Source: Bacteroidales bacterium
GTDB taxonomy: Bacteria > Bacteroidota > Bacteroidia > Bacteroidales > F082
Assembly (NCBI GenBank): GCA_017645275.1
Contig: JAGCPH010000051.1
Location: forward strand, 1-57,831
DNA: 57,831 bases
Direction of reading: 5' to 3'
Below, in pieces: positions 1 through 57,831 of this stretch. The position numbers and the translations under genes are program-made. Position 1 is the first letter of the stretch; the number at the start of each line of letters is the position of its first letter. The notes beneath the pieces were generated by a model that worked only from the letters and a program-made list of their open reading frames with translations, ran no database searches and was not told the DNA's origin.

Positions 1-409
1 AATCATCCACAACATCGAGTTGCGTCCAGGTCAGGGTGCCAAGATGGCACGCAGCGCAGGCGCATACGCACAGCTGATGTCACGTGATGGTAAATACGCC
101 ATCTTGAAGATGCCTTCAGGTGAGACACGTCTCATCCTCCAGGCTTGCAGAGCTACAATCGGAACAGTGTCGAACGCCGACCACAACCTCGAGAAATCAG
201 GTAAGGCTGGTCGTAGCCGCTGGTTGGGCCGTCGCCCACGCGTCCGTGGTGTTGTTATGAACCCTGTCGATCACCCGATGGGTGGTGGTGAAGGCCGTGC
301 ATCAGGTGGCCATCCAAGAAGCCGCAAGGGCTTGCCGGCAAAGGGCTACAAGACACGTCATCCAAAGAACGCATCCAACAAGTATATCATTGAAAGACGT
401 AAGAAGTAA
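1..409 (+). CDS. rplB: 50S ribosomal protein L2, C-terminal part
   Basis: The window opens inside this gene; the reading frame runs from base 2 and 135 residues of about 275 remain. The fragment begins with [14 protein letters not shown] and holds HPMGGGEGR, the loop that carries the conserved histidine near the peptidyl-transferase centre, then a basic tail. L2 is a primary 23S rRNA binder needed for subunit joining. It is followed after 25 bases by rpsS in the usual S10-operon order. Identity is certain; only the N-terminal half is missing because of the window edge. Confidence 0.97.
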
Positions 410-434
410 TTAACCAAGTAAAAAGAGAGAAATT

Positions 435-710
435 ATGAGTCGTTCACTTAAAAAAGGACCATATATCCACTATAAACTCGAACAGAGAGTGTTGGATAAT
501 GTAGCAACAGGAAAGAAGACCGTTATCAAGACTTGGTCAAGAACTTCAATGATTTCACCTGATTTCGTTGGACAAACCATCGCTGTTCACAACGGTAATA
601 AATTCATCCCGGTTTACGTGACTGAGAACATGGTTGGACACAAACTCGGCGAGTTTGCTCCTACACGTACATTCAGAGGCCACTCGGGCAATAGAAAAGA
701 TGTTAAATAA
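435..710 (+). CDS. rpsS: 30S ribosomal protein S19
   Basis: A 91-residue protein of normal family length that starts [11 protein letters not shown] and contains the typical [15 protein letters not shown] and [13 protein letters not shown] blocks. S19 sits in the head of the small subunit next to S13 and contacts the A-site finger of 23S rRNA. It lies between rplB and rplV in the S10 operon. The start is preceded by an AG-rich stretch (AAAGAGAGAAATT) rather than a strong Shine-Dalgarno site, as is common in Bacteroidota. Confidence 0.98.
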
Positions 711-718
711 TAAGAACT

Positions 719-1156
719 ATGGGAGCAAGAAAACATAACGCAGCAGAAGCCAGAAAGGCAGCTAAGAAACAGGTAGCTATGGCAAAGTTGAGCAATGTGC
801 CTACCTCGCCATTCAAGATGCGCCTTGTCGCTGACATGATTAGAGGAATGAAAGTGGAACTTGCACTGCATGCCTTATTATACTCACCTAAAGCGGCAGC
901 AAAGCCGGTGTATAAGTTACTCCGCTCAGCTATCGCCAACTGGGAAGCAAAGAACGAGGGTAAACGTATCGAAGACGCTAACCTGTACGTAAAAGAGATA
1001 TTTGTTGATGAAGGCCGCACACTGAAGCGCATTCAGCCAGCCCCACAGGGTCGTGCACACCGCATCCGCAAACGTTCTAACCACGTCACTATCATCGTCG
1101 ATAGCAGAATTGCAGATATGAAAGCCTCAGAAGCTAATGTTGAAGAAAAGAATTAA
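719..1156 (+). CDS. rplV: 50S ribosomal protein L22
   Basis: A 145-residue L22, longer than the roughly 110 residues of E. coli because of extra residues at both ends. The core motif [18 protein letters not shown] and the loop region [15 protein letters not shown], which lines the peptide exit tunnel, are clear. The last 15 or so residues ([11 protein letters not shown]) form an acidic tail. Only 8 bases separate it from rpsS. Confidence 0.97.
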
Positions 1157-1167
1157 TTAAGATTACA

Positions 1168-1902
1168 ATGGGACAGAAAACTCATCCAATAGGTCTAAGA
1201 CTTGGAGTCATCAAAGGTTGGGACTCAAACTGGTACTGTGGTAAAGAAACAGCCAAGAACATCGGTGAAGACGATAAGATCCGCAAGTATCTTAACGCCC
1301 GTCTCGGTAAGGCTGGTATCTCTAAAATCGGTATCGAGCGTTCAATAAAGCTCGTCACAGTCACTATCTTCACAGCTCGTCCGGGCGTTATCATCGGTAA
1401 AGGTGGTACAGAGGTCGACAAGTTGAAGGAAGAGATGAAGAAACTCATCGGTAAGGAGATTCAGATCAACATCAGCGAGATCAAGAGACCTGAACTCGAC
1501 GCATTCATCGTCGCAAGTTCAATCGCAAAGCAAATTGAAGGACGTGTATCATTCCGTCGCGCCATCAAGAAGGCTGTGTCAGATACAATGAGAATTGGTG
1601 CCGAAGGTATCAAGGTCATCGCATCAGGCCGTGTCGGTGGTGCTGAAATGGCTCGTCAGGAAACCTACAAGGAAGGTCGTATTCCGCTGCACACACTGCG
1701 CGCCGACATCGACTATTCACTCGTGGAAGCTCACACATCATACGGCCGCATCGGTATTAAGGTGTGGATCTGCAAAGGTGAGATCTACGGTCGTCCGGAA
1801 CTGGTGCCTACCACCACAGCCGCTGCCGCTCCTAAAAAAGCCGGCAACCCAGGCAAACCACAAGGTGGCGCCCCACGTCGTAATAAACGTACTACTAAGT
1901 AA
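1168..1902 (+). CDS. rpsC: 30S ribosomal protein S3
   Basis: A 244-residue S3. It begins [13 protein letters not shown] and carries the KH type 2 motif around residues 65-75 ([17 protein letters not shown]) followed by the C-terminal S3 domain ([30 protein letters not shown]). S3 lines the mRNA entry tunnel. The last 30 residues are rich in Pro, Gly, Lys and Arg, a basic tail. Adjacent to rplP in the standard order. Confidence 0.98.
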
Positions 1903-1923
1903 GAAATAAAAAAACTATAAACG

Positions 1924-2343
1924 ATGTTACAACCTAAAAGAACAAGATACAGAAGACCTCAGAAAGGCAAGATGAAAGGCAACGCTCACCGCGGCCATGA
2001 ACTCGCCTTCGGTACTTTTGGTATTAAAACACTTGAGGAGCACCTGATCACAGCCCGCCAGATTGAGGCTGCACGTCAAGCTGTCACACGTCACATGAAA
2101 CGTGAAGGACAGATCTGGATCAGAATATTCCCTGACAAACCTATCACCAAGAAGCCTCTTGAGGTTCGTATGGGTAAAGGTAAAGGAGACGTCGAGTACT
2201 TCGTAGCTCGCGTAACTCCAGGTCACATGCTTTTCGAAGCTGCGGGCGTGCCGCTTGAAGTCGCAAGAGAAGCACTCCGCTTAGCCGCTCAAAAGCTTCC
2301 TGTAGCAACTAAATTTGTGGTTAGAAGAGATTATGTCGAATAA
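1924..2343 (+). CDS. rplP: 50S ribosomal protein L16
   Basis: A 139-residue L16 of normal length. Family blocks visible are [19 protein letters not shown] at the N-terminus, [18 protein letters not shown] in the middle, and [19 protein letters not shown]16 helps place the aminoacyl-tRNA in the A site of the large subunit. Lies 21 bases after rpsC and 16 before rpmC. Confidence 0.98.
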
Positions 2344-2359
2344 AAAACAGTAACGCATC

Positions 2360-2566
2360 ATGAAGAAAGAAGCTATCAATGAATTAAGTACTGCTGATCT
2401 GATGGAACGTATCGACGCCACACGCGATCAATATGTCAAAATGAAAATGCAACACGCAGTTTCTCCATTGGACAATCCGAATAAGCTCGGCGAGACACGT
2501 AAACAGTTAGCACGCATGCTGACAGAGCTCACAAAGCGTCAGAATGCTGAAAAGAACGTTAAATAA
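2360..2566 (+). CDS. rpmC: 50S ribosomal protein L29
   Basis: A 68-residue helical protein starting MKKEAINELSTADL, with the late family motif NPNKLGETRKQLARMLTELTK. L29 sits near the peptide exit tunnel, at the site where chaperones and SRP dock. Its position between rplP and rpsQ is universal in the spc-side of the S10 operon. Confidence 0.96.
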   Translation: MKKEAINELSTADLMERIDATRDQYVKMKMQHAVSPLDNPNKLGETRKQLARMLTELTKRQNAEKNVK

Positions 2567-2589
2567 TAAACGACGAAAGGATTTAAGAA

Positions 2590-2847
2590 ATGGAAGAAAG
2601 AAATCTTAGAAAAGAGAGAATCGGAGTCGTTGCCAGCAACAAGATGGACAAGACGATCGTCGTTGTGATTGAACGTCGTACAAAACACCCGATTTACGGT
2701 AAATTCGTTAAGAAATCAACAAGATTCTTCGCACATGACGAGAAAAATGAATGCAACATCGGCGACACCGTGCGCATCATGGAGACTCGTCCATTGAGCA
2801 AGAACAAACGTTGGAGACTCGTTGAAATAATAGAAAGGGCCAAGTAA
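2590..2847 (+). CDS. rpsQ: 30S ribosomal protein S17
   Basis: An 85-residue OB-fold protein with the family blocks [40 protein letters not shown] and [18 protein letters not shown]17 is an early-assembly protein that binds 16S rRNA. Its TAA stop shares one base with the ATG of rplN (TAATG), which suggests translational coupling. Confidence 0.98.
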
Positions 2848-3215
2848 TGTTACAACAAGAATCAAGACTTGCAGTAGCCGACAACAGCGGTGCAAAGGAA
2901 GTGCTCTGCATCAGAGTGTTAGGCGGAACCAAAAAACGTTATGCCCGTATCGGCGACGTCATAGTGGTTACAGTGAAAGACGCTCTTCCAAGCGGTAACG
3001 TGAAGAAGGGTTCAGTAGTAAAAGCAGTCGTCGTCCGTACAAAGAAGGAGACACGCCGCGCCGACGGATCATACATCCGCTTCGACGACAACGCATGCGT
3101 CCTCCTCAACGGTCAGGGCGAAATGCTCGGAACTCGTATCTTTGGACCAGTGGCCAGAGAGTTGCGTGAGAAACAGTATATGAAAATCGTATCTCTTGCA
3201 CCTGAGGTACTCTAA
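2847..3215 (+). CDS. rplN: 50S ribosomal protein L14
   Basis: A 122-residue L14 of invariant family length. It starts [19 protein letters not shown] and contains [13 protein letters not shown] and [16 protein letters not shown]14 forms an intersubunit bridge and is the site where silencing factor RsfS binds. Its start overlaps the rpsQ stop by one base. Confidence 0.98.
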
Positions 3216-3234
3216 TTAAGAAAGGAAAGAAGTT

Positions 3235-3552
3235 ATGAGTAAAATGTTTGTTAAAAAAGGCGACAACGTAGTCGTTATCGCTGGAACCCAGAAGGGCAAG
3301 AAAGGTACAGTGCTCAGCGTCGATACAGAGAAAAACCGCGTCATCGTCGACGGCGTCAACCTCGTGTCGAAGCATACAAGACCTAATACCGAAAACCCTA
3401 AAGGTGGTATAGTAAAGAAAGAAGCTTCCATCCATGCCTCAAACGTCATGGTTTGTGACAAGGACGGCAAAGCCGGCCGCATCGGTCGTAAAAAAGATGA
3501 ACAAGGAAAATCAGTCCGTTATTCAAAAAAATCAGGGGAGGTTATTAAGTAA
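3235..3552 (+). CDS. rplX: 50S ribosomal protein L24
   Basis: A 105-residue L24 with an N-terminal KOW motif ([18 protein letters not shown]) and the block [20 protein letters not shown]24 starts assembly of the large subunit by binding the 5' part of 23S rRNA. The stop overlaps the rplE start by one base (TAATG). Confidence 0.97.
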
Positions 3553-4109
3553 TGAACTATCAACCCAAACTTAAAGTACAGTACAAGAGCGAAATCGTGC
3601 CTGCATTGATGAAGGAATTCCAGTACAAGACTGTGATGCAGGTTCCACGGCTTTTGAAAATTTCGCTCAATCAGGGTATCGGCGCAGCTCTCGCCGACAA
3701 GAAACTGATTGACTATGGTGTAGAGGAAATGACAGCTATCACCGGACAGAAAGCCGTACCGACAATTTCTAGACACGACGTTTCTAACTTCAAGCTTCGT
3801 CGTGGTAACCCGATCGGCGTGCGCGTGACGTTGCGCGGTGACAAGATGTACGAGTTTCTCGAACGCCTCGTCGCTGTAGCACTCCCACGTGTTCGTGACT
3901 TCAGAGGTATTAACGACAAAGGTTTCGATGGCCACGGCAACTACAGCTTCGGCGTCACCGAACAGATCATCTTCCCGGAGATCGACATGGACAAAGTCAA
4001 CAAGATCAACGGTATGGATATCACCTTTGTGACAACAGCGAACACCGACAAGGAAGCAATGGCCTTGTTGAAACAGTTTGGTCTTCCATTTAAAAACCAG
4101 AAAAAATAA
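3552..4109 (+). CDS. rplE: 50S ribosomal protein L5
   Basis: A 185-residue L5. Conserved segments are [37 protein letters not shown] and the C-terminal [21 protein letters not shown]5 binds 5S rRNA and the P-site tRNA. Its ATG overlaps the rplX stop, so the pair is likely translated together. It is followed after 7 bases by rpsN. Confidence 0.98.
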
Positions 4110-4116
4110 GTAAGAT

Positions 4117-4386
4117 ATGGCAAAAGAATCAATGAAAGCGCGCGAGCGCAAGAGAATGGCGATGGTAGAGAAATACGCAGAGAAACGCGCCGCCCTCAAG
4201 GCAGCCGGTGACTACGTAGGTCTCCAGAAGCTTCCAAGAAACGCTTCACCTATCCGCGTACACAATCGTTGTCAGCTTACAGGACGTCCAAAAGGTTATA
4301 TGCGTCAGTTCGGCATCTCACGTATCAACTTCCGTGAAATGGCGCTCAAAGGTTTGATCCCAGGTGTTAAAAAAGCAAGTTGGTAA
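4117..4386 (+). CDS. rpsN: 30S ribosomal protein S14, zinc-free type
   Basis: An 89-residue S14 of the longer, zinc-independent class: the paired CxxC motifs of the short 61-residue form are absent, and only one Cys is present in the [11 protein letters not shown] region. The C-terminal block [24 protein letters not shown] is typical. S14 is assembled late into the head of the 30S subunit. Confidence 0.97.
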
Positions 4387-4408
4387 TATTTTAAAAAGGA
4401 TTAAAACT

Positions 4409-4807
4409 ATGATTACAGACCCTATAGCAGATTTTTTGACACGCGTCCGCAACGCAGTCAATGCGAAACATAGAATCGTGGAAGTCCCTGCTTCAAACGT
4501 GAAGAAGGCTATCACAAAGATCCTCTTCGAAAAAGGCTATATCCTTAACTATAAGTTCGAAGACGAAGGTCCTCAAGGTACTATTAAGATCGCTCTTAAA
4601 TACCACCCTGTTACCAAACAGCCGGCTATTGTGAGTATCGACCGCGTTTCACGCCCAGGTCTCCGTCAGTACGCCGACTCAGAGAACCTCCCGAGAGTCA
4701 TGAACGGTCTTGGCATCGCCATCATCTCGACCTCAAGAGGCATTATGACAGATAAAGAAGCTCGCAACCTTCACATCGGAGGCGAAGTGTTATGCTATGT
4801 ATCATAA
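4409..4807 (+). CDS. rpsH: 30S ribosomal protein S8
   Basis: A 132-residue S8 starting MITDPIADFLTRVRNA. The open frame extends upstream to 4364, but that would run into rpsN and add a non-homologous N-terminus; ATG 4409 sits 8 bases after AAAAAGGA and gives the family start. C-terminal motif ISTSRGIMTDKEARNLHIGGEVLCYV is the classic S8 signature. S8 binds the central domain of 16S rRNA. Confidence 0.97.
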   Translation: MITDPIADFLTRVRNAVNAKHRIVEVPASNVKKAITKILFEKGYILNYKFEDEGPQGTIKIALKYHPVTKQPAIVSIDRVSRPGLRQYADSENLPRVMNGLGIAIISTSRGIMTDKEARNLHIGGEVLCYVS

Positions 4808-4824
4808 TTTAGGAGGAAACAGTT

Positions 4825-5385
4825 ATGGCATTATCAAGAATCGGTAAATTACCTATTGCAATCCCAGCAGGTACTGAGGTTACAATCAAAGATAACGTTA
4901 TCACCGTCAAAGGTAAGCTTGGCACATTGAGCCAGGACTTCCACGGCGATGTTGAACTTAAAGTTGAAGACGGCCACATCCACGTGAGCCCGGCTAACAT
5001 CCCTAACGCTTCAGCCAAACACGGTCTCTACCGCGCGTTGATTTTCAACATGGTGAAAGGCGTATCAGAAGGTTTCGAGACAGTGCAGGAGTTCGTCGGC
5101 GTCGGCTACAAAGCTGAAGCTAAAGCCAACGGCAAACAACTCGAGCTCTCACTCGGTTTCTCACACAACATGATTTTCGTCATGCCAGCAGAAATCACAT
5201 GCGAGACCATCAACGAAAGAGGAAAGAACCCTATCCTCAAGATGCGTTCATATGACAAGCAGTTGCTCGGCCAGGTGGCAGCAAAGATCCGCTCGTACCG
5301 TAAGCCTGAACCTTACAAGGGCAAGGGTATCAAGTTCGAGGGTGAAGTGCTCCGTCGCAAGGCAGGTAAGGCAGCAGGTAAATAA
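4825..5385 (+). CDS. rplF: 50S ribosomal protein L6
   Basis: A 186-residue L6 with start MALSRIGKLPIAIPAGTEV and the C-terminal signature PEPYKGKGIKFEGEVLRRKAGKA. It is preceded by a full Shine-Dalgarno stretch AGGAGG at 4811-4816, eight bases before the ATG, which is unusual next to its AG-poor neighbours. L6 lies near the sarcin-ricin loop and the factor-binding site. Confidence 0.98.
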   Translation: MALSRIGKLPIAIPAGTEVTIKDNVITVKGKLGTLSQDFHGDVELKVEDGHIHVSPANIPNASAKHGLYRALIFNMVKGVSEGFETVQEFVGVGYKAEAKANGKQLELSLGFSHNMIFVMPAEITCETINERGKNPILKMRSYDKQLLGQVAAKIRSYRKPEPYKGKGIKFEGEVLRRKAGKAAGK

Positions 5386-5411
5386 TGTTTAATTTTTAAA
5401 TTGAAAGAAAG

Positions 5412-5765
5412 ATGAATAAGAAGATCGAAAGAAGATTAAACATCAAGAGACGCGTCCGTAAGACCATCAGCGGCACAGCGGCACGCCCAAGAATGTCTGT
5501 CTTTAGAAGCAACAAGCAGATTTACGTTCAACTTATCGATGACGAAGCTGGCAAGACCCTCGTAGCTGCGAGCTCATGCGAAAACGGAATCGAAGAAGAA
5601 AAAATCACAAAGATCGAGAAAGCCGCTAAAGTCGGTAACCTCATTGCTGAAAAAGCAAAGGCAGCTGGCATCGAGACAGTGGTGTTCGATCGTAACGGTT
5701 ATTTGTATCACGGTAGAGTTAAGTCTTTAGCAGACGGCGCTCGTAATGGAGGATTAAAATTCTAA
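5412..5765 (+). CDS. rplR: 50S ribosomal protein L18
   Basis: A 117-residue L18: basic N-terminus ([19 protein letters not shown]), [18 protein letters not shown] in the middle and the signature [20 protein letters not shown] at the end. L18 carries 5S rRNA into the large subunit with L5 and L25. Six bases separate it from rpsE. Confidence 0.98.
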
Positions 5766-5770
5766 AAGCT

Positions 5771-6289
5771 ATGGCAGAAGTCAACGTAAAAAAAGTTAAA
5801 ACTTCGGAAATCGAGTTGAAAGAACGCTTGGTCCACGTCGGTCGTGTGACAAAGGTCACCAAGGGTGGACGTGCATTTACCTTCGCAGCACTTGTCGTCG
5901 TCGGCAATGAGAACGGCGTCGTGGGTTACGGCCTCGGTAAAGCTAAGGAAGTTCAAGCCGCTGTTCAGAAAGGCACTGAAGATGCAAAGAAGAACCTCAT
6001 CAAGGTTCCGGTCATCAACGGTACTCTTCCGCACGAGCAGTACGGCAAATATTGCGGTGCTTACGTGTACATCCAACCAGCTACCCCTGGTACCGGTGTT
6101 ATCGCAGGCGGTGCAATGCGTGCAGTTCTTGAAAGCGTCGGCGTGAAAAACGTTCTCGCTAAGTCAAAAGGTTCATCAAACCCTCACTCAGTGGTGAAAG
6201 CTACCTTCGCAGCTCTTGCAAAGATGCGCGACGCCCGCACAGTAGCCCAGATGAGAGGTGTTGACATGGATGTGGTGTTTAACGGATAA
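5771..6289 (+). CDS. rpsE: 30S ribosomal protein S5
   Basis: A 172-residue S5. The N-terminal S5 double-stranded-RNA-like fold has [21 protein letters not shown] and [17 protein letters not shown]; the C-terminal domain holds [20 protein letters not shown]5 contributes to decoding fidelity and mRNA helicase activity at the entry tunnel. Confidence 0.98.
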
Positions 6290-6306
6290 TCTAAAATTTT
6301 GAAAAA

Positions 6307-6489
6307 ATGAAAAAAGTAAGAATAACTCAGATTAGAAGTGGCATCGGCAGACCACAGGATCAGAAGGACACTCTCAAGAGCTTGAACCTCAGAAAGATGC
6401 ATCAGTCAGTTGAAGTGGACATGGAAAACCCTTCAGTGGCTGGCATGGTTGAGAAAGTGAAACACCTTCTCAAAATTGAAGAAATCTAA
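6307..6489 (+). CDS. rpmD: 50S ribosomal protein L30
   Basis: A 60-residue L30 with the family pattern KKVRITQIRSGIGRPQDQKDTLKSLNLRKMH... followed by a helix ending HLLKIEEI. Normal length. Lies between rpsE and rplO as in most bacteria. Confidence 0.96.
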   Translation: MKKVRITQIRSGIGRPQDQKDTLKSLNLRKMHQSVEVDMENPSVAGMVEKVKHLLKIEEI

Positions 6490-6518
6490 TTGTTAAACTA
6501 AGAAATTAAAAAATAGTT

Positions 6519-6962
6519 ATGGATCTTAGTAATCTTAAACCGGCAGAAGGTTCTGTGAAAGATCGTAAGAGAATCGGTCGCGGACAAGGCTCAGGCTACG
6601 GCGGAACATCAACACGTGGTCACAAAGGAGCCGGCTCACGCTCAGGCAACACCCACAAGATCGGTTTCGAAGGCGGTCAGATGCCTCTCGCACGTCTCGT
6701 GCCTAAGTACGGCTTCAAGAACATCAACCGCGTGGAATATCGCGCAGTGAACATCGAGGTTCTCGAAGACTTCGCTAACAGCGGCATCACCGACATCACA
6801 CCAGAACTGTTGAAAGAAAACGGCTTCGTCGGAAAATATGAACTCGTTAAAATTCTCGGAAACGGTGAATTGACAAAGGCAGTCAACGTGAAAGCCAACG
6901 CATGGTCGAAAGGCGCTGAAGAGGCTATCACAAAGGCTGGCGGTACTATTGAGAAAATTTAA
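6519..6962 (+). CDS. rplO: 50S ribosomal protein L15
   Basis: A 147-residue L15. The N-terminal Gly/Arg-rich signature RIGRGQGSGYGGTSTRGHKG (residues about 18-37) is followed by GFEGGQMPLARLVPKYGFKN and a C-terminal globular part. L15 binds 23S rRNA late in assembly. Nineteen bases separate it from the likely secY start. Confidence 0.98.
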   Translation: MDLSNLKPAEGSVKDRKRIGRGQGSGYGGTSTRGHKGAGSRSGNTHKIGFEGGQMPLARLVPKYGFKNINRVEYRAVNIEVLEDFANSGITDITPELLKENGFVGKYELVKILGNGELTKAVNVKANAWSKGAEEAITKAGGTIEKI

Positions 6963-6981
6963 TCAACTAAACTAAAGAGAT

Positions 6982-8388
6982 ATGCAGGAGTTATTAATAG
7001 TATTTTTGGTGGTCTTGGTCGTTGCAGCCATCATGTGGTCAAACAAACGACTCAGAGAGAACATCCAGAATATCTTTAAAATCGAGGAATTGCGCAAGCG
7101 CATCCTCTATACGCTGTTGATCATTGCGATCTACCGCTTCGGCTCATACGTAGTGTTGCCGGGCGTCGACCCTAATGAACTCGCTGCGTTGAAGAATCAA
7201 AGCAACTCGGGTCTCCTTGGTTTGTTGAATATGTTCTCAGGCGGCGCATTCGCAAATGCTTCGTTGTTTGCTCTCGGTATCATGCCGTACATCACCGCAA
7301 GTATTATCATACAGTTGCTCGGCATGGCCATCCCTTACTTCCAGCGTCTGCAGAAAGAAGGCGAGAGCGGCCATCGTAAGATCAACCAGATTACACGTTA
7401 CCTTACAGTGCTTATCGTGGCAGTGCAGGCTCCGGGTTATATCGCTAACCTGAGAGCCCAGCTCCCAGCCACAGCTATCTATCCGTTCACAGGAGCTGCT
7501 CCTTCATTGTACTTCTGGATTTCATCAGTGATAATCCTCATCGCAGGTACTTTGTTCATCATGTGGCTCGGCGAACGTATCACCGACAAGGGCATCGGCA
7601 ACGGTATATCACTCATCATCATGATTGGTATCATCGCACGTCTGCCATTCGCTCTGTTCGCTGAGATAGCATCACGCTTCACTGAAGGTGTCGGCGGTCC
7701 TATCTTCTTCTTGCTCGAGATAGTATTCCTCGTCCTGGTTATCATCATGACAATACTTCTCGTCCAGGGAACACGTAAGATCCCGGTACAGTATGCGAAA
7801 CGCGTGGTCGGCAACAAACAGTACGGCGGTGTCCGCCAGTACATCCCGCTCAAGGTGAACGCTGCTGGCGTTATGCCAATCATCTTCGCCCAGGCTATCA
7901 TGTTTGTGCCTATCACCATCATCGGATACTCTAACACTGAGAATCTGAGCGGCTTCATGAGAGCTATGACTAACATGAACGGCTTCTGGTACAACTTTGT
8001 GTTCTTCATCCTCATCGTCCTCTTCACATACTTCTATACAGCTGTGACCATCAACCCGGCTCAGATGGCAGAAGACATCAAGAAGAACGGCGGCTTCATC
8101 CCTGGCGTGAAACCAGGCAAGCAGACGAGAGACTACATCGATACCATCATGTCGAGAATCACCCTTCCGGGTTCATTGTACCTCGGCGTCGTGGCTATCA
8201 TGCCAGCCCTCGTGTCAATAATGGGTGTCAACCATCAGTTCGCACAGTTCTATGGCGGCACATCATTGCTGATCCTCGTCGGTGTGGTGTTAGACACATT
8301 GCAGCAGATTGAAAGCCATCTTCTTATGCGTCACTATGACGGTCTCACCAAATCAGGCCGTATCAAAGGACGCGTCGGTAGAATGTAA
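6982..8388 (+). CDS. secY: Preprotein translocase channel SecY, with N-terminal hydrophobic extension
   Basis: SecY, the channel of the Sec translocon in the inner membrane. The core has ten transmembrane helices, the plug-side motif RFGSYVVLPGVDPNEL, the C4 loop GTRKIPVQYAKRVVGN and the C5 loop region GGFIPGVKPGKQT. From ATG 6982 the protein has 468 residues and an extra hydrophobic N-terminal stretch of about 18 residues (starting MQELLIVFLVVLVVAAI). An alternative ATG at 7033 gives 451 residues and the usual cytosolic N-terminus. I keep 6982 because it is 19 bases after rplO, behind AAAGAGA, but the choice is open. adk, often next to secY elsewhere, is absent. Confidence 0.95.
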   Translation: MQELLIVFLVVLVVAAIMWSNKRLRENIQNIFKIEELRKRILYTLLIIAIYRFGSYVVLPGVDPNELAALKNQSNSGLLGLLNMFSGGAFANASLFALGIMPYITASIIIQLLGMAIPYFQRLQKEGESGHRKINQITRYLTVLIVAVQAPGYIANLRAQLPATAIYPFTGAAPSLYFWISSVIILIAGTLFIMWLGERITDKGIGNGISLIIMIGIIARLPFALFAEIASRFTEGVGGPIFFLLEIVFLVLVIIMTILLVQGTRKIPVQYAKRVVGNKQYGGVRQYIPLKVNAAGVMPIIFAQAIMFVPITIIGYSNTENLSGFMRAMTNMNGFWYNFVFFILIVLFTYFYTAVTINPAQMAEDIKKNGGFIPGVKPGKQTRDYIDTIMSRITLPGSLYLGVVAIMPALVSIMGVNHQFAQFYGGTSLLILVGVVLDTLQQIESHLLMRHYDGLTKSGRIKGRVGRM

Positions 8389-8403
8389 TTTCAACAGACA
8401 GAT

Positions 8404-9180
8404 ATGATTCATTACAGAACAGATAGTGAAATCGAATTGTTGAGACAAGCCGCTTTGCTCGTGGGCAAAACCCTTGGCGAAGTGGGGAAGCATATACGTC
8501 CGGGAGTCCGTACCATCGACCTCGACAAACTCGCTGAAGAGTTTATCAGAGACCATGGAGCGACTCCGGCCTTCAAAGGCTACGACGGATTTCCCGGAAG
8601 TTTATGCATCTCGGTCAACGAGCAAGTGGTCCACGGCATCCCGGGTGACTACGAGCTCCGCGACGGCGATATCGTCTCGATCGACTGCGGCACAGTGCTG
8701 AACGGCTATGTCGGCGACTCAGCTTATACCTTCTGCTGCGGCGAGGTGTCGGAAGAAGTGAAGCTCCTTCTCAAACGCACGAAGGAATCGCTCTACAAAG
8801 GCATCGAGGCGGCAGTGGCTGGCAACAGGGTGGGCGACATCGGCTTCGCAGTGCAGAGCTACGTCGAACAGTTCGGTTACGGTGTGGTGCGTGAACTCGT
8901 CGGTCACGGTGTGGGACGCAAGATGCATGAAGACCCGCAGGTGCCTAACTACGGCAAACGTGGCACGGGCAACAAGCTCGAAGAAGGCATGGTGCTCGCC
9001 ATCGAACCGATGATCACACTCGGCAAAAAAGAAATAGTGCAGGAACGCGACGGATGGACTATCACTACCCGCGACCGCAAACCGGCAGCACATTTCGAGC
9101 ACGATATCGCGGTACGCCACGGCAAAGCCGAGATACTGTCAAGTTTTGAATGGGCAGAAGCAGTAGAAAACAACAAATAA
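8404..9180 (+). CDS. map: Methionine aminopeptidase, type I
   Basis: A 258-residue MetAP that removes the initiator methionine from new proteins. The five metal ligands are in the usual motifs: SIDCGTVLNGYVGDSAYTF (two Asp), GHGVGRKMHEDP (His), IEPMITLG (Glu) and a final FEHDIAV (Glu). It lacks an N-terminal zinc-finger extension, so it belongs to subtype Ia. Placement between secY and infA is standard. Confidence 0.97.
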   Translation: MIHYRTDSEIELLRQAALLVGKTLGEVGKHIRPGVRTIDLDKLAEEFIRDHGATPAFKGYDGFPGSLCISVNEQVVHGIPGDYELRDGDIVSIDCGTVLNGYVGDSAYTFCCGEVSEEVKLLLKRTKESLYKGIEAAVAGNRVGDIGFAVQSYVEQFGYGVVRELVGHGVGRKMHEDPQVPNYGKRGTGNKLEEGMVLAIEPMITLGKKEIVQERDGWTITTRDRKPAAHFEHDIAVRHGKAEILSSFEWAEAVENNK

Positions 9181-9192
9181 AAAGGAAATTAT

Positions 9193-9411
9193 ATGGCAAA
9201 ACAGATGTCAATTGAACAAGACGGAACCGTTACCGAATCACTCGGAAACGCCATGTTCCGCGTGGAATTGGAGAACGGACTTCAAATCATCGCACACATC
9301 TCCGGAAAGATGAGAATGCACTACATCAAAATCCTTCCTGGCGATAAAGTGAGACTTGAAATGTCGCCTTATGATCTGACAAAAGGTCGTATAACTTTCA
9401 GATACAAATAA
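9193..9411 (+). CDS. infA: Translation initiation factor IF-1
   Basis: A 72-residue single S1/OB-fold protein. The signature is present: [24 protein letters not shown] and [28 protein letters not shown]-1 blocks the A site during initiation. It lies 12 bases after map, and a probable promoter begins just behind it. Confidence 0.98.
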
Positions 9412-9422
9412 TTTTACGTTTT

Positions 9423-9456
9423 TTTGTTGAACGTAACGGAAAAAAGCGTAATTTTG
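9423..9456 (+). promoter_or_regulatory. Bacteroidota promoter before rpmJ
   Basis: TAATTTTG at 9449-9456 matches the Bacteroidota -7 box TAnnTTTG, and TTTG lies 22 bases upstream at 9423-9426, close to the usual distance for the -33 box. This would let rpmJ-rpsM-rpsK-rpsD-rpoA-rplQ be transcribed independently of the spc genes. Confidence 0.65.
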
Positions 9457-9503
9457 CGCCCTAAAAAAAGAATGCTTCGAAAAAGATAAAAAAATTATAT
9501 AAA

Positions 9504-9620
9504 ATGAAAGTCAGAGCATCAATCAAGAAGAGATCAGACGATTGCAAGATAGTGCGTCGCAAAGGTAAATTGTATGTAATTAACAAAAAGAACCCTAAAG
9601 AAAAACAACGTCAGGGTTAA
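9504..9620 (+). CDS. rpmJ: 50S ribosomal protein L36, zinc-free type
   Basis: A 38-residue gene starting [20 protein letters not shown] and ending NPKEKQRQG. This is L36 by its start, its basic core and its QRQG end. The zinc-binding C-x2-C...C...H set of classical L36 is reduced to a single Cys, so this is the zinc-independent form. It lies between infA and rpsM, its conserved place. Confidence 0.96.
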
Positions 9621-9641
9621 TTAAACAAAAACAGATAAATT

Positions 9642-10019
9642 ATGGCTAGAATTGCTGGTGTAGATATCCCGAACAACAAACAAGGTCAAATATCTTTAAC
9701 CTACATTTACGGTATCGGCCGTTCGGCTGCAAAGGCTATCCTTACAGAAGCCAATGTACCGTTTGAGAAGAAAGTCCAGGACTGGACCGATGATGAGCAG
9801 AACACAATCCGTAACATCATCGCCGACAATTACAAAACTGAAGGTGAACTCCGCAGCGAGATCCAGATCAACATCAAACGTTTGATGGATATCGGTTGCT
9901 ACAGAGGAATCCGTCACCGTATCGGTTTGCCGCTCCGTGGTCAGAGCACAAAGAACAACGCTCGTACACGTAAGGGCCGCAAGAAGACCGTTGCTAACAA
10001 GAAGAAAGCCACGAAGTAG
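9642..10019 (+). CDS. rpsM: 30S ribosomal protein S13
   Basis: A 125-residue S13 with helix-two-turn-helix start [15 protein letters not shown], the [15 protein letters not shown] block and the C-terminal basic signature [23 protein letters not shown]13 forms the bridge from the 30S head to L5. Unusually for this operon, 144 bases of repetitive non-coding sequence follow before rpsK. Confidence 0.98.
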
Positions 10020-10117
10020 TCGCTAGTCACTAGTCGCTAGTCGCTAGTTTTTAGTCGCTAGTCACTAAAGATTAAAGATTAAAGACTAAAGACTAAAGAC
10101 TAAAGACTAAAGACTAA
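10020..10117. repeat. Heptamer tandem repeat between rpsM and rpsK
   Basis: Starting right after the rpsM stop, the sequence reads as 14 consecutive 7-base units: TCGCTAG, TCACTAG, TCGCTAG twice, TTTTTAG, TCGCTAG, TCACTAA, AGATTAA twice, AGACTAA five times. The unit drifts from TCGCTAG to AGACTAA but the 7-base phase never breaks. It has no coding capacity and lies inside a ribosomal protein operon. Confidence 0.9.
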
Positions 10118-10163
10118 AAGTGGTTGGATCATATTAAATACCATTAAAAAATTAGTGAATTAA

Positions 10164-10553
10164 ATGGCAAAAAATTCAAAAAGCGTTAAGAAACGTGTTG
10201 TGAAGATTGAGGCTACCGGTAAGGCATTTATCAAAGCTTCTTTCAATAACATCATCATTTCATTAGCAAACAATGAAGGACAAGTCATATCTTGGGCATC
10301 AGCCGGAAAGATGGGCTTCAAGGGTTCGAAGAAGAACACACCGTACGCAGCTCAGATGGCAGCAGAAGAGTGCTCAAAGACAGCGTATGACTTGGGATTA
10401 CGTAAAGTTAAAGTTTATGTCAAGGGACCAGGCGCAGGTCGTGAATCAGCTATCCGCGCTATCCATTCATCAGGCGTGGAAGTGACCGAAATCATCGACG
10501 TCACACCAATACCGCACAACGGTTGCCGTCCGCCAAAACGTAGAAGAGTGTAA
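10164..10553 (+). CDS. rpsK: 30S ribosomal protein S11
   Basis: A 129-residue S11: [42 protein letters not shown] and the C-terminal signature [19 protein letters not shown]11 lies in the platform of the 30S subunit near the E-site codon. It follows the heptamer repeat at a distance of 46 bases. Confidence 0.98.
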
Positions 10554-10580
10554 TTGTTAAACATTTAAAAAGAAGAAGTT

Positions 10581-11186
10581 ATGGCAAGATATACAGGTCC
10601 TAAGACAAAGATCGCCCGTAAGTTTGGTGAACCAATCTACGGCTCTGACAAGTATTACGAAAAGAGAAATTTCCCTCCAGGACAACACGGAGCAGCCAAG
10701 AAACGTAAGAAAGTTTCTGAATATGGTATCCAGTTGCAGGAGAAGCAGAAGGCAAAATACACCTACGGTATCCTCGAGCGCCAGTTCCGTAACACATTCG
10801 AGAAGGCTTCGAAGAAGAAGGGTATCACCGGTGAGATCCTCCTCCAGCTTATCGAGTCACGCGTTGACAACACAGTGTATCGTCTCGGCATAGCCCCTAC
10901 ACGTGACGCCGCCCGTCAGCTCGTCAGCCACCGCCACATCACAGTGAACGGCAAAGTGATGAACATCCCTTCAGCAATGCTGAAACCAGGCGACATCGTA
11001 GCAGTGCGCGAGAAATCAAAGAGCTTGGAAGTGATTACAAATTCAGTGGGTAGCCACGTTAACAACTACCCATGGTTAGAATGGGATTCAAATACCCTCA
11101 CAGGAAAGTTCATGAGCTATCCTAACCGCGAGGATATTCCTGAGACCATCAATGAACAGCTTATCGTTGAGTTGTATTCTAAATAA
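10581..11186 (+). CDS. rpsD: 30S ribosomal protein S4
   Basis: A 201-residue S4 starting [19 protein letters not shown] with no zinc-binding Cys in the N-terminal region. The S4 RNA-binding domain is near residues 90-150 ([34 protein letters not shown]). S4 nucleates 16S rRNA folding and in many bacteria represses its own operon. Confidence 0.98.
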
Positions 11187-11205
11187 TCGAATATAAACTG
11201 ATATT

Positions 11206-12198
11206 ATGGCAATATTAGCATTTCAGAGACCTGACAAGGTCATAATGGTAGAATCGACAGACAAACACGGTGTCTTCGAATTTCGCCCGCTCGAGCCTGG
11301 CTACGGCATGACAATCGGTAACGCTTTGAGAAGAGTCCTCCTCTCATCGCTCGAAGGCTACGCTATCACATCAATCCGCATCGAAGGCGTGGAGCACGAG
11401 ATGGCTCCTATCCCTGGTGTGATCGAAGACCTTACCGATATCGTGTTGAAATTCAAACAGGTCCGTTTCAAACAACAAATCCCGGGTGAGACATTCGAAA
11501 AGGTCACCGTCGTCATCGGTGGACAGGAAGAATTCGTCGCCGGCGATATCAACAAGTTCTTGTCAGTATTCCAAGTGCTGAACCCTGAACTCGTGATTTG
11601 CCACATGGATCCTTCGGTGAAACTGACTATCGACCTCACCATCGGAAAGGGAAGAGGTTATGTCAACGCCGATGAGAACAAAGTGCTCAACGCACCTGTC
11701 AACACCATCGCCATCGATTCAATCCATACACCTATAAGAAACGTCAGCTTCAAAGTCGACAACTTCCGCGTCGAGCAGAAGACCGACTATGAGAAGCTCA
11801 TTCTCGACATCGAGACCGACGGCTCAATAGCACCGAAAGACGCTATGACAGAAGCCGCTAAGATACTCATCTATCACCTTATGCTGTTCAGCGATGAGCG
11901 CATCACCCTGATGGACGAGCAGAAGACGGTGTCGGAAGACTTTGACGAAGGCTCGCTGCATATCCGCCAGCTCCTCAAGACCAAGTTGGTCGACATGGAC
12001 CTCTCGGTGCGCGCCCTCAACTGCCTCAAAGCAGCCGAGGTGGAGACTATCGGTGAACTCGTCGCCCTCAACAAGGCAGACCTGCTCAAGTTCCGCAACT
12101 TCGGTAAGAAGTCGCTCACAGAGCTTGAAGAGTTAGTCAGAAGCAAGGGACTCGAATTTGGAATGAATATCAGTAAATACAAATTAGATAAGGAATAA
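11206..12198 (+). CDS. rpoA: DNA-directed RNA polymerase subunit alpha
   Basis: A 330-residue alpha subunit. The N-terminal domain (about 1-230) has the dimerisation motifs [28 protein letters not shown] and [14 protein letters not shown]; the C-terminal domain (about 250-325) has the helix-hairpin-helix region [19 protein letters not shown] and [16 protein letters not shown], which contacts regulators and upstream DNA. Located between rpsD and rplQ as usual. Confidence 0.98.
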
Positions 12199-12203
12199 TA
12201 GAG

Positions 12204-12701
12204 ATGAGACACAATAATAAAATCAATCATTTAGGAAGAAAATCGGCTCACCGCAACTCGATGCTCGCCAACATGGCCGCTTCGTTGATCCTTGAGAAAC
12301 GCATCATCACAACCACAGCTAAGGCTAAGGCTTTGCGTCTCTACGTCGAGCCAATGATCACACGTTCCAAAGACGACTCAACCAATTCACGCCGTATCGT
12401 TTTCGCACAGTTGCAAAACAAATACGCTGTCACAGAGTTGTTCCGCGAAGTTAGCCAGAAGGTCGCTAACCGTCCAGGTGGCTACACACGTATCATCAAG
12501 CTCGGTCTCCGCGCCGGTGACAACGCCGATATGTGCATGATGGAGCTCGTTGACTATAACGATATCTACACCAACGGCAAGAAAGCTGCTAAAGCAACCA
12601 AGACAACACGTCGTGGTGGCAAGAAGAAAGCAGCTGAGGCTCCTAAAGCTGAAGAGGCTCCTGTAGCAGAAGCTCCAGCAGCAGAAGCAAAGGCTGAATA
12701 A
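12204..12701 (+). CDS. rplQ: 50S ribosomal protein L17 with Ala/Lys/Glu-rich tail
   Basis: A 165-residue L17. The core ([17 protein letters not shown] to about residue 120) is standard and ends with [16 protein letters not shown]. It is followed by some 45 extra residues rich in Lys, then in Ala, Glu and Pro, a low-complexity tail seen in Bacteroidota L17. Last gene of the ribosomal block; a strong terminator follows 26 bases later. Confidence 0.97.
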
Positions 12702-12727
12702 GACTTTAGCCATTGGCTACCAATACT

Positions 12728-12762
12728 GTGGAGACGTTTATGGAACGTCTCCACTTTTTTTT
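12728..12762 (+). terminator. Rho-independent terminator of the ribosomal block
   Basis: A perfect 11-base stem, GTGGAGACGTT at 12728-12738 and AACGTCTCCAC at 12744-12754, with a five-base loop and eight T residues behind it. It separates rplQ from eno. Confidence 0.93.
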
Positions 12763-12793
12763 ATAAAATTATCCGCATTTCCAAAATTATTTG

Positions 12794-12801
12794 TAATTTT
12801 G
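12794..12801 (+). promoter_or_regulatory. -7 promoter box before eno
   Basis: TAATTTTG matches the Bacteroidota -7 consensus TAnnTTTG and lies 35 bases before the eno start. No TTTG is seen at the usual -33 distance, so only the -7 half is supported. Confidence 0.5.
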
Positions 12802-12833
12802 TAGCTTGATTAAATAGGTTTTAAAATTTTTGA

Positions 12834-15550
<2,717 letters not shown>

Positions 15551-15551
15551 A

Positions 15552-17837
15552 TTAGAATGGGTATCCGATACCGAAGTTCCACACCAAGTCACGCCACTGC
15601 AACTTGCTGATGCGCCAACGTGAGCCCTCGTCGTATGCCGGGTCACACAGAGGCGCCGCTATATCAAGTCGGATAAGGAAGAATGAGAAGTCGAAACGGA
15701 AGCCGAGACCCGCGTCGACAGCTATCTGCTTGTAAAACTTGTCGAATTTAAACTGTCCTCCAGGGAACGCTTCGTCGTTGCTGAGCGTCCAGATGTTACC
15801 CATATCGCAGAACAATGCACCTTTCAAGACACCGTATAAAGGGTAACGGTATTCGAAATTCGTCTCCAGCTGCAAGTCACCGATATGCTCGATGTCGTAG
15901 CCGTATTCGTTCTTGAACTCACCAGGTCCCAGACTCCTGAAACGCCATCCGCGCATGCCGTTGGTACCGCCTGCATAGAAGCTCCTTTCAAAAGGCAGAC
16001 CGGTAGAGTTGCCATATGCTATGCCTTGTCCGTAAACGAAACGCATCGCCAAGGTGTTTTTGCTGGTGAAATAATGGTAAAACCTAAAATCGAACTGATA
16101 TTTGAAGAACTGGGCATAACGAATACCCAAAATCTCATGATGACCATCGTTTTCAGTCATGATAGACGTGTTGTTGAACAACGACAGCAGGTTTCCCGAC
16201 GTCTCGATATCGAATTTCAAATAGAAGAAGTCGTTATCTTTCTTCTTGATATTCTGGTTGTTGAAGATAAACGAATAGTTCAAACCGAAAATCAAGTGGT
16301 CGGTGTACTGCTCCTTGATACGCTGGTTGGTCTCAAACTCGAGCAAAAAAGCGAACAATTCATCTGGTAACACCTTCACAATGTTGAAGTTAAGAGGTGT
16401 CAGTATGTGTTCTATTGTGGGTGTCGTCTTCCAGTTATAACCAAACGACGCCATTCCGATATATCTGGTATACAACGGTCTGATCTGTACGTTGTAGCCT
16501 GTTGAGAGTATTGTCTTGGGCTGGTATTCTATAACAAATCTGTTCAGCTTGATGGGGGAGAGGAATCGCGGGAACAGAATGCTAGCGTCGATGCCGAGCT
16601 CCTTGGTGTTGAACAGGCCTTCCGAGATGATGTAGTCTTCCACACGTTGTGCCTGGAAACCGCCACGGAGCGTTATCCTCAACACCTCCGAACCCCTGAA
16701 AATATTGTTGTTTCGGTAAGAGATGCTTCCCAACGCGCCGAGGTCGCCACCTGAGTTGTTGCCTTCAAGCTGTATGTTGTAATAGTGCAGCTTGCCTTTC
16801 TGCAAGGTGATGTCGCATCTTAATGGCTTTATCGAGTCGTTGCTGCCAGGGATGGTGTCGAGGTAGATGTTGCTCATGCTGTAAAGTTTCAAACTACCCA
16901 TCGCCCTGTATGTCTGGCTGATTTTTTTCTGACAGAACTCCTCGCCGGGACGCATCTGTATCACCTGGTCGAAAGTCTGCAGATGCACCTTCGGATTCTT
17001 GTTGTAGATGAAGTTAAAAGTATATTCAGGACCTCTTCTGCTCAACGAGAAAGTGTGTTGGACGGTGTCCATCGGCCCAGTATCCGTTATTTTGAAGTCA
17101 GGGTAGATGTAGACATCCTTGAGCGCATATTTGTCGTGTTTCTTGCCATCGATGCGCACCGTCACGTCGGCCTTGTGCTGCATCAGGTTAGTGTCAACCT
17201 CGTAGATGATGTACTCTCTAGTAAACATGAAATAGCCGTTGTCGCGCAGATGCGTCGTGATGAGGTCACGCTGCTTGTCCATGGTGTAGGCGTTGTAGAT
17301 GTCGCCTTCCTTTACCGGCAGTTCGTCTTGTATCTTTTTGATTTCCTTGGCAATAGCGCTGTCGCCAATCTTGTAGTCGATATTACGGATATAATATGGC
17401 TTCGACGGATGCACGACGTAATCTACCAGGGCGCGCCCTTCAACAATCGTTTTTTCAGGTGTCACCTTCGACTTGAAATAGCCGGTGTTGTTGAGATATT
17501 TCTCAATGAGACGCTTCGACTCGGCCATGTTTTTATCGTTGACATATACCGGCTCTTTCGCTACGTTTTTGTTGATCCAACGGTAAAAACCTTTGTCGGT
17601 CTTGTTGAGCGTCTTGTAATACAGCCACACTCGCGGCATCCATCCCAGGAAACTTCTGCTCGGTTTCTGGACGATGTTGCTCGAGATGTCAGATCTTGAG
17701 ATGTTATACTTTTCAGGCTCGAAATCCACGGTGTTGTTAATCAATATTGCCTCGTTTTTCGGAACGTATCCCTTGATGGCACAACCAGCTAGGAACAATG
17801 CCAATAACGAAAACAATATTGGTTTAACAATTCTCAT
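15552..17837 (-). CDS. tamL: TamL-type Omp85 lipoprotein (BamA/TamA family)
   Basis: A 761-residue outer-membrane protein. It starts with a lipoprotein signal peptide (lipobox LAGC, Cys19), continues with POTRA-like repeats to about residue 370 (for example ARALVDYVVHPSKPYYIRNID and LKDVYIYPDFKI) and ends with an Omp85 barrel that includes GGTNGMRGWRFRSLGPGEF and a C-terminal Phe (GIGYPF). A lipid-anchored TamA-like protein of this form is known as TamL in Bacteroidota and is thought to help insert outer-membrane proteins. Its ATG overlaps the folC stop (ATGA). A second possibility is a divergent BamA paralogue. Confidence 0.85.
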   Translation of the reverse strand: MRIVKPILFSLLALFLAGCAIKGYVPKNEAILINNTVDFEPEKYNISRSDISSNIVQKPSRSFLGWMPRVWLYYKTLNKTDKGFYRWINKNVAKEPVYVNDKNMAESKRLIEKYLNNTGYFKSKVTPEKTIVEGRALVDYVVHPSKPYYIRNIDYKIGDSAIAKEIKKIQDELPVKEGDIYNAYTMDKQRDLITTHLRDNGYFMFTREYIIYEVDTNLMQHKADVTVRIDGKKHDKYALKDVYIYPDFKITDTGPMDTVQHTFSLSRRGPEYTFNFIYNKNPKVHLQTFDQVIQMRPGEEFCQKKISQTYRAMGSLKLYSMSNIYLDTIPGSNDSIKPLRCDITLQKGKLHYYNIQLEGNNSGGDLGALGSISYRNNNIFRGSEVLRITLRGGFQAQRVEDYIISEGLFNTKELGIDASILFPRFLSPIKLNRFVIEYQPKTILSTGYNVQIRPLYTRYIGMASFGYNWKTTPTIEHILTPLNFNIVKVLPDELFAFLLEFETNQRIKEQYTDHLIFGLNYSFIFNNQNIKKKDNDFFYLKFDIETSGNLLSLFNNTSIMTENDGHHEILGIRYAQFFKYQFDFRFYHYFTSKNTLAMRFVYGQGIAYGNSTGLPFERSFYAGGTNGMRGWRFRSLGPGEFKNEYGYDIEHIGDLQLETNFEYRYPLYGVLKGALFCDMGNIWTLSNDEAFPGGQFKFDKFYKQIAVDAGLGFRFDFSFFLIRLDIAAPLCDPAYDEGSRWRISKLQWRDLVWNFGIGYPF

Positions 17838-19120
17838 ATAACCTCTGCTACTGTAAAGTTACTGCCTCCGACGAATACCACGTCGTCGAAATGGGCGTTG
17901 TTGAGCGCCGAATGGTACGCCTGCTGCACCGATTCATAGACGTTGCCTCTCAATCCGACCTGTAATGCTTTGTCTGCCAATATGTTAGCATCCAATCCGC
18001 GAGGGATGTCAGCCTTGCAGAAATAATACTCGGCGTATTGCGGCAACAGATTCAGAATCCCGTCGATGTCTTTGTCGTTGACGCAGCCCAGAACGAAGTG
18101 TAACTTCCTGAAAACCATGTCACTAAGCTGCATCGTGATCTCTTTTATTCCGCCTACGTTGTGCCCCGTGTCGGCTATCACCAGCGGCTGACGGCTCAAG
18201 ACCTGCCATCTGCCCATCAGGTTAGTGTTTTTCACCACAAATTCAAGTCCGTTGATGATGTCTTTCTTCTCGATATTGAACTTCTCTTTCAGAATCTCGA
18301 CGGCGCATATCACCGTGGAGAGGTTTTTCTTCTGATAATATCCTAAAAGCGGAAACTCTACTGCTTCGATATAAAGCTCGTTGTTTTTCCAGATGTCAAA
18401 CTTCTGATAATCAAGCGATTCCACATGAACCTTGTCGCAGTCGATGATCTGGTCGGCGAAGTAGATAGGGGCGTTGCATTCCTGCGCTTTCTTGATGAAC
18501 ACGTCTTTTGTCTCAGACTGTGTCTCGCCGATGACCACTGGTGTGTTCGGCTTTATTATGCCTGCTTTCTCGACGGCTATCTCCGCCAAGGTGTTGCCCA
18601 GCATGTGTACATGATCCAATGAAATATTGGTTATCACGCTGAGTTCCGGCATTATCACATTGGTCGAGTCTAATCTGCCTCCGAGACCCACCTCGATGAT
18701 AGCGATGTCTACTTTTTCCTTTGCGAAATAGTCGAACGCCATGCCTGTAGCCATCTCGAAAAACGAGAGCTGCATCTCCTCAAACTTGGCTTTGTTGCCA
18801 TCGATGAAGTCGATAACGCTCTGCTCGTCAATCATTTGACCGTTTACACGGATGCGTTCACGGAAGTCGAGCAGGTGAGGGGAGGTGTAGAGTCCTGTTT
18901 TGTAGCCGCATTCCTGGAATATCGATGCCAGGGTATGCGACACTGTGCCTTTGCCGTTGGTGCCTGCTACGTGCACTGTCTTGAACTTCTTCTCCGGATT
19001 GCCAAGAAAATCAAGCAGTTCCACGATGTTGCCGAGGTCGGGTTTGTAAGCCTTTGCCCCAATCTTCTGGTACATCGGGAACTTGTTGAACATCCAGTTT
19101 GTTGTCTCAGCGTAGTTCAT
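17834..19120 (-). CDS. folC: Folylpolyglutamate / dihydrofolate synthase
   Basis: A 428-residue Mur-ligase-family enzyme that adds glutamate to folates (and possibly to dihydropteroate). The P-loop is HVAGTNGKGTVSHTLA (about 50-65), followed by LYTSPHLLDFRERIRVNGQ, the central GLGGRLDSTNVI and a C-terminal VGGSNFTVAEV. It overlaps the tonB-like gene and tamL by four bases each, so this cytosolic enzyme is embedded in an envelope operon. Confidence 0.93.
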   Translation of the reverse strand: MNYAETTNWMFNKFPMYQKIGAKAYKPDLGNIVELLDFLGNPEKKFKTVHVAGTNGKGTVSHTLASIFQECGYKTGLYTSPHLLDFRERIRVNGQMIDEQSVIDFIDGNKAKFEEMQLSFFEMATGMAFDYFAKEKVDIAIIEVGLGGRLDSTNVIMPELSVITNISLDHVHMLGNTLAEIAVEKAGIIKPNTPVVIGETQSETKDVFIKKAQECNAPIYFADQIIDCDKVHVESLDYQKFDIWKNNELYIEAVEFPLLGYYQKKNLSTVICAVEILKEKFNIEKKDIINGLEFVVKNTNLMGRWQVLSRQPLVIADTGHNVGGIKEITMQLSDMVFRKLHFVLGCVNDKDIDGILNLLPQYAEYYFCKADIPRGLDANILADKALQVGLRGNVYESVQQAYHSALNNAHFDDVVFVGGSNFTVAEVI

Positions 19121-19845
19121 TGTCTTAAGGTATAATAGTATGTTATCGTTCCTTTTTGCAGCTCTGCTGCGTCTTTGTCGGGCGCGAACACCGATGTCTT
19201 CGCTGCGTTTATAGCTTCTTGTCGCATCCGTGTGTTGGTTATCGTGGTACCTTTCCCAATCTTGGCGTTTTGTACACGTCCGTCACGGTCCACCCAGATG
19301 TCGACCACTATGGTGCCTTCTTCTGTCACGCCGTCTTTGCTCGGGTGTGGCAGGCTCTTCGCGCCACGGCCGCCGAGGTCAAACGATGGTCCGCCTCCAG
19401 CACCGCCTTGTCCCTCATAGTTAGGGACGTTCTGGCCTCCGTTAGGGTTGCCTTGGTCGCCCGGATTGCCAGTGATACCTTCCGATGACGGCTGCTCTTC
19501 CGGCTTGTTGGTGGGTTTGAACAAGGCACGTTCGTTCACCTTTGGTTCTTCTTTCTTGGGCTTGGGCTCCTCGAGGGCAGGCGCCTCCTCGGTGTTCTGT
19601 GTCACGGTTTCCTCTTTCACCTGTTGTGGCTGAGGCTTTGGCACGCTCACCACCTCTTTGGGCTTAGGCTGCTGCTGGTTACCCATGCCTTCGTTGTACA
19701 TGCCGAGGTTGACTTCCACGCCGGCTTCGCCTGGCAACGGCCACGGTCCATGCAACGCCATGATGACAAGCAGAATCACCACGAGGGCGTGCACCGCCAC
19801 CGTGACAGCAATAGCTATTGTCTTATTTTTGTTGTCTCTCGTCAT
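19117..19845 (-). CDS. TonB-family energy transducer
   Basis: A 242-residue protein with a short cytosolic N-terminus, one transmembrane helix (about 10-32), a long Pro/Glu/Lys-rich periplasmic region (about 45-160, many PKPQPQ and EEPKPKKEE runs) and a C-terminal TonB domain (EEGTIVVDIWVDRDGRVQNA...GTITYYYTLRQ). It should pass the ExbBD proton-motive force to outer-membrane receptors. The Gly-rich stretch around residues 115-150 is a linker. Overlaps exbD and folC by four bases. Confidence 0.92.
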   Translation of the reverse strand: MTRDNKNKTIAIAVTVAVHALVVILLVIMALHGPWPLPGEAGVEVNLGMYNEGMGNQQQPKPKEVVSVPKPQPQQVKEETVTQNTEEAPALEEPKPKKEEPKVNERALFKPTNKPEEQPSSEGITGNPGDQGNPNGGQNVPNYEGQGGAGGGPSFDLGGRGAKSLPHPSKDGVTEEGTIVVDIWVDRDGRVQNAKIGKGTTITNTRMRQEAINAAKTSVFAPDKDAAELQKGTITYYYTLRQ

Positions 19846-20264
19846 TTCTTTGGTGATGTTGCCAGCAAAACCTTATGGTTCTGATGTGTCTCGTTGTTGA
19901 TGTTGTTCACCGCGTCAATCACGTTGACCACGTACTGCACCGGTACATTCTTGTCGGAACGCACCACTACAGTGCCTTCGCTGCCTTGGTTGGCTTTGTT
20001 GAGCTCCACCAGGATCTCTGGCTGCAGCTGGTCTTCAGCCACTTTGCGCTCTTCCACGAAATAGTCGTTGTTCTCGTTGATATACACAGTGACTGTCTGC
20101 TTCGCCATGGTTCGGCTGCTGCTCTGTGGCAACAGCAGCTTGATGGCGTTAGGCGCTATCAGTGTCGACGTCAGCATGAAGAAGATGAGGAGCAGAAACA
20201 CGAGGTCGGACATCGACGACATGTTAAACTCCACCTTTCTTTGATTTCTGCGTTTGAGTGCCAT
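19842..20264 (-). CDS. exbD: ExbD/TolR-family proton-channel subunit
   Basis: A 140-residue protein with cytosolic basic N-terminus, one transmembrane helix with the conserved aspartate (SMSDLVFLLLIFFMLTST, Asp20) and a periplasmic domain ending in VVRSDKNVPVQYVVNVIDAV, typical of ExbD. It partners ExbB in a proton-driven motor for TonB. Two bases separate it from exbB and it overlaps the tonB-like gene. Confidence 0.94.
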   Translation of the reverse strand: MALKRRNQRKVEFNMSSMSDLVFLLLIFFMLTSTLIAPNAIKLLLPQSSSRTMAKQTVTVYINENNDYFVEERKVAEDQLQPEILVELNKANQGSEGTVVVRSDKNVPVQYVVNVIDAVNNINNETHQNHKVLLATSPKK

Positions 20265-20266
20265 GG

Positions 20267-20956
20267 TTACTTAGCTGGTTCGTTCAACACATCCATAAAC
20301 TCAATGCTCTTTGCCTCGAGCATGTTAACCACCTTGTCGATTTGTGCTACAAGGATATTGTAGAAAATAAAGGCGATGATACCTACGATGAGACCGCCCA
20401 CCGTTGTCACCATAGCCTGGTAGATGCCTTCCGAGAGAGTTGCGATGTCGATGTTGTTGCCTGCGCTTGCCATCTGGAAGAATGCGCGAATCATACCGAT
20501 GACGGTGCCGAGGAAGCCCAGCATTGGGCCGGCGCCAGAAATCATGGCGAGCAGCGCCACACCTTTCTCAAGACGGCTAACTTCAAGATTACCAACGTTT
20601 TCCACAGCTGTCTGAATGTCGTTGAGCGGCTTGCCGATACGCGAGATACCTTTCTCAATCATTCGTGAAAGCGGGGTGTCGGTCTGCTTGCAAAGCTCCT
20701 TGGCCTCAGCTAAGTTGCCTTCTTTCATTGAGTTACGAATCGATTCCATGAAACCGTCGTCGTTCTTGGCGGCTCTGTTGATGTTGATGAATCGCTCGAT
20801 GAAGATATAAACCGCAACCATCGAGAATATGCCTAAAATAAGCATGATCCAGCCGCCGTTGACGGTCATTTCCCATAACGAAATACTGTTCTCATTCTGC
20901 TCAGCGGCAGTCTCTACCACTGTTGCAGCATCCAATAAAAAACTCATTAAGTTCAT
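20267..20956 (-). CDS. exbB: ExbB/TolQ/MotA-family proton-channel subunit
   Basis: A 229-residue inner-membrane protein with three hydrophobic helices, near residues 32-55, 130-155 and 175-200. The family block GVALLAMISGAGPMLGFLGTVIGMIRAF is followed by EGIYQAMVTTVGGLIVGIIAF. It forms the pentameric motor around ExbD. A TATTTTTG -7 box lies just upstream, so it may start its own transcript behind the LytTR gene. Confidence 0.95.
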   Translation of the reverse strand: MNLMSFLLDAATVVETAAEQNENSISLWEMTVNGGWIMLILGIFSMVAVYIFIERFININRAAKNDDGFMESIRNSMKEGNLAEAKELCKQTDTPLSRMIEKGISRIGKPLNDIQTAVENVGNLEVSRLEKGVALLAMISGAGPMLGFLGTVIGMIRAFFQMASAGNNIDIATLSEGIYQAMVTTVGGLIVGIIAFIFYNILVAQIDKVVNMLEAKSIEFMDVLNEPAK

Positions 20957-20995
20957 ACACTATATTAATTAGGTATAGATAAAACAATGAAAACA

Positions 20996-21003
20996 CAAAA
21001 ATA
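20996..21003 (-). promoter_or_regulatory. -7 promoter box before exbB
   Basis: Read on the minus strand the sequence is TATTTTTG, a TAnnTTTG match, sitting directly after the LytTR gene stop and 40 bases before the exbB start. No good -33 box; an ATTG lies about 23 bases further up. Confidence 0.4.
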
Positions 21004-21918
21004 TTATAATTCTGTGAATCTTTTGACAATTTTTTCTCTGTAAGTGTTTGATACCGGCACCGATTCCAGTCCTGTCTGGTTGAAGTCGATGTAATAGCCT
21101 TCGTCTTCGGTGCGTATCAGCTTGATATTGTTAGTGTTGACGATATATGTGCGGTGGCATCGCATGAGTGGGGTGCCAGCCAGATTGTCTTCGATGGTCT
21201 GAATCTTGTTTCTTAAGACGAATGAGCTGATACCACCTTTATTATTATAGAATACGTTCACGTAGTTGCCTTCCGCCTTGATATAATAGATGTTTTCGAG
21301 CTTTACGGTGAATTTCAGTGCGCCCGTGTAGTCGTGGAAGTTGACGATGTCCGGTGTGTCGGTGACCATTGGCTCGCTAGTTGCGTTTTTCTGAGTTTTG
21401 GCAGCGTCGTTTTCGTTCGACTGTATCACACCTTTAGCGATTCTCAATACTCGTTGAGCGTCGAGGAGTGCGAAGCTTAAGTCGGTGACGATGAATGGGA
21501 ACCCCAGCGCGATGAAGGTGATAAGAATACTCTTTCCAATGATGAGAGCCTTGGAATAATCGCCTACATAATCTTCTACATGTATGATTCCCAATGAGAT
21601 ATAGGCGTGGAACAAGCCGATAAGCGCTATCTCGCCTAACATCCAGAAAATGTATTTGGGCAACGTGAAACGTATCAACCGTTTCGACATGTAAAACATC
21701 ATCACCCTGCTGAAAATCAAGAAGATAGTGGAGAAGATGATGAAGAACGCCGTATACATGAACTTGTCGGGATCTTCCAATGAGAACCACGATGTTGTGG
21801 TGTTAGACAAAGGAATATATACGGCTAAAAACGCTATCGCGAAGAGCACCGAGATGGTCACTTGCACGATAAGATTGTTTTTCTCTATCAGATAATGTGG
21901 AAGTTTTTTACTTTTCAT
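21004..21918 (-). CDS. Membrane-bound LytTR-family transcription regulator
   Basis: A 304-residue one-component regulator. Residues about 12-165 hold four predicted transmembrane helices (for example VQVTISVLFAIAFLAVYIPL and SILITFIALGFPFIV); the C-terminal 100 residues are a LytTR DNA-binding domain (ENIYYIKAEGNYVNVFY, NKIQTIEDNLAGTPLMRCHRTYIVN, VPVSNTYREKIVKRF). The frame is open to a TTG at 21939, but that codon is part of a TATATTTG promoter box, so ATG 21918 is chosen. It is divergent from the fabH operon, and seven 9-base direct repeats with LytTR-like spacing fill the gap. Likely autoregulated. It is followed by exbB 47 bases on. Confidence 0.9.
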   Translation of the reverse strand: MKSKKLPHYLIEKNNLIVQVTISVLFAIAFLAVYIPLSNTTTSWFSLEDPDKFMYTAFFIIFSTIFLIFSRVMMFYMSKRLIRFTLPKYIFWMLGEIALIGLFHAYISLGIIHVEDYVGDYSKALIIGKSILITFIALGFPFIVTDLSFALLDAQRVLRIAKGVIQSNENDAAKTQKNATSEPMVTDTPDIVNFHDYTGALKFTVKLENIYYIKAEGNYVNVFYNNKGGISSFVLRNKIQTIEDNLAGTPLMRCHRTYIVNTNNIKLIRTEDEGYYIDFNQTGLESVPVSNTYREKIVKRFTEL

Positions 21919-21936
21919 GGCGTAATTTTTACGATG

Positions 21937-21944
21937 CAAATATA
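21937..21944 (-). promoter_or_regulatory. -7 promoter box of the LytTR gene
   Basis: Minus-strand TATATTTG matches TAnnTTTG and lies 18 bases before the ATG. The nearest TTTG is only 15 bases away, so a proper -33 box is missing. The first TTCGTCACA repeat begins 25 bases upstream. Confidence 0.6.
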
Positions 21945-21969
21945 CAAATAATATTAATACAAACCTAAT

Positions 21970-22101
21970 TTCGTCACAAATTTTCCTAATTTCGTCACAG
22001 AAAAAATTTTTTCGTCACAATTTTATAAAATTTCGTCACAAAATGGCTAAATTCGTCACAAAAACCCGAAATTCGTCACAAAACACCCTGATTTCGTCAC
22101 A
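21970..22101 (+). promoter_or_regulatory. Seven phased TTCGTCACA direct repeats, probable LytTR operator
   Basis: Seven perfect copies of TTCGTCACA start at 21970, 21991, 22011, 22032, 22052, 22072 and 22093. The spacing is 21, 20, 21, 20, 20, 21 bases, two turns of B-DNA, while the 11-12 base spacers differ in sequence. LytTR proteins are known to bind 9-base direct repeats separated by about 12 bases, which fits the neighbouring LytTR gene. The array ends 28 bases before the fabH -7 box and starts 25 bases from the LytTR -7 box, so it could serve both promoters. The binding itself is inferred. Confidence 0.85.
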
Positions 22102-22128
22102 AAAATACACCAGCCCGTTTTTTGGGGG

Positions 22129-22136
22129 TACTTTTG
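22129..22136 (+). promoter_or_regulatory. -7 promoter box of the fabH operon
   Basis: TACTTTTG matches TAnnTTTG, 46 bases before the fabH ATG. There is no TTTG at the -33 distance; instead the last TTCGTCACA repeat lies just above that position, the arrangement of an activator-dependent promoter. Confidence 0.6.
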
Positions 22137-22182
22137 CGATGTTTGAAAACGAAAAATTAATTATTAACAAAACTTAGATATA

Positions 22183-23130
22183 ATGAAAATTTCAGGAATT
22201 GGTAGTTCGCTTCCAAAGCAGGTTGTTACAAACCAGATGCTTGCGGAGATTCTTGACACCTCAGACGAATGGATCACAACGCGTACTGGTATCAAGGAGC
22301 GTCGCGTGCTCTCGTCGGAGTATGTGCTCGACCTTGCAGTTGACGCTGCACAGAAGGCCCTCGTAGACGCTAACTTGGAGGCGAAAGACCTCGATTTCGT
22401 CATTGTTGCAAACGTCGTTAATGAATATGTGACACCAGCTCTCAGCTGCATTGTGAAAGAAAAGATTGGCGCCAAATGTCCTTGCATCGACCTCAACGGT
22501 GCCTGCGTAGGCTTCATCTATGCATGCGACATCGCGGAAGCATATTATAAAATAGGTAGAGTGAAGAACGTCCTCGTGGTATGTGCTGAGGCACCTGCCC
22601 ATATGCTCGACTGGCATGACCGCACATGCGCAGTGCTGTTCGGAGCAGGAGCAGGAGCGGCAGTACTCACACCAGGTGACAACATCATCACCACACGCCT
22701 CACCAGCAGCGACGGCTGGGACCGTCTCTATGAGATGCACGACCTGCAGTGGTGCCCGTTCGACAAGAAAGGCAGCACCAACCTCCCACTCGTGATGCAC
22801 GGCCAGGATGTGTTCCGCTTCGCCACATCGACATGTGTCAACGACCTCAACGTGGTGCTTAAAGAAGCTAATCTGACTGCCGACCAGATTGACACATATT
22901 TCATCCATCAGGCTAACTTGAGAATTATAAAATACATTGAACAGATGCTCGGACAGCCGGCAGAGAAGTTCCCGACCAATATCGAGAAATACGGTAACAC
23001 CTCATCGGCCAGCCTCCCGATTTTGCTCGACGAGACAAAACGCGCAGGCAAACTCCATGAAGGTGACATGATAGCTTTCAGCGCTTTCGGCGCAGGCCTC
23101 GTATCCGGAGCTATGATTATGAAATGGTAA
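22183..23130 (+). CDS. fabH: Beta-ketoacyl-ACP synthase III
   Basis: A 315-residue thiolase-fold enzyme that starts fatty acid chains by condensing an acyl-CoA with malonyl-ACP. The catalytic triad is visible: Cys108 (LNGACVGF), His242 (IHQANLR) and Asn272 (YGNTSSASLPI). DEWITTRTGIKERR is the typical N-terminal substrate-site block. It opens an eight-gene operon and is preceded by the LytTR-type repeat array. Relatives such as DarB-like or polyketide starter synthases cannot be excluded without a tree. Confidence 0.92.
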   Translation: MKISGIGSSLPKQVVTNQMLAEILDTSDEWITTRTGIKERRVLSSEYVLDLAVDAAQKALVDANLEAKDLDFVIVANVVNEYVTPALSCIVKEKIGAKCPCIDLNGACVGFIYACDIAEAYYKIGRVKNVLVVCAEAPAHMLDWHDRTCAVLFGAGAGAAVLTPGDNIITTRLTSSDGWDRLYEMHDLQWCPFDKKGSTNLPLVMHGQDVFRFATSTCVNDLNVVLKEANLTADQIDTYFIHQANLRIIKYIEQMLGQPAEKFPTNIEKYGNTSSASLPILLDETKRAGKLHEGDMIAFSAFGAGLVSGAMIMKW

Positions 23131-23148
23131 AATTGAAAACATACAGAA

Positions 23149-24387
23149 ATGAATAAAAGAAGAGTAGTTATTACAGGAATGGGCGTTGTCTCACCAGTGG
23201 GCAACAATATTGAGACATTCCATAAAAATATTATGAATGGTGTCTGTGGCATCGCTCCAATCACCAAATTCGACACCAGCGACCTCCCGTCAAAGGTGGC
23301 AGGCGAAGTGAAAGACTTCAACCCTGCGGAATACAACCTCGAGACGCCTTTCGTGCGTCGTAACGACTTGTTCTCGGTCTACGCCATGGCAGCAGCAGTG
23401 CAGGCCATGCAAGGTAACGAGGAAGGCTGGGATCCTGACCGTCTGGGCGTGTACATCGGCTCAGGCATCGGCGGTTTCGACACCATGATGCGCGAGATGC
23501 ATAAACTCGAGTTCGAAGGACCACGCTGGGTGTCACCATTGATGATCCCTACCATGATTGCTAACATGGCATCAGGCAACGTAGCAATCAAGTTTAACGC
23601 TCACGGAGTATGTATCCCAGTGGTGACAGCATGTGCTACAAGTACTAACGCCATCGGCGAGGCTTACAGAGCTATCAAGGACGGCTATGCTGACGGTATC
23701 ATCGCAGGCGGTACAGAAGCACCTATTAATAGATTGTCGATAGCAGGCTTCGCCAACGCTAAGGCTCTCACCAAGTCGGAAGATCCTAACGCAGCATCAC
23801 TGCCATTTGACGCACGCCGCGCAGGTTTCGTCATCGCTGAAGGCGCCGGCATAGTGCTGATGGAAGAATACGAACATGCCAAGAAACGCGGAGCAACCAT
23901 CTACGCTGAGGTATGCGGCTACGGCAACACCTGCGACGGTCACCATGTGACAGCACCGCATCCGGAAGGCACATACGCTGCCAAGTCAATCAAGATGGCA
24001 TTGGACGAGGCTGGCTACCAGACAGGCAAAGACGTGCTTTACGTCAACGCACACGGAACAGGCACATCGCTCAACGACTCATCAGAGACCAAAGCCTTGA
24101 AGCTCGCATTGGGTGAGACAGAGGCACGCAGAGCTATGATAAGCTCAACAAAATCAATGATGGGACACCTCCTCGGAGCAGCAGGAGCGGTGGAGATTAT
24201 TGCCTCGGTGCTCGCTTTGCGCGACGGCATGGTGCCACCAACCATCAACCTCAACGAGCCTGACCCAGTCTGCGACCTCAACTACACACCAAACAAGGCA
24301 GTGAAAGCTGACTTGACCATCGCAGTGTCAGAATCACTCGGCTTTGGCGGTCACAACGGAGCGGTAGCATTAAGACCTATTAAGTAA
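23149..24387 (+). CDS. fabF: Beta-ketoacyl-ACP synthase II
   Basis: A 412-residue elongating condensing enzyme. Cys162 (VVTACATSTNAIGEA), His302 (NAHGTGTSLND) and His340 (STKSMMGHLLGAAGAVE) form the Cys-His-His triad, with Lys335 in place. Length and motifs fit FabF. It lies 18 bases behind fabH. Because this operon also carries an ACP, the enzyme may serve a dedicated lipid path rather than bulk fatty acid synthesis. Confidence 0.94.
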   Translation: MNKRRVVITGMGVVSPVGNNIETFHKNIMNGVCGIAPITKFDTSDLPSKVAGEVKDFNPAEYNLETPFVRRNDLFSVYAMAAAVQAMQGNEEGWDPDRLGVYIGSGIGGFDTMMREMHKLEFEGPRWVSPLMIPTMIANMASGNVAIKFNAHGVCIPVVTACATSTNAIGEAYRAIKDGYADGIIAGGTEAPINRLSIAGFANAKALTKSEDPNAASLPFDARRAGFVIAEGAGIVLMEEYEHAKKRGATIYAEVCGYGNTCDGHHVTAPHPEGTYAAKSIKMALDEAGYQTGKDVLYVNAHGTGTSLNDSSETKALKLALGETEARRAMISSTKSMMGHLLGAAGAVEIIASVLALRDGMVPPTINLNEPDPVCDLNYTPNKAVKADLTIAVSESLGFGGHNGAVALRPIK

Positions 24388-24408
24388 ATTATTGAAAATC
24401 ATATAGCT

Positions 24409-24834
24409 ATGACAAGAGAAGAATTGAAAAACTACTTACCTCATCGCGAGCCTATGTTGCTCATTGACGAGATTGACATCGACGACCAGCATGTCGGTCA
24501 TGCCAAATATCATGTCAAGGGCGATGAGTTCTTCCTCCAGGGACACTTCCCGGGCAACCCAGTGGTGCCGGGCGTCATCCTCTGCGAGATTATGGCCCAG
24601 AGCTGCGCTCTCCTTATGAAGGATGACCTTCCAGGTAATCTTACATTCTACACCGGCATCAACAACGTGCGTTTCAAGAACCAGGTTCTTCCGGGTGACA
24701 CCGTCGAAGTGGAGTCAGTCTTGACAGCACACCGCGCCAACATCTATTTCTGCGACGCTAAATTGAGTGTCAGAGGAAAACAGTGTGTCAGCGGCAGCTT
24801 GTCGTTTGCCCTCGTTCCCAAACCAGAAAAATAA
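24409..24834 (+). CDS. fabZ: 3-hydroxyacyl-ACP dehydratase, FabZ type
   Basis: A 141-residue hotdog-fold protein with the dehydratase site GHFPGNPVVPGVILCEIMAQ: His46 and Glu60. It removes water from 3-hydroxyacyl-ACP to give the trans-2-enoyl thioester. Third gene of the operon, 21 bases after fabF. Confidence 0.94.
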   Translation: MTREELKNYLPHREPMLLIDEIDIDDQHVGHAKYHVKGDEFFLQGHFPGNPVVPGVILCEIMAQSCALLMKDDLPGNLTFYTGINNVRFKNQVLPGDTVEVESVLTAHRANIYFCDAKLSVRGKQCVSGSLSFALVPKPEK

Positions 24835-24848
24835 TTGTATAATATAAA

Positions 24849-25670
24849 ATGAAGAAAGAATTTCAAATTGTTGTGTTGGCAAAACAGGTGCCTGATACCA
24901 AGAACGTTGGTAAGGACGCCATGAATGCCGACGGCACTATCAACCGCGCTGCGCTTCCTGCCATCTTCAACCCTGATGACATGAAAGCTCTCGAGATGGC
25001 TCTTGAGTGCCGTGATAGAATAAAAGCAGAGAACAACATCGACGTCAAAGTGACCGTCATCACCATGGGACCTCCACGCGCCAACGAGATCATCCGCGAG
25101 GCATTGTATCGCGGCGCAGATAACGGTTTTGTGGTCAGCGACAAACGTTTCGCAGCATCAGACACATTGGCAACATCATATGCTTTGTCGATGGCTATCA
25201 AGAAGTTAGGTCGTTACGACGTGGTCTTTACAGGCCGTCAGGCTATCGATGGTGACACCGCACAGGTGGGACCTCAGACAGCTGAGAAACTCGAAGTGCC
25301 ACAGATCACATACGCCGACGAGCTCATCGCAGTGACCCCGGAGACCATCCGTCTCAAGAGAGTGCTCCAGCACGGCATCGAGGTGGTCGAGACTAAGCTC
25401 CCGGCCCTAGTGACAGTACACGGCAACGCCAAAGACTGCCGCTCACGCCACGCTCATCTCGTGATCAAGAAGAAAAACACAGAAATCCCAATGTGGACAG
25501 CCGATGACATCAACCCTGACTTCGACCGTTTGGGCGGAAAAGGCTCTCCTACAAAGGTGAAAAACATCGAGAATGTCGTTCTCACAAAGAAAGAAAGTAT
25601 CACAATCAACAGTGATGACGAGGGTATCAGAGGATTGATCGAAGACCTCACAGCATCACATATTTTCTAA
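24849..25670 (+). CDS. etfB: Electron transfer flavoprotein subunit beta
   Basis: A 273-residue EtfB. The N-terminal VVLAKQVPDTKNV and FNPDDMKALEMAL blocks, and the nucleotide-binding stretch FTGRQAIDGDTAQVGPQTAE, are typical. It forms a heterodimer with the EtfA encoded two genes on and should pass electrons to or from the acyl-CoA dehydrogenase of the same operon. Whether it binds a second FAD and bifurcates cannot be read by eye. It follows fabZ by 14 bases. Confidence 0.93.
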   Translation: MKKEFQIVVLAKQVPDTKNVGKDAMNADGTINRAALPAIFNPDDMKALEMALECRDRIKAENNIDVKVTVITMGPPRANEIIREALYRGADNGFVVSDKRFAASDTLATSYALSMAIKKLGRYDVVFTGRQAIDGDTAQVGPQTAEKLEVPQITYADELIAVTPETIRLKRVLQHGIEVVETKLPALVTVHGNAKDCRSRHAHLVIKKKNTEIPMWTADDINPDFDRLGGKGSPTKVKNIENVVLTKKESITINSDDEGIRGLIEDLTASHIF

Positions 25671-25717
25671 GATATAAAGATTAAAATTTTAAGAATAAAA
25701 TTAAAAAGAATATAGCT

Positions 25718-25954
25718 ATGACAACAAAAGAAAGAATCACTGAAATCATCGTTAACAAACTGAATTGCGATCCAGCACAGGTTACAGAAGACGCCGGCTT
25801 CGTCACCACATTGGGTGCCGACTCACTCGACATCGTTGAGTTGATTATGGACATCGAGCGCGAGTTCGAGATCACCATTCCGGATAACATGACAGAAAAG
25901 ATCGTCACAGTGGGCGACGCAATCAAAGTTGTTGAAGAAATCAAGGCAAAATAA
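25718..25954 (+). CDS. acpP: Acyl carrier protein
   Basis: A 78-residue acidic four-helix protein with the phosphopantetheine site LGADSLDIVELIMDIE (Ser36). It carries the growing acyl chain. Its position is unusual: it lies between etfB and etfA, and its stop overlaps the etfA start by one base (TAATG). This suggests that the ETF and dehydrogenase act on an ACP-bound chain, which is an inference. Confidence 0.95.
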   Translation: MTTKERITEIIVNKLNCDPAQVTEDAGFVTTLGADSLDIVELIMDIEREFEITIPDNMTEKIVTVGDAIKVVEEIKAK

Positions 25955-26949
25955 TGAATAACATTATTGTATATTGTGAAGTAAAAGACGACGGCAAGAT
26001 CGCCGATGTGAGCTTGGAGCTCTGCTCGAAGGCTCGTCATCTGGCCGACCGACTCAACGTCAACGTTGACGCCGCTGTCATAGGCAACAACCTCAAAGGT
26101 CTTGAGAATGAGTTGTTTACACACGGTGTGAACACTGTGTTCTGCCTCGAGGACTCACGTCTGTCGTTCTACCAGACGTTGCCACATTTCAGTGTTATGA
26201 CCAAGCTCATCGAACGCGAGAAGCCGTATTCAGTGCTCTTCGGAGCTACTCCAGTTGGCCGTGACCTCGGTCCGAGAGTGGCGTCATATCTCCGTTGCGG
26301 CCTCACCGCCGACTGCACAGCCCTCGACATTGACGAGAACGGCAACCTGATGCAGATCCGTCCGGCTTTCGGCGGCAACATCATCGCCACCATCATCTGC
26401 CCGGACGTGCGCCCGCAGATGGCCACAGTGCGTGAAGGCGTCATGAAACAGGAAGTGTTTGAGAAACAGAAGAATACAGCTGTTGTGAAACTCAACGCAT
26501 CAGAGTTTTTGAATGAAGCCGACTTCGTGGTGAAGATTATCGAGCGTAAGCTTGAAGAGAAGAAAATCGATATCAAAGGCGCTCCAATCATCGTGTCAGG
26601 TGGTTACGGCATGGGCTGCAAAGAGAACTTCAAGCTCTTGCATGAACTCGCAGACCTCCTCGGTGGAGAAGTCGGTGCAACACGTGCCGCTGTCGACGCC
26701 GGTTTCGCAGAACCAGAACGCCAGGTCGGTCAGACAGGTGTCACAGTGCGTCCGAAAGTGTATATCGCTTGCGGTATCTCAGGCGCAGTGCAGCACCGCT
26801 CGGGCATGGAACAGTCAGCGTTGATCATATCCATCAACACCGACCCGCACGCTCCAATCAACTCTATCGCTGACTACGTCATCACTGGTGACGCAGCCGA
26901 TGTAGTGTCGAAGATGATAAAATATTGTAAATCAAATAGTAAGAAATAA
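25954..26949 (+). CDS. etfA: Electron transfer flavoprotein subunit alpha
   Basis: A 331-residue EtfA with the C-terminal FAD domain: KENFKLLHELADLLGGEVGA, VGQTGVTVRPKVYIACGISGAVQH and NTDPHAPINSIADY. In the flavin-contacting motif that reads GGRG in well-studied ETFs the sequence here is GGYG (Tyr218), so a normally conserved Arg is replaced. It overlaps acpP and the dehydrogenase by one base on each side. Confidence 0.94.
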   Translation: MNNIIVYCEVKDDGKIADVSLELCSKARHLADRLNVNVDAAVIGNNLKGLENELFTHGVNTVFCLEDSRLSFYQTLPHFSVMTKLIEREKPYSVLFGATPVGRDLGPRVASYLRCGLTADCTALDIDENGNLMQIRPAFGGNIIATIICPDVRPQMATVREGVMKQEVFEKQKNTAVVKLNASEFLNEADFVVKIIERKLEEKKIDIKGAPIIVSGGYGMGCKENFKLLHELADLLGGEVGATRAAVDAGFAEPERQVGQTGVTVRPKVYIACGISGAVQHRSGMEQSALIISINTDPHAPINSIADYVITGDAADVVSKMIKYCKSNSKK

Positions 26950-28529
26950 TGAACTTTTATCAAGATAATAAAAGCCTCGCTTTCTATCTGAACCATCCTA
27001 AGATGGCTGAGATCGTCCGCATGAAGGAAAACGACTTCGTGGACGCTGAGAACGACGAGCTGGCACCAAAGAGCGTGGAAGACGCTATCGACAACTACGA
27101 CAAGGTGTTGGACATCGTTGGTGAGCTCTGCGGTGACGTGTTGGACGTGAACGCCGAGGCAGTCGATATTGAAGGCCCGAAAATTGTTGACAACGCTATC
27201 GTTTACGCTAAGGGAACACAGCAGAATCACGAGGCTATGCGTGACGCCGGTCTTTATGGTATGGCACTCCCACGCAAATACAACGGACTTAACTTCTCAT
27301 ATGTGCCTTACGTGATGGCAGCCGAGATGGTGTCACGCGCTGACGCAGGCTTCGCCAACATCTGGGGCTTGCAGGACTGCGCCGAGACAATCCTCAAATT
27401 CGCTGACGACGCTATCAAAGACGAGTACTTGCCACGTATCTACAAAGGCGACACATGCTCTATGGACCTCACAGAGCCTGACGCAGGTTCAGACCTTCAG
27501 TCAGTACAGCTGAAAGCTACATTCGATGAGAAGGCTAACACCTGGAGACTCAACGGCGTGAAACGTTTCATCACCAATGGTGATGCAGACATCAAGCTGG
27601 TGCTCGCACGCTCTGAAGAGGGTAGCACCGACGGTCGTGGCCTTTCACTGTTCGTCTACGACAGAAAAGAGAAAGCCGTAACAGTACGTCGTATCGAGAA
27701 CAAGATGGGTATCCACGGCTCACCGACAGCGGAGTTGGTGTTCAACAACGCTCCTGCTAAACTCGTTGGCGACCGTAAGATGGGTCTTATAAAATACGTC
27801 ATGTCGCTGATGAACGGCGCACGTTTAGGCGTTGGTGCCCAGTCAGTGGGACTCGCCGAGGCAGCAGTGCGCGACGCAGAGGAATATGCCGACCAGCGTG
27901 AACAGTTTGGCAAGAAAATCAAAGAGTTCGTGGCAGTGCAGGACATACTTGACCTGATGCGCGCCAAGACCGACGCAGCTCGCTCATTGCTTTATGAGAC
28001 AGCACGTTACGTCGAGACGAACAAGAAGATTGCCGACATGCTTACACCAGTGTTGAAGATGTTTGCCAGCGAATGGGCTAACCAGATCGCTTACGACGAC
28101 ATCCAGATCCACGGCGGTTCAGGCTTCATGAAGGAATACAAATGCGAGCGCCTCTATCGTGACGCACGTATCTTGACCATCTACGAAGGTACCTCACAGC
28201 TCCAGGTCGTGGCAGCAGCACGTTTCTTAGGAAACGGCGCATATCTCAAGTATATCGCTGATCTCGATAACTTTGAATATTCTGAAGAATTACTGCCATT
28301 ACGCGACAAACTTCGTGCCATGACAGAAAAATACAAAGAGATTTTCGAGCTTTCAGGCAATAAAGAGACCCACCACAGACGTTTAGTAGAAGCGGTTGGT
28401 TACATCATCATGGGTTATCTCATGCTTCAGGACGCCACACGTTGCGCTGATTTCAGAAAATCATGCGAAGACATTATCAAATTAGGTAAAGGAGAAATTG
28501 CAAAAACTTATGAATATGTTAAAGAATAG
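26949..28529 (+). CDS. Acyl-CoA dehydrogenase family flavoprotein
   Basis: A 526-residue ACAD, larger than the 380-residue butyryl/short-chain type because of about 60 extra N-terminal and 90 extra C-terminal residues. FAD/substrate motifs are LTEPDAGSDLQSVQLKA and RFITNGDADI; the catalytic base fits Glu413 in IYEGTSQLQ, and QIHGGSGFMKEYKCERLYRDARI is conserved. The family makes or reduces an alpha,beta double bond with ETF as partner. In this fab operon with an ACP and no visible enoyl reductase it may act as an ETF-linked enoyl-thioester reductase or as a desaturating enzyme; the direction cannot be told from sequence. Confidence 0.9.
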   Translation: MNFYQDNKSLAFYLNHPKMAEIVRMKENDFVDAENDELAPKSVEDAIDNYDKVLDIVGELCGDVLDVNAEAVDIEGPKIVDNAIVYAKGTQQNHEAMRDAGLYGMALPRKYNGLNFSYVPYVMAAEMVSRADAGFANIWGLQDCAETILKFADDAIKDEYLPRIYKGDTCSMDLTEPDAGSDLQSVQLKATFDEKANTWRLNGVKRFITNGDADIKLVLARSEEGSTDGRGLSLFVYDRKEKAVTVRRIENKMGIHGSPTAELVFNNAPAKLVGDRKMGLIKYVMSLMNGARLGVGAQSVGLAEAAVRDAEEYADQREQFGKKIKEFVAVQDILDLMRAKTDAARSLLYETARYVETNKKIADMLTPVLKMFASEWANQIAYDDIQIHGGSGFMKEYKCERLYRDARILTIYEGTSQLQVVAAARFLGNGAYLKYIADLDNFEYSEELLPLRDKLRAMTEKYKEIFELSGNKETHHRRLVEAVGYIIMGYLMLQDATRCADFRKSCEDIIKLGKGEIAKTYEYVKE

Positions 28530-29253
28530 AACAGCTATAATCACCGGTGCCGCTAGAGGTATCGGCAAGGCCATCGCAAAGCGTTACGCTATGGAAGGCT
28601 GCAATATCGCTATCACAGATATCAACGAAGACAATATTAACGCCACTGTCGCTGAACTCAGCGAGCTTGGCACACAGGTTAAAGGTTACGTGTCGAACGC
28701 AGCAGATTTCGCTGACGTTGAGAAGACTGTCAACCAGATCATGGCAGATTTCGGTCGCATCGATATCCTCGTCAACAACGCAGGCATCACCAAAGACGGC
28801 TTGATGCTTCGTATGACTGAAGCACAATGGGATGCAGTTCTTACAGTGAACCTGAAGTCAGCATTCAACTACATCCATGCTGTGTTACCAATCATGGCAC
28901 GTCAGAAGGGTGGTAGCATCATCAATATGGCTAGCGTCGTCGGCGTGAGCGGCAACGCAGGTCAGGCTAACTACTCAGCATCAAAGGCCGGTTTGATCGG
29001 TCTCGCCAAGTCAATCGCCAAGGAGATGGGTAGCCGTGGCATCCGCGCCAACTGTATCGCTCCAGGTTATATCGAGAGCGACATGACAAAGGCTCTTCCT
29101 GAAGAAGTGAGAAAAGAATGGGCAAGCAAGATTCCGTTGAGAAGAGGTGGTACACCGGAAGACGTCGCCAACGTGGCGTTGTTCCTCGCATCAGACCTCT
29201 CAAGCTATGTCACCGGACAGGTGATCAACTGCTGCGGCGGTATGCAGTGCTAA
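28510..29253 (+). CDS. fabG: 3-oxoacyl-ACP reductase, FabG type
   Basis: A 247-residue short-chain dehydrogenase. Rossmann motif ITGAARGIGKAI near the N-terminus, NNAG, the catalytic Ser in NMASVVG, YSASK (Tyr-x-x-x-Lys), then APGYIESDMTKALPEEV and a C-terminal VTGQVINCCGG. It reduces 3-oxoacyl-ACP with NAD(P)H. ATG 28510 was chosen by length against FabG relatives; ATG 28516 is also possible. The start lies inside the last codons of the dehydrogenase gene, a 20-base overlap. It ends the operon before a strong terminator. Confidence 0.93.
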   Translation: MNMLKNRTAIITGAARGIGKAIAKRYAMEGCNIAITDINEDNINATVAELSELGTQVKGYVSNAADFADVEKTVNQIMADFGRIDILVNNAGITKDGLMLRMTEAQWDAVLTVNLKSAFNYIHAVLPIMARQKGGSIINMASVVGVSGNAGQANYSASKAGLIGLAKSIAKEMGSRGIRANCIAPGYIESDMTKALPEEVRKEWASKIPLRRGGTPEDVANVALFLASDLSSYVTGQVINCCGGMQC

Positions 29254-29270
29254 AAGTTAGCAGAATGAAT

Positions 29271-29291
29271 GTTAATAGTTAACAGTTAATA
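29271..29291. repeat. Short heptamer repeat behind fabG
   Basis: GTTAATA, GTTAACA, GTTAATA follow each other without a gap. The 7-base period is the same as in the larger repeat at 10020-10117. Confidence 0.5.
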
Positions 29292-29307
29292 TTAGTTGCA
29301 TTTGTTT

Positions 29308-29343
29308 GTGGAGACGATACCCAAGTCGTCTCCACTTTTTTTA
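29308..29343 (+). terminator. Rho-independent terminator of the fab/etf operon
   Basis: GTGGAGACGA at 29308-29317 pairs with TCGTCTCCAC at 29326-29335 around an eight-base loop, followed by seven or more T. The stem shares GTGGAGACG/CGTCTCCAC with the terminator at 12728. The T-run touches the stop codon of convergent anmK. Confidence 0.93.
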
Positions 29344-30402
29344 TTTGGTGGGATACCATATTCTACCGGAACAAGAATCGGATTCTGCGCCTGTTACAGA
29401 GCGTAACACATTGATTTCGTTATTGTTGCGTAGCAATCCGAGAAAAGCGAAGACAAGGGCTTCTTTGTAGTCTATGATGTCGTCGGAAGGGACTAAAACA
29501 TCGTGTTTTGTATTCGCCTGAATACGTTCCACAAGATATTTGTTTTTCGCGCCGCCACCGGTAACCAATAATTTGCCAATTGGTTGATTTTCAATTGATT
29601 TTGAAATTTGTATTGCTACATGCTCAACGAATGTGGCCATCATATCTGCAATGTCGTTACGACGTTCCAACAACGGTTTGATGCTTTCCTCAAAAAACTC
29701 ACGTCCTAATGATTTTGGATAATTTTCAGTATAGAAAGGATGTGAACTTAATATTGTAAGTAATTGATTGTCAATATGTCCGCTGCGAGCAACCATTCCG
29801 TTTTTGTCGTAAGGCATCGATAATCGGTTTGCCAGATAATTCAATGCTTGGTTTGCGATACATATATCGTATGCAATACGTTGACCATCAACATCGAACG
29901 ATACGTTGGCTATACCTCCGATGTTGAGGCATATCGGGTAGTCGGCGAACAGTAGTTTATCGCCGATAGGCACCAATGGCGCTCCTTGACCACCTTTGAG
30001 CACATCCTCGGTGCGGAAATCGTTGATGACCATGACACCACAGGCATCGGCAAGTGCCTGACCGTCACCGATTTGCAGGGTGTAATGCTCCTGCGGACGA
30101 TGAAATATCGTGTGTCCGTGCGAGGCGACGATTTCAGGTTGCAGATTGTATTTTTCAATGAATTGTCTAGTTACTTGACCAAGGAACTTACCATATTGAT
30201 AATCAATATCTTTCAATTGGTTTTTGCCAAAATAAAACGCATCAGACAATGATTTTTTCCATGTCTCGTCATAATCATGATTATCACTAGCGACAATCTC
30301 GAAATGCCATTTCCTGTCGTTCCAGAAATCGACATCCACGAGGTCGATGCCGTCGAGCGAGCTGCCCGACATCAAGCCGATAATGTTGTGTTTCTCAATC
30401 AT
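29341..30402 (-). CDS. anmK: Anhydro-N-acetylmuramic acid kinase
   Basis: A 353-residue ASKHA-fold kinase that converts recycled 1,6-anhydroMurNAc to MurNAc-6-phosphate. N-terminal GLMSGSSLDGIDLVDVDF is the phosphate-binding motif, GHTIFHRP, LNIGGIANVSF and VTGGGAKNKYLVERI are family blocks. Its ATG directly abuts the murF stop, which pairs peptidoglycan recycling with peptidoglycan synthesis. Confidence 0.95.
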   Translation of the reverse strand: MIEKHNIIGLMSGSSLDGIDLVDVDFWNDRKWHFEIVASDNHDYDETWKKSLSDAFYFGKNQLKDIDYQYGKFLGQVTRQFIEKYNLQPEIVASHGHTIFHRPQEHYTLQIGDGQALADACGVMVINDFRTEDVLKGGQGAPLVPIGDKLLFADYPICLNIGGIANVSFDVDGQRIAYDICIANQALNYLANRLSMPYDKNGMVARSGHIDNQLLTILSSHPFYTENYPKSLGREFFEESIKPLLERRNDIADMMATFVEHVAIQISKSIENQPIGKLLVTGGGAKNKYLVERIQANTKHDVLVPSDDIIDYKEALVFAFLGLLRNNNEINVLRSVTGAESDSCSGRIWYPTK

Positions 30403-31686
30403 TTACAACGAATCAATGAGTTTGTTGAGATGAATGCCGTTGGAGCCTTTCACAAGGATATCATGGCCTGAAACAGGGTGGGATGCGAGATGTTTGATAA
30501 GCTCTTCGACATTATCAAATGTTGAGAATCCTGAATATTCAGAGACCTTTGCGAATTCTGAACCAACCAGAAACACGTTTTTAAAGTTGAGTTCTTTTAA
30601 AAGTTCAACTATCGTTTTGTGCTCTTTTTCAGATTCTTCGCCTAGTTCGAGCATATCGCCTAGAATCAGCAGGTTAGCGTCTTTGCAGATGTTTCTGAAG
30701 TTTCTGATAGAATGGCTCATGCTGGTCGGGTTGGCGTTGTAGGCATCCATAACAACACGGTTGTTAGCGGTCACAACCACCTGTGAGCGATTGTTGGTGG
30801 GGTGGTAGCTCGACAGTGCCTCAACAATGTCTTTGTCATTGACACCAAAGTGCTTTCCGATGCAGATCGCGGCCATCACGTTTTCGAAGTTGTAGTCGCC
30901 AACCAATTGAGTGTCAATCCTATATCCATTCCATTCGACTGACAGATATGGGTTTGCTGATAGTATTTTGCCATGGACGTCGGCTTCTTGGCATGTTCCG
31001 TAGGTAACCTTATTAATATCTTTGGCAAGACCCATCAAAAGGTCGTTGTCTTTGTTGACGAACAGCAGCCCTTTGTGTGCCGCGATGTATTGGTACATCT
31101 CGTTTTTGGTGCGTATCACGCCTTCGTAGCCACCAAAATCCCTCAGATGTGCGCGACCTATGTTAGTTATCATTCCAAAGTTGGGTTCGCCGAGGTTGGT
31201 GAGTTCGTCGATGTCGCCCGGATGGCTGGCACCCATCTCGACCACTGCAAGTTCCACTTCCGGCTTGATTCTCAACAGTGTGAGTGGCACTCCTAGCTGG
31301 TTGTTGAAGTTGCCTAGAGTGAATACGATGTAATATTTCTTTGACAGAACGGCTGATACGAGCTCTTTCGTGGTGGTCTTGCCGTTGGTTCCAGTGATAC
31401 CGATGATAGGCAGCCCGAGTCTCTCTCTGTGGTGTTTCGCCAGTTCCTGCAAGGCTTTCAGACTGTCATCCACAACAAAAAGGCGGTCGTGTTTCGGCAG
31501 GTCTTTTCTGTCGGCTATCACGCATGCGGCTATGCCTTCTTCGGCGACTTTAAGTGCGAAGTCGTTACCGTCGAAATGTTCGCCTTTCAGAGCCACGAAC
31601 ACGCATCCTGGAGTGATGGTGCGGCTGTCGGTAGTCACGGTGTAAGCACCTTTGTAAAGCTCGTAAATACGTTCTATGTCGTTCAT
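30403..31686 (-). CDS. murF: UDP-N-acetylmuramoyl-tripeptide--D-alanyl-D-alanine ligase
   Basis: A 427-residue Mur ligase that adds D-Ala-D-Ala to the peptidoglycan precursor in the cytosol. N-terminal domain SRTITPGCVFVALKGEHFDGNDF, P-loop GITGTNGKTTTKELVSAVL (about 100-118), VEMGASHPGDID, and DAYNANPTSMSHSIRNF in the C-terminal part. ATG 31686 is preferred to an upstream in-frame TTG at 31692. It follows gldJ by 72 bases with a terminator between. Confidence 0.95.
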   Translation of the reverse strand: MNDIERIYELYKGAYTVTTDSRTITPGCVFVALKGEHFDGNDFALKVAEEGIAACVIADRKDLPKHDRLFVVDDSLKALQELAKHHRERLGLPIIGITGTNGKTTTKELVSAVLSKKYYIVFTLGNFNNQLGVPLTLLRIKPEVELAVVEMGASHPGDIDELTNLGEPNFGMITNIGRAHLRDFGGYEGVIRTKNEMYQYIAAHKGLLFVNKDNDLLMGLAKDINKVTYGTCQEADVHGKILSANPYLSVEWNGYRIDTQLVGDYNFENVMAAICIGKHFGVNDKDIVEALSSYHPTNNRSQVVVTANNRVVMDAYNANPTSMSHSIRNFRNICKDANLLILGDMLELGEESEKEHKTIVELLKELNFKNVFLVGSEFAKVSEYSGFSTFDNVEELIKHLASHPVSGHDILVKGSNGIHLNKLIDSL

Positions 31687-31713
31687 TGTCAAGTTGTTTT
31701 AATCGATTTTATA

Positions 31714-31740
31714 TAAAAAAAGCCGTCAAACGACGGCTTA
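31714..31740 (-). terminator. Terminator behind gldJ
   Basis: On the minus strand AGCCGTC, loop GTTT and GACGGCT are followed by seven T. It lies 19 bases after the gldJ stop and would separate gldJ from murF, or allow partial read-through. Confidence 0.88.
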
Positions 31741-31758
31741 TATCTGAATTACAGCATC

Positions 31759-33102
31759 TTATTTGCCGTATGTTGTCCCGATTTTGTTCATCGCGCATCT
31801 GAAACCTATTGTCGATGATGACTGGTTTTCGTCGAGGTAACGGCGTGTTGAAGGGCTAAGGTAGTAAGGACCGTCGGCCCATGAGCCGCCTTTGTAGACG
31901 CGTGAGTGGTCAGAGATCAAAGTGGTCTTGCCGTAGTCGTACATCTGTTTGGTGTAGTCCTGATCCTCTTTGTTGTTCCAGTCGTTCTGGATTGTCGACA
32001 TATAGTCGCCGTCACGGTAGTTGATGTTTTCTGAGTCGCCACGGTAAGGGTTCTGGTCGGCGAAGTCTTCGAATGAGAGTGGACGGTAGACGTCGAGCAC
32101 CCATTCAGCCACGTTGCCAGCCATGTTGTAGAGGCCGTAGTCGTTTGGCCAGTAAGCTGTTACAGGAGCAGGGAAGGTGGCGCCGTCGTTAAGACTGCCG
32201 GCCACGCCCATGTAGTCACCTGAGCCTCTCTTGAAGTTGGCCATATAGCTGCCGGTATAGTTCTTCTCTTGTGAGCGTACGCCGTCGGAGTTCCAAGGAT
32301 ATACCTTGCGCTGAGTGATGCGTTCGCCTTCGGTATTGCCAACCAGGCCGAGTGCTGCGTATTCCCATTCAGCCTCGGTGGGGAGACGGTATTTCGGGAG
32401 GATGATGCCATCTTCCATCTTCGCACGCTGGCCGTTGCCAGATACACCTGTATATGTGCCTGCGAGGTATCCGTCAGTGGTAAAGTGATTCTCCGCATTC
32501 TGGTTGTCGTCGAACTTCAGCACGCCAGCCTCGATGAGGAGCATCTCGTTGACGCGGTCCGAACGCCATAATGCGTAGTCGTTGGCCTGGAGCCATGACA
32601 CGCCGACGACAGGATAGTCGCCGTATGCCGGGTGGCGGAAGTAGATCTCCACCATTGGCTCGTTGTACGACATCGAGTTACGCCAAACGAGAGTGTCAGG
32701 CAAAGCACGCTCGATCATCTCTGGGTATTCGCTGCCGTAGATGCGGTTCAACCAATAAATATATTCAAGGTAATCAGTGTTGCTTACCTCGGTCTGATCC
32801 ATGAAGAATGATGAGACAGTGACCTGACGAGGAGTGTTGTCCCACTCATAATAAACGTTTTCCTGGGTTGCACCCATGGTGAATGTGCCGCCTTCAATAG
32901 CTACGAGACCCGGACCGACTTTCTGCTCTTTCACGCTCGAGACAGTGAAACCGCCGAAGTTAGGGTCGTTGTAATTCCATCCTGTTGTGCTCGATTTTCC
33001 TGACTTTTTCGACTTGTTGCCGCCGAAACTTCCACAAGAAACCAATACGATGCTGCAGCCCAAAATCGCCAAAATAGCACCAAATCTTAACTTATTACGC
33101 AT
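31759..33102 (-). CDS. gldJ: GldJ-type lipoprotein of the type IX secretion/gliding system
   Basis: A 447-residue lipoprotein: signal peptide with lipobox LVSC (Cys23), a linker with TGWNYNDPNFGGF, then a formylglycine-generating-enzyme-like (FGE-sulfatase) domain (GLVAIEGGTFTMGA, YRLPTEAEWEYAA, YNMAGNVAEWVLD, YKGGSWADGPYYL, TIGFRCAM). The TGWNYN linker and the position beside porU and murF fit GldJ better than its paralogue GldK/PorK. It sits in the outer-membrane periplasmic face and stabilises the T9SS core. Divergent from porU, 216 bases apart; no clear promoter box found for it. Confidence 0.82.
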   Translation of the reverse strand: MRNKLRFGAILAILGCSIVLVSCGSFGGNKSKKSGKSSTTGWNYNDPNFGGFTVSSVKEQKVGPGLVAIEGGTFTMGATQENVYYEWDNTPRQVTVSSFFMDQTEVSNTDYLEYIYWLNRIYGSEYPEMIERALPDTLVWRNSMSYNEPMVEIYFRHPAYGDYPVVGVSWLQANDYALWRSDRVNEMLLIEAGVLKFDDNQNAENHFTTDGYLAGTYTGVSGNGQRAKMEDGIILPKYRLPTEAEWEYAALGLVGNTEGERITQRKVYPWNSDGVRSQEKNYTGSYMANFKRGSGDYMGVAGSLNDGATFPAPVTAYWPNDYGLYNMAGNVAEWVLDVYRPLSFEDFADQNPYRGDSENINYRDGDYMSTIQNDWNNKEDQDYTKQMYDYGKTTLISDHSRVYKGGSWADGPYYLSPSTRRYLDENQSSSTIGFRCAMNKIGTTYGK

Positions 33103-33304
33103 TTCTGTTTGTGTTTAATTTTCTTATCAATAACTTCAAATCATCTTATTTATTGTGCTTTACAACAAAAAAATGATTTTTTTTCCTGCCTGAATTTTTC
33201 AAACTGCAATAATACGACATTTTTCTTTAAAACCGACTGATTTTTTTAAAAAAAGTTTTGACAATAATTTTAAAACGAATACGTTATGATTAAAAATAAA
33301 TTAG

Positions 33305-33312
33305 TATCTTTG
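33305..33312 (+). promoter_or_regulatory. -7 promoter box of porU
   Basis: TATCTTTG matches TAnnTTTG and ends only six bases before the chosen porU ATG at 33319, so the mRNA would have almost no leader. No TTTG at the -33 distance. Confidence 0.5.
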
Positions 33313-33318
33313 CAAATT

Positions 33319-36300
33319 ATGACTTTTGGAAAAGTAAAAATATATAAAGAAGCGTTTTTTTGCCTGATACTCTTGGCGTTATGGCCTTTCGCCTTATCGG
33401 CAGGGAACTCGGTATTGAGTAGTGGGACGTGGTATAAGATGGCTTTGTCGTCCACAGGGATGTACAAGCTGACATATGCCGATCTGACATCTATGGGATT
33501 GGATGTCAATAACATAGACCCTAGAAATATCCGCATATACCATAATGGCGGCGGTGTGATGCCGAAGCTTAACAATGGCAATTATCCTGACGACCTCGCT
33601 GAGATACCGATTTGCGTTTACGGTGAGGAAGACGGAGTGTTCAATGCCGGAGACTATATCATATTTTACGCTAGAGGACCTGTTGTTTGGGAATATTATG
33701 GCTCAAGATGGCAGTACGGGCACGTCAAAAACTCGTATTCCGACTTTTCATGTGCCTTCCTGACGGTGAGCGAGGAGCCCGGCATGCGAGTGCAGACCGC
33801 CGATGTCCCGCAATCTTCGCTGGTTACCCCTGTTGCCAGTTTTTTGGATTACGCCACGATAGATTTAGATGAGAAAAATATCAACAACATGGGGCGTACC
33901 TGGTATTTTGACCCATTTGACGTCACCACAGAGCGTAGCTATACGTTAAATTTTCCAGATATCGACGTGTCGAAACAGGCAAAGCTGAGAACTTCAGTGG
34001 CTTCACGTAATGGCGAAACTGCCACATTTACAATGCGTTATAATGGAAATGTGCTTTATGCGAAGTCGTTTAACAAATACTCTGAAACGATTTATGCGCA
34101 ATACGACACGTCGTGTAACGCCAGTTTTACTCCACTATCATCTGATATCCGTATTGATGTGAAATACACGAAATCGGTATCGTCGTCGGTGGGCTGGATT
34201 GATTACATCTCGATTAATGCTTGGCGTTATCTGAAAATGAACGATAACATGATGATGTTCCGTAACCCGGAATGTGTCACTGCTTCGCAAGTGTATGAGT
34301 ATCAGTTGCAAAACGCCACAACAGCTATAAAAATCTGGGATGTCACACACCCGCTAGAGCCGAAGGTGATGAACACCACGTTGGCATCGTCGACGATGAA
34401 ATTCAAGGTTTTTGGCGCCGCTGACAATGAGTTTATTGCGTTTAATGACGCGGGCTGCGGTACACCAACCTTTATGGGCATAGTCGAAAACCAGAACCTG
34501 CATGCATTGAGAGATGTTGATTATCTTATAATTACACATCCAGACTTTCAGTCACAGGCAGAGCGTCTGAAAGAGATACATTCGCGTCTGGACAATCTGA
34601 ATATTGAGATAGTTCAGCCGTCATACATCTACAATGAGTTTTCGTGCGGAGCCCAGGATATTGGGGCAATTCGCGCATTGGTGAGAATGCTGTACAACCA
34701 GGAAGGTGAGCATAAACTTAAATATGTTCTGCTCTTCGGCGACGCCTCCTATGATTATAAGAACCCTAGCGTGTGTTTCATTCCTACATGGGAGTCGCTG
34801 AACTCATGTATCATAACACAATCGGTCGTCACCGACGATTATTATGTGAGTCTTGACCCGGATGAGGGAGATATGGAGAAACCAGAGACCATTGATTTGC
34901 CAATAGGCAGAATGCCTGTGTCGACGCTTGATGAAGCCATCGGTGTCGTCGATAAAATCGAGACTTATATTTCAGGCGACAACAAGGTGATGAGCAACTG
35001 GCGCAATGTGGTGTCGTTTATCTGTGACGACAAAGATTCTTATTTCATCACCACATCCAATGCTATAGCAGATTCTCTGAAGTATTGGGGTGCTGATGTG
35101 GTAGTTGACAAGATTTATCTTGATGCATATAATCAGGTGGCGACGTCGAGCGGACAACGTTGTCCGGAGATGAATGAGGCCATCGACAACAGAATCGACA
35201 GAGGTTCGCTGGTGGTGAACTATTACGGCCACGGTGGTGAGATCGGACTCGGCGAAGAGCGTTTCCTGACCACCGATGACATCAACTCATGGCAAAACGA
35301 CAAGATGATGCCGCTATTTGTAACCGCTACATGCGAGTTTAGCCGTTTCGATGACCATACCAGGACATCGGCAGGAGAGATGGTGTTCACCAATAAGCAC
35401 GGCGGCGCGATAGCAATGATTACAACAGCTAGGACGACAAGTGGCAGCGCTGCTCTTCTTTATAGGACATATAAGAATATGTTCAGAATGAAAGACGGCG
35501 AATATCAGACAATGGGTGAGATATTCTACCAAACGAAACAAAATGGTGAATCTAACCCTTCCACCAAGGTATTCGTGCTGTTCGGCGATCCTGCGCTGCG
35601 TCTGGCATATCCGAAATACAACGTGGTGCTAACTAAAATTAACGGAAAACAAGTGTTGATTGCAAATGATACACTTAAGGCATTGAGTACCGTTGAGTTA
35701 CATGGTGAGGTGAGAGACAATTTCGGTGTCATCATGGATGGCTTCAACGGCGATGTCACCGTGTCAGTTTACGACAAGGAAAACATTTATCGTACACATG
35801 GCGACCAAGGCGGTCCTGTCATGGACTTCAAATTGCGTAACAGCATATTGTTCAGCGGCAAGGCGGCGGTGGTCAATGGCGAGTTTGACATCCGTTTCAT
35901 GCTTCCGAAAGACATCAATTACGCGTACGGTAAAGGTCTGATAAATTTCTATGCCACTAATTATGTTGTCGATGCCAACGGCTCGTATGAAAATGTGATA
36001 GTTGGCGGCTACAACAGTACGGCATTGCCTGACGTTGACGGCCCTGATGCACGTATATTTATCGATGACACGCTGTTCGTGAGCGGCGGTATCACCAATG
36101 AGAGCCCACTGTTTTTCGCTTATGTGAAAGACCCGAACGGAATCAATGCGACAGGAGCCGGCATCGGACACGATATCACGGCCACATTGTCGGGCGCGAC
36201 CAACAGAAGTTATAACCTCAACTCCTATTATGACGCACCTGACAATATAAATGATTATGGCACAATAGCTTATCGTTTTTATAACCTTAACGAAGGTCAT

Positions 36301-36690
36301 CATTGCGTAAACTTTAAAGTGTGGGATATCTATAACAACTCAACCACTGTTTCTATTGATTTTACTGTGGTTAAGAGCAGTAGTCTGACACTCGAAAACG
36401 TATTTAACGCCCCGAATCCTATGAATGGACATACCAATTTCTATTTTGAGCATAATCAGAAGGGCGAATTCGACGTAACCGTAAGAATTTACAATATAAA
36501 CGGACAGCTTGTAAAGATTATTAAGGAGAGCCGTTATGGCACTTCGGGACGTATCGACCCGATTTACTGGGATGGTACATCCGACAATGGATCACCTTTA
36601 CAATCAGGAATTTACATTTATAACATGACACTCTCGACTTCAAAAGAAGAAAAAGTGTCGTCATGCTCCAAATTGGTTATCGCACGATGA
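33319..36690 (+). CDS. porU: Type IX secretion system C25 sortase PorU
   Basis: A 1123-residue surface protease. Signal peptide (KVKIYKEAFFCLILLALWPFALSA), a large N-terminal part, then a C25 (gingipain-like) peptidase domain with His638 (YYGHGGEIG) and Cys672 (TATCEFSRFD), and a C-terminal FlgD-like Ig domain (NAPNPMNG..., WDGTSDNGSPLQSGIYIYNM). PorU cleaves the C-terminal signal from T9SS cargo and attaches cargo to lipopolysaccharide. ATG 33286 is in frame but lies before the promoter box, so 33319 is used. Its stop overlaps the next gene (ATGA). Confidence 0.92.
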   Translation: MTFGKVKIYKEAFFCLILLALWPFALSAGNSVLSSGTWYKMALSSTGMYKLTYADLTSMGLDVNNIDPRNIRIYHNGGGVMPKLNNGNYPDDLAEIPICVYGEEDGVFNAGDYIIFYARGPVVWEYYGSRWQYGHVKNSYSDFSCAFLTVSEEPGMRVQTADVPQSSLVTPVASFLDYATIDLDEKNINNMGRTWYFDPFDVTTERSYTLNFPDIDVSKQAKLRTSVASRNGETATFTMRYNGNVLYAKSFNKYSETIYAQYDTSCNASFTPLSSDIRIDVKYTKSVSSSVGWIDYISINAWRYLKMNDNMMMFRNPECVTASQVYEYQLQNATTAIKIWDVTHPLEPKVMNTTLASSTMKFKVFGAADNEFIAFNDAGCGTPTFMGIVENQNLHALRDVDYLIITHPDFQSQAERLKEIHSRLDNLNIEIVQPSYIYNEFSCGAQDIGAIRALVRMLYNQEGEHKLKYVLLFGDASYDYKNPSVCFIPTWESLNSCIITQSVVTDDYYVSLDPDEGDMEKPETIDLPIGRMPVSTLDEAIGVVDKIETYISGDNKVMSNWRNVVSFICDDKDSYFITTSNAIADSLKYWGADVVVDKIYLDAYNQVATSSGQRCPEMNEAIDNRIDRGSLVVNYYGHGGEIGLGEERFLTTDDINSWQNDKMMPLFVTATCEFSRFDDHTRTSAGEMVFTNKHGGAIAMITTARTTSGSAALLYRTYKNMFRMKDGEYQTMGEIFYQTKQNGESNPSTKVFVLFGDPALRLAYPKYNVVLTKINGKQVLIANDTLKALSTVELHGEVRDNFGVIMDGFNGDVTVSVYDKENIYRTHGDQGGPVMDFKLRNSILFSGKAAVVNGEFDIRFMLPKDINYAYGKGLINFYATNYVVDANGSYENVIVGGYNSTALPDVDGPDARIFIDDTLFVSGGITNESPLFFAYVKDPNGINATGAGIGHDITATLSGATNRSYNLNSYYDAPDNINDYGTIAYRFYNLNEGHHCVNFKVWDIYNNSTTVSIDFTVVKSSSLTLENVFNAPNPMNGHTNFYFEHNQKGEFDVTVRIYNINGQLVKIIKESRYGTSGRIDPIYWDGTSDNGSPLQSGIYIYNMTLSTSKEEKVSSCSKLVIAR

Positions 36691-39600
36691 GAAAATGGCT
36701 GAACATATTGCTATATGTCGGGCTGATGATGTTTGGAACGGCAGCTGAAGCTCAGAGTTACGCGACGAACTCCGTTTTGAAAGACGGCAGCATATATAAA
36801 ATAGGTGTTGTCAAAGATGGCGTTTATCGGATAACTTTTGATGAGCTTACAACGGCTGGAATTGATGTTAATACATTGAATCTTAATAAGATAAGTATGT
36901 TTGGCAACGTCAATGGCATGTTGCCTGAAGGCAATGACATAGCAGCATACGATGATTTGACAGAGATGGATATCATGGTCGACACCAACGGTATCCTGTT
37001 TTACGGACAGGGACCTATCGCATGGACCAGATTAGGAGATAAGTATGCATATCATAGCAATTATTATTCCGACACCACATTTTATTTTTTGAAAATCGAT
37101 AATCAGGATGATGGTAAAAGGATGCAGTATCAACCGCAGGAAGCAGATGATTATCAGGCAGTTATAACTGATTTTGTCGATAAACAATATCATGAGATTG
37201 ACCGTCACAACTATTATCATCGTGGTAGAAAGTGGTTTGGCGAGACAGTGAATATCGATGATGGTGAAATAAAGATTCCTTTTGTTTTTAAGAATGTTTT
37301 AACGGAGTATCAAGGCTCGGTAGATATTTGTTTCATAGGTGCATCGAAAACTGACGGTACTAAAGCTCGTTTGAAAGTCAATGGAATACAGCTTGGTGAT
37401 GATATAAACATACAAGCGGCAGGAACGTATTCTTTTGGAGTTGAGAAGACGATAAATGCGGCTTTTACACCTTTGGGCGATGATGTCGAGGTGGAGCTGG
37501 AGATCGTTTCAGACAATTCGGCACCATATCTTGGCCTTGATTATATAAGCGTAAATGCTCGTCGTTCATTGAGTTATGTTGGCGAACAGTTGCAGTTTGG
37601 CTTTAACAGGCTTACCCATCCGATAGTTGAACTTGTCAGTATCACCGATGTCGGCGACGGTGCTGTCATTTTGGACGTGTCATCACCGCTTAGCCCTAAA
37701 ATACAGGAGTTTTCGATGAGTGGAGACGTCGTCGGTTTTAAATATTTAATGTCTGGATCTAAGGATTATGTATTGTATAAAGATGCTGATATTTTGAATG
37801 TTGTGTCGATACAACATATTGACAATCAGAATATTCATTCGATAACCAATGCTGAGATGCTTATCATCACCGATAAGATTTTTGCTGAGCAGGCCCAAGC
37901 TATAAAAGCAATTCATGAAGAAGATGAGGGCTTATTGACAAAGGTGGTTTTTATTGATGAGATTTACAATGAGTTTTCGTCGGGAAGCCTTGATATTACT
38001 GCTATCCGCAACTTTGTAAAGATGGTTTATCAGAGGTCGGCTGATTTGAGATACGTGTTGCTTTTGGGGCGTGGCACCAATGATTACAAGAATGTTGAAG
38101 GATATGGCTTTAATTTCGTGCCACCTTATGAGGCGATGAACAGCGTCAACGAGAATACTGCATACGTGACCGACGATTATTTTGGTTTGATGGATGAGGA
38201 TGAAGGTGACTCATGTGAAGGACTTATGGATGTGTGCGTGAGCCGTATGCCGGTGCTGACACCTGAAGAAGCTGATGTGGCAGTCGATAAAATCAGGCGC
38301 TACATGTATGATGCGAAGACGCGTGGTGAGTGGCGTAACGAGATGCTGTTAGTTGCCGATGATAAGAAGATGTATGCGAGAAACAGCGATGCTATCGAAG
38401 CTGTGGTCGACACCATGAACACAACGGCCAATATAAGCAAGATTTATGCCGACTCTTATGTGCGACAAAAACTCTCCGACGGCTCATATTGCTATCCTGA
38501 TGCTACCGCTTCGCTTATTGAGAAGTTCAACGAGGGTATCATGATGATGACATATCTCGGACATGGCGGAGTGAAAGGTCTAAGTGCTTCTAACTTATTT
38601 AAAGTCAAAGATATAGAGTCACTGACAAACTACTACAAGTTGCCTTTAGTCGTAACGGGCACATGTGAATTCAGTGCATTCGACAACGCTTCGTTGGTGT
38701 CGGCAGGAGAGATATTGTACAAAATGGACAATGGTGGCGCCATAGCGATGTACACGACGGCACGTCCTACGCAGGCTGATATCAACAAAAACGTGGTCAA
38801 AGCGTTTGTGGTTCACACATACGAAAACGGCAATATCAAAAATTTGACTATGGGCGATGTTGCTTTAATGACAAAGAAAGAAAACAAGAATAATTCCGCA
38901 AATTATCTGTCGTATGTGATGTTTGGTGATCCGGCATTGAGATTTGTATATCCCGACAATAAAGTGGTGATTGATGCTGTCAACGGGATGCCGACATCGC
39001 AAAGATTGTCAGTGGCGCCAATGGATACTCTCATGGTGGAAGGCAGGGTGACAAATTCAATCGGAGCATTGGACGCATCGTTTAACGGAATCGTTTACGT
39101 GAAAATGTTCGACAACAAATCGACATGCAATACTTTGAACAACGCAGGAGAAAGCGGCAATGATTATACTTATACCAACTATTCCGATGTATTGTATGAT
39201 GGCTGTTTTTCGGTGGTAAATGGCATGTTTTCGTGTCATTTCGCGGTGCCTCGCAATGTCAACAACCAGGATGGCGATGCCAAATTGAGTTTTTACGCAA
39301 TGGATACCATAAATGGTATAGAGGCAAATACCTTCTTTAAAAACATCAAAGTAGATGGAAATCCGACGGTGTTACCAGATATTGAAGGACCAGAGATAAA
39401 TCTCACATGGAATGACGGACATCTGTCGGCTGCACTTCACGACCCACAAGGTATTTGTCATTACAACTCTATGCTTGGACGTGACATAGTGCTTCAGATT
39501 GAATCGGGAAATTTTTATAAATCATTGATAGTCAATGATGAATTTGAACAAAATATTGATGATTTTACAAGTGGAAGAGTCGAAATAGACCTTGATTTCC

Positions 39601-40001
39601 TGGAAGTGGGAGAGAATGTGCTGAGCATGAGGGCGTGGGATACGCACGGCAATAGCAATACGGCTTCTATTACAGTGAATGTCGCTGATAATGAATCAGT
39701 TAAGACGATGCATAATGTGGTTAATTATCCAAACCCGTTTAGCGAAAGCACCTGCATTACAATTGATTATGACAAAAACAATGTAACGGTAGACGTAGAT
39801 ATTCAAATATTTGATATAGCAGGCAGAATGGTTAACACGTTGGAATATAAGGACTTGAATGCTTATAATCTGAAATTGCAATGGGATGGAAGAGATGGGG
39901 CAGGACGTCATCTGCCGGCGGGAGTATATATATATAAGGTATATCTGACGGATTCTGAAGGCTTTGAAAGCAATACGTCGCAGAGGATGATAATTTTGTA
40001 A
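36687..40001 (+). CDS. Second PorU-like C25 peptidase
   Basis: A 1104-residue paralogue of the preceding porU with the same layout: signal peptide (RKWLNILLYVGLMMFGTAAEA), N-terminal region, C25 domain with His626 (YLGHGGVKG) and Cys660 (TGTCEFSAFD), 34 residues apart as in the first copy, and a C-terminal FlgD-like domain (NYPNPFSEST..., WDGRDGAGRHLPAGVYIYKV). Catalytic residues are intact, so it is probably active. The two genes overlap by four bases (ATGA). Role unknown: a second sortase, a partner of the first, or a cargo-specific form. Confidence 0.85.
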   Translation: MRKWLNILLYVGLMMFGTAAEAQSYATNSVLKDGSIYKIGVVKDGVYRITFDELTTAGIDVNTLNLNKISMFGNVNGMLPEGNDIAAYDDLTEMDIMVDTNGILFYGQGPIAWTRLGDKYAYHSNYYSDTTFYFLKIDNQDDGKRMQYQPQEADDYQAVITDFVDKQYHEIDRHNYYHRGRKWFGETVNIDDGEIKIPFVFKNVLTEYQGSVDICFIGASKTDGTKARLKVNGIQLGDDINIQAAGTYSFGVEKTINAAFTPLGDDVEVELEIVSDNSAPYLGLDYISVNARRSLSYVGEQLQFGFNRLTHPIVELVSITDVGDGAVILDVSSPLSPKIQEFSMSGDVVGFKYLMSGSKDYVLYKDADILNVVSIQHIDNQNIHSITNAEMLIITDKIFAEQAQAIKAIHEEDEGLLTKVVFIDEIYNEFSSGSLDITAIRNFVKMVYQRSADLRYVLLLGRGTNDYKNVEGYGFNFVPPYEAMNSVNENTAYVTDDYFGLMDEDEGDSCEGLMDVCVSRMPVLTPEEADVAVDKIRRYMYDAKTRGEWRNEMLLVADDKKMYARNSDAIEAVVDTMNTTANISKIYADSYVRQKLSDGSYCYPDATASLIEKFNEGIMMMTYLGHGGVKGLSASNLFKVKDIESLTNYYKLPLVVTGTCEFSAFDNASLVSAGEILYKMDNGGAIAMYTTARPTQADINKNVVKAFVVHTYENGNIKNLTMGDVALMTKKENKNNSANYLSYVMFGDPALRFVYPDNKVVIDAVNGMPTSQRLSVAPMDTLMVEGRVTNSIGALDASFNGIVYVKMFDNKSTCNTLNNAGESGNDYTYTNYSDVLYDGCFSVVNGMFSCHFAVPRNVNNQDGDAKLSFYAMDTINGIEANTFFKNIKVDGNPTVLPDIEGPEINLTWNDGHLSAALHDPQGICHYNSMLGRDIVLQIESGNFYKSLIVNDEFEQNIDDFTSGRVEIDLDFLEVGENVLSMRAWDTHGNSNTASITVNVADNESVKTMHNVVNYPNPFSESTCITIDYDKNNVTVDVDIQIFDIAGRMVNTLEYKDLNAYNLKLQWDGRDGAGRHLPAGVYIYKVYLTDSEGFESNTSQRMIIL

Positions 40002-40059
40002 TAAAAATAAAAATCTGACAATATTTTAGAAATAATTACGTTTTAAACGATAAATGTAT

Positions 40060-40080
40060 TAATTTTGCAAAATAATTTTG
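40060..40080 (+). promoter_or_regulatory. Two tandem -7 boxes before porV
   Basis: TAATTTTG occurs at 40060-40067 and again at 40073-40080, both matching TAnnTTTG, ending 18 and 5 bases before the porV ATG. No -33 TTTG is visible for either. Confidence 0.5.
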
Positions 40081-40085
40081 AGTAT

Positions 40086-41315
40086 ATGATAAGAAAATCG
40101 TTAGTTGTTTTTATGGCTCTTTTGATGACTGGGTTCATCGCAAAGGCACAGCAGCAGGAAACAGGTCAAAACCTGGACTACAATGTGATTTCAACGGCAG
40201 TTCCGTTTATGATTATTGCGCCTGACGCACGTTCGGCCGGTATGGGTGATATTGGTGTTTCAACCTCGCCAGATGTGTATTCTATGCACTGGAATCCGGC
40301 AAAATATGCCTTTATGGAAGATGACTTCAGTATCGGTTTGGCATACAGCCCTTGGTTGAGGAAGCTTGTTCCTGATATGAACATTGCGTATCTCGCTGTT
40401 TCTAAGCGTGTCAGCAAAAAGTCAACAATAGCAGGATCGTTGAAATATTTTTCACTCGGTGAGATCAATTTCCGTGACGAATATAACAATGACAAGGGAA
40501 CATATTCACCTAACGAGTTCTCGGTAGACCTTTGTTATTCAAGAAAATTGGGCGATTACTTATCAGCATCAGTGGCTGGACGTTTTATCTATTCACATCT
40601 TACTCAAGGAGTTACGAATTATTCAAGAGCTGCATGGTCGATAGCTGCCGACATTGCGGTTTACTACCAGCGTCCAGTGTACTTCAACACCATCGATGGT
40701 GAGTTTTCTTGGGGTGTTGCAATCACCAACATGGGTAGCAAGATGAGCTATACTGATGCTAACTCAAGAACCGATTTTATTCCGACAAACTTGCGTTTGG
40801 GTCCATCGTTGAAACTCAATATCGATGAGTTCAACTCATTGGCTTTCTCATTCGACCTCAATAAGTTGCTTGTCCCGACACCACCTATTTATGCAAAAGA
40901 TGCTGATGGCGCTTTGATTCCTGATGGCAATGGCGGATTCGTTATTGAAAAAGGTAAGAATCCTAATGTGTCAATGCTTCAGGGTATGTTCCAGTCATTC
41001 TACGATGCTCCGGGCGGATTTAGCGAGGAGCTGAAGGAAATCACAATCGGTATCGGTGCTGAATATTGGTACAACAAGATTTTCGCAGTGCGTGCAGGTT
41101 TCTTCCATGAGTCTAAGATGAAAGGTAACCGTCGTTATCTTACATTTGGCGCCGGATTGCGTTACAATGTGTTTGCCCTCGATGTATCATACCTCGTGCC
41201 AGTCAACAATTCTTCAACATCAGGCACCAACCCATTGGAAGGCACATTGCGTTTCGACCTCACATTCAATATCAACAAGTGGGGTGCAAACACAAAACTT
41301 GAGAAAGTTGACTAA
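40086..41315 (+). CDS. porV: Type IX secretion outer-membrane protein PorV
   Basis: A 409-residue barrel protein with a signal peptide (RKSLVVFMALLMTGFIAKAQ) and the family block FMIIAPDARSAGMGDIGVST...MHWNPAKYAF, ending in a beta-strand KWGANTKLEKVD. PorV (LptO) collects cargo from the SprA translocon and delivers it to PorU. The start 40086 is used since the upstream in-frame TTG at 40065 is within the promoter. Its place behind porU is the usual T9SS arrangement. Confidence 0.93.
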   Translation: MIRKSLVVFMALLMTGFIAKAQQQETGQNLDYNVISTAVPFMIIAPDARSAGMGDIGVSTSPDVYSMHWNPAKYAFMEDDFSIGLAYSPWLRKLVPDMNIAYLAVSKRVSKKSTIAGSLKYFSLGEINFRDEYNNDKGTYSPNEFSVDLCYSRKLGDYLSASVAGRFIYSHLTQGVTNYSRAAWSIAADIAVYYQRPVYFNTIDGEFSWGVAITNMGSKMSYTDANSRTDFIPTNLRLGPSLKLNIDEFNSLAFSFDLNKLLVPTPPIYAKDADGALIPDGNGGFVIEKGKNPNVSMLQGMFQSFYDAPGGFSEELKEITIGIGAEYWYNKIFAVRAGFFHESKMKGNRRYLTFGAGLRYNVFALDVSYLVPVNNSSTSGTNPLEGTLRFDLTFNINKWGANTKLEKVD

Positions 41316-41371
41316 AATGGCGTAAAATCACCTCGAAAAGAGGCTCGACCAACGAAATACGTATTAAACAG

Positions 41372-41407
41372 GAGAGATGTCGGAAAACGATGTCTCTCTT
41401 TTGTTTT
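41372..41407 (+). terminator. Terminator behind porV
   Basis: GAGAGATGTCG (41372-41382) pairs with CGATGTCTCTC (41388-41398), eleven base pairs including two G-T pairs, loop GAAAA, then TTTTGTTTT. Confidence 0.85.
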
Positions 41408-41531
41408 ACTGGTGCTGGCATAAATGTTAAAAAAATTTAGTTAAAATTTATTAACATTAGAAAAACATAGAAACTTCGATTTTGTCTTAATAATATCTTG
41501 ATGGTCATTTTGTTATGGCGATGACCAAAAC

Positions 41532-41554
41532 TTAGTCGTTTTTCATACGACTAA
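41532..41554. promoter_or_regulatory. Inverted repeat over the -33 region of the surface-protein gene
   Basis: TTAGTCGT and ACGACTAA are perfect 8-base inverted repeats with a 7-base spacer. They end 16 bases before the TAATTTTG box at 41571, so they cover the place of the -33 box. An operator is possible; a weak terminator (TTCTTTTG follows) is the alternative. Confidence 0.45.
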
Positions 41555-41570
41555 TTCTTTTGAGTGCCCG

Positions 41571-41578
41571 TAATTTTG
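41571..41578 (+). promoter_or_regulatory. -7 promoter box of the surface-protein gene
   Basis: TAATTTTG fits TAnnTTTG and lies 27 bases before ATG 41606; it also shows that upstream in-frame codons from 41564 are not translated. Confidence 0.55.
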
Positions 41579-41605
41579 CCAAAAGTTTTAAACGTAAAAA
41601 GCAAA

Positions 41606-43432
41606 ATGAAAAGATCAAGATTGAAAATTGAGGCTTTGATTATGTCAACAATGATTGCGGTGGTGTTGCTGGTGCCGTTGTCATCATATGGTCAAGGCGG
41701 CAGGACGGATGGATTCTTCAGCAATGGTTCAGATGGTTATGGAAACCGAGATGAAGGCGCCACGGAAGTGACGGCTGGCATCACAAACGACGCGATGGGA
41801 GCGCCTTTGGGTAGCGGATTGTTTATAATGACATCGGTAGGAGTGGGCTATGTGCTTATTAAGAAACGAAAACGAGCACTGAAGACTCTTGCGATTTTGT
41901 CATTGGCTGTTCTTACAACACAATGTAAGAAACATCAGAAGGAGGTTTTGCCTATTGACAACCGTGTGAACATTATGCTGTCTGTGAGTGATAATTCCAA
42001 GATTGATGTGGACCCGACCAATGGCGCTATTGCTTTTATCGACGGTGACGAAATAATTGTGGCCAACGACGGACGATATGTAGGGAAGCTGACCTATGAT
42101 GACGGCATGTTCTACGGTTCAATTACAGAGCCGTCACAAGATGACTATTTGCATTTCTATAACCTTGGTAATGTGCCAGTTATGGGACTGGAAGAAGGTG
42201 TCAGTACCGGCTGTTCGGTGAGTATCTCGGACCAGATTAATGGTTTGCCTTTGATATCATATGGACATTCTTATGAGAAATATAAAGAGGGGACGGTAGC
42301 ATACGAGGCTTGGTTGTGCAACAAATGTGCCTTGGTGAAATTCAACGTAACCACGCTGTCGACTTATGCCGCCACTTGCATAACTGGAATGAACAATAAA
42401 GTCACTGTGGATTTTTCCGATGCCTCGTTCAATTACAGTATTGATAATGACGGAAAGATAGCGCTGGCACCTGGAAATGGTGAGAGATGGGCGATATTGT
42501 TGCCTCAGGGTGATGTAGCTGCGGGAAATGAAGGCTCGGCGTTCTCGGGACGTTACACTGGCAATAGGGCCGCTGTACCTGAGATACACGCCGACGAACT
42601 ACTCGATAACGGTATTGATGTGATAATGAATACGTTGACTCAACCTGAAGGTGCGCTGAATGGCTTGTTTACAATCAATGAAGATGGGAAACAAGTGGTT
42701 TTTGCCAAATCCAACCTGTCATACGTAAAAGCAAGTCGTGAATGGAAATTCAGGAACAACCAGTATTCTACTGTGGAAGGTGACCAACAGTCTATAGGTC
42801 AGAACTGTAGTGCGTTGTCAACCATTACTACATTTGCTTGGGGACAGACAGGCTATAACCATGGAGCTGTCAGCTATATGCCGTACGAGACCCCTACCAT
42901 CCAGGATGACTGCTTTGCATATGGCGATCCTATGGCTGATTTAAGTGACTACAGCGGCCAGGCAGATTGGGGATATGTCGTGATAACAAACGGCGGAAAT
43001 ATCAACAAACAGTGGCGTACTTTGACAATCGACGAATGGAATTACATTTTTACGGGTCGCCCTGATGCGTCAGAAAAATTTGGCAGAGCTATAATAAACA
43101 ACAAATACAAAGGTGTAGTAATCCTACCTGATGACTGGGTAGCGCCATACGCAAACTGTTTCACTGGTGGTGTTGATGTGGCGTGTGATGATAATAAATA
43201 TACATATAGCCAATGGCACCAGATGGAAGATGCGGGAGCTATATTCATGCCTTATGCCGGATACCGTTTCAATCAAGGAGCTTTCGGTGCCAACAGATTC
43301 GCTTTCTATTGGTCGAGCACCAATTATAACAATCGAAGAGCTTATGTGGTTAAGGTTACAGGAACACTATACGCTTTCAGACAGGACTATGACAAGATTA
43401 CAGGAGTGCCTGTGCGTTTGGTGTGTGAGTAA
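41606..43432 (+). CDS. Chimeric surface lipoprotein with fimbrillin-like and FISUMP-like parts
   Basis: A 608-residue protein with an odd order of parts. Residues 1-30 are a signal peptide ending SSYGQ; 31-64 are Gly/Asp-rich; 65-90 form a hydrophobic helix (APLGSGLFIMTSVGVGYVLI) capped by KKRKR, like the C-terminal tail of small exported Bacteroidales proteins; residues 91-107 then look like a new lipoprotein signal (LAILSLAVLTTQC). The middle (about 115-360) resembles fimbrillin-like repeats (VNIMLSVSDNSKIDV, FIDGDEIIVANDGRYVG), and the C-terminal 220 residues resemble FISUMP/paralogous-domain proteins (KQVVFAKSNLSYV, WRTLTIDEWNYIF, FYWSSTNYNNRRAYVV). It may be a fusion of two genes. Function unknown. 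Confidence 0.7.
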   Translation: MKRSRLKIEALIMSTMIAVVLLVPLSSYGQGGRTDGFFSNGSDGYGNRDEGATEVTAGITNDAMGAPLGSGLFIMTSVGVGYVLIKKRKRALKTLAILSLAVLTTQCKKHQKEVLPIDNRVNIMLSVSDNSKIDVDPTNGAIAFIDGDEIIVANDGRYVGKLTYDDGMFYGSITEPSQDDYLHFYNLGNVPVMGLEEGVSTGCSVSISDQINGLPLISYGHSYEKYKEGTVAYEAWLCNKCALVKFNVTTLSTYAATCITGMNNKVTVDFSDASFNYSIDNDGKIALAPGNGERWAILLPQGDVAAGNEGSAFSGRYTGNRAAVPEIHADELLDNGIDVIMNTLTQPEGALNGLFTINEDGKQVVFAKSNLSYVKASREWKFRNNQYSTVEGDQQSIGQNCSALSTITTFAWGQTGYNHGAVSYMPYETPTIQDDCFAYGDPMADLSDYSGQADWGYVVITNGGNINKQWRTLTIDEWNYIFTGRPDASEKFGRAIINNKYKGVVILPDDWVAPYANCFTGGVDVACDDNKYTYSQWHQMEDAGAIFMPYAGYRFNQGAFGANRFAFYWSSTNYNNRRAYVVKVTGTLYAFRQDYDKITGVPVRLVCE

Positions 43433-43441
43433 GGGCGATGT

Positions 43442-45259
43442 TTAGCGTTTGATGAAACGTTTTGTGACGGTTTTATCACCTGAAATCATGATGAAATACA
43501 TGCCGCTGGTGAGATCGGTGCAGTCAATTTGGACAACATCATCATTGGAGGCTGTCATTGATGGGATTTCTTGCCCTAAGACATTGATAATCTTGACACT
43601 GTGAATGTGGTGGCCTTCAATATAAAGTGTGTTGTCAGTGGGGTTGGGGTACACTTTGAAGTCATTATAACCGTATATCTCACCGACGCCGATGTTGCCG
43701 GTCACAGGGATTGCGCTTTCGTATCGGTAAAATTCCTGCTTGGTGGCGACCACTTTCACGACAGCACCCTCATTAAAGGGTAGATGAAAGCTGAAGACCA
43801 TGGCGTCGCCGTTCGATTTGCCACGTGCAATAAGTTGATTGTCAACTGATAACGCTATTATGGCGCCTTCGTCAGCTTGTACTGTGATATGGGTGTCGTC
43901 GGGACGGATGCTCTCGGGATGCATCACCGTGAGATGTTGAGGCACTTCAGAATAGAGCTGTAAGAATGCGTCGCCGAAATAATGGAACAGGTTATATGTA
44001 ACCGGCTTATAGCTGGCATTATATGGAAATGTTGATTGTTGCAGATAATACTTGCCATAAGCGTTGGCGAAAGCAGGATATTTGAAATCATATGATTGCG
44101 GACCGTAGTCTGGCATGAAGTCGGGGTAGAGGTAGTCGAAGAAGCCCCAGACGTAGGTGTCGTTGACGTATGAATATGATAATTGTGATGCCGCTATGAC
44201 ACCCACGGCGCCGTGTTGACTGCGCAGAAAACGTTCGGCGAGGCAGTCGGAACCGCCGTCACCGTAGCTGAAGTCGCCGGTCTGGCAGTTGGCCGACATG
44301 ATGAATGATAACTTTTCGTTGTTGAGACTATTTATAAGGCTGTTGCTGAAGTAAGGCTCTCCCCAAGTCTGGAAGGTGCCGTGGTCGCGATGAATGAACA
44401 GATATGTGCCGTCTTCAAGCGCTTGGGTGATATTGTCGGCGTCGCCGTTCCAGTCGGTAAGATACGACATGGTGGCAGGGATGTAGCTGAGTCCGTCGGG
44501 ACCGAAATAACTGAGCACGTCATCCGTTCTTTGACCTGTTGACCAAACAGAGTCGGGCGTGCCTTGGTGTATGGCGTTGATGTGGATGACGTCTTTGCCT
44601 TGTTGTTCGAGGTATCCTGCTATTATCTCGGTGCATAGCTGGAACCACCGTGAGCGTTGGTAGCCCATGGCAGTGACCGGATGGTTGTAGTAATACTCGT
44701 CGTTGTACGGATGACGCTCATATTCTATTGTCTTTTGCACCATCAGCTGTGCCTCGTCGCCGTTGGCTGCCGGCATGCGAGCTATCACCATGTCGGGCAG
44801 GGCGTCGCTGGTGAAGTCGACTATGCGGTTGTCGGCAAGATACGGTTCGTAGGCCTGGCCTTCAGGGTGGTTTGTGAGAGCAAATGACGTGATTCCTTTA
44901 GCCGGGTCTGAGTCGTAGTCGCCCAGCAGTAATACCGCTACAGGCGCGGGGTTCCATTCCTGTTGGGTGTGTCGCAGGAATGTTCTCAACGAGTCGGGAT
45001 GATTGACGCTTACCTCGCTCATTGTCAGTACCTTGGTGATTATGCCTTGTTCTTCACGGAAGTTGCGTAGAGTGTCGGCCCATGACTTTATCAAGGTGTC
45101 GTCTGGCGTGATGATGAGGTAGTCGCAGCCGTCGCGGCGGGTGTCGTCGATGGGAGTGGAGCGGGGGACGTTAAAGAAATCAGGGATCTGGGCAGAAACA
45201 GTGTGGCTGATTGTTAAAACCAGCAACAGTGAAAATAATATTTTTGTTAGTTTCTGCAT
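43442..45259 (-). CDS. Gingipain-like C25 cysteine protease with T9SS sorting tail
   Basis: A 605-residue secreted protease. Signal peptide (QKLTKILFSLLLVLTISHTVSA), gingipain propeptide-like and N-terminal domain (CDYLIITPDDTLIKSWADTL), C25 catalytic residues His293 (HRDHGTF) and Cys325 (SANCQTGDF), then an Ig-like part and a type A T9SS tail (VYPNPTDNTLYIEG...TSGMYFIMI...KRFIKR). It should be exported by the T9SS and anchored by PorU, whose gene is 9 kb away. ATG 45259 is chosen: the longer frame to 45325 translates an extragenic repeat. It is convergent with the preceding gene, nine bases apart. Confidence 0.9.
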   Translation of the reverse strand: MQKLTKILFSLLLVLTISHTVSAQIPDFFNVPRSTPIDDTRRDGCDYLIITPDDTLIKSWADTLRNFREEQGIITKVLTMSEVSVNHPDSLRTFLRHTQQEWNPAPVAVLLLGDYDSDPAKGITSFALTNHPEGQAYEPYLADNRIVDFTSDALPDMVIARMPAANGDEAQLMVQKTIEYERHPYNDEYYYNHPVTAMGYQRSRWFQLCTEIIAGYLEQQGKDVIHINAIHQGTPDSVWSTGQRTDDVLSYFGPDGLSYIPATMSYLTDWNGDADNITQALEDGTYLFIHRDHGTFQTWGEPYFSNSLINSLNNEKLSFIMSANCQTGDFSYGDGGSDCLAERFLRSQHGAVGVIAASQLSYSYVNDTYVWGFFDYLYPDFMPDYGPQSYDFKYPAFANAYGKYYLQQSTFPYNASYKPVTYNLFHYFGDAFLQLYSEVPQHLTVMHPESIRPDDTHITVQADEGAIIALSVDNQLIARGKSNGDAMVFSFHLPFNEGAVVKVVATKQEFYRYESAIPVTGNIGVGEIYGYNDFKVYPNPTDNTLYIEGHHIHSVKIINVLGQEIPSMTASNDDVVQIDCTDLTSGMYFIMISGDKTVTKRFIKR

Positions 45260-45268
45260 AATTTGTAT

Positions 45269-45297
45269 GAGATTCCTCGCTGCGCTCGGAATGACAG
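45269..45297. repeat. Extragenic repeat of the VIPSAARNL type
   Basis: On the minus strand it reads GTCATTCCGAGCGCAGCGAG and on through GAATCTC. This is a form of a sequence common between genes in many bacteria, often mistranslated as VIPSAARNL. Here it lies in the 5' leader of the gingipain-like gene. Confidence 0.7.
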
Positions 45298-45301
45298 ATT
45301 G

Positions 45302-45309
45302 CAAAAATA
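45302..45309 (-). promoter_or_regulatory. -7 promoter box of the gingipain-like gene
   Basis: Minus-strand TATTTTTG fits TAnnTTTG, 42 bases before ATG 45259. It begins right behind the T-run of the rpmH terminator. Confidence 0.5.
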
Positions 45310-45310
45310 C

Positions 45311-45346
45311 AAAAAAAAGAGACAACGTGATGCTGTCTCTTTTTTA
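45311..45346 (-). terminator. Terminator behind rpmH, possibly bidirectional
   Basis: AGAGACA (45318-45324) and TGTCTCT (45334-45340) form the stem around a nine-base loop, flanked by runs of A and T, so it can work in both directions; on the minus strand it ends the rpmH transcript. Confidence 0.85.
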
Positions 45347-45384
45347 ACCTTAAATAATTAATTATTAGGTACGGCTTCGCAGAA

Positions 45385-45531
45385 TCAATACTCGTCAGAT
45401 ACTGTGAGTTTCTTTCTGCCTTTAGCGCGGCGGGCTTTCAAAACCTTGCGACCGTTGGCAGTTGCCATTCTCTCTCTGAAACCGTGTTTGTTCTTGCGTC
45501 TTCTGTTCGATGGTTGAAATGTACGTTTCAT
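45385..45531 (-). CDS. rpmH: 50S ribosomal protein L34
   Basis: A 48-residue basic protein starting [20 protein letters not shown], with [21 protein letters not shown], the L34 signature. It stands alone, away from rnpA and dnaA, with its own promoter box and terminator. Confidence 0.97.
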
Positions 45532-45573
45532 TGTATTATCTTATTTTTATTTTTTATCCTAAAATTCGGACTG

Positions 45574-45604
45574 CAAAATTACACAATTTTTTAATACGTA
45601 CAAC
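45574..45604 (-). promoter_or_regulatory. Promoter of rpmH
   Basis: Minus-strand TAATTTTG at 45574-45581 fits the -7 box, and GTTG, one base off TTTG, lies 19 bases upstream at 45601-45604, the right place for a -33 box. Confidence 0.6.
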
Positions 45605-45618
45605 ATTTTTTTGAAAAA

Positions 45619-47073
45619 TTATTTTTCAGGAACATTTTTCAATGTTTCAACCAGGAATTCCCAGAATGGAGCCACTGATTCGATGAGCAATGCCTCGTCT
45701 GGTGAGTGCGGGTGAACGAGTGTTGGGCCGAATGAAATCATATCCCAGTTAGGATATTTTGCGCCGAGGATACCGCATTCGAGACCGGCGTGGATGACCA
45801 TGACCTTAGGCTCTTTGCCGAATTTCTCTTTGTAGACCTTTTTCATCGTGGCGAGGATAGGGCTGTCGATGTTTGGTTTCCAGCCGTGGTATGAGCCGCT
45901 TGACTCTGCCACTGCGCCGTGTTCCTCCAACACTTTGCGGATCTCGTCGGCGAGCTGGTCTTTGAGTTCATCGACAAGTCCGCGTTGCAGTGAGCAGGTG
46001 ACGATTTTGCCGTCTTCCAACTTCACGAGAGCGAGGTTCGATGATGTCTCGACAGTGCCTTCGAAGTCTTTCGACATTCCGATGACGCCGTTCGGATATT
46101 TTGCGATGGCTTCCATCATGTTCTTGAAGGTCTTGTTGTCGATGACTTCCTTTGGCATCTCGGTCTCGACCATTGACACTATGAGGTCAGGCTCTGTCTC
46201 GGCGAACTGTTCTTTGACAGCTGTGTTGTATTCTTCGACGAGTTTCTTCATCTTCTCGGCTTTGTCGGCAGGGACGACCACTGTGGCAAACGACTCTCTT
46301 GGGATGGCGTTACGCAGGCTGCCTCCGTTGATGGTGGCGAGACGCACGCCGAACTTCTGTGACACCAATATTAATAAGGTGTTCATGAGTTTATTGGCAT
46401 TGCCTCTTCCGAGGTTGATGTCCATGCCAGAATGACCGCCTTTCAAACCTTTGACTATCAATTGGTAAGCTGCCATTCCGTCGGCCACTTTCTCCATCTT
46501 TGGAGTCCAGTAGGCGTTGGTGTCGATACCGCCGGCGCAACCCACGTAGAGCTCGCCTTCAGTCTCTGAGTCCATGTTGAGGAGGATGTCGCCTTTTAAC
46601 ACACCTGGTTCCAGCTTGTTGGCGCCTGTCATGCCAGTCTCTTCGTCGATGGTGAAGAGGCCTTCGATAGGACCATGTTCAAGGTTATTTGCTGCGAGGA
46701 CGCCCATTGCTGCTGCTGCTCCGAGACCGTCGTCAGCACCGAGAGTGGTGCCTTTAGCGCGTACCCAGCCGTTGTCGACGTAAGTCTCGATAGGATCTTT
46801 CTCGAAATCATGCACGGTGTCGGCGTTTTTCTGCGGCACCATGTCGAGGTGAGCCTGAAGGATCACACCTTTACGGTTCTCGTAACCTGGTGTGGCAGGT
46901 TTGCGGATGATGACGTTGCCGGCTTCGTCGACGATGGTCTCCAGGCCGAGGTCTTCACCCCATTTTTTCATGAAAGCGATAACCTGAGCTTCCTTCTTTG
47001 ACGGACGAGGGATGCGTGTCAGGCTGTAGAAGTTTTCAAATACTTCTTTTGGTTGTAATTCGTTGATACTCAT
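45619..47073 (-). CDS. pepD: Aminoacyl-histidine dipeptidase (cytosol non-specific dipeptidase, M20)
   Basis: A 484-residue M20-family metallopeptidase that cleaves dipeptides such as carnosine-type Xaa-His. Metal and active-site blocks are QAHLDMVPQKN, GTTLGADDGLGAAAAM and DEETGMTGA; KGGHSGMDIN lies in the dimerisation domain, and the last metal His is in FGPTLVHPHSPDE. It follows the hydrogenase-like gene by 17 bases and may share its transcript. Confidence 0.95.
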   Translation of the reverse strand: MSINELQPKEVFENFYSLTRIPRPSKKEAQVIAFMKKWGEDLGLETIVDEAGNVIIRKPATPGYENRKGVILQAHLDMVPQKNADTVHDFEKDPIETYVDNGWVRAKGTTLGADDGLGAAAAMGVLAANNLEHGPIEGLFTIDEETGMTGANKLEPGVLKGDILLNMDSETEGELYVGCAGGIDTNAYWTPKMEKVADGMAAYQLIVKGLKGGHSGMDINLGRGNANKLMNTLLILVSQKFGVRLATINGGSLRNAIPRESFATVVVPADKAEKMKKLVEEYNTAVKEQFAETEPDLIVSMVETEMPKEVIDNKTFKNMMEAIAKYPNGVIGMSKDFEGTVETSSNLALVKLEDGKIVTCSLQRGLVDELKDQLADEIRKVLEEHGAVAESSGSYHGWKPNIDSPILATMKKVYKEKFGKEPKVMVIHAGLECGILGAKYPNWDMISFGPTLVHPHSPDEALLIESVAPFWEFLVETLKNVPEK

Positions 47074-47090
47074 TTTGTTATATTTTAAAA

Positions 47091-48470
47091 CTATTTATTG
47101 TTATTTATAAATTTGCTCTTGACATAATTTTCGATTTTTTCGCGTCCCCAAGTCTTCTCCATGATTTGGAGTGACTTCTCGACTTTCATGCTTTTGCGAG
47201 ACTCCATGTTGCGTTGGATGAAGATGCAGTCGGTTAGTTTGCAGCCGTTGCAGACTATGTCTTCGGCGAGTGCGTTACATGACGGAGCGCCGCATATTCC
47301 GCAGTCGATTTGTGGAAGCAGCTTCTCCAGAATCTTGATTTTGTTCATCTTCACCAATGCCTTGTTGAAGTCGGGGTCGAGACTTATAGAGCGAGGTTCG
47401 ACGTCTTCGACCATGATGTTTTCCATCAGATAATCGTGTTCTTCTTCCACTTCTTTGGCGCGTGTCAGCTCGCCGCGGCGTTCTTTGCCTGCCACGTAAC
47501 GGGCGCGGTTAAACATACGCTCGCAGGTCAGGAACCTGTTGTTATATGTGAGGATGCCGCCTGGACAGCTCTGGTCGCAGGCACGCAACTCGAGGAAGTC
47601 GACGCCCTCGACCTCGTCATTTTCAACCTTTTCCAGGAATTCTATCACGTTGTTGATGCCGTCGATCGACAATGAGTGCTCGGCTATCGAGAGACGGCGT
47701 TCGCCGTTTGTCAATGATGTGAGGATGCTGTCGGATGTGAGCTGTGCGATAGGCAGTTTCACCTCCTTATAGTCGTGACCTTGTTCTTTTATCTTTTTAT
47801 AAACGCGGTTGTAGAGCGAGTCCATGTTGATGACGCCGTCGACTGACGAACGTGTCTCGCCGACTGGGCTTTTCACTGCTGCTATCTTGGCGGCGCATGG
47901 CGTGACGTAGAACACTCCGATGTCTTCCGGACGCCAGCCTTCTTTCTCGAGTTTCTGGCGGATAAACAACGCTGTGATGTCGAGTGGCGCCTTGATAGGC
48001 ATGATGTTGTCGACCAATCCAGGAAACTTCACCTGTATCAGTCGGACGATGGCCGGGCAGAACGACGAGATGAGCGGTTTGTTGTTGCCTTCGCGCTCCA
48101 TCTGGTTCTTTTTCTCGGTGTATAAAGGCGTTGATATCTCAGTCTCGATGACGTGCTGGAAGCCTATCTCGTTGAGTATGGCATAAATTCGCGACACGCT
48201 GATATCGTCTTTGAACTGGCCGAGGAAGACCGCAGGGACAAGTGCGACGCGGCATGGGAATTTGAAGATTTCCTCGAAGTCGTCTTGTTTGACGAACACG
48301 GCTTTATGCGGACAAGCGATGAAACACTCGCCGCAGTCGATGCAGCGGTTCTCGTTGATATGCGCTTTGCCGTCGCGCACGCGGATAGCCTCGGTGGGGC
48401 AGACCCTCATGCAGTGCGAGCAGCCTTCGCAAACGGTTTCGTTGATCTGTAGTGCGTGAAAAAATACCAT
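47091..48470 (-). CDS. Degenerate [FeFe]-hydrogenase-like iron-sulfur protein, probable sensor
   Basis: A 459-residue cytosolic protein. An N-terminal two-cluster ferredoxin (Cys14, 17, 20, 24 and Cys43, 46, 49, 53) is followed by the hydrogenase large-subunit domain. Its H-cluster motifs are altered: SSFCPA (Cys138), VTPCAAK (Cys192) and RACDQSCPGG (Cys298, Cys302). These keep the four Cys that hold the H-cluster, but the Cys that relays protons in catalytic enzymes (first C of TSCCP) is Phe137. A C-terminal four-Cys domain (CGICGAPSC, Cys390 on) follows. This fits the sensory HsfB-type group rather than an H2-producing enzyme. It is the last specific gene of the sensor operon. Confidence 0.85.
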   Translation of the reverse strand: MVFFHALQINETVCEGCSHCMRVCPTEAIRVRDGKAHINENRCIDCGECFIACPHKAVFVKQDDFEEIFKFPCRVALVPAVFLGQFKDDISVSRIYAILNEIGFQHVIETEISTPLYTEKKNQMEREGNNKPLISSFCPAIVRLIQVKFPGLVDNIMPIKAPLDITALFIRQKLEKEGWRPEDIGVFYVTPCAAKIAAVKSPVGETRSSVDGVINMDSLYNRVYKKIKEQGHDYKEVKLPIAQLTSDSILTSLTNGERRLSIAEHSLSIDGINNVIEFLEKVENDEVEGVDFLELRACDQSCPGGILTYNNRFLTCERMFNRARYVAGKERRGELTRAKEVEEEHDYLMENIMVEDVEPRSISLDPDFNKALVKMNKIKILEKLLPQIDCGICGAPSCNALAEDIVCNGCKLTDCIFIQRNMESRKSMKVEKSLQIMEKTWGREKIENYVKSKFINNNK

Positions 48471-48497
48471 AATCCTAATCTTTTAATTTAATAATTG

Positions 48498-48523
48498 TAC
48501 AGACGTACGGCCATACGTCTCTA
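48498..48523. repeat. Palindrome AGACGTACGGCCATACGTCT
   Basis: A near-perfect 20-base palindrome at 48501-48520 between the small HATPase gene and the hydrogenase-like gene. It matches the palindrome at 49322 in the pattern AGACGYACGGCCRTRCGTCT. No T-run follows. Confidence 0.7.
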
Positions 48524-48934
48524 TCCCAAATTAACCTCCATCTCGACTGTCGTGCCGACTCCCACTGTTGACTGAACGTTTAGGCGGTCGACGTTTTTCT
48601 TGATGTTTGGGAGGCCCATGCCGGCGCCGAAACCCATGTTGCGGACTTCTGGCGAGGCGGTGCTGTTGCCTTCCTGCATTGCCCAGTCGATGTCGGGGAT
48701 GCCTGGACCTTTGTCGATGACACGGACGAGTATCTTGCCAGCGTCGATGTCGGCGGTGACGACACCGCCGTAGGCATGAGCGATAGCGTTGACTTCGGCC
48801 TCGTAGAGGGCGACAACGACGCGTTTCACTATCGACGGGTTCACGTTGAGTTGCTTCAACGTCTTCTTTATCGAGCTTGATGCCGAGCCAGCATTGACGA
48901 AATCGCCTTCAACCACTGTATATTCCAAATGCAT
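48521..48934 (-). CDS. Small HATPase, anti-sigma/RsbW-like
   Basis: A 137-residue stand-alone GHKL ATPase: N box EAEVNAIAHA, G1 box DKGPGIPD and G2 box GFGAGMGLPNIKK. Such proteins act as serine kinases or nucleotide-switch partners, as in RsbW and SpoIIAB. In hydrogenase-sensor clusters of other anaerobes a protein like this accompanies the HsfB-type hydrogenase. 25 bases separate it from the DRTGG gene before it. Confidence 0.85.
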   Translation of the reverse strand: MHLEYTVVEGDFVNAGSASSSIKKTLKQLNVNPSIVKRVVVALYEAEVNAIAHAYGGVVTADIDAGKILVRVIDKGPGIPDIDWAMQEGNSTASPEVRNMGFGAGMGLPNIKKNVDRLNVQSTVGVGTTVEMEVNLG

Positions 48935-48959
48935 ATTAGTTACCAGTTATTTGTTGTTG

Positions 48960-49304
48960 TTAATAAATAGGTTTCAATCCGGCTTCCCAGAGCAGGCCGC
49001 ATGCCTTGAACATCGAGTATTCGCATTCCATGAGGACCATGCCCTCGTCTTCAGCGAGCTCTATCATCTCTTCGGTCGGTTTCTTTTTTCTTACGAAAAC
49101 TATGATGTCGAGGTTGCCCATCTCGCATGTGCGGATGGTCTGCATGGTGCAGAGACCCGTGACAATCATCGGGAAGTTGTCGCCAAGGGTGAGGATGTCG
49201 GACATCAGGTCAGAGGCGAAGACTTTGTCCTGCTCCTCGTCGAGACGGTCTTCGCCACAGATTACTTTGGCGTTCAATACGTTGGCTATTTCTGATAATT
49301 TCAT
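48960..49304 (-). CDS. DRTGG-domain protein, second copy
   Basis: A 114-residue single-domain protein (MKLSEIANVLNAKVICGEDRL..., FASDLMSDILTLG, MVLMECEYSMFKACGLLWEAG) of the DRTGG type found also in phosphotransacetylase and CBS proteins. It resembles the protein at 50671. A ligand-binding or signalling role is likely but unproved. Confidence 0.8.
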   Translation of the reverse strand: MKLSEIANVLNAKVICGEDRLDEEQDKVFASDLMSDILTLGDNFPMIVTGLCTMQTIRTCEMGNLDIIVFVRKKKPTEEMIELAEDEGMVLMECEYSMFKACGLLWEAGLKPIY

Positions 49305-49321
49305 ATTTTTTATTTTTGTTG

Positions 49322-49341
49322 AGACGCACGGCCGTGCGTCT
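49322..49341. repeat. Perfect palindrome AGACGCACGGCCGTGCGTCT
   Basis: A perfect 20-base palindrome in the 42-base gap between the DRTGG and HATPase genes. It shares its pattern with the one at 48501, 820 bases away, in the same operon. Confidence 0.8.
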
Positions 49342-49346
49342 TTACG

Positions 49347-49895
49347 TTATTCGTTGTAATGGATTTCTTCCAAATTTTCCTGAATCATCTCCTTCAGGTA
49401 TTTCATGATATTGATGTCGTTCATCGACATTCCGTCGAGGGCTTCTTTGATTTCATCGGTGTCGAACACGAATTCGCCTTCGTCGGTGATGTGTTTGTAG
49501 ATGAAATGTATGTCTTCGTGGGCGGCAAACAGCATCACGAGGGTGCCCGAGAGGTCGCCCATTGGCGGACGGTCGATGTTGTCGTGCTGGAACCAGAAGT
49601 TGAGCACGGTGCCTTTGCCGACCTCACTCTCAATCTTCATGCCACCACCGCAGTTCTCGGTGTTCATTTTTATTAAAGGTAATCCGAGGCCCACTTTACG
49701 TGTTGTTCTAGACGTCGTCCATGGGTCGGTGACCTTGGCGAGAAACTCCGGCGACATGCCTTTGCCGTTGTCTTTGATGGTGAAGGCATAGATGTTGTCC
49801 TTCAAGCTGTCTTTGATGGTCAGCTCGACGAGTGTGGAGTTGGCTGCGGTGGAGTTCTCCATCAGGTCATATACATGTAATGCTAATTCTTTCAT
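49347..49895 (-). CDS. HATPase-domain protein with C-terminal extension
   Basis: A 182-residue protein: GHKL ATPase domain (N box DLMENSTAANST, G1 DNGKGMSPEFL, G2 KVGLGLPLIKMNT) in the first 110 residues, followed by a 70-residue helical tail ending LEEIHYNE. It has no receiver or dimerisation part, so it needs a partner. It overlaps the PHP gene by four bases. Confidence 0.85.
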   Translation of the reverse strand: MKELALHVYDLMENSTAANSTLVELTIKDSLKDNIYAFTIKDNGKGMSPEFLAKVTDPWTTSRTTRKVGLGLPLIKMNTENCGGGMKIESEVGKGTVLNFWFQHDNIDRPPMGDLSGTLVMLFAAHEDIHFIYKHITDEGEFVFDTDEIKEALDGMSMNDINIMKYLKEMIQENLEEIHYNE

Positions 49896-50668
49896 CCGAA
49901 TAAAAGTTGTAGTTTTTCTTTGGGTTCAGTGTCGACGTAGCGGCCGTCTTCGCCGTGCAATGTCTTGCGGAACTCGTCGAAGGTGAGGTCGTACATATGG
50001 AACACGCAGTGCACCTCGCCGATGATATGCAGGAAGTGCGCGTCGCTGCTCTTGGTGAACATGAACTTCTTTAAATATGCGAATTTCTTCAAAAAATCGG
50101 GCTTGGTGACGTGCTTTGAGATCTCGAGCGCGTCAGCTTTCAAATCTGGCGGGATGAAACCGAGTTGCGACATCAGTGACGACGCCGGCTTGTTGACGTG
50201 CGCTGGCACAAACAAACCGCCTATCTCGTGCACCTTGTCGTAAAGCATGTCGAGGTCGCAGTCGAGTGCCGACCACAGCAGCCAAGGCTCGTCGCCGACG
50301 ATCTCCTCGTCTTTGTCAACGATAAGTTGGTAGCCGAACTTCTCCTCATCGAGAGGGATGTGCGGCAGATGCTCGTCGAGGAACTCCTGGAACTTGTCGA
50401 GCTGTTCGTCGGTCTCGAAGTAGGCGAGGGCATGAGCCTCCTCCTGTGTGGTTATCTCCACGCCTCCGATGACTAACAAACCCTGCTCGCGGCCTATCTG
50501 CTGCGTCACCTTAACCTGTCGGGTGCTGTTGTGGTCGCAGATGGCAATCATATCGAGATGCAGCTTCTTCGCCTGTTCCACGATGGCAGCGGGCGACATG
50601 TAGATGTCACCGCACGGCGAGAGCACCGTGTGAATATGAAGGTCGGCTCGATATGATTTTAATTCCAC
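49892..50668 (-). CDS. PHP-domain protein
   Basis: A 258-residue protein of the polymerase and histidinol phosphatase (PHP) fold. ADLHIHTVLSPCGDIYMSP carries the first HxH metal pair, AICDHNS the next ligand, and PAHVNKP and SSDAHFLHIIGE further ones. Known relatives are phosphoesterases; the substrate here is unknown. It lies between the first DRTGG gene and the HATPase gene in the redox-sensing operon. Confidence 0.85.
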   Translation of the reverse strand: MELKSYRADLHIHTVLSPCGDIYMSPAAIVEQAKKLHLDMIAICDHNSTRQVKVTQQIGREQGLLVIGGVEITTQEEAHALAYFETDEQLDKFQEFLDEHLPHIPLDEEKFGYQLIVDKDEEIVGDEPWLLWSALDCDLDMLYDKVHEIGGLFVPAHVNKPASSLMSQLGFIPPDLKADALEISKHVTKPDFLKKFAYLKKFMFTKSSDAHFLHIIGEVHCVFHMYDLTFDEFRKTLHGEDGRYVDTEPKEKLQLLFG

Positions 50669-50670
50669 AA

Positions 50671-51009
50671 TTACTTGTTGTTCAAAAGGTTATAAACCAA
50701 TCCTGCGATCTCGAATGTCGGCAATGATGTCTGGAGAATCGGCAACTCTTCCTCGTTGGCTTGGTTGATGGTGTCTTCGTTGGCACCGAGGTCTTTAACA
50801 AGGATGACGCATGACATCTCTTTGAGCGATGCCACTGCCATCACGTTTTTGTGTGTCTGGAGGGTGATCCAGATGTTGCCTTCCTGTGCGTTACCCATCA
50901 CGTCGCTGAGGAGGTCGCTAATGTAGCAGCCGTCGATTTCGCGGTCGAGGCCGTTTTTGCCTGCCAGGACCTTAAGTCCCAGTTTATCAACTAATTCTTG
51001 TACTTTCAT
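50671..51009 (-). CDS. DRTGG-domain protein, first copy
   Basis: A 112-residue single DRTGG-type domain (MKVQELVDKLGLKVLAG, GCYISDLLSDVMGNAQEG, SLPTFEIAGLVYNLL). First gene of the operon; two bases separate it from the PHP gene. It has a clear promoter 38 bases upstream. The protein at 48960 is its paralogue. Confidence 0.82.
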   Translation of the reverse strand: MKVQELVDKLGLKVLAGKNGLDREIDGCYISDLLSDVMGNAQEGNIWITLQTHKNVMAVASLKEMSCVILVKDLGANEDTINQANEEELPILQTSLPTFEIAGLVYNLLNNK

Positions 51010-51046
51010 TTTATTTTTGAGTTAAATTTTTGTCAAATAAAGACTG

Positions 51047-51078
51047 CAAATATACAGATTTTTTTACACTTTTACAAA
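51047..51078 (-). promoter_or_regulatory. Promoter of the hydrogenase-sensor operon
   Basis: On the minus strand TTTG (51075-51078), 20 bases, and TATATTTG (51047-51054): both boxes of the Bacteroidota promoter at the standard distance. This is the clearest promoter in the window. Confidence 0.75.
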
Positions 51079-51086
51079 TTTTTTCA

Positions 51087-53315
51087 TCAGAAAAGCAATT
51101 CAACCTCCAGGCCCACGCTCCATGGCGACGGGTTGTTGTCGGGAGTTCCGATTATCGGGTCTTTCTTGGTGATGACATCCGAGAGACGGTAAGTGCCTGA
51201 TACTCCGAGGTTTATCTGTCCAAGTAAGGTATAATATAAGCGTGTGTTGATGCCATATTCAAACAGATTCATGTCCTTGCAACCACGCAGATTGGTAACG
51301 ACTTTTTCGTTGTAAGGATGAGTCTGATTGCCGTTTTCGTCGTACCATTTAACTTTTTCGACAAGATGTATATTTCTTGTGCAGTTGATGCCGCCGTAAA
51401 CGCCAAGGTCCCACATCAGGCCGTTGCGGATGATCTCGATACGCTGCATCAGCTCCAAACGGATTTGCGTGTTTTTCATCGTGGTTTTGCGGCTATTGAC
51501 GTAGATTACCTCTGGAATCGAGTCTTTGGTGATGAAGTTGTTGAAATCGAAGCTTATGCCGAAGCCTAATTTATAAGCTTTGCCATACAGCGAACGTAAT
51601 CCTAATGCTAGATGGTTGCTGACATTCCAGGTGTTGTTCGGTAGGATGACATCGTAGCGGATATAGAACGATGACTGCCAGTTTTCCTTGCGGATGTTAG
51701 GCATAGTGCCATTGTGGCTAGTCTTCTCATCGGTGAGCAGACAAATCTCGTCGCCATTGCCGCTGACAGGGCATGTGGCGTAGCTGCCGCAATAGGACAC
51801 GTTGAGTTTCTTGCCTTGGCCTAAGTCTTTGTTTTTCAATATTATACCTCTTGGCTTAGCCTCGGTTTGATAATATCCGAGAAGAACGCCGTCGTCGCCT
51901 TCAACGCTAATGAAAACATATTGGTTTTCAACGATTTCCTTGAAAGTGATGCGTATGCCGTCTTTTTCCTGCACGAGGTTAAACAATGGCACTTTTTCTT
52001 CGATATCGCCGGTGAAATAAGCGGCTTGTGGCACTCCATAACCGAAGGCGTAGTCGAAGTAAGGGTAGAGGTCGCACGATTTCTCGATTTCGTCCTTCAT
52101 CTGAAGTGCGGTAAGGTCGCGGCGAGTCTGCCAGGCACATGCTGCGAAGCCTGTTGTGAGTGGGCTGGAGAACGAGGTGCCGTCAGCCTCGGTGAAGCCG
52201 CCGCTCGGGGCTGCCACTTGTGCGTGACCGAATGCCACCACGTTAGGTTTCATACGTTTGTCGGCGCTCGGACCGTAAGAGCTGAACGAGATATGACGAT
52301 AACGGTCGAGGTCGTCGTTGATGCCGCCGACGCATATCACGTTCTCGGCATCCGATGGTGTGACGATGGTCATCCAGTGTCTGTCGTCGCCCTCGTTGCC
52401 TGCAGAACAGCATATCAGGATGCCTTTCTCGACGGCTTTGTTGGCTGCTTTTGCCACGTATGACTGGCCGTCCATGTCCTTGGTCCAGTAGCGTTGCTTG
52501 CCGTAGCCCAGCGAGCTGTTGATGACGTTGGCTCCGTTTTTGTCGGCCCATTCGGCACCCATTTCCCACCATATCTCTTCTTTGAAAGGCTCCGGGTTGA
52601 TCTCGGTACGGGCGAGCAAAAACTCGGCTCCAGTGGCGAGACCCATCTTCTGTCCGTCGGCGTTGATGCCGGCGATGCAGCTCAGCACCATGGTGCCGTG
52701 TGAGCTCCAGCCGTAGACGTCTTCTTTCTTATTCGGGAAGTTATATGTTGCGATGATGCGGTGGTCGTCGCGGATATGCTTGAAAGCAGGGTGTGTGTCG
52801 ACGCCCGGGAAGCCTCCGTCAAGGACGCATATACGCATGCCAGTGCCGTCGATGCCTTTTGCGAGGAAATACTCGCCTCCGAAGCGTTTCACCTGGTCGG
52901 TGAGGATGTTGTCAGGATCGATTTCAACCTCTTCGTCGGTGGTGACTACGCTTGCCTCGACCCATTCCGATGAAATCTGCTGCACCTTTGCCACAAAAGG
53001 CAGCTGTGCGATGAGCGCGGCGTTCTCGGCTGTTGCATCCACGCCAAGGGCGTTGAGCCATCTAGACTCGCCCAAAACCTCTGAGCAGTAGCCACTTACG
53101 GTATTTACGTAAGTGCTATTGACAGGGTAGTTGCTGATGTCGTAGAGGTCGGCGCCGCATTGCTCGTAGCGGGCTATTGCCTTCGCATCGAAATATTCAT
53201 AAGGGTCAAAACTTGTGTCGTTCTTGTCGGTGAAAAACACCCAATAAGTGTTGTTTTGTGCCATCGCCACATTGAAAATCAAGGCGATGACGGAAGTGAT
53301 AAAAAGCTTTTGCAT
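51087..53315 (-). CDS. Secreted subtilisin-like S8 protease with barrel-like C-terminus
   Basis: A 742-residue protein. Signal peptide (QKLFITSVIALIFNVAMAQ), an N-terminal propeptide-like part, then an S8 domain with Asp166 (CVLDGGF), His206 (SSHGTMV), Asn307 (SAGNEGD) and Ser381 (DGTSFSSP). After residue 470 the sequence changes to alternating polar and hydrophobic strands with Gly and Tyr (INTRLYYTLLGQINLGVSGTYRLSD) and ends WSVGLEVELLF with a terminal Phe, as in outer-membrane barrels. No T9SS tail is seen. ATG 53315 is used; the in-frame TTG at 53324 is less likely. 77 bases precede the sensor operon, which has its own promoter. Confidence 0.85.
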   Translation of the reverse strand: MQKLFITSVIALIFNVAMAQNNTYWVFFTDKNDTSFDPYEYFDAKAIARYEQCGADLYDISNYPVNSTYVNTVSGYCSEVLGESRWLNALGVDATAENAALIAQLPFVAKVQQISSEWVEASVVTTDEEVEIDPDNILTDQVKRFGGEYFLAKGIDGTGMRICVLDGGFPGVDTHPAFKHIRDDHRIIATYNFPNKKEDVYGWSSHGTMVLSCIAGINADGQKMGLATGAEFLLARTEINPEPFKEEIWWEMGAEWADKNGANVINSSLGYGKQRYWTKDMDGQSYVAKAANKAVEKGILICCSAGNEGDDRHWMTIVTPSDAENVICVGGINDDLDRYRHISFSSYGPSADKRMKPNVVAFGHAQVAAPSGGFTEADGTSFSSPLTTGFAACAWQTRRDLTALQMKDEIEKSCDLYPYFDYAFGYGVPQAAYFTGDIEEKVPLFNLVQEKDGIRITFKEIVENQYVFISVEGDDGVLLGYYQTEAKPRGIILKNKDLGQGKKLNVSYCGSYATCPVSGNGDEICLLTDEKTSHNGTMPNIRKENWQSSFYIRYDVILPNNTWNVSNHLALGLRSLYGKAYKLGFGISFDFNNFITKDSIPEVIYVNSRKTTMKNTQIRLELMQRIEIIRNGLMWDLGVYGGINCTRNIHLVEKVKWYDENGNQTHPYNEKVVTNLRGCKDMNLFEYGINTRLYYTLLGQINLGVSGTYRLSDVITKKDPIIGTPDNNPSPWSVGLEVELLF

Positions 53316-53381
53316 TGTTTTCAAAATTTGCGTAAAATTAAAAAAATCTTTGATACGAAAAACAAATTATTCAAAATTTCG

Positions 53382-53389
53382 TAATTTTG
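53382..53389 (+). promoter_or_regulatory. -7 promoter box of the transporter gene
   Basis: TAATTTTG fits TAnnTTTG and ends four bases before ATG 53394, which again implies an mRNA without a leader. No TTTG at the usual -33 distance. Confidence 0.5.
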
Positions 53390-53393
53390 CACT

Positions 53394-54263
53394 ATGATTT
53401 ATCTCATTTTAGCGATATTGTTCTCCACGGGCGTCTTCGTCGCGATGAGGCTGTTTGAGAAGTTCAAGCTCGACAACCATCAGGCGCTGATGTGGAACTA
53501 TGTGTTCGCCACAGGCACGGGGTTTGTCGTCTGCGAGAAGTTCGACACCTTGCCGCAATTGGTTGCCGAGCCATGGTTCGGGCTGTCGTTTATTACAGGA
53601 TTCTGGTTTATCTTCACCTACTTATTAATGGCTGCATCCACGCAGCGTTCGGGCGTGACGGTGACATCGCTGTCGAGCAAGATTTCGGTTGTGCTGCCGA
53701 TTCTGGCGGGTGTGATATTTTTCAGCGAGTCGCTGAATTTAGTGGCGACGATAGGAATTGTGCTGGCATTGGTGGCGCTGGTTCTTGTGGTAGGCGGAAA
53801 GAAGGATTCAGGCAATGTGAATAAAAATTGGCTGTTGCCGATTCTTATATTTTTCGGTACCGGAACTGGCGACATCCTCATGAAAATCACTGAGCAGCAG
53901 CATACTTGCGGCGACATGGGATTTATGATAGCGTTCATCTATTTTGTGGCGCTGGTTTTTGGAATCATCATCGTTGTGAGTGATATAATCCGTGGCAAAT
54001 CAAAATGGCAGTGGAAGAACTCCATCGGAGGTATTATGCTAGGCGTAATCAATTATTTCTCAACGTATTGCGTGTATAATGCCATGCGCTATTTCGACAA
54101 CGTGGTGCTGTTCCCGATCTACAACATCGGGGTGGTGAGCCTCACCGCCGTTATCGGCTGGCTGGCATTTAAAGAGAAGCTCACCTGGAAGAACTACCTC
54201 GGCCTCGCAATAGCGATTATTGCTGTGATTTTGATAGCTTTCAGAACGGAGGTCGTGCGATGA
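53394..54263 (+). CDS. EamA-family transporter
   Basis: A 289-residue inner-membrane protein with ten hydrophobic helices arranged as two EamA repeats (for example LVATIGIVLALVALVLVVGG ends the first and NYLGLAIAIIAVILIAF the second). The drug/metabolite transporter superfamily moves small metabolites; the substrate is unknown. It overlaps queH by four bases (ATGA), so the two are expressed together. A link to queuosine precursors is possible but unproved. Confidence 0.85.
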   Translation: MIYLILAILFSTGVFVAMRLFEKFKLDNHQALMWNYVFATGTGFVVCEKFDTLPQLVAEPWFGLSFITGFWFIFTYLLMAASTQRSGVTVTSLSSKISVVLPILAGVIFFSESLNLVATIGIVLALVALVLVVGGKKDSGNVNKNWLLPILIFFGTGTGDILMKITEQQHTCGDMGFMIAFIYFVALVFGIIIVVSDIIRGKSKWQWKNSIGGIMLGVINYFSTYCVYNAMRYFDNVVLFPIYNIGVVSLTAVIGWLAFKEKLTWKNYLGLAIAIIAVILIAFRTEVVR

Positions 54264-54841
54264 AAAAGAAGTTCGAATTGGAAGTGCCTGGCGGAGCGAC
54301 GAAAGTGCTGCTTCACTCCTGTTGCGCGCCATGCTCGTCGGCCATTATCGAATGCATGATGCAGCACGGCATCACGCCGACGATTTTCTATTGCAACCCT
54401 AACATCTATCCTTTGGAGGAATACGAGATTCGCAAAAACGAGTGCACACGCTATGCCCAGTCGCTCGGTTTGGATATCATTGACGACGACTACGATCATG
54501 AAAATTGGCGTGCTGAGATGGCGGGACTGGAAGACGAGCCAGAGAGGGGTGGACGCTGCCTTAAGTGCTTCAAATACAGACTGTTACGTACTGTGCAATA
54601 TGCTCACGAACATGGTTTTTCGGTCATAACCACGACGCTTGCTTCAAGTCGTTGGAAGAGCCTCGAACAGATTGAGGAAGCAGGAAATTTTGCTGCCTCA
54701 CATTACCCCGATGTGACCTTTTGGGCGCAGAACTGGCGCAAGGGTGGCCTGAGCGAGCGAAGGCTTGAAATCATTAAAGAATATGGTTTTTACAACCAGA
54801 GATATTGCGGATGTGAGTTCTCGATTCGCAGCGAAAAATAA
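54260..54841 (+). CDS. queH: Epoxyqueuosine reductase QueH
   Basis: A 193-residue enzyme of the QueH (DUF208) family that reduces epoxyqueuosine to queuosine in tRNA. Cys pair HSCCAPCSS at the N-terminus, CNPNIYPLEEYEIRKNE, GGRCLKCFKYRL and the final GFYNQRYCGCEFS supply the Cys that bind the iron-sulfur cluster. It is an alternative to the unrelated QueG. Coupled to the EamA gene. Confidence 0.94.
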   Translation: MKKKFELEVPGGATKVLLHSCCAPCSSAIIECMMQHGITPTIFYCNPNIYPLEEYEIRKNECTRYAQSLGLDIIDDDYDHENWRAEMAGLEDEPERGGRCLKCFKYRLLRTVQYAHEHGFSVITTTLASSRWKSLEQIEEAGNFAASHYPDVTFWAQNWRKGGLSERRLEIIKEYGFYNQRYCGCEFSIRSEK

Positions 54842-54877
54842 ATTTTCCAAAATATTTTTTTATATAGAAAAGATTTG

Positions 54878-54885
54878 TATATTTG
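54878..54885 (+). promoter_or_regulatory. -7 promoter box of the hydrogenase operon
   Basis: TATATTTG fits TAnnTTTG in the 116-base gap between queH and the hydrogenase genes, 72 bases before the first ATG. No TTTG at the usual -33 distance. Confidence 0.5.
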
Positions 54886-54957
54886 CCAAATGATAAAATA
54901 GGTTGAATTTTGAAGTAAATTATTCATAAATCATTCATTAACATAATTTTACGAAAT

Positions 54958-55347
54958 ATGGCAAAAGTAAAATCTTTGGCAGAATTGAAGGCCATGAGAG
55001 AGAAATTACAGTCAAATCTCGACCTTCGTGAAAAGAGCAACAACCCTGACTCATTGGTTCAGGTGAAAGTTGCTATGGCAACCTGCGGTATCGCCGCCGG
55101 CGCAAAACAGGTCATGGAACACATGATGGAGAAGGCTGACGAGTTGAAACTCGCTATCGTTTTCACCCAGACAGGCTGCATGGGCTACTGCCACGCAGAA
55201 CCAACCATCGAGGTTAAGGTTCCTGGCAAAGACCCGATCGTTTTTGGTCATGTCGACAACAAACGCGCTGACGAGATTCTTACCAAGTACGTCATGAACA
55301 ACGAGTTGGTGGAAGGCGTCATCCCGGTCAACTATGAGAAAATTTAA
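54958..55347 (+). CDS. Thioredoxin-like [2Fe-2S] subunit, HndB type
   Basis: A 129-residue protein: a short helical N-terminus, then a thioredoxin-like ferredoxin domain with MATCGIAAGAKQV and TQTGCMGYCHAEP, which give three Cys of the cluster-binding set. It resembles the HndB-type subunit of NADP/NAD-linked [FeFe] hydrogenases. It is first in the operon; no NuoE-type (HydC/HndA) gene is seen before it. Confidence 0.82.
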   Translation: MAKVKSLAELKAMREKLQSNLDLREKSNNPDSLVQVKVAMATCGIAAGAKQVMEHMMEKADELKLAIVFTQTGCMGYCHAEPTIEVKVPGKDPIVFGHVDNKRADEILTKYVMNNELVEGVIPVNYEKI

Positions 55348-55375
55348 TCATTCATTCTAAACTGGAGGATATAAT

Positions 55376-57190
55376 ATGGCAAAAATCAAGATGCACGTGC
55401 TTGTCTGTGGCGGTACTGGCTGCCAAGCTTCGGCAAGTGCAGACATTATCAAGAACTTCGAGACCATTCTGGCCGAGAAAGGCTTGCAGAATGAGGTTCA
55501 GGTGATCAGAACGGGTTGCTTCGGCTTCTGCGAGAAGGGCCCTATCGTCAAAATCATGCCTGACAACACTTTCTACACCCAAGTGAAGCCAGAAGACGTT
55601 GAGAAAATCATCAACGAGCACATCATCAAGGGACGTAAGGTCACTGACCTTCTTTATATGGACCCAGAGAACAAGGAGCACGTCTCCGACTCTAAGCACA
55701 TGGGATTCTACCGCAAACAGCTCCGTATCGCTTTGCGTAACTGCGGTTTCATCAACCCAGAAGATATCGACGAATACATCTCACGCGGTGGTTATGAGGC
55801 TATCGCCAAGGTGTTGGGCGAGATGACACCTCAGCAGGTCATCGACGAAATCACCAAGTCAGGTCTCCGTGGCCGTGGTGGCGCGGGCTTCCCGACAGGC
55901 GTGAAATGGGGTCTCTGCGCTAAGAACAAGGCCGACCAGAAATACGTCATCTGCAACGCTGACGAAGGCGACCCGGGCGCGTTCATGGACCGTTCTATCA
56001 TGGAAGGTGACCCGAACTCAATCATCGAGGCTATGGCAATCTGCGGCTACGCTATCGGTGCAACAAAGGGTCTCGTCTATATCCGTGCTGAATACCCATT
56101 GGCAATCCACCGTCTCCAAGTCGCTATCGCACAGGCCCGTGACTACGGTCTCCTCGGCAACGACATCCTCGGAAGCGGTTTTGACTTCGATATCGAGCTA
56201 CGCTACGGTGCTGGCGCATTCGTCTGCGGTGAAGAGACAGCTCTTATCCACTCAATGGAAGGTAAACGTGGTGAACCTACTTTGAAACCACCATTCCCGG
56301 CTGTTTCAGGTTACATGGAGAAACCATCTAACGTGAACAACGTCGAGACATTCGCAAATATCCCGATCATCATCACCAAGGGTGCCGACTGGTTCGCATC
56401 AATCGGTTCAGAGAAGTCAAAAGGTACAAAGGTGTTCGCTTTGGCAGGTCAGATCAACAACGTCGGTCTTATCGAGGTGCCTATGGGAACAACCCTCCGC
56501 GACATCATCTACGAAATTGGTGGCGGTATCAAGGGCGGCCGTAAGTTCAAAGCCGTTCAGACTGGTGGTCCTTCAGGCGGCTGCTTGACAGAGAAACACC
56601 TCGACACAGCTATCGACTACGACTCATTGATGGCAGCTGGCTCAATGATGGGCTCAGGCGGTATGGTCGTCATGGACGACACATCATGTATGGTTGCTAT
56701 CGCTAAGTTCTACCTCGAGTTCACATGCGAGGAGAGCTGCGGTAAATGCTCACCATGCCGTATCGGTAACAAGAGAATGCTTGAAATCCTCAATAAGATC
56801 ACCGAGGGTAACGGAACAATGGACGACCTCCAGGAGCTCCGCAACCTCGCTGCAGTCATCAAAGACACTGCATTGTGCGGTCTCGGTCAGACATCACCAA
56901 ACCCAGTATTGTCAACACTCGACAACTTCTGGGATGAATACGTTGAGCACGTCGTCGACAAGAAGTGCCGTGCTGGTGTCTGCAAGAAGCTCATGAACTA
57001 TGAAATCGACAGAGATAAATGTATCGGCTGCGGCAAGTGCGCCAAGAACTGCCCTGCAGAGGCTATCTCGAAGACAGAATACATCGCTGAAGGCCACAAG
57101 TTGCCATCGATGTTCATCGACACAACGAAGTGTATCAAGTGCGGTGCATGTATGAGCGGTTGTAAATTTGATGCTATTTCTATCAAATAA
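55376..57190 (+). CDS. hydB: NADH-binding flavoprotein subunit of [FeFe] hydrogenase (HydB/HndC, NuoF-like)
   Basis: A 604-residue subunit. A thioredoxin-like [2Fe-2S] domain (1-90, RTGCFGFCEKGP) precedes the NuoF core: FMN/NADH site GRGGAGFPTGVKWG (about 165) and NADEGDPGAFMDR, a SLBB region, then the 4Fe-4S motif ESCGKCSPCRIG (about 452), and finally two 4Fe-4S ferredoxin motifs (CIGCGKCAKNCP and CIKCGACMSGC, about 548-595). In HydABC it takes electrons from NADH and, by bifurcation with reduced ferredoxin, supplies the hydrogenase. A GGAGG site at 55364-55368 lies seven bases before the ATG. Confidence 0.93.
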   Translation: MAKIKMHVLVCGGTGCQASASADIIKNFETILAEKGLQNEVQVIRTGCFGFCEKGPIVKIMPDNTFYTQVKPEDVEKIINEHIIKGRKVTDLLYMDPENKEHVSDSKHMGFYRKQLRIALRNCGFINPEDIDEYISRGGYEAIAKVLGEMTPQQVIDEITKSGLRGRGGAGFPTGVKWGLCAKNKADQKYVICNADEGDPGAFMDRSIMEGDPNSIIEAMAICGYAIGATKGLVYIRAEYPLAIHRLQVAIAQARDYGLLGNDILGSGFDFDIELRYGAGAFVCGEETALIHSMEGKRGEPTLKPPFPAVSGYMEKPSNVNNVETFANIPIIITKGADWFASIGSEKSKGTKVFALAGQINNVGLIEVPMGTTLRDIIYEIGGGIKGGRKFKAVQTGGPSGGCLTEKHLDTAIDYDSLMAAGSMMGSGGMVVMDDTSCMVAIAKFYLEFTCEESCGKCSPCRIGNKRMLEILNKITEGNGTMDDLQELRNLAAVIKDTALCGLGQTSPNPVLSTLDNFWDEYVEHVVDKKCRAGVCKKLMNYEIDRDKCIGCGKCAKNCPAEAISKTEYIAEGHKLPSMFIDTTKCIKCGACMSGCKFDAISIK

Positions 57191-57210
57191 AATAGAGGAG
57201 GATATATAAT

Positions 57211-57831
57211 ATGATTAATGTAACAATTGATAACAAACAGATTCAGGTCGCAGAAGGCACAACAATTTTGAAAGCTGCCCGTCAGGCCGGTATTCATATT
57301 CCTACCCTCTGCTATTTTGAGTTGGCAGGAATGAACTTTGAAAACAAACCAGGTGGATGCCGTGTTTGCGTTGTCGAGATCACAAAGGATTTCAACGGCA
57401 AACCACGTCGTAACCTTGCTCCAGCTTGCGCAACAGACTGCGTCGAGGGTATGGAAGTTCTCACACACAGCGCCCGCGTCATCAACGCCCGCCGCACTGT
57501 CGTCGAGCTCATTCTTTCTGACCACCCGACAGACTGCTTGACATGTGCTAAGTCAGGTCAGTGCGAACTCCAGAAGCTCGCTCAGAACCTCGGTATCCGT
57601 GACATCCCATTCCATGGTGAGCAGTCGACATACCGCAAGGACATGTCACCTTCAATCGTGCGTGACATCGACAAATGTATCATGTGCCGCCGCTGCGAGA
57701 ACGTATGTAACAACATCCAGACAGTCGGTGCTTTGTCAGCTGTGAACCGTGGCTTCCAGGCCGTCGTCGCTCCAGCTTTCGAGCAGGACCTCATGGATTC
57801 ACCATGCGTCATGTGCGGTCAGTGCGTCCAG
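57211..57831 (+). CDS. hydA: Catalytic [FeFe] hydrogenase subunit, N-terminal part (HydA/HndD)
   Basis: The gene runs off the window after 207 codons. Visible are a NuoG-like [2Fe-2S] domain (TLCYFELAGMNFE, GGCRVCVVEI, LAPACATDC), the His-Cys3 4Fe-4S motif HPTDCLTCAKSGQC, the ferredoxin motif CIMCRRCENVC and the start of a second, CVMCGQC. This N-terminal layout, behind a HydB-type gene, is that of bifurcating [FeFe] hydrogenases; the H-cluster itself is not in the window, so NuoG-like alternatives are not fully excluded. GAGGAGG at 57195-57201 is a strong ribosome binding site. Confidence 0.87.
   Translation, partial: MINVTIDNKQIQVAEGTTILKAARQAGIHIPTLCYFELAGMNFENKPGGCRVCVVEITKDFNGKPRRNLAPACATDCVEGMEVLTHSARVINARRTVVELILSDHPTDCLTCAKSGQCELQKLAQNLGIRDIPFHGEQSTYRKDMSPSIVRDIDKCIMCRRCENVCNNIQTVGALSAVNRGFQAVVAPAFEQDLMDSPCVMCGQCVQ

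Follow-up and report, generated by a model that had tools for sequence, protein, structure and literature searches.

A 264-base gap in the genome of a Bacteroidales bacterium separates the gene for a membrane-bound LytTR regulator from a divergent fatty-acid operon that begins with fabH, and it carries seven identical copies of the 9-base sequence TTCGTCACA at steps of two helical turns. We consider it highly probable, from sequence comparison, that this array is a multi-site operator of the adjacent LytTR regulator, which probably activates the fab operon. The array, its conservation, its single orientation, its helical phase, its fixed distance from the fabH promoter, and an association of such sites with LytTR and acyl-chain genes across families were all computed directly.

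The array and its neighbors

The window, by which we mean the whole stretch of DNA analyzed (57,831 bases), contains the following features.

21004 to 21918, minus strand: lytTR, membrane LytTR regulator of 304 amino acids, four long helices followed by a LytTR domain (PF04397, 60.3 bits; AlphaFold model)
21937 to 21944, minus strand: predicted lytTR -7 box TATATTTG, read from the sequence
21970 to 21978, plus strand: repeat 1, TTCGTCACA, exact match
21991 to 21999, plus strand: repeat 2, TTCGTCACA, exact match
22011 to 22019, plus strand: repeat 3, TTCGTCACA, exact match
22032 to 22040, plus strand: repeat 4, TTCGTCACA, exact match
22052 to 22060, plus strand: repeat 5, TTCGTCACA, exact match
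22072 to 22080, plus strand: repeat 6, TTCGTCACA, exact match
22093 to 22101, plus strand: repeat 7, TTCGTCACA, exact match
22129 to 22136, plus strand: predicted fabH operon -7 box TACTTTTG, Bacteroidota TAnnTTTG type, no -33 box at the usual distance
22183 to 23130, plus strand: fabH, beta-ketoacyl-ACP synthase III (TIGR00747 and Pfam)
23149 to 24387, plus strand: fabF (TIGR03150, 543 bits)
24409 to 24834, plus strand: fabZ-like dehydratase (domain profile matches)
24849 to 25670, plus strand: etfB, electron transfer flavoprotein beta (domain profile matches)
25954 to 26949, plus strand: etfA, electron transfer flavoprotein alpha (domain profile matches)
26949 to 28529, plus strand: acyl-CoA dehydrogenase family (domain profile match)
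28498 to 29253, plus strand: fabG (TIGR01830)

From start codon to start codon, the gap between the leftward lytTR (21004 to 21918) and the rightward fatty-acid operon (from 22183) spans 21919 to 22182, and the array proper occupies 21970 to 22101. Exact matching returned seven copies on the plus strand with zero mismatches, at start-to-start steps of 21, 20, 21, 20, 20, and 21 bases, just as the initial annotation had described them, and its remark that the spacers vary while the repeats stay is borne out both between copies and between species. No further exact copy of TTCGTCACA lies in the window outside the array. Copies of 9 bp with spacers of 11 or 12 bp and a promoter downstream have the form of published LytTR sites, which are 9-bp direct repeats 10 to 13 bp apart (PMC11347149). 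When the 330 bases upstream of lytTR were searched for chains of one 9-mer (one mismatch allowed, at least three G/C, steps of 19 to 22), the longest chain had seven members, compared with at most two in 40 dinucleotide shuffles. With the spacing and G/C conditions off, some 9-mer occurred at least seven times in 7 of 2,000 shuffles of the A/T-rich gap; what rules out chance is therefore the regularity of the spacing.

The left gene encodes, as had been proposed, a membrane-bound LytTR protein. Its product matches PF04397 with 60.3 bits against a cut-off of 22.6 (residues 210 to 307 of the scanned frame), and an AlphaFold model (mean pLDDT of 82.4, pTM of 0.52, alignment of 51 relatives) has helices at residues 13 to 37, 50 to 80, 86 to 112, and 123 to 173, a stretch of low confidence at 174 to 185, and strands from residue 191. 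The strand-rich C-terminal part of the model is where Pfam places the LytTR domain, and the protein is predicted to consist of four membrane helices with no outside domain, a linker, and LytTR. Pfam found LytTR alone in this protein, with no match to an MHYT domain, and the single LytTR domain recovered from the PDB by a sequence-profile search was 3d6w (2.1e-11). The membrane part lies, in the model, inside the LytTR protein itself and not in a separate transmembrane inhibitor encoded beside the LytTR gene, as in LytTR regulatory systems (LRS). The two genes downstream of lytTR on the same strand belong to the MotA/ExbB and ExbD families (Pfam), and the genome carries at least one further LytTR paralog (25% identity). 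When LytTR residues were compared by eye, the change between K and E within the YI[K/E]A strand tracked the CACA and CCCC forms of the motif; we dropped this change as a candidate motif-specificity residue, as ancestry explains it equally well.

Both genes that flank the array have good predicted -7 boxes near its ends. The TAnnTTTG box type is given for Bacteroides in Table 3 of PMC6193735. The end of repeat 7 is separated from the fabH -7 box by 27 bases, and the other end of the array from the lytTR -7 box (21944 to 21937, minus strand) by 25 bases, in agreement with the 25 to 28 bases noted at the outset. Since it sits upstream of both boxes, the array is unlikely to be part of either transcript. 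The reported absence of a -33 box from the fabH promoter likewise stands: the gap sequence contains neither TTTG nor TTG 19 to 21 bases upstream of the -7 box. In most genomes of clade A, which includes that of the window, the interval from the last repeat to the fabH -7 box (22102 to 22128) contains, near the usual place of a -33 box, a CAyCAnGTGG-like block.

Among ten clade A genomes tested, the window's fabH is the sole FabH-type match in seven, and the operon may for this reason supply the principal enzyme of initiation. A second fabF above the family cut-off is found elsewhere in nine of the ten, the exception being the incomplete G000. The window has etfB, etfA, and an acyl-CoA dehydrogenase gene between fabZ and fabG (24849 to 28529), which may supply an unusual enoyl-reduction step, and tblastn found none like them in 18 clade C operons (L206 to L223). 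Several ketosynthase-like genes are clustered at G000:C2 (about 11990 to 20114). Counting its counterparts, eight of the ten tested clade A genomes have such a cluster, possibly of the aryl-polyene type, which is a guess.

Conservation, drift, and helical phase

As the initial annotation had proposed, we compared the motif in the genome and its relatives with their LytTR genes, and motif pairs and LytTR orthologs coincide. The pair TGTGACGAA-N10-13-TGTGACGAA is found in 21 of the 99 genus genomes, and its reversed control in none of them. A LytTR ortholog of at least 69% identity is encoded in 19 genus genomes, the window's included, and as a truncated copy in G090; the pair is present in 20/20 of these and in 1/79 of the others (G052). 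The G090 pairs lie outside any lytTR-fabH gap, since lytTR of this genome runs off its contig.

Upstream of fabH in clade A (n = 19), seven sites are present in 18 genomes, and G058 has six under the core filter and seven in a separate count. The steps are 19 (4 cases), 20 (52), 21 (51), or 22 bp (5), with a mean of 20.51, and the sites lie almost exclusively in one orientation. Exact copies account for 112 of the 132 sites in a letter table that was prefiltered on the core. When repeats 3 to 7 were re-placed by geometry alone, 79 of 95 were exact, positions 5 to 9 (TCACA) were 0.99 to 1.00 constant, and most flanking positions varied. The distance from the start of repeat 7 to the TAnnTTTG box of fabH is 36 nucleotides in all 19 clade A genomes, including the window's, and the offset on the lytTR side is 33 to 34 in 17 genomes; in the remaining 2 it is 23, shorter by roughly one turn. 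Sixteen named Bacteroidales MAG loci have five to seven copies each with up to one mismatch; these are probably largely the same genomes as the genus set and hence probably not independent.

Across the genus, lytTR (at least 40% identity, full length) and fabH are both present in 84 of the 99 genomes, both missing from 11, and found singly in 4, counts that are not independent since relatives share ancestry. Genomes counted as having neither include G001, G069, G070, G071, and G075 (27 to 29% paralog only) and G090 (truncated at the contig end), and the two fabH matches of G080 were counted once. The genes lie at most 12 kb apart on one contig in 79 of the 84 genomes and on different contigs in the other 5.

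In clade B, lytTR and fabH are divergent, at 42 to 47% identity for LytTR and 62 to 65% for FabH, and repeats like TTTCACCCCA and TTGCCACA occupy the gap between them. In clade C, where FabH identity is about 49%, lytTR sits at the far, convergent end of the operon, and the fabH promoter bears TTCGCCACA- and TTCGTCCCA-like repeats. The motif has drifted to TTYRYCMCW in the deeper clades and still lies upstream of fabH in helical phase. A pair at 19 to 22 bp is present in 12 of 13 fabH upstream regions of clade B (fetched from 13 of 14 genomes) and in all 18 fetched for clade C, which come from the 46 genus genomes where lytTR lies 3.6 to 10 kb from fabH on one contig. In LRS, promoter-proximal repeats serve positive autoregulation. 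The array faces the lytTR promoter too in clades A and B, and none of the 18 fetched clade C lytTR genes has one, which indicates that the array belongs first to fabH. Because the clade C array stays with fabH and lytTR is without one, fabH would be the constant target and autoregulation optional. The original suggestion of an activator of both promoters accordingly has partial support: the 36-nucleotide distance is fixed on the fabH side, and in clade C lytTR has no array.

The 342 site-to-site distances from clades B, C, and others have a period of 10.5 bp with R of 0.65, compared with at most 0.20 in 300 random placements, and 154 site-to-(-7) distances have a period of 10.45 bp with R of 0.82 (the random control was run for site-to-site distances only). 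Fitted clade by clade, the best period is 10.2 for A, 10.3 for B, and 10.6 for C. These values are descriptive and not P values, since the sequences are related, and the analysis left out the clade A region L156, a truncated locus. Distances of 10 to 11 and 52 to 53 bp also occur in clades B and C, as expected if helix face alone matters.

Related sites across the order and away from fabH

Divergent lytTR-fabH pairs with TTNRYCACA-like repeats also occur in other Bacteroidales families (G031, G462, and G205). In G219, G245, G394, and G396, a window-type fabH (50 to 54% identity) lies away from lytTR and has a motif pair, each site being at most one mismatch from TTYRYCMCW. Window-type fabH in seven other-family genomes has a 19- to 22-bp pair in 7/7 cases, and the other fabH type (at most 37% identity) has one in 0/10 other LytTR-bearing genomes. 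By eye, this second type seems to follow plsX- or rpmF-like frames.

Distant LytTR genes picked by protein similarity alone have an upstream pair in 13 of 19 cases (shuffles, 1.1%), and the distance within these pairs is exactly 20 in 23 of 26. The remaining six have no upstream pair, including three of the four that face acyl-CoA-synthetase-like genes. Divergent neighbors encode DUF6051 proteins (Pfam for L188, L199, L202, and L204) or AMP-binding, acyl-CoA-synthetase-like proteins (Pfam for L187, L193, and L205). Twelve of the 13 pair-positive loci are of the DUF6051 type, those beyond the Pfam-checked ones having been assigned by tblastn or by eye; among the AMP-binding-type loci L187, L193, L196 (by eye), and L205, only L205 has a pair.

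Searches blind to genes found TTCGYCACA pairs in 11 of 393 genomes of the order, five in the genus and six sites outside it. Four of the outside sites, all from one genus (G179, G282, G370, and G436), lie between LytTR and a GDSL-lipase-like gene (Pfam in 2/4), one follows a soluble LytTR response regulator gene (G308), and the sixth is in G234. A degenerate pair at a 20-bp step gave 37 matches in 22 genomes with a LytTR ortholog (reversed control, 5) and 5 in 22 genomes without an ortholog at the threshold (control, 4), where the latter genomes were hand-picked and nonrandom and overlapping pairs of one array were counted separately. Three of those five matches adjoin a more distant LytTR gene. 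The 42 matches comprise 21 at lytTR, 2 at unlinked fabH, 5 beside AMP-binding genes, and 1 before an acyltransferase and AMP-binding pair; the 13 at neither lytTR, fabH, nor acyl-chain genes divide into 4 at iron alcohol dehydrogenase genes, 3 that fall within frames, and 6 others. Of these six, five are at mraZ, Fic, radical SAM, polysaccharide export, and Schlafen-like genes, and one is at a frame whose sole match is a subthreshold fn3 one. The pairs at iron-containing alcohol dehydrogenase genes (L269, L286, L288, and L296) come from four genomes of one genus in another family. Single-site promoters with fabH geometry numbered 24 in the genus, 13 of them clade A fabH; the other 11 exceed the 6 of a reversed-pattern control only modestly, and we do not claim a wider regulon of such promoters.

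Clade A genomes contain a dispersed element, intergenic and some 75 bp long, in which a single TGTGACGAA pair with a 20-bp step is flanked by two TTCGACC...AGATACT-like direct repeats (L113, L114, L117, L119, L120, L124 to L127, L129 [two], L130, L131, L133, and L134). In several cases the element directly adjoins a gene at its 3' end. Possibly it is an operator decoy that is mobile or has been amplified. The window's own genome has just one other pair (C31:7597-7625; L001/L135), which is flanked by divergent genes for a YitT-family protein and an outer-membrane beta-barrel protein and whose spacer is identical in G090 (L122). Rfam gave no family match at seven loci tried (six dispersed-element loci and L001). 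In G014, a purL-like gene is preceded by five exact copies and one mismatched copy (L112, G014:C21). Arrays of five copies in G090 (L121) and four in G096 (L123) lie between the facing 3' ends of two convergent genes, one transglutaminase-like and one acyltransferase-like, a place where a promoter would not be expected. These convergent-gene arrays and the dispersed element have no obvious promoter role and count against the guess of a lipid signal made below. The initial annotation had held that repeats at many places unrelated to LytTR genes would speak against its reading. That is the case in part only: the genome itself has a single other pair, and the places concerned are the dispersed element in several near relatives, the two convergent-gene arrays, and the 13 of 42 matches elsewhere.

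Proposed mechanism, alternatives, and known systems

The reading of the array as a LytTR operator, put forward from the window alone, gains support from the co-occurrence in the genus, the drift of the motif with the locus, the pairs at 13 of 19 distant LytTR genes, and the 21 of 42 matches at lytTR. We favor an activating operator because LytTR activator sites have been published with this form: direct repeats that lack dyad symmetry, about two turns apart, upstream of a promoter with no -33 box (PMC6193735 and PMC11347149). Each 9-mer would dock one LytTR domain, and seven such domains, spaced by two turns or about 20.5 bp, would sit along a single face of the DNA. The regulator would be a one-component protein that binds the array from the membrane and, most likely, activates the fab operon by taking the place of the absent -33 box, making contact with RNA polymerase from a constant position on the helix. 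It would probably also control its own gene in clades A and B and at the DUF6051 and GDSL loci. The input is likely the state of the membrane or lipid pool, a natural guess because the targets (the fab operon, acyl-CoA synthetase, acyltransferase, and hydrolases) concern acyl chains, and output may be graded by array length. A bolder proposal, which we offer tentatively and judge possible rather than probable, is that an order-wide family of membrane LytTR proteins in Bacteroidales is a dedicated lipid-homeostasis switch that senses the bilayer directly and tethers the promoter to the membrane. Its output would be set by the number of filled sites (two to seven, helically phased), with array length tuned for each target: short at DUF6051 and acyl-CoA synthetase genes and long at the fab operon.

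The LytTR protein could also bind the array and repress fabH and lytTR, lifting the repression when lipid is needed in the membrane, and for this there is a precedent in CoxC, a membrane LytTR protein that represses via three direct repeats (PMC11347149). The operator of CoxC, however, overlaps the -35 box; here 27 bp separate the end of the last repeat from the -7 box, and the lack of a -33 box combined with a constant distance in 19/19 genomes is the layout expected of an activator, so we regard repression as unlikely. It is rather improbable, in our estimate, that a genuine operator serves another binder, such as a LytTR paralog or a soluble LytTR response regulator, with the membrane lytTR merely another target. 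Such paralogs exist in these genomes, the TTCGTCACA pair of G308 lies beside a soluble response regulator and not a membrane one, and the clade C lytTR is not beside an array; yet lytTR and fabH are copresent or coabsent in 95 of 99 genomes and remain within 12 kb in 79 of 84 despite rearrangement, and distant relatives of the window's LytTR carry the motif at steps of about 20 bp (13/19).

Two further explanations dispense with sequence-specific binding or with regulation altogether. The A/T-rich flanks recur with the same period as the repeats, as they would in a structural element of phased A/T tracts that bends DNA, but it is the TCACA positions of the geometry-placed repeats that are constant and most flanks that vary, the orientation in clade A is nearly single, and from clade to clade it is the motif as such that drifts; we give bent DNA very little credence. 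The pair in the dispersed intergenic element and the two arrays between convergent genes are what a selfish or mutational tandem repeat with no regulatory function could leave behind. This origin is scarcely credible for the fabH array, as spacers differ while the 9-mers, steps, and promoter distance are kept, and the motif persists across families.

The operator and activator reading preferred here places the system beside several known ones. FapR, FabT, FabR, and FadR control FAS-II genes and are soluble helix-turn-helix proteins with palindromic sites; control of FAS-II is common to them and to the system in the window, which has instead a membrane LytTR protein and a direct-repeat array. 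LRS (HdrRM and BrsRM) and the LRS-like operons of Bacteroides share with it a LytTR domain and direct repeats just upstream of a promoter, those of LRS being mostly 12 and sometimes 11 or 13 bp apart, and the Bacteroides operons share multi-TM LytTR proteins and the TATCTTTG promoter box as well (PMC6193735). In the parts of PMC6193735 considered here, LRS have two repeats, a separate membrane protein in the operon, and another motif (11-bp repeats in Bacteroides), whereas the system in the window has up to seven repeats, a fused membrane part, and a fatty-acid operon as its target. CoxC (MHYT-LytTR; CO oxidation genes) is likewise a one-component membrane LytTR protein with direct repeats two turns apart (18 to 21 bp), but it is described as a repressor with seven TM segments bearing MHYT motifs and three repeats over the -35 box (PMC11347149); the window's protein has four long helices and no MHYT match, with seven upstream repeats and lipid genes. 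HigX of Caulobacter has four TM helices with no periplasmic domain, a linker, and LytTR, a layout that the predicted model of the window's protein shares, and its targets are envelope related. It differs in that its ChIP motif is reported to be an imperfect inverted repeat instead of a long array of direct repeats and, in the part of PMC13384398 considered, its gene lies beside higBA and not beside lipid synthesis genes. The co-occurrence of DUF6051, LytTR, and fatty-acid-CoA ligase genes has been noted for neighborhoods of DUF6051 alpha/beta hydrolases; the portion of PMC11878206 considered gives it no regulatory reading, describes no operator, and proposes a role in infection.

Membrane LytTR proteins and sets of two or three direct repeats are therefore known already; the seven-fold phased array, the fatty-acid target, and the order-wide lipid association look new. 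Among the titles and abstract openings that searches of the open-licence literature returned, none links a LytTR protein to fatty-acid synthesis control or fabH, and a search of the open-licence literature for regulators of fatty-acid synthesis in Bacteroides or Bacteroidetes gave no paper. If the proposed mechanism is true, it would provide a testable membrane-to-promoter lipid switch for a major order of gut and rumen bacteria and would suggest a regulator for DUF6051 hydrolases. The arrays would then also form a natural series of two to seven sites in which cooperative or graded control of promoters by membrane-fixed proteins could be studied.
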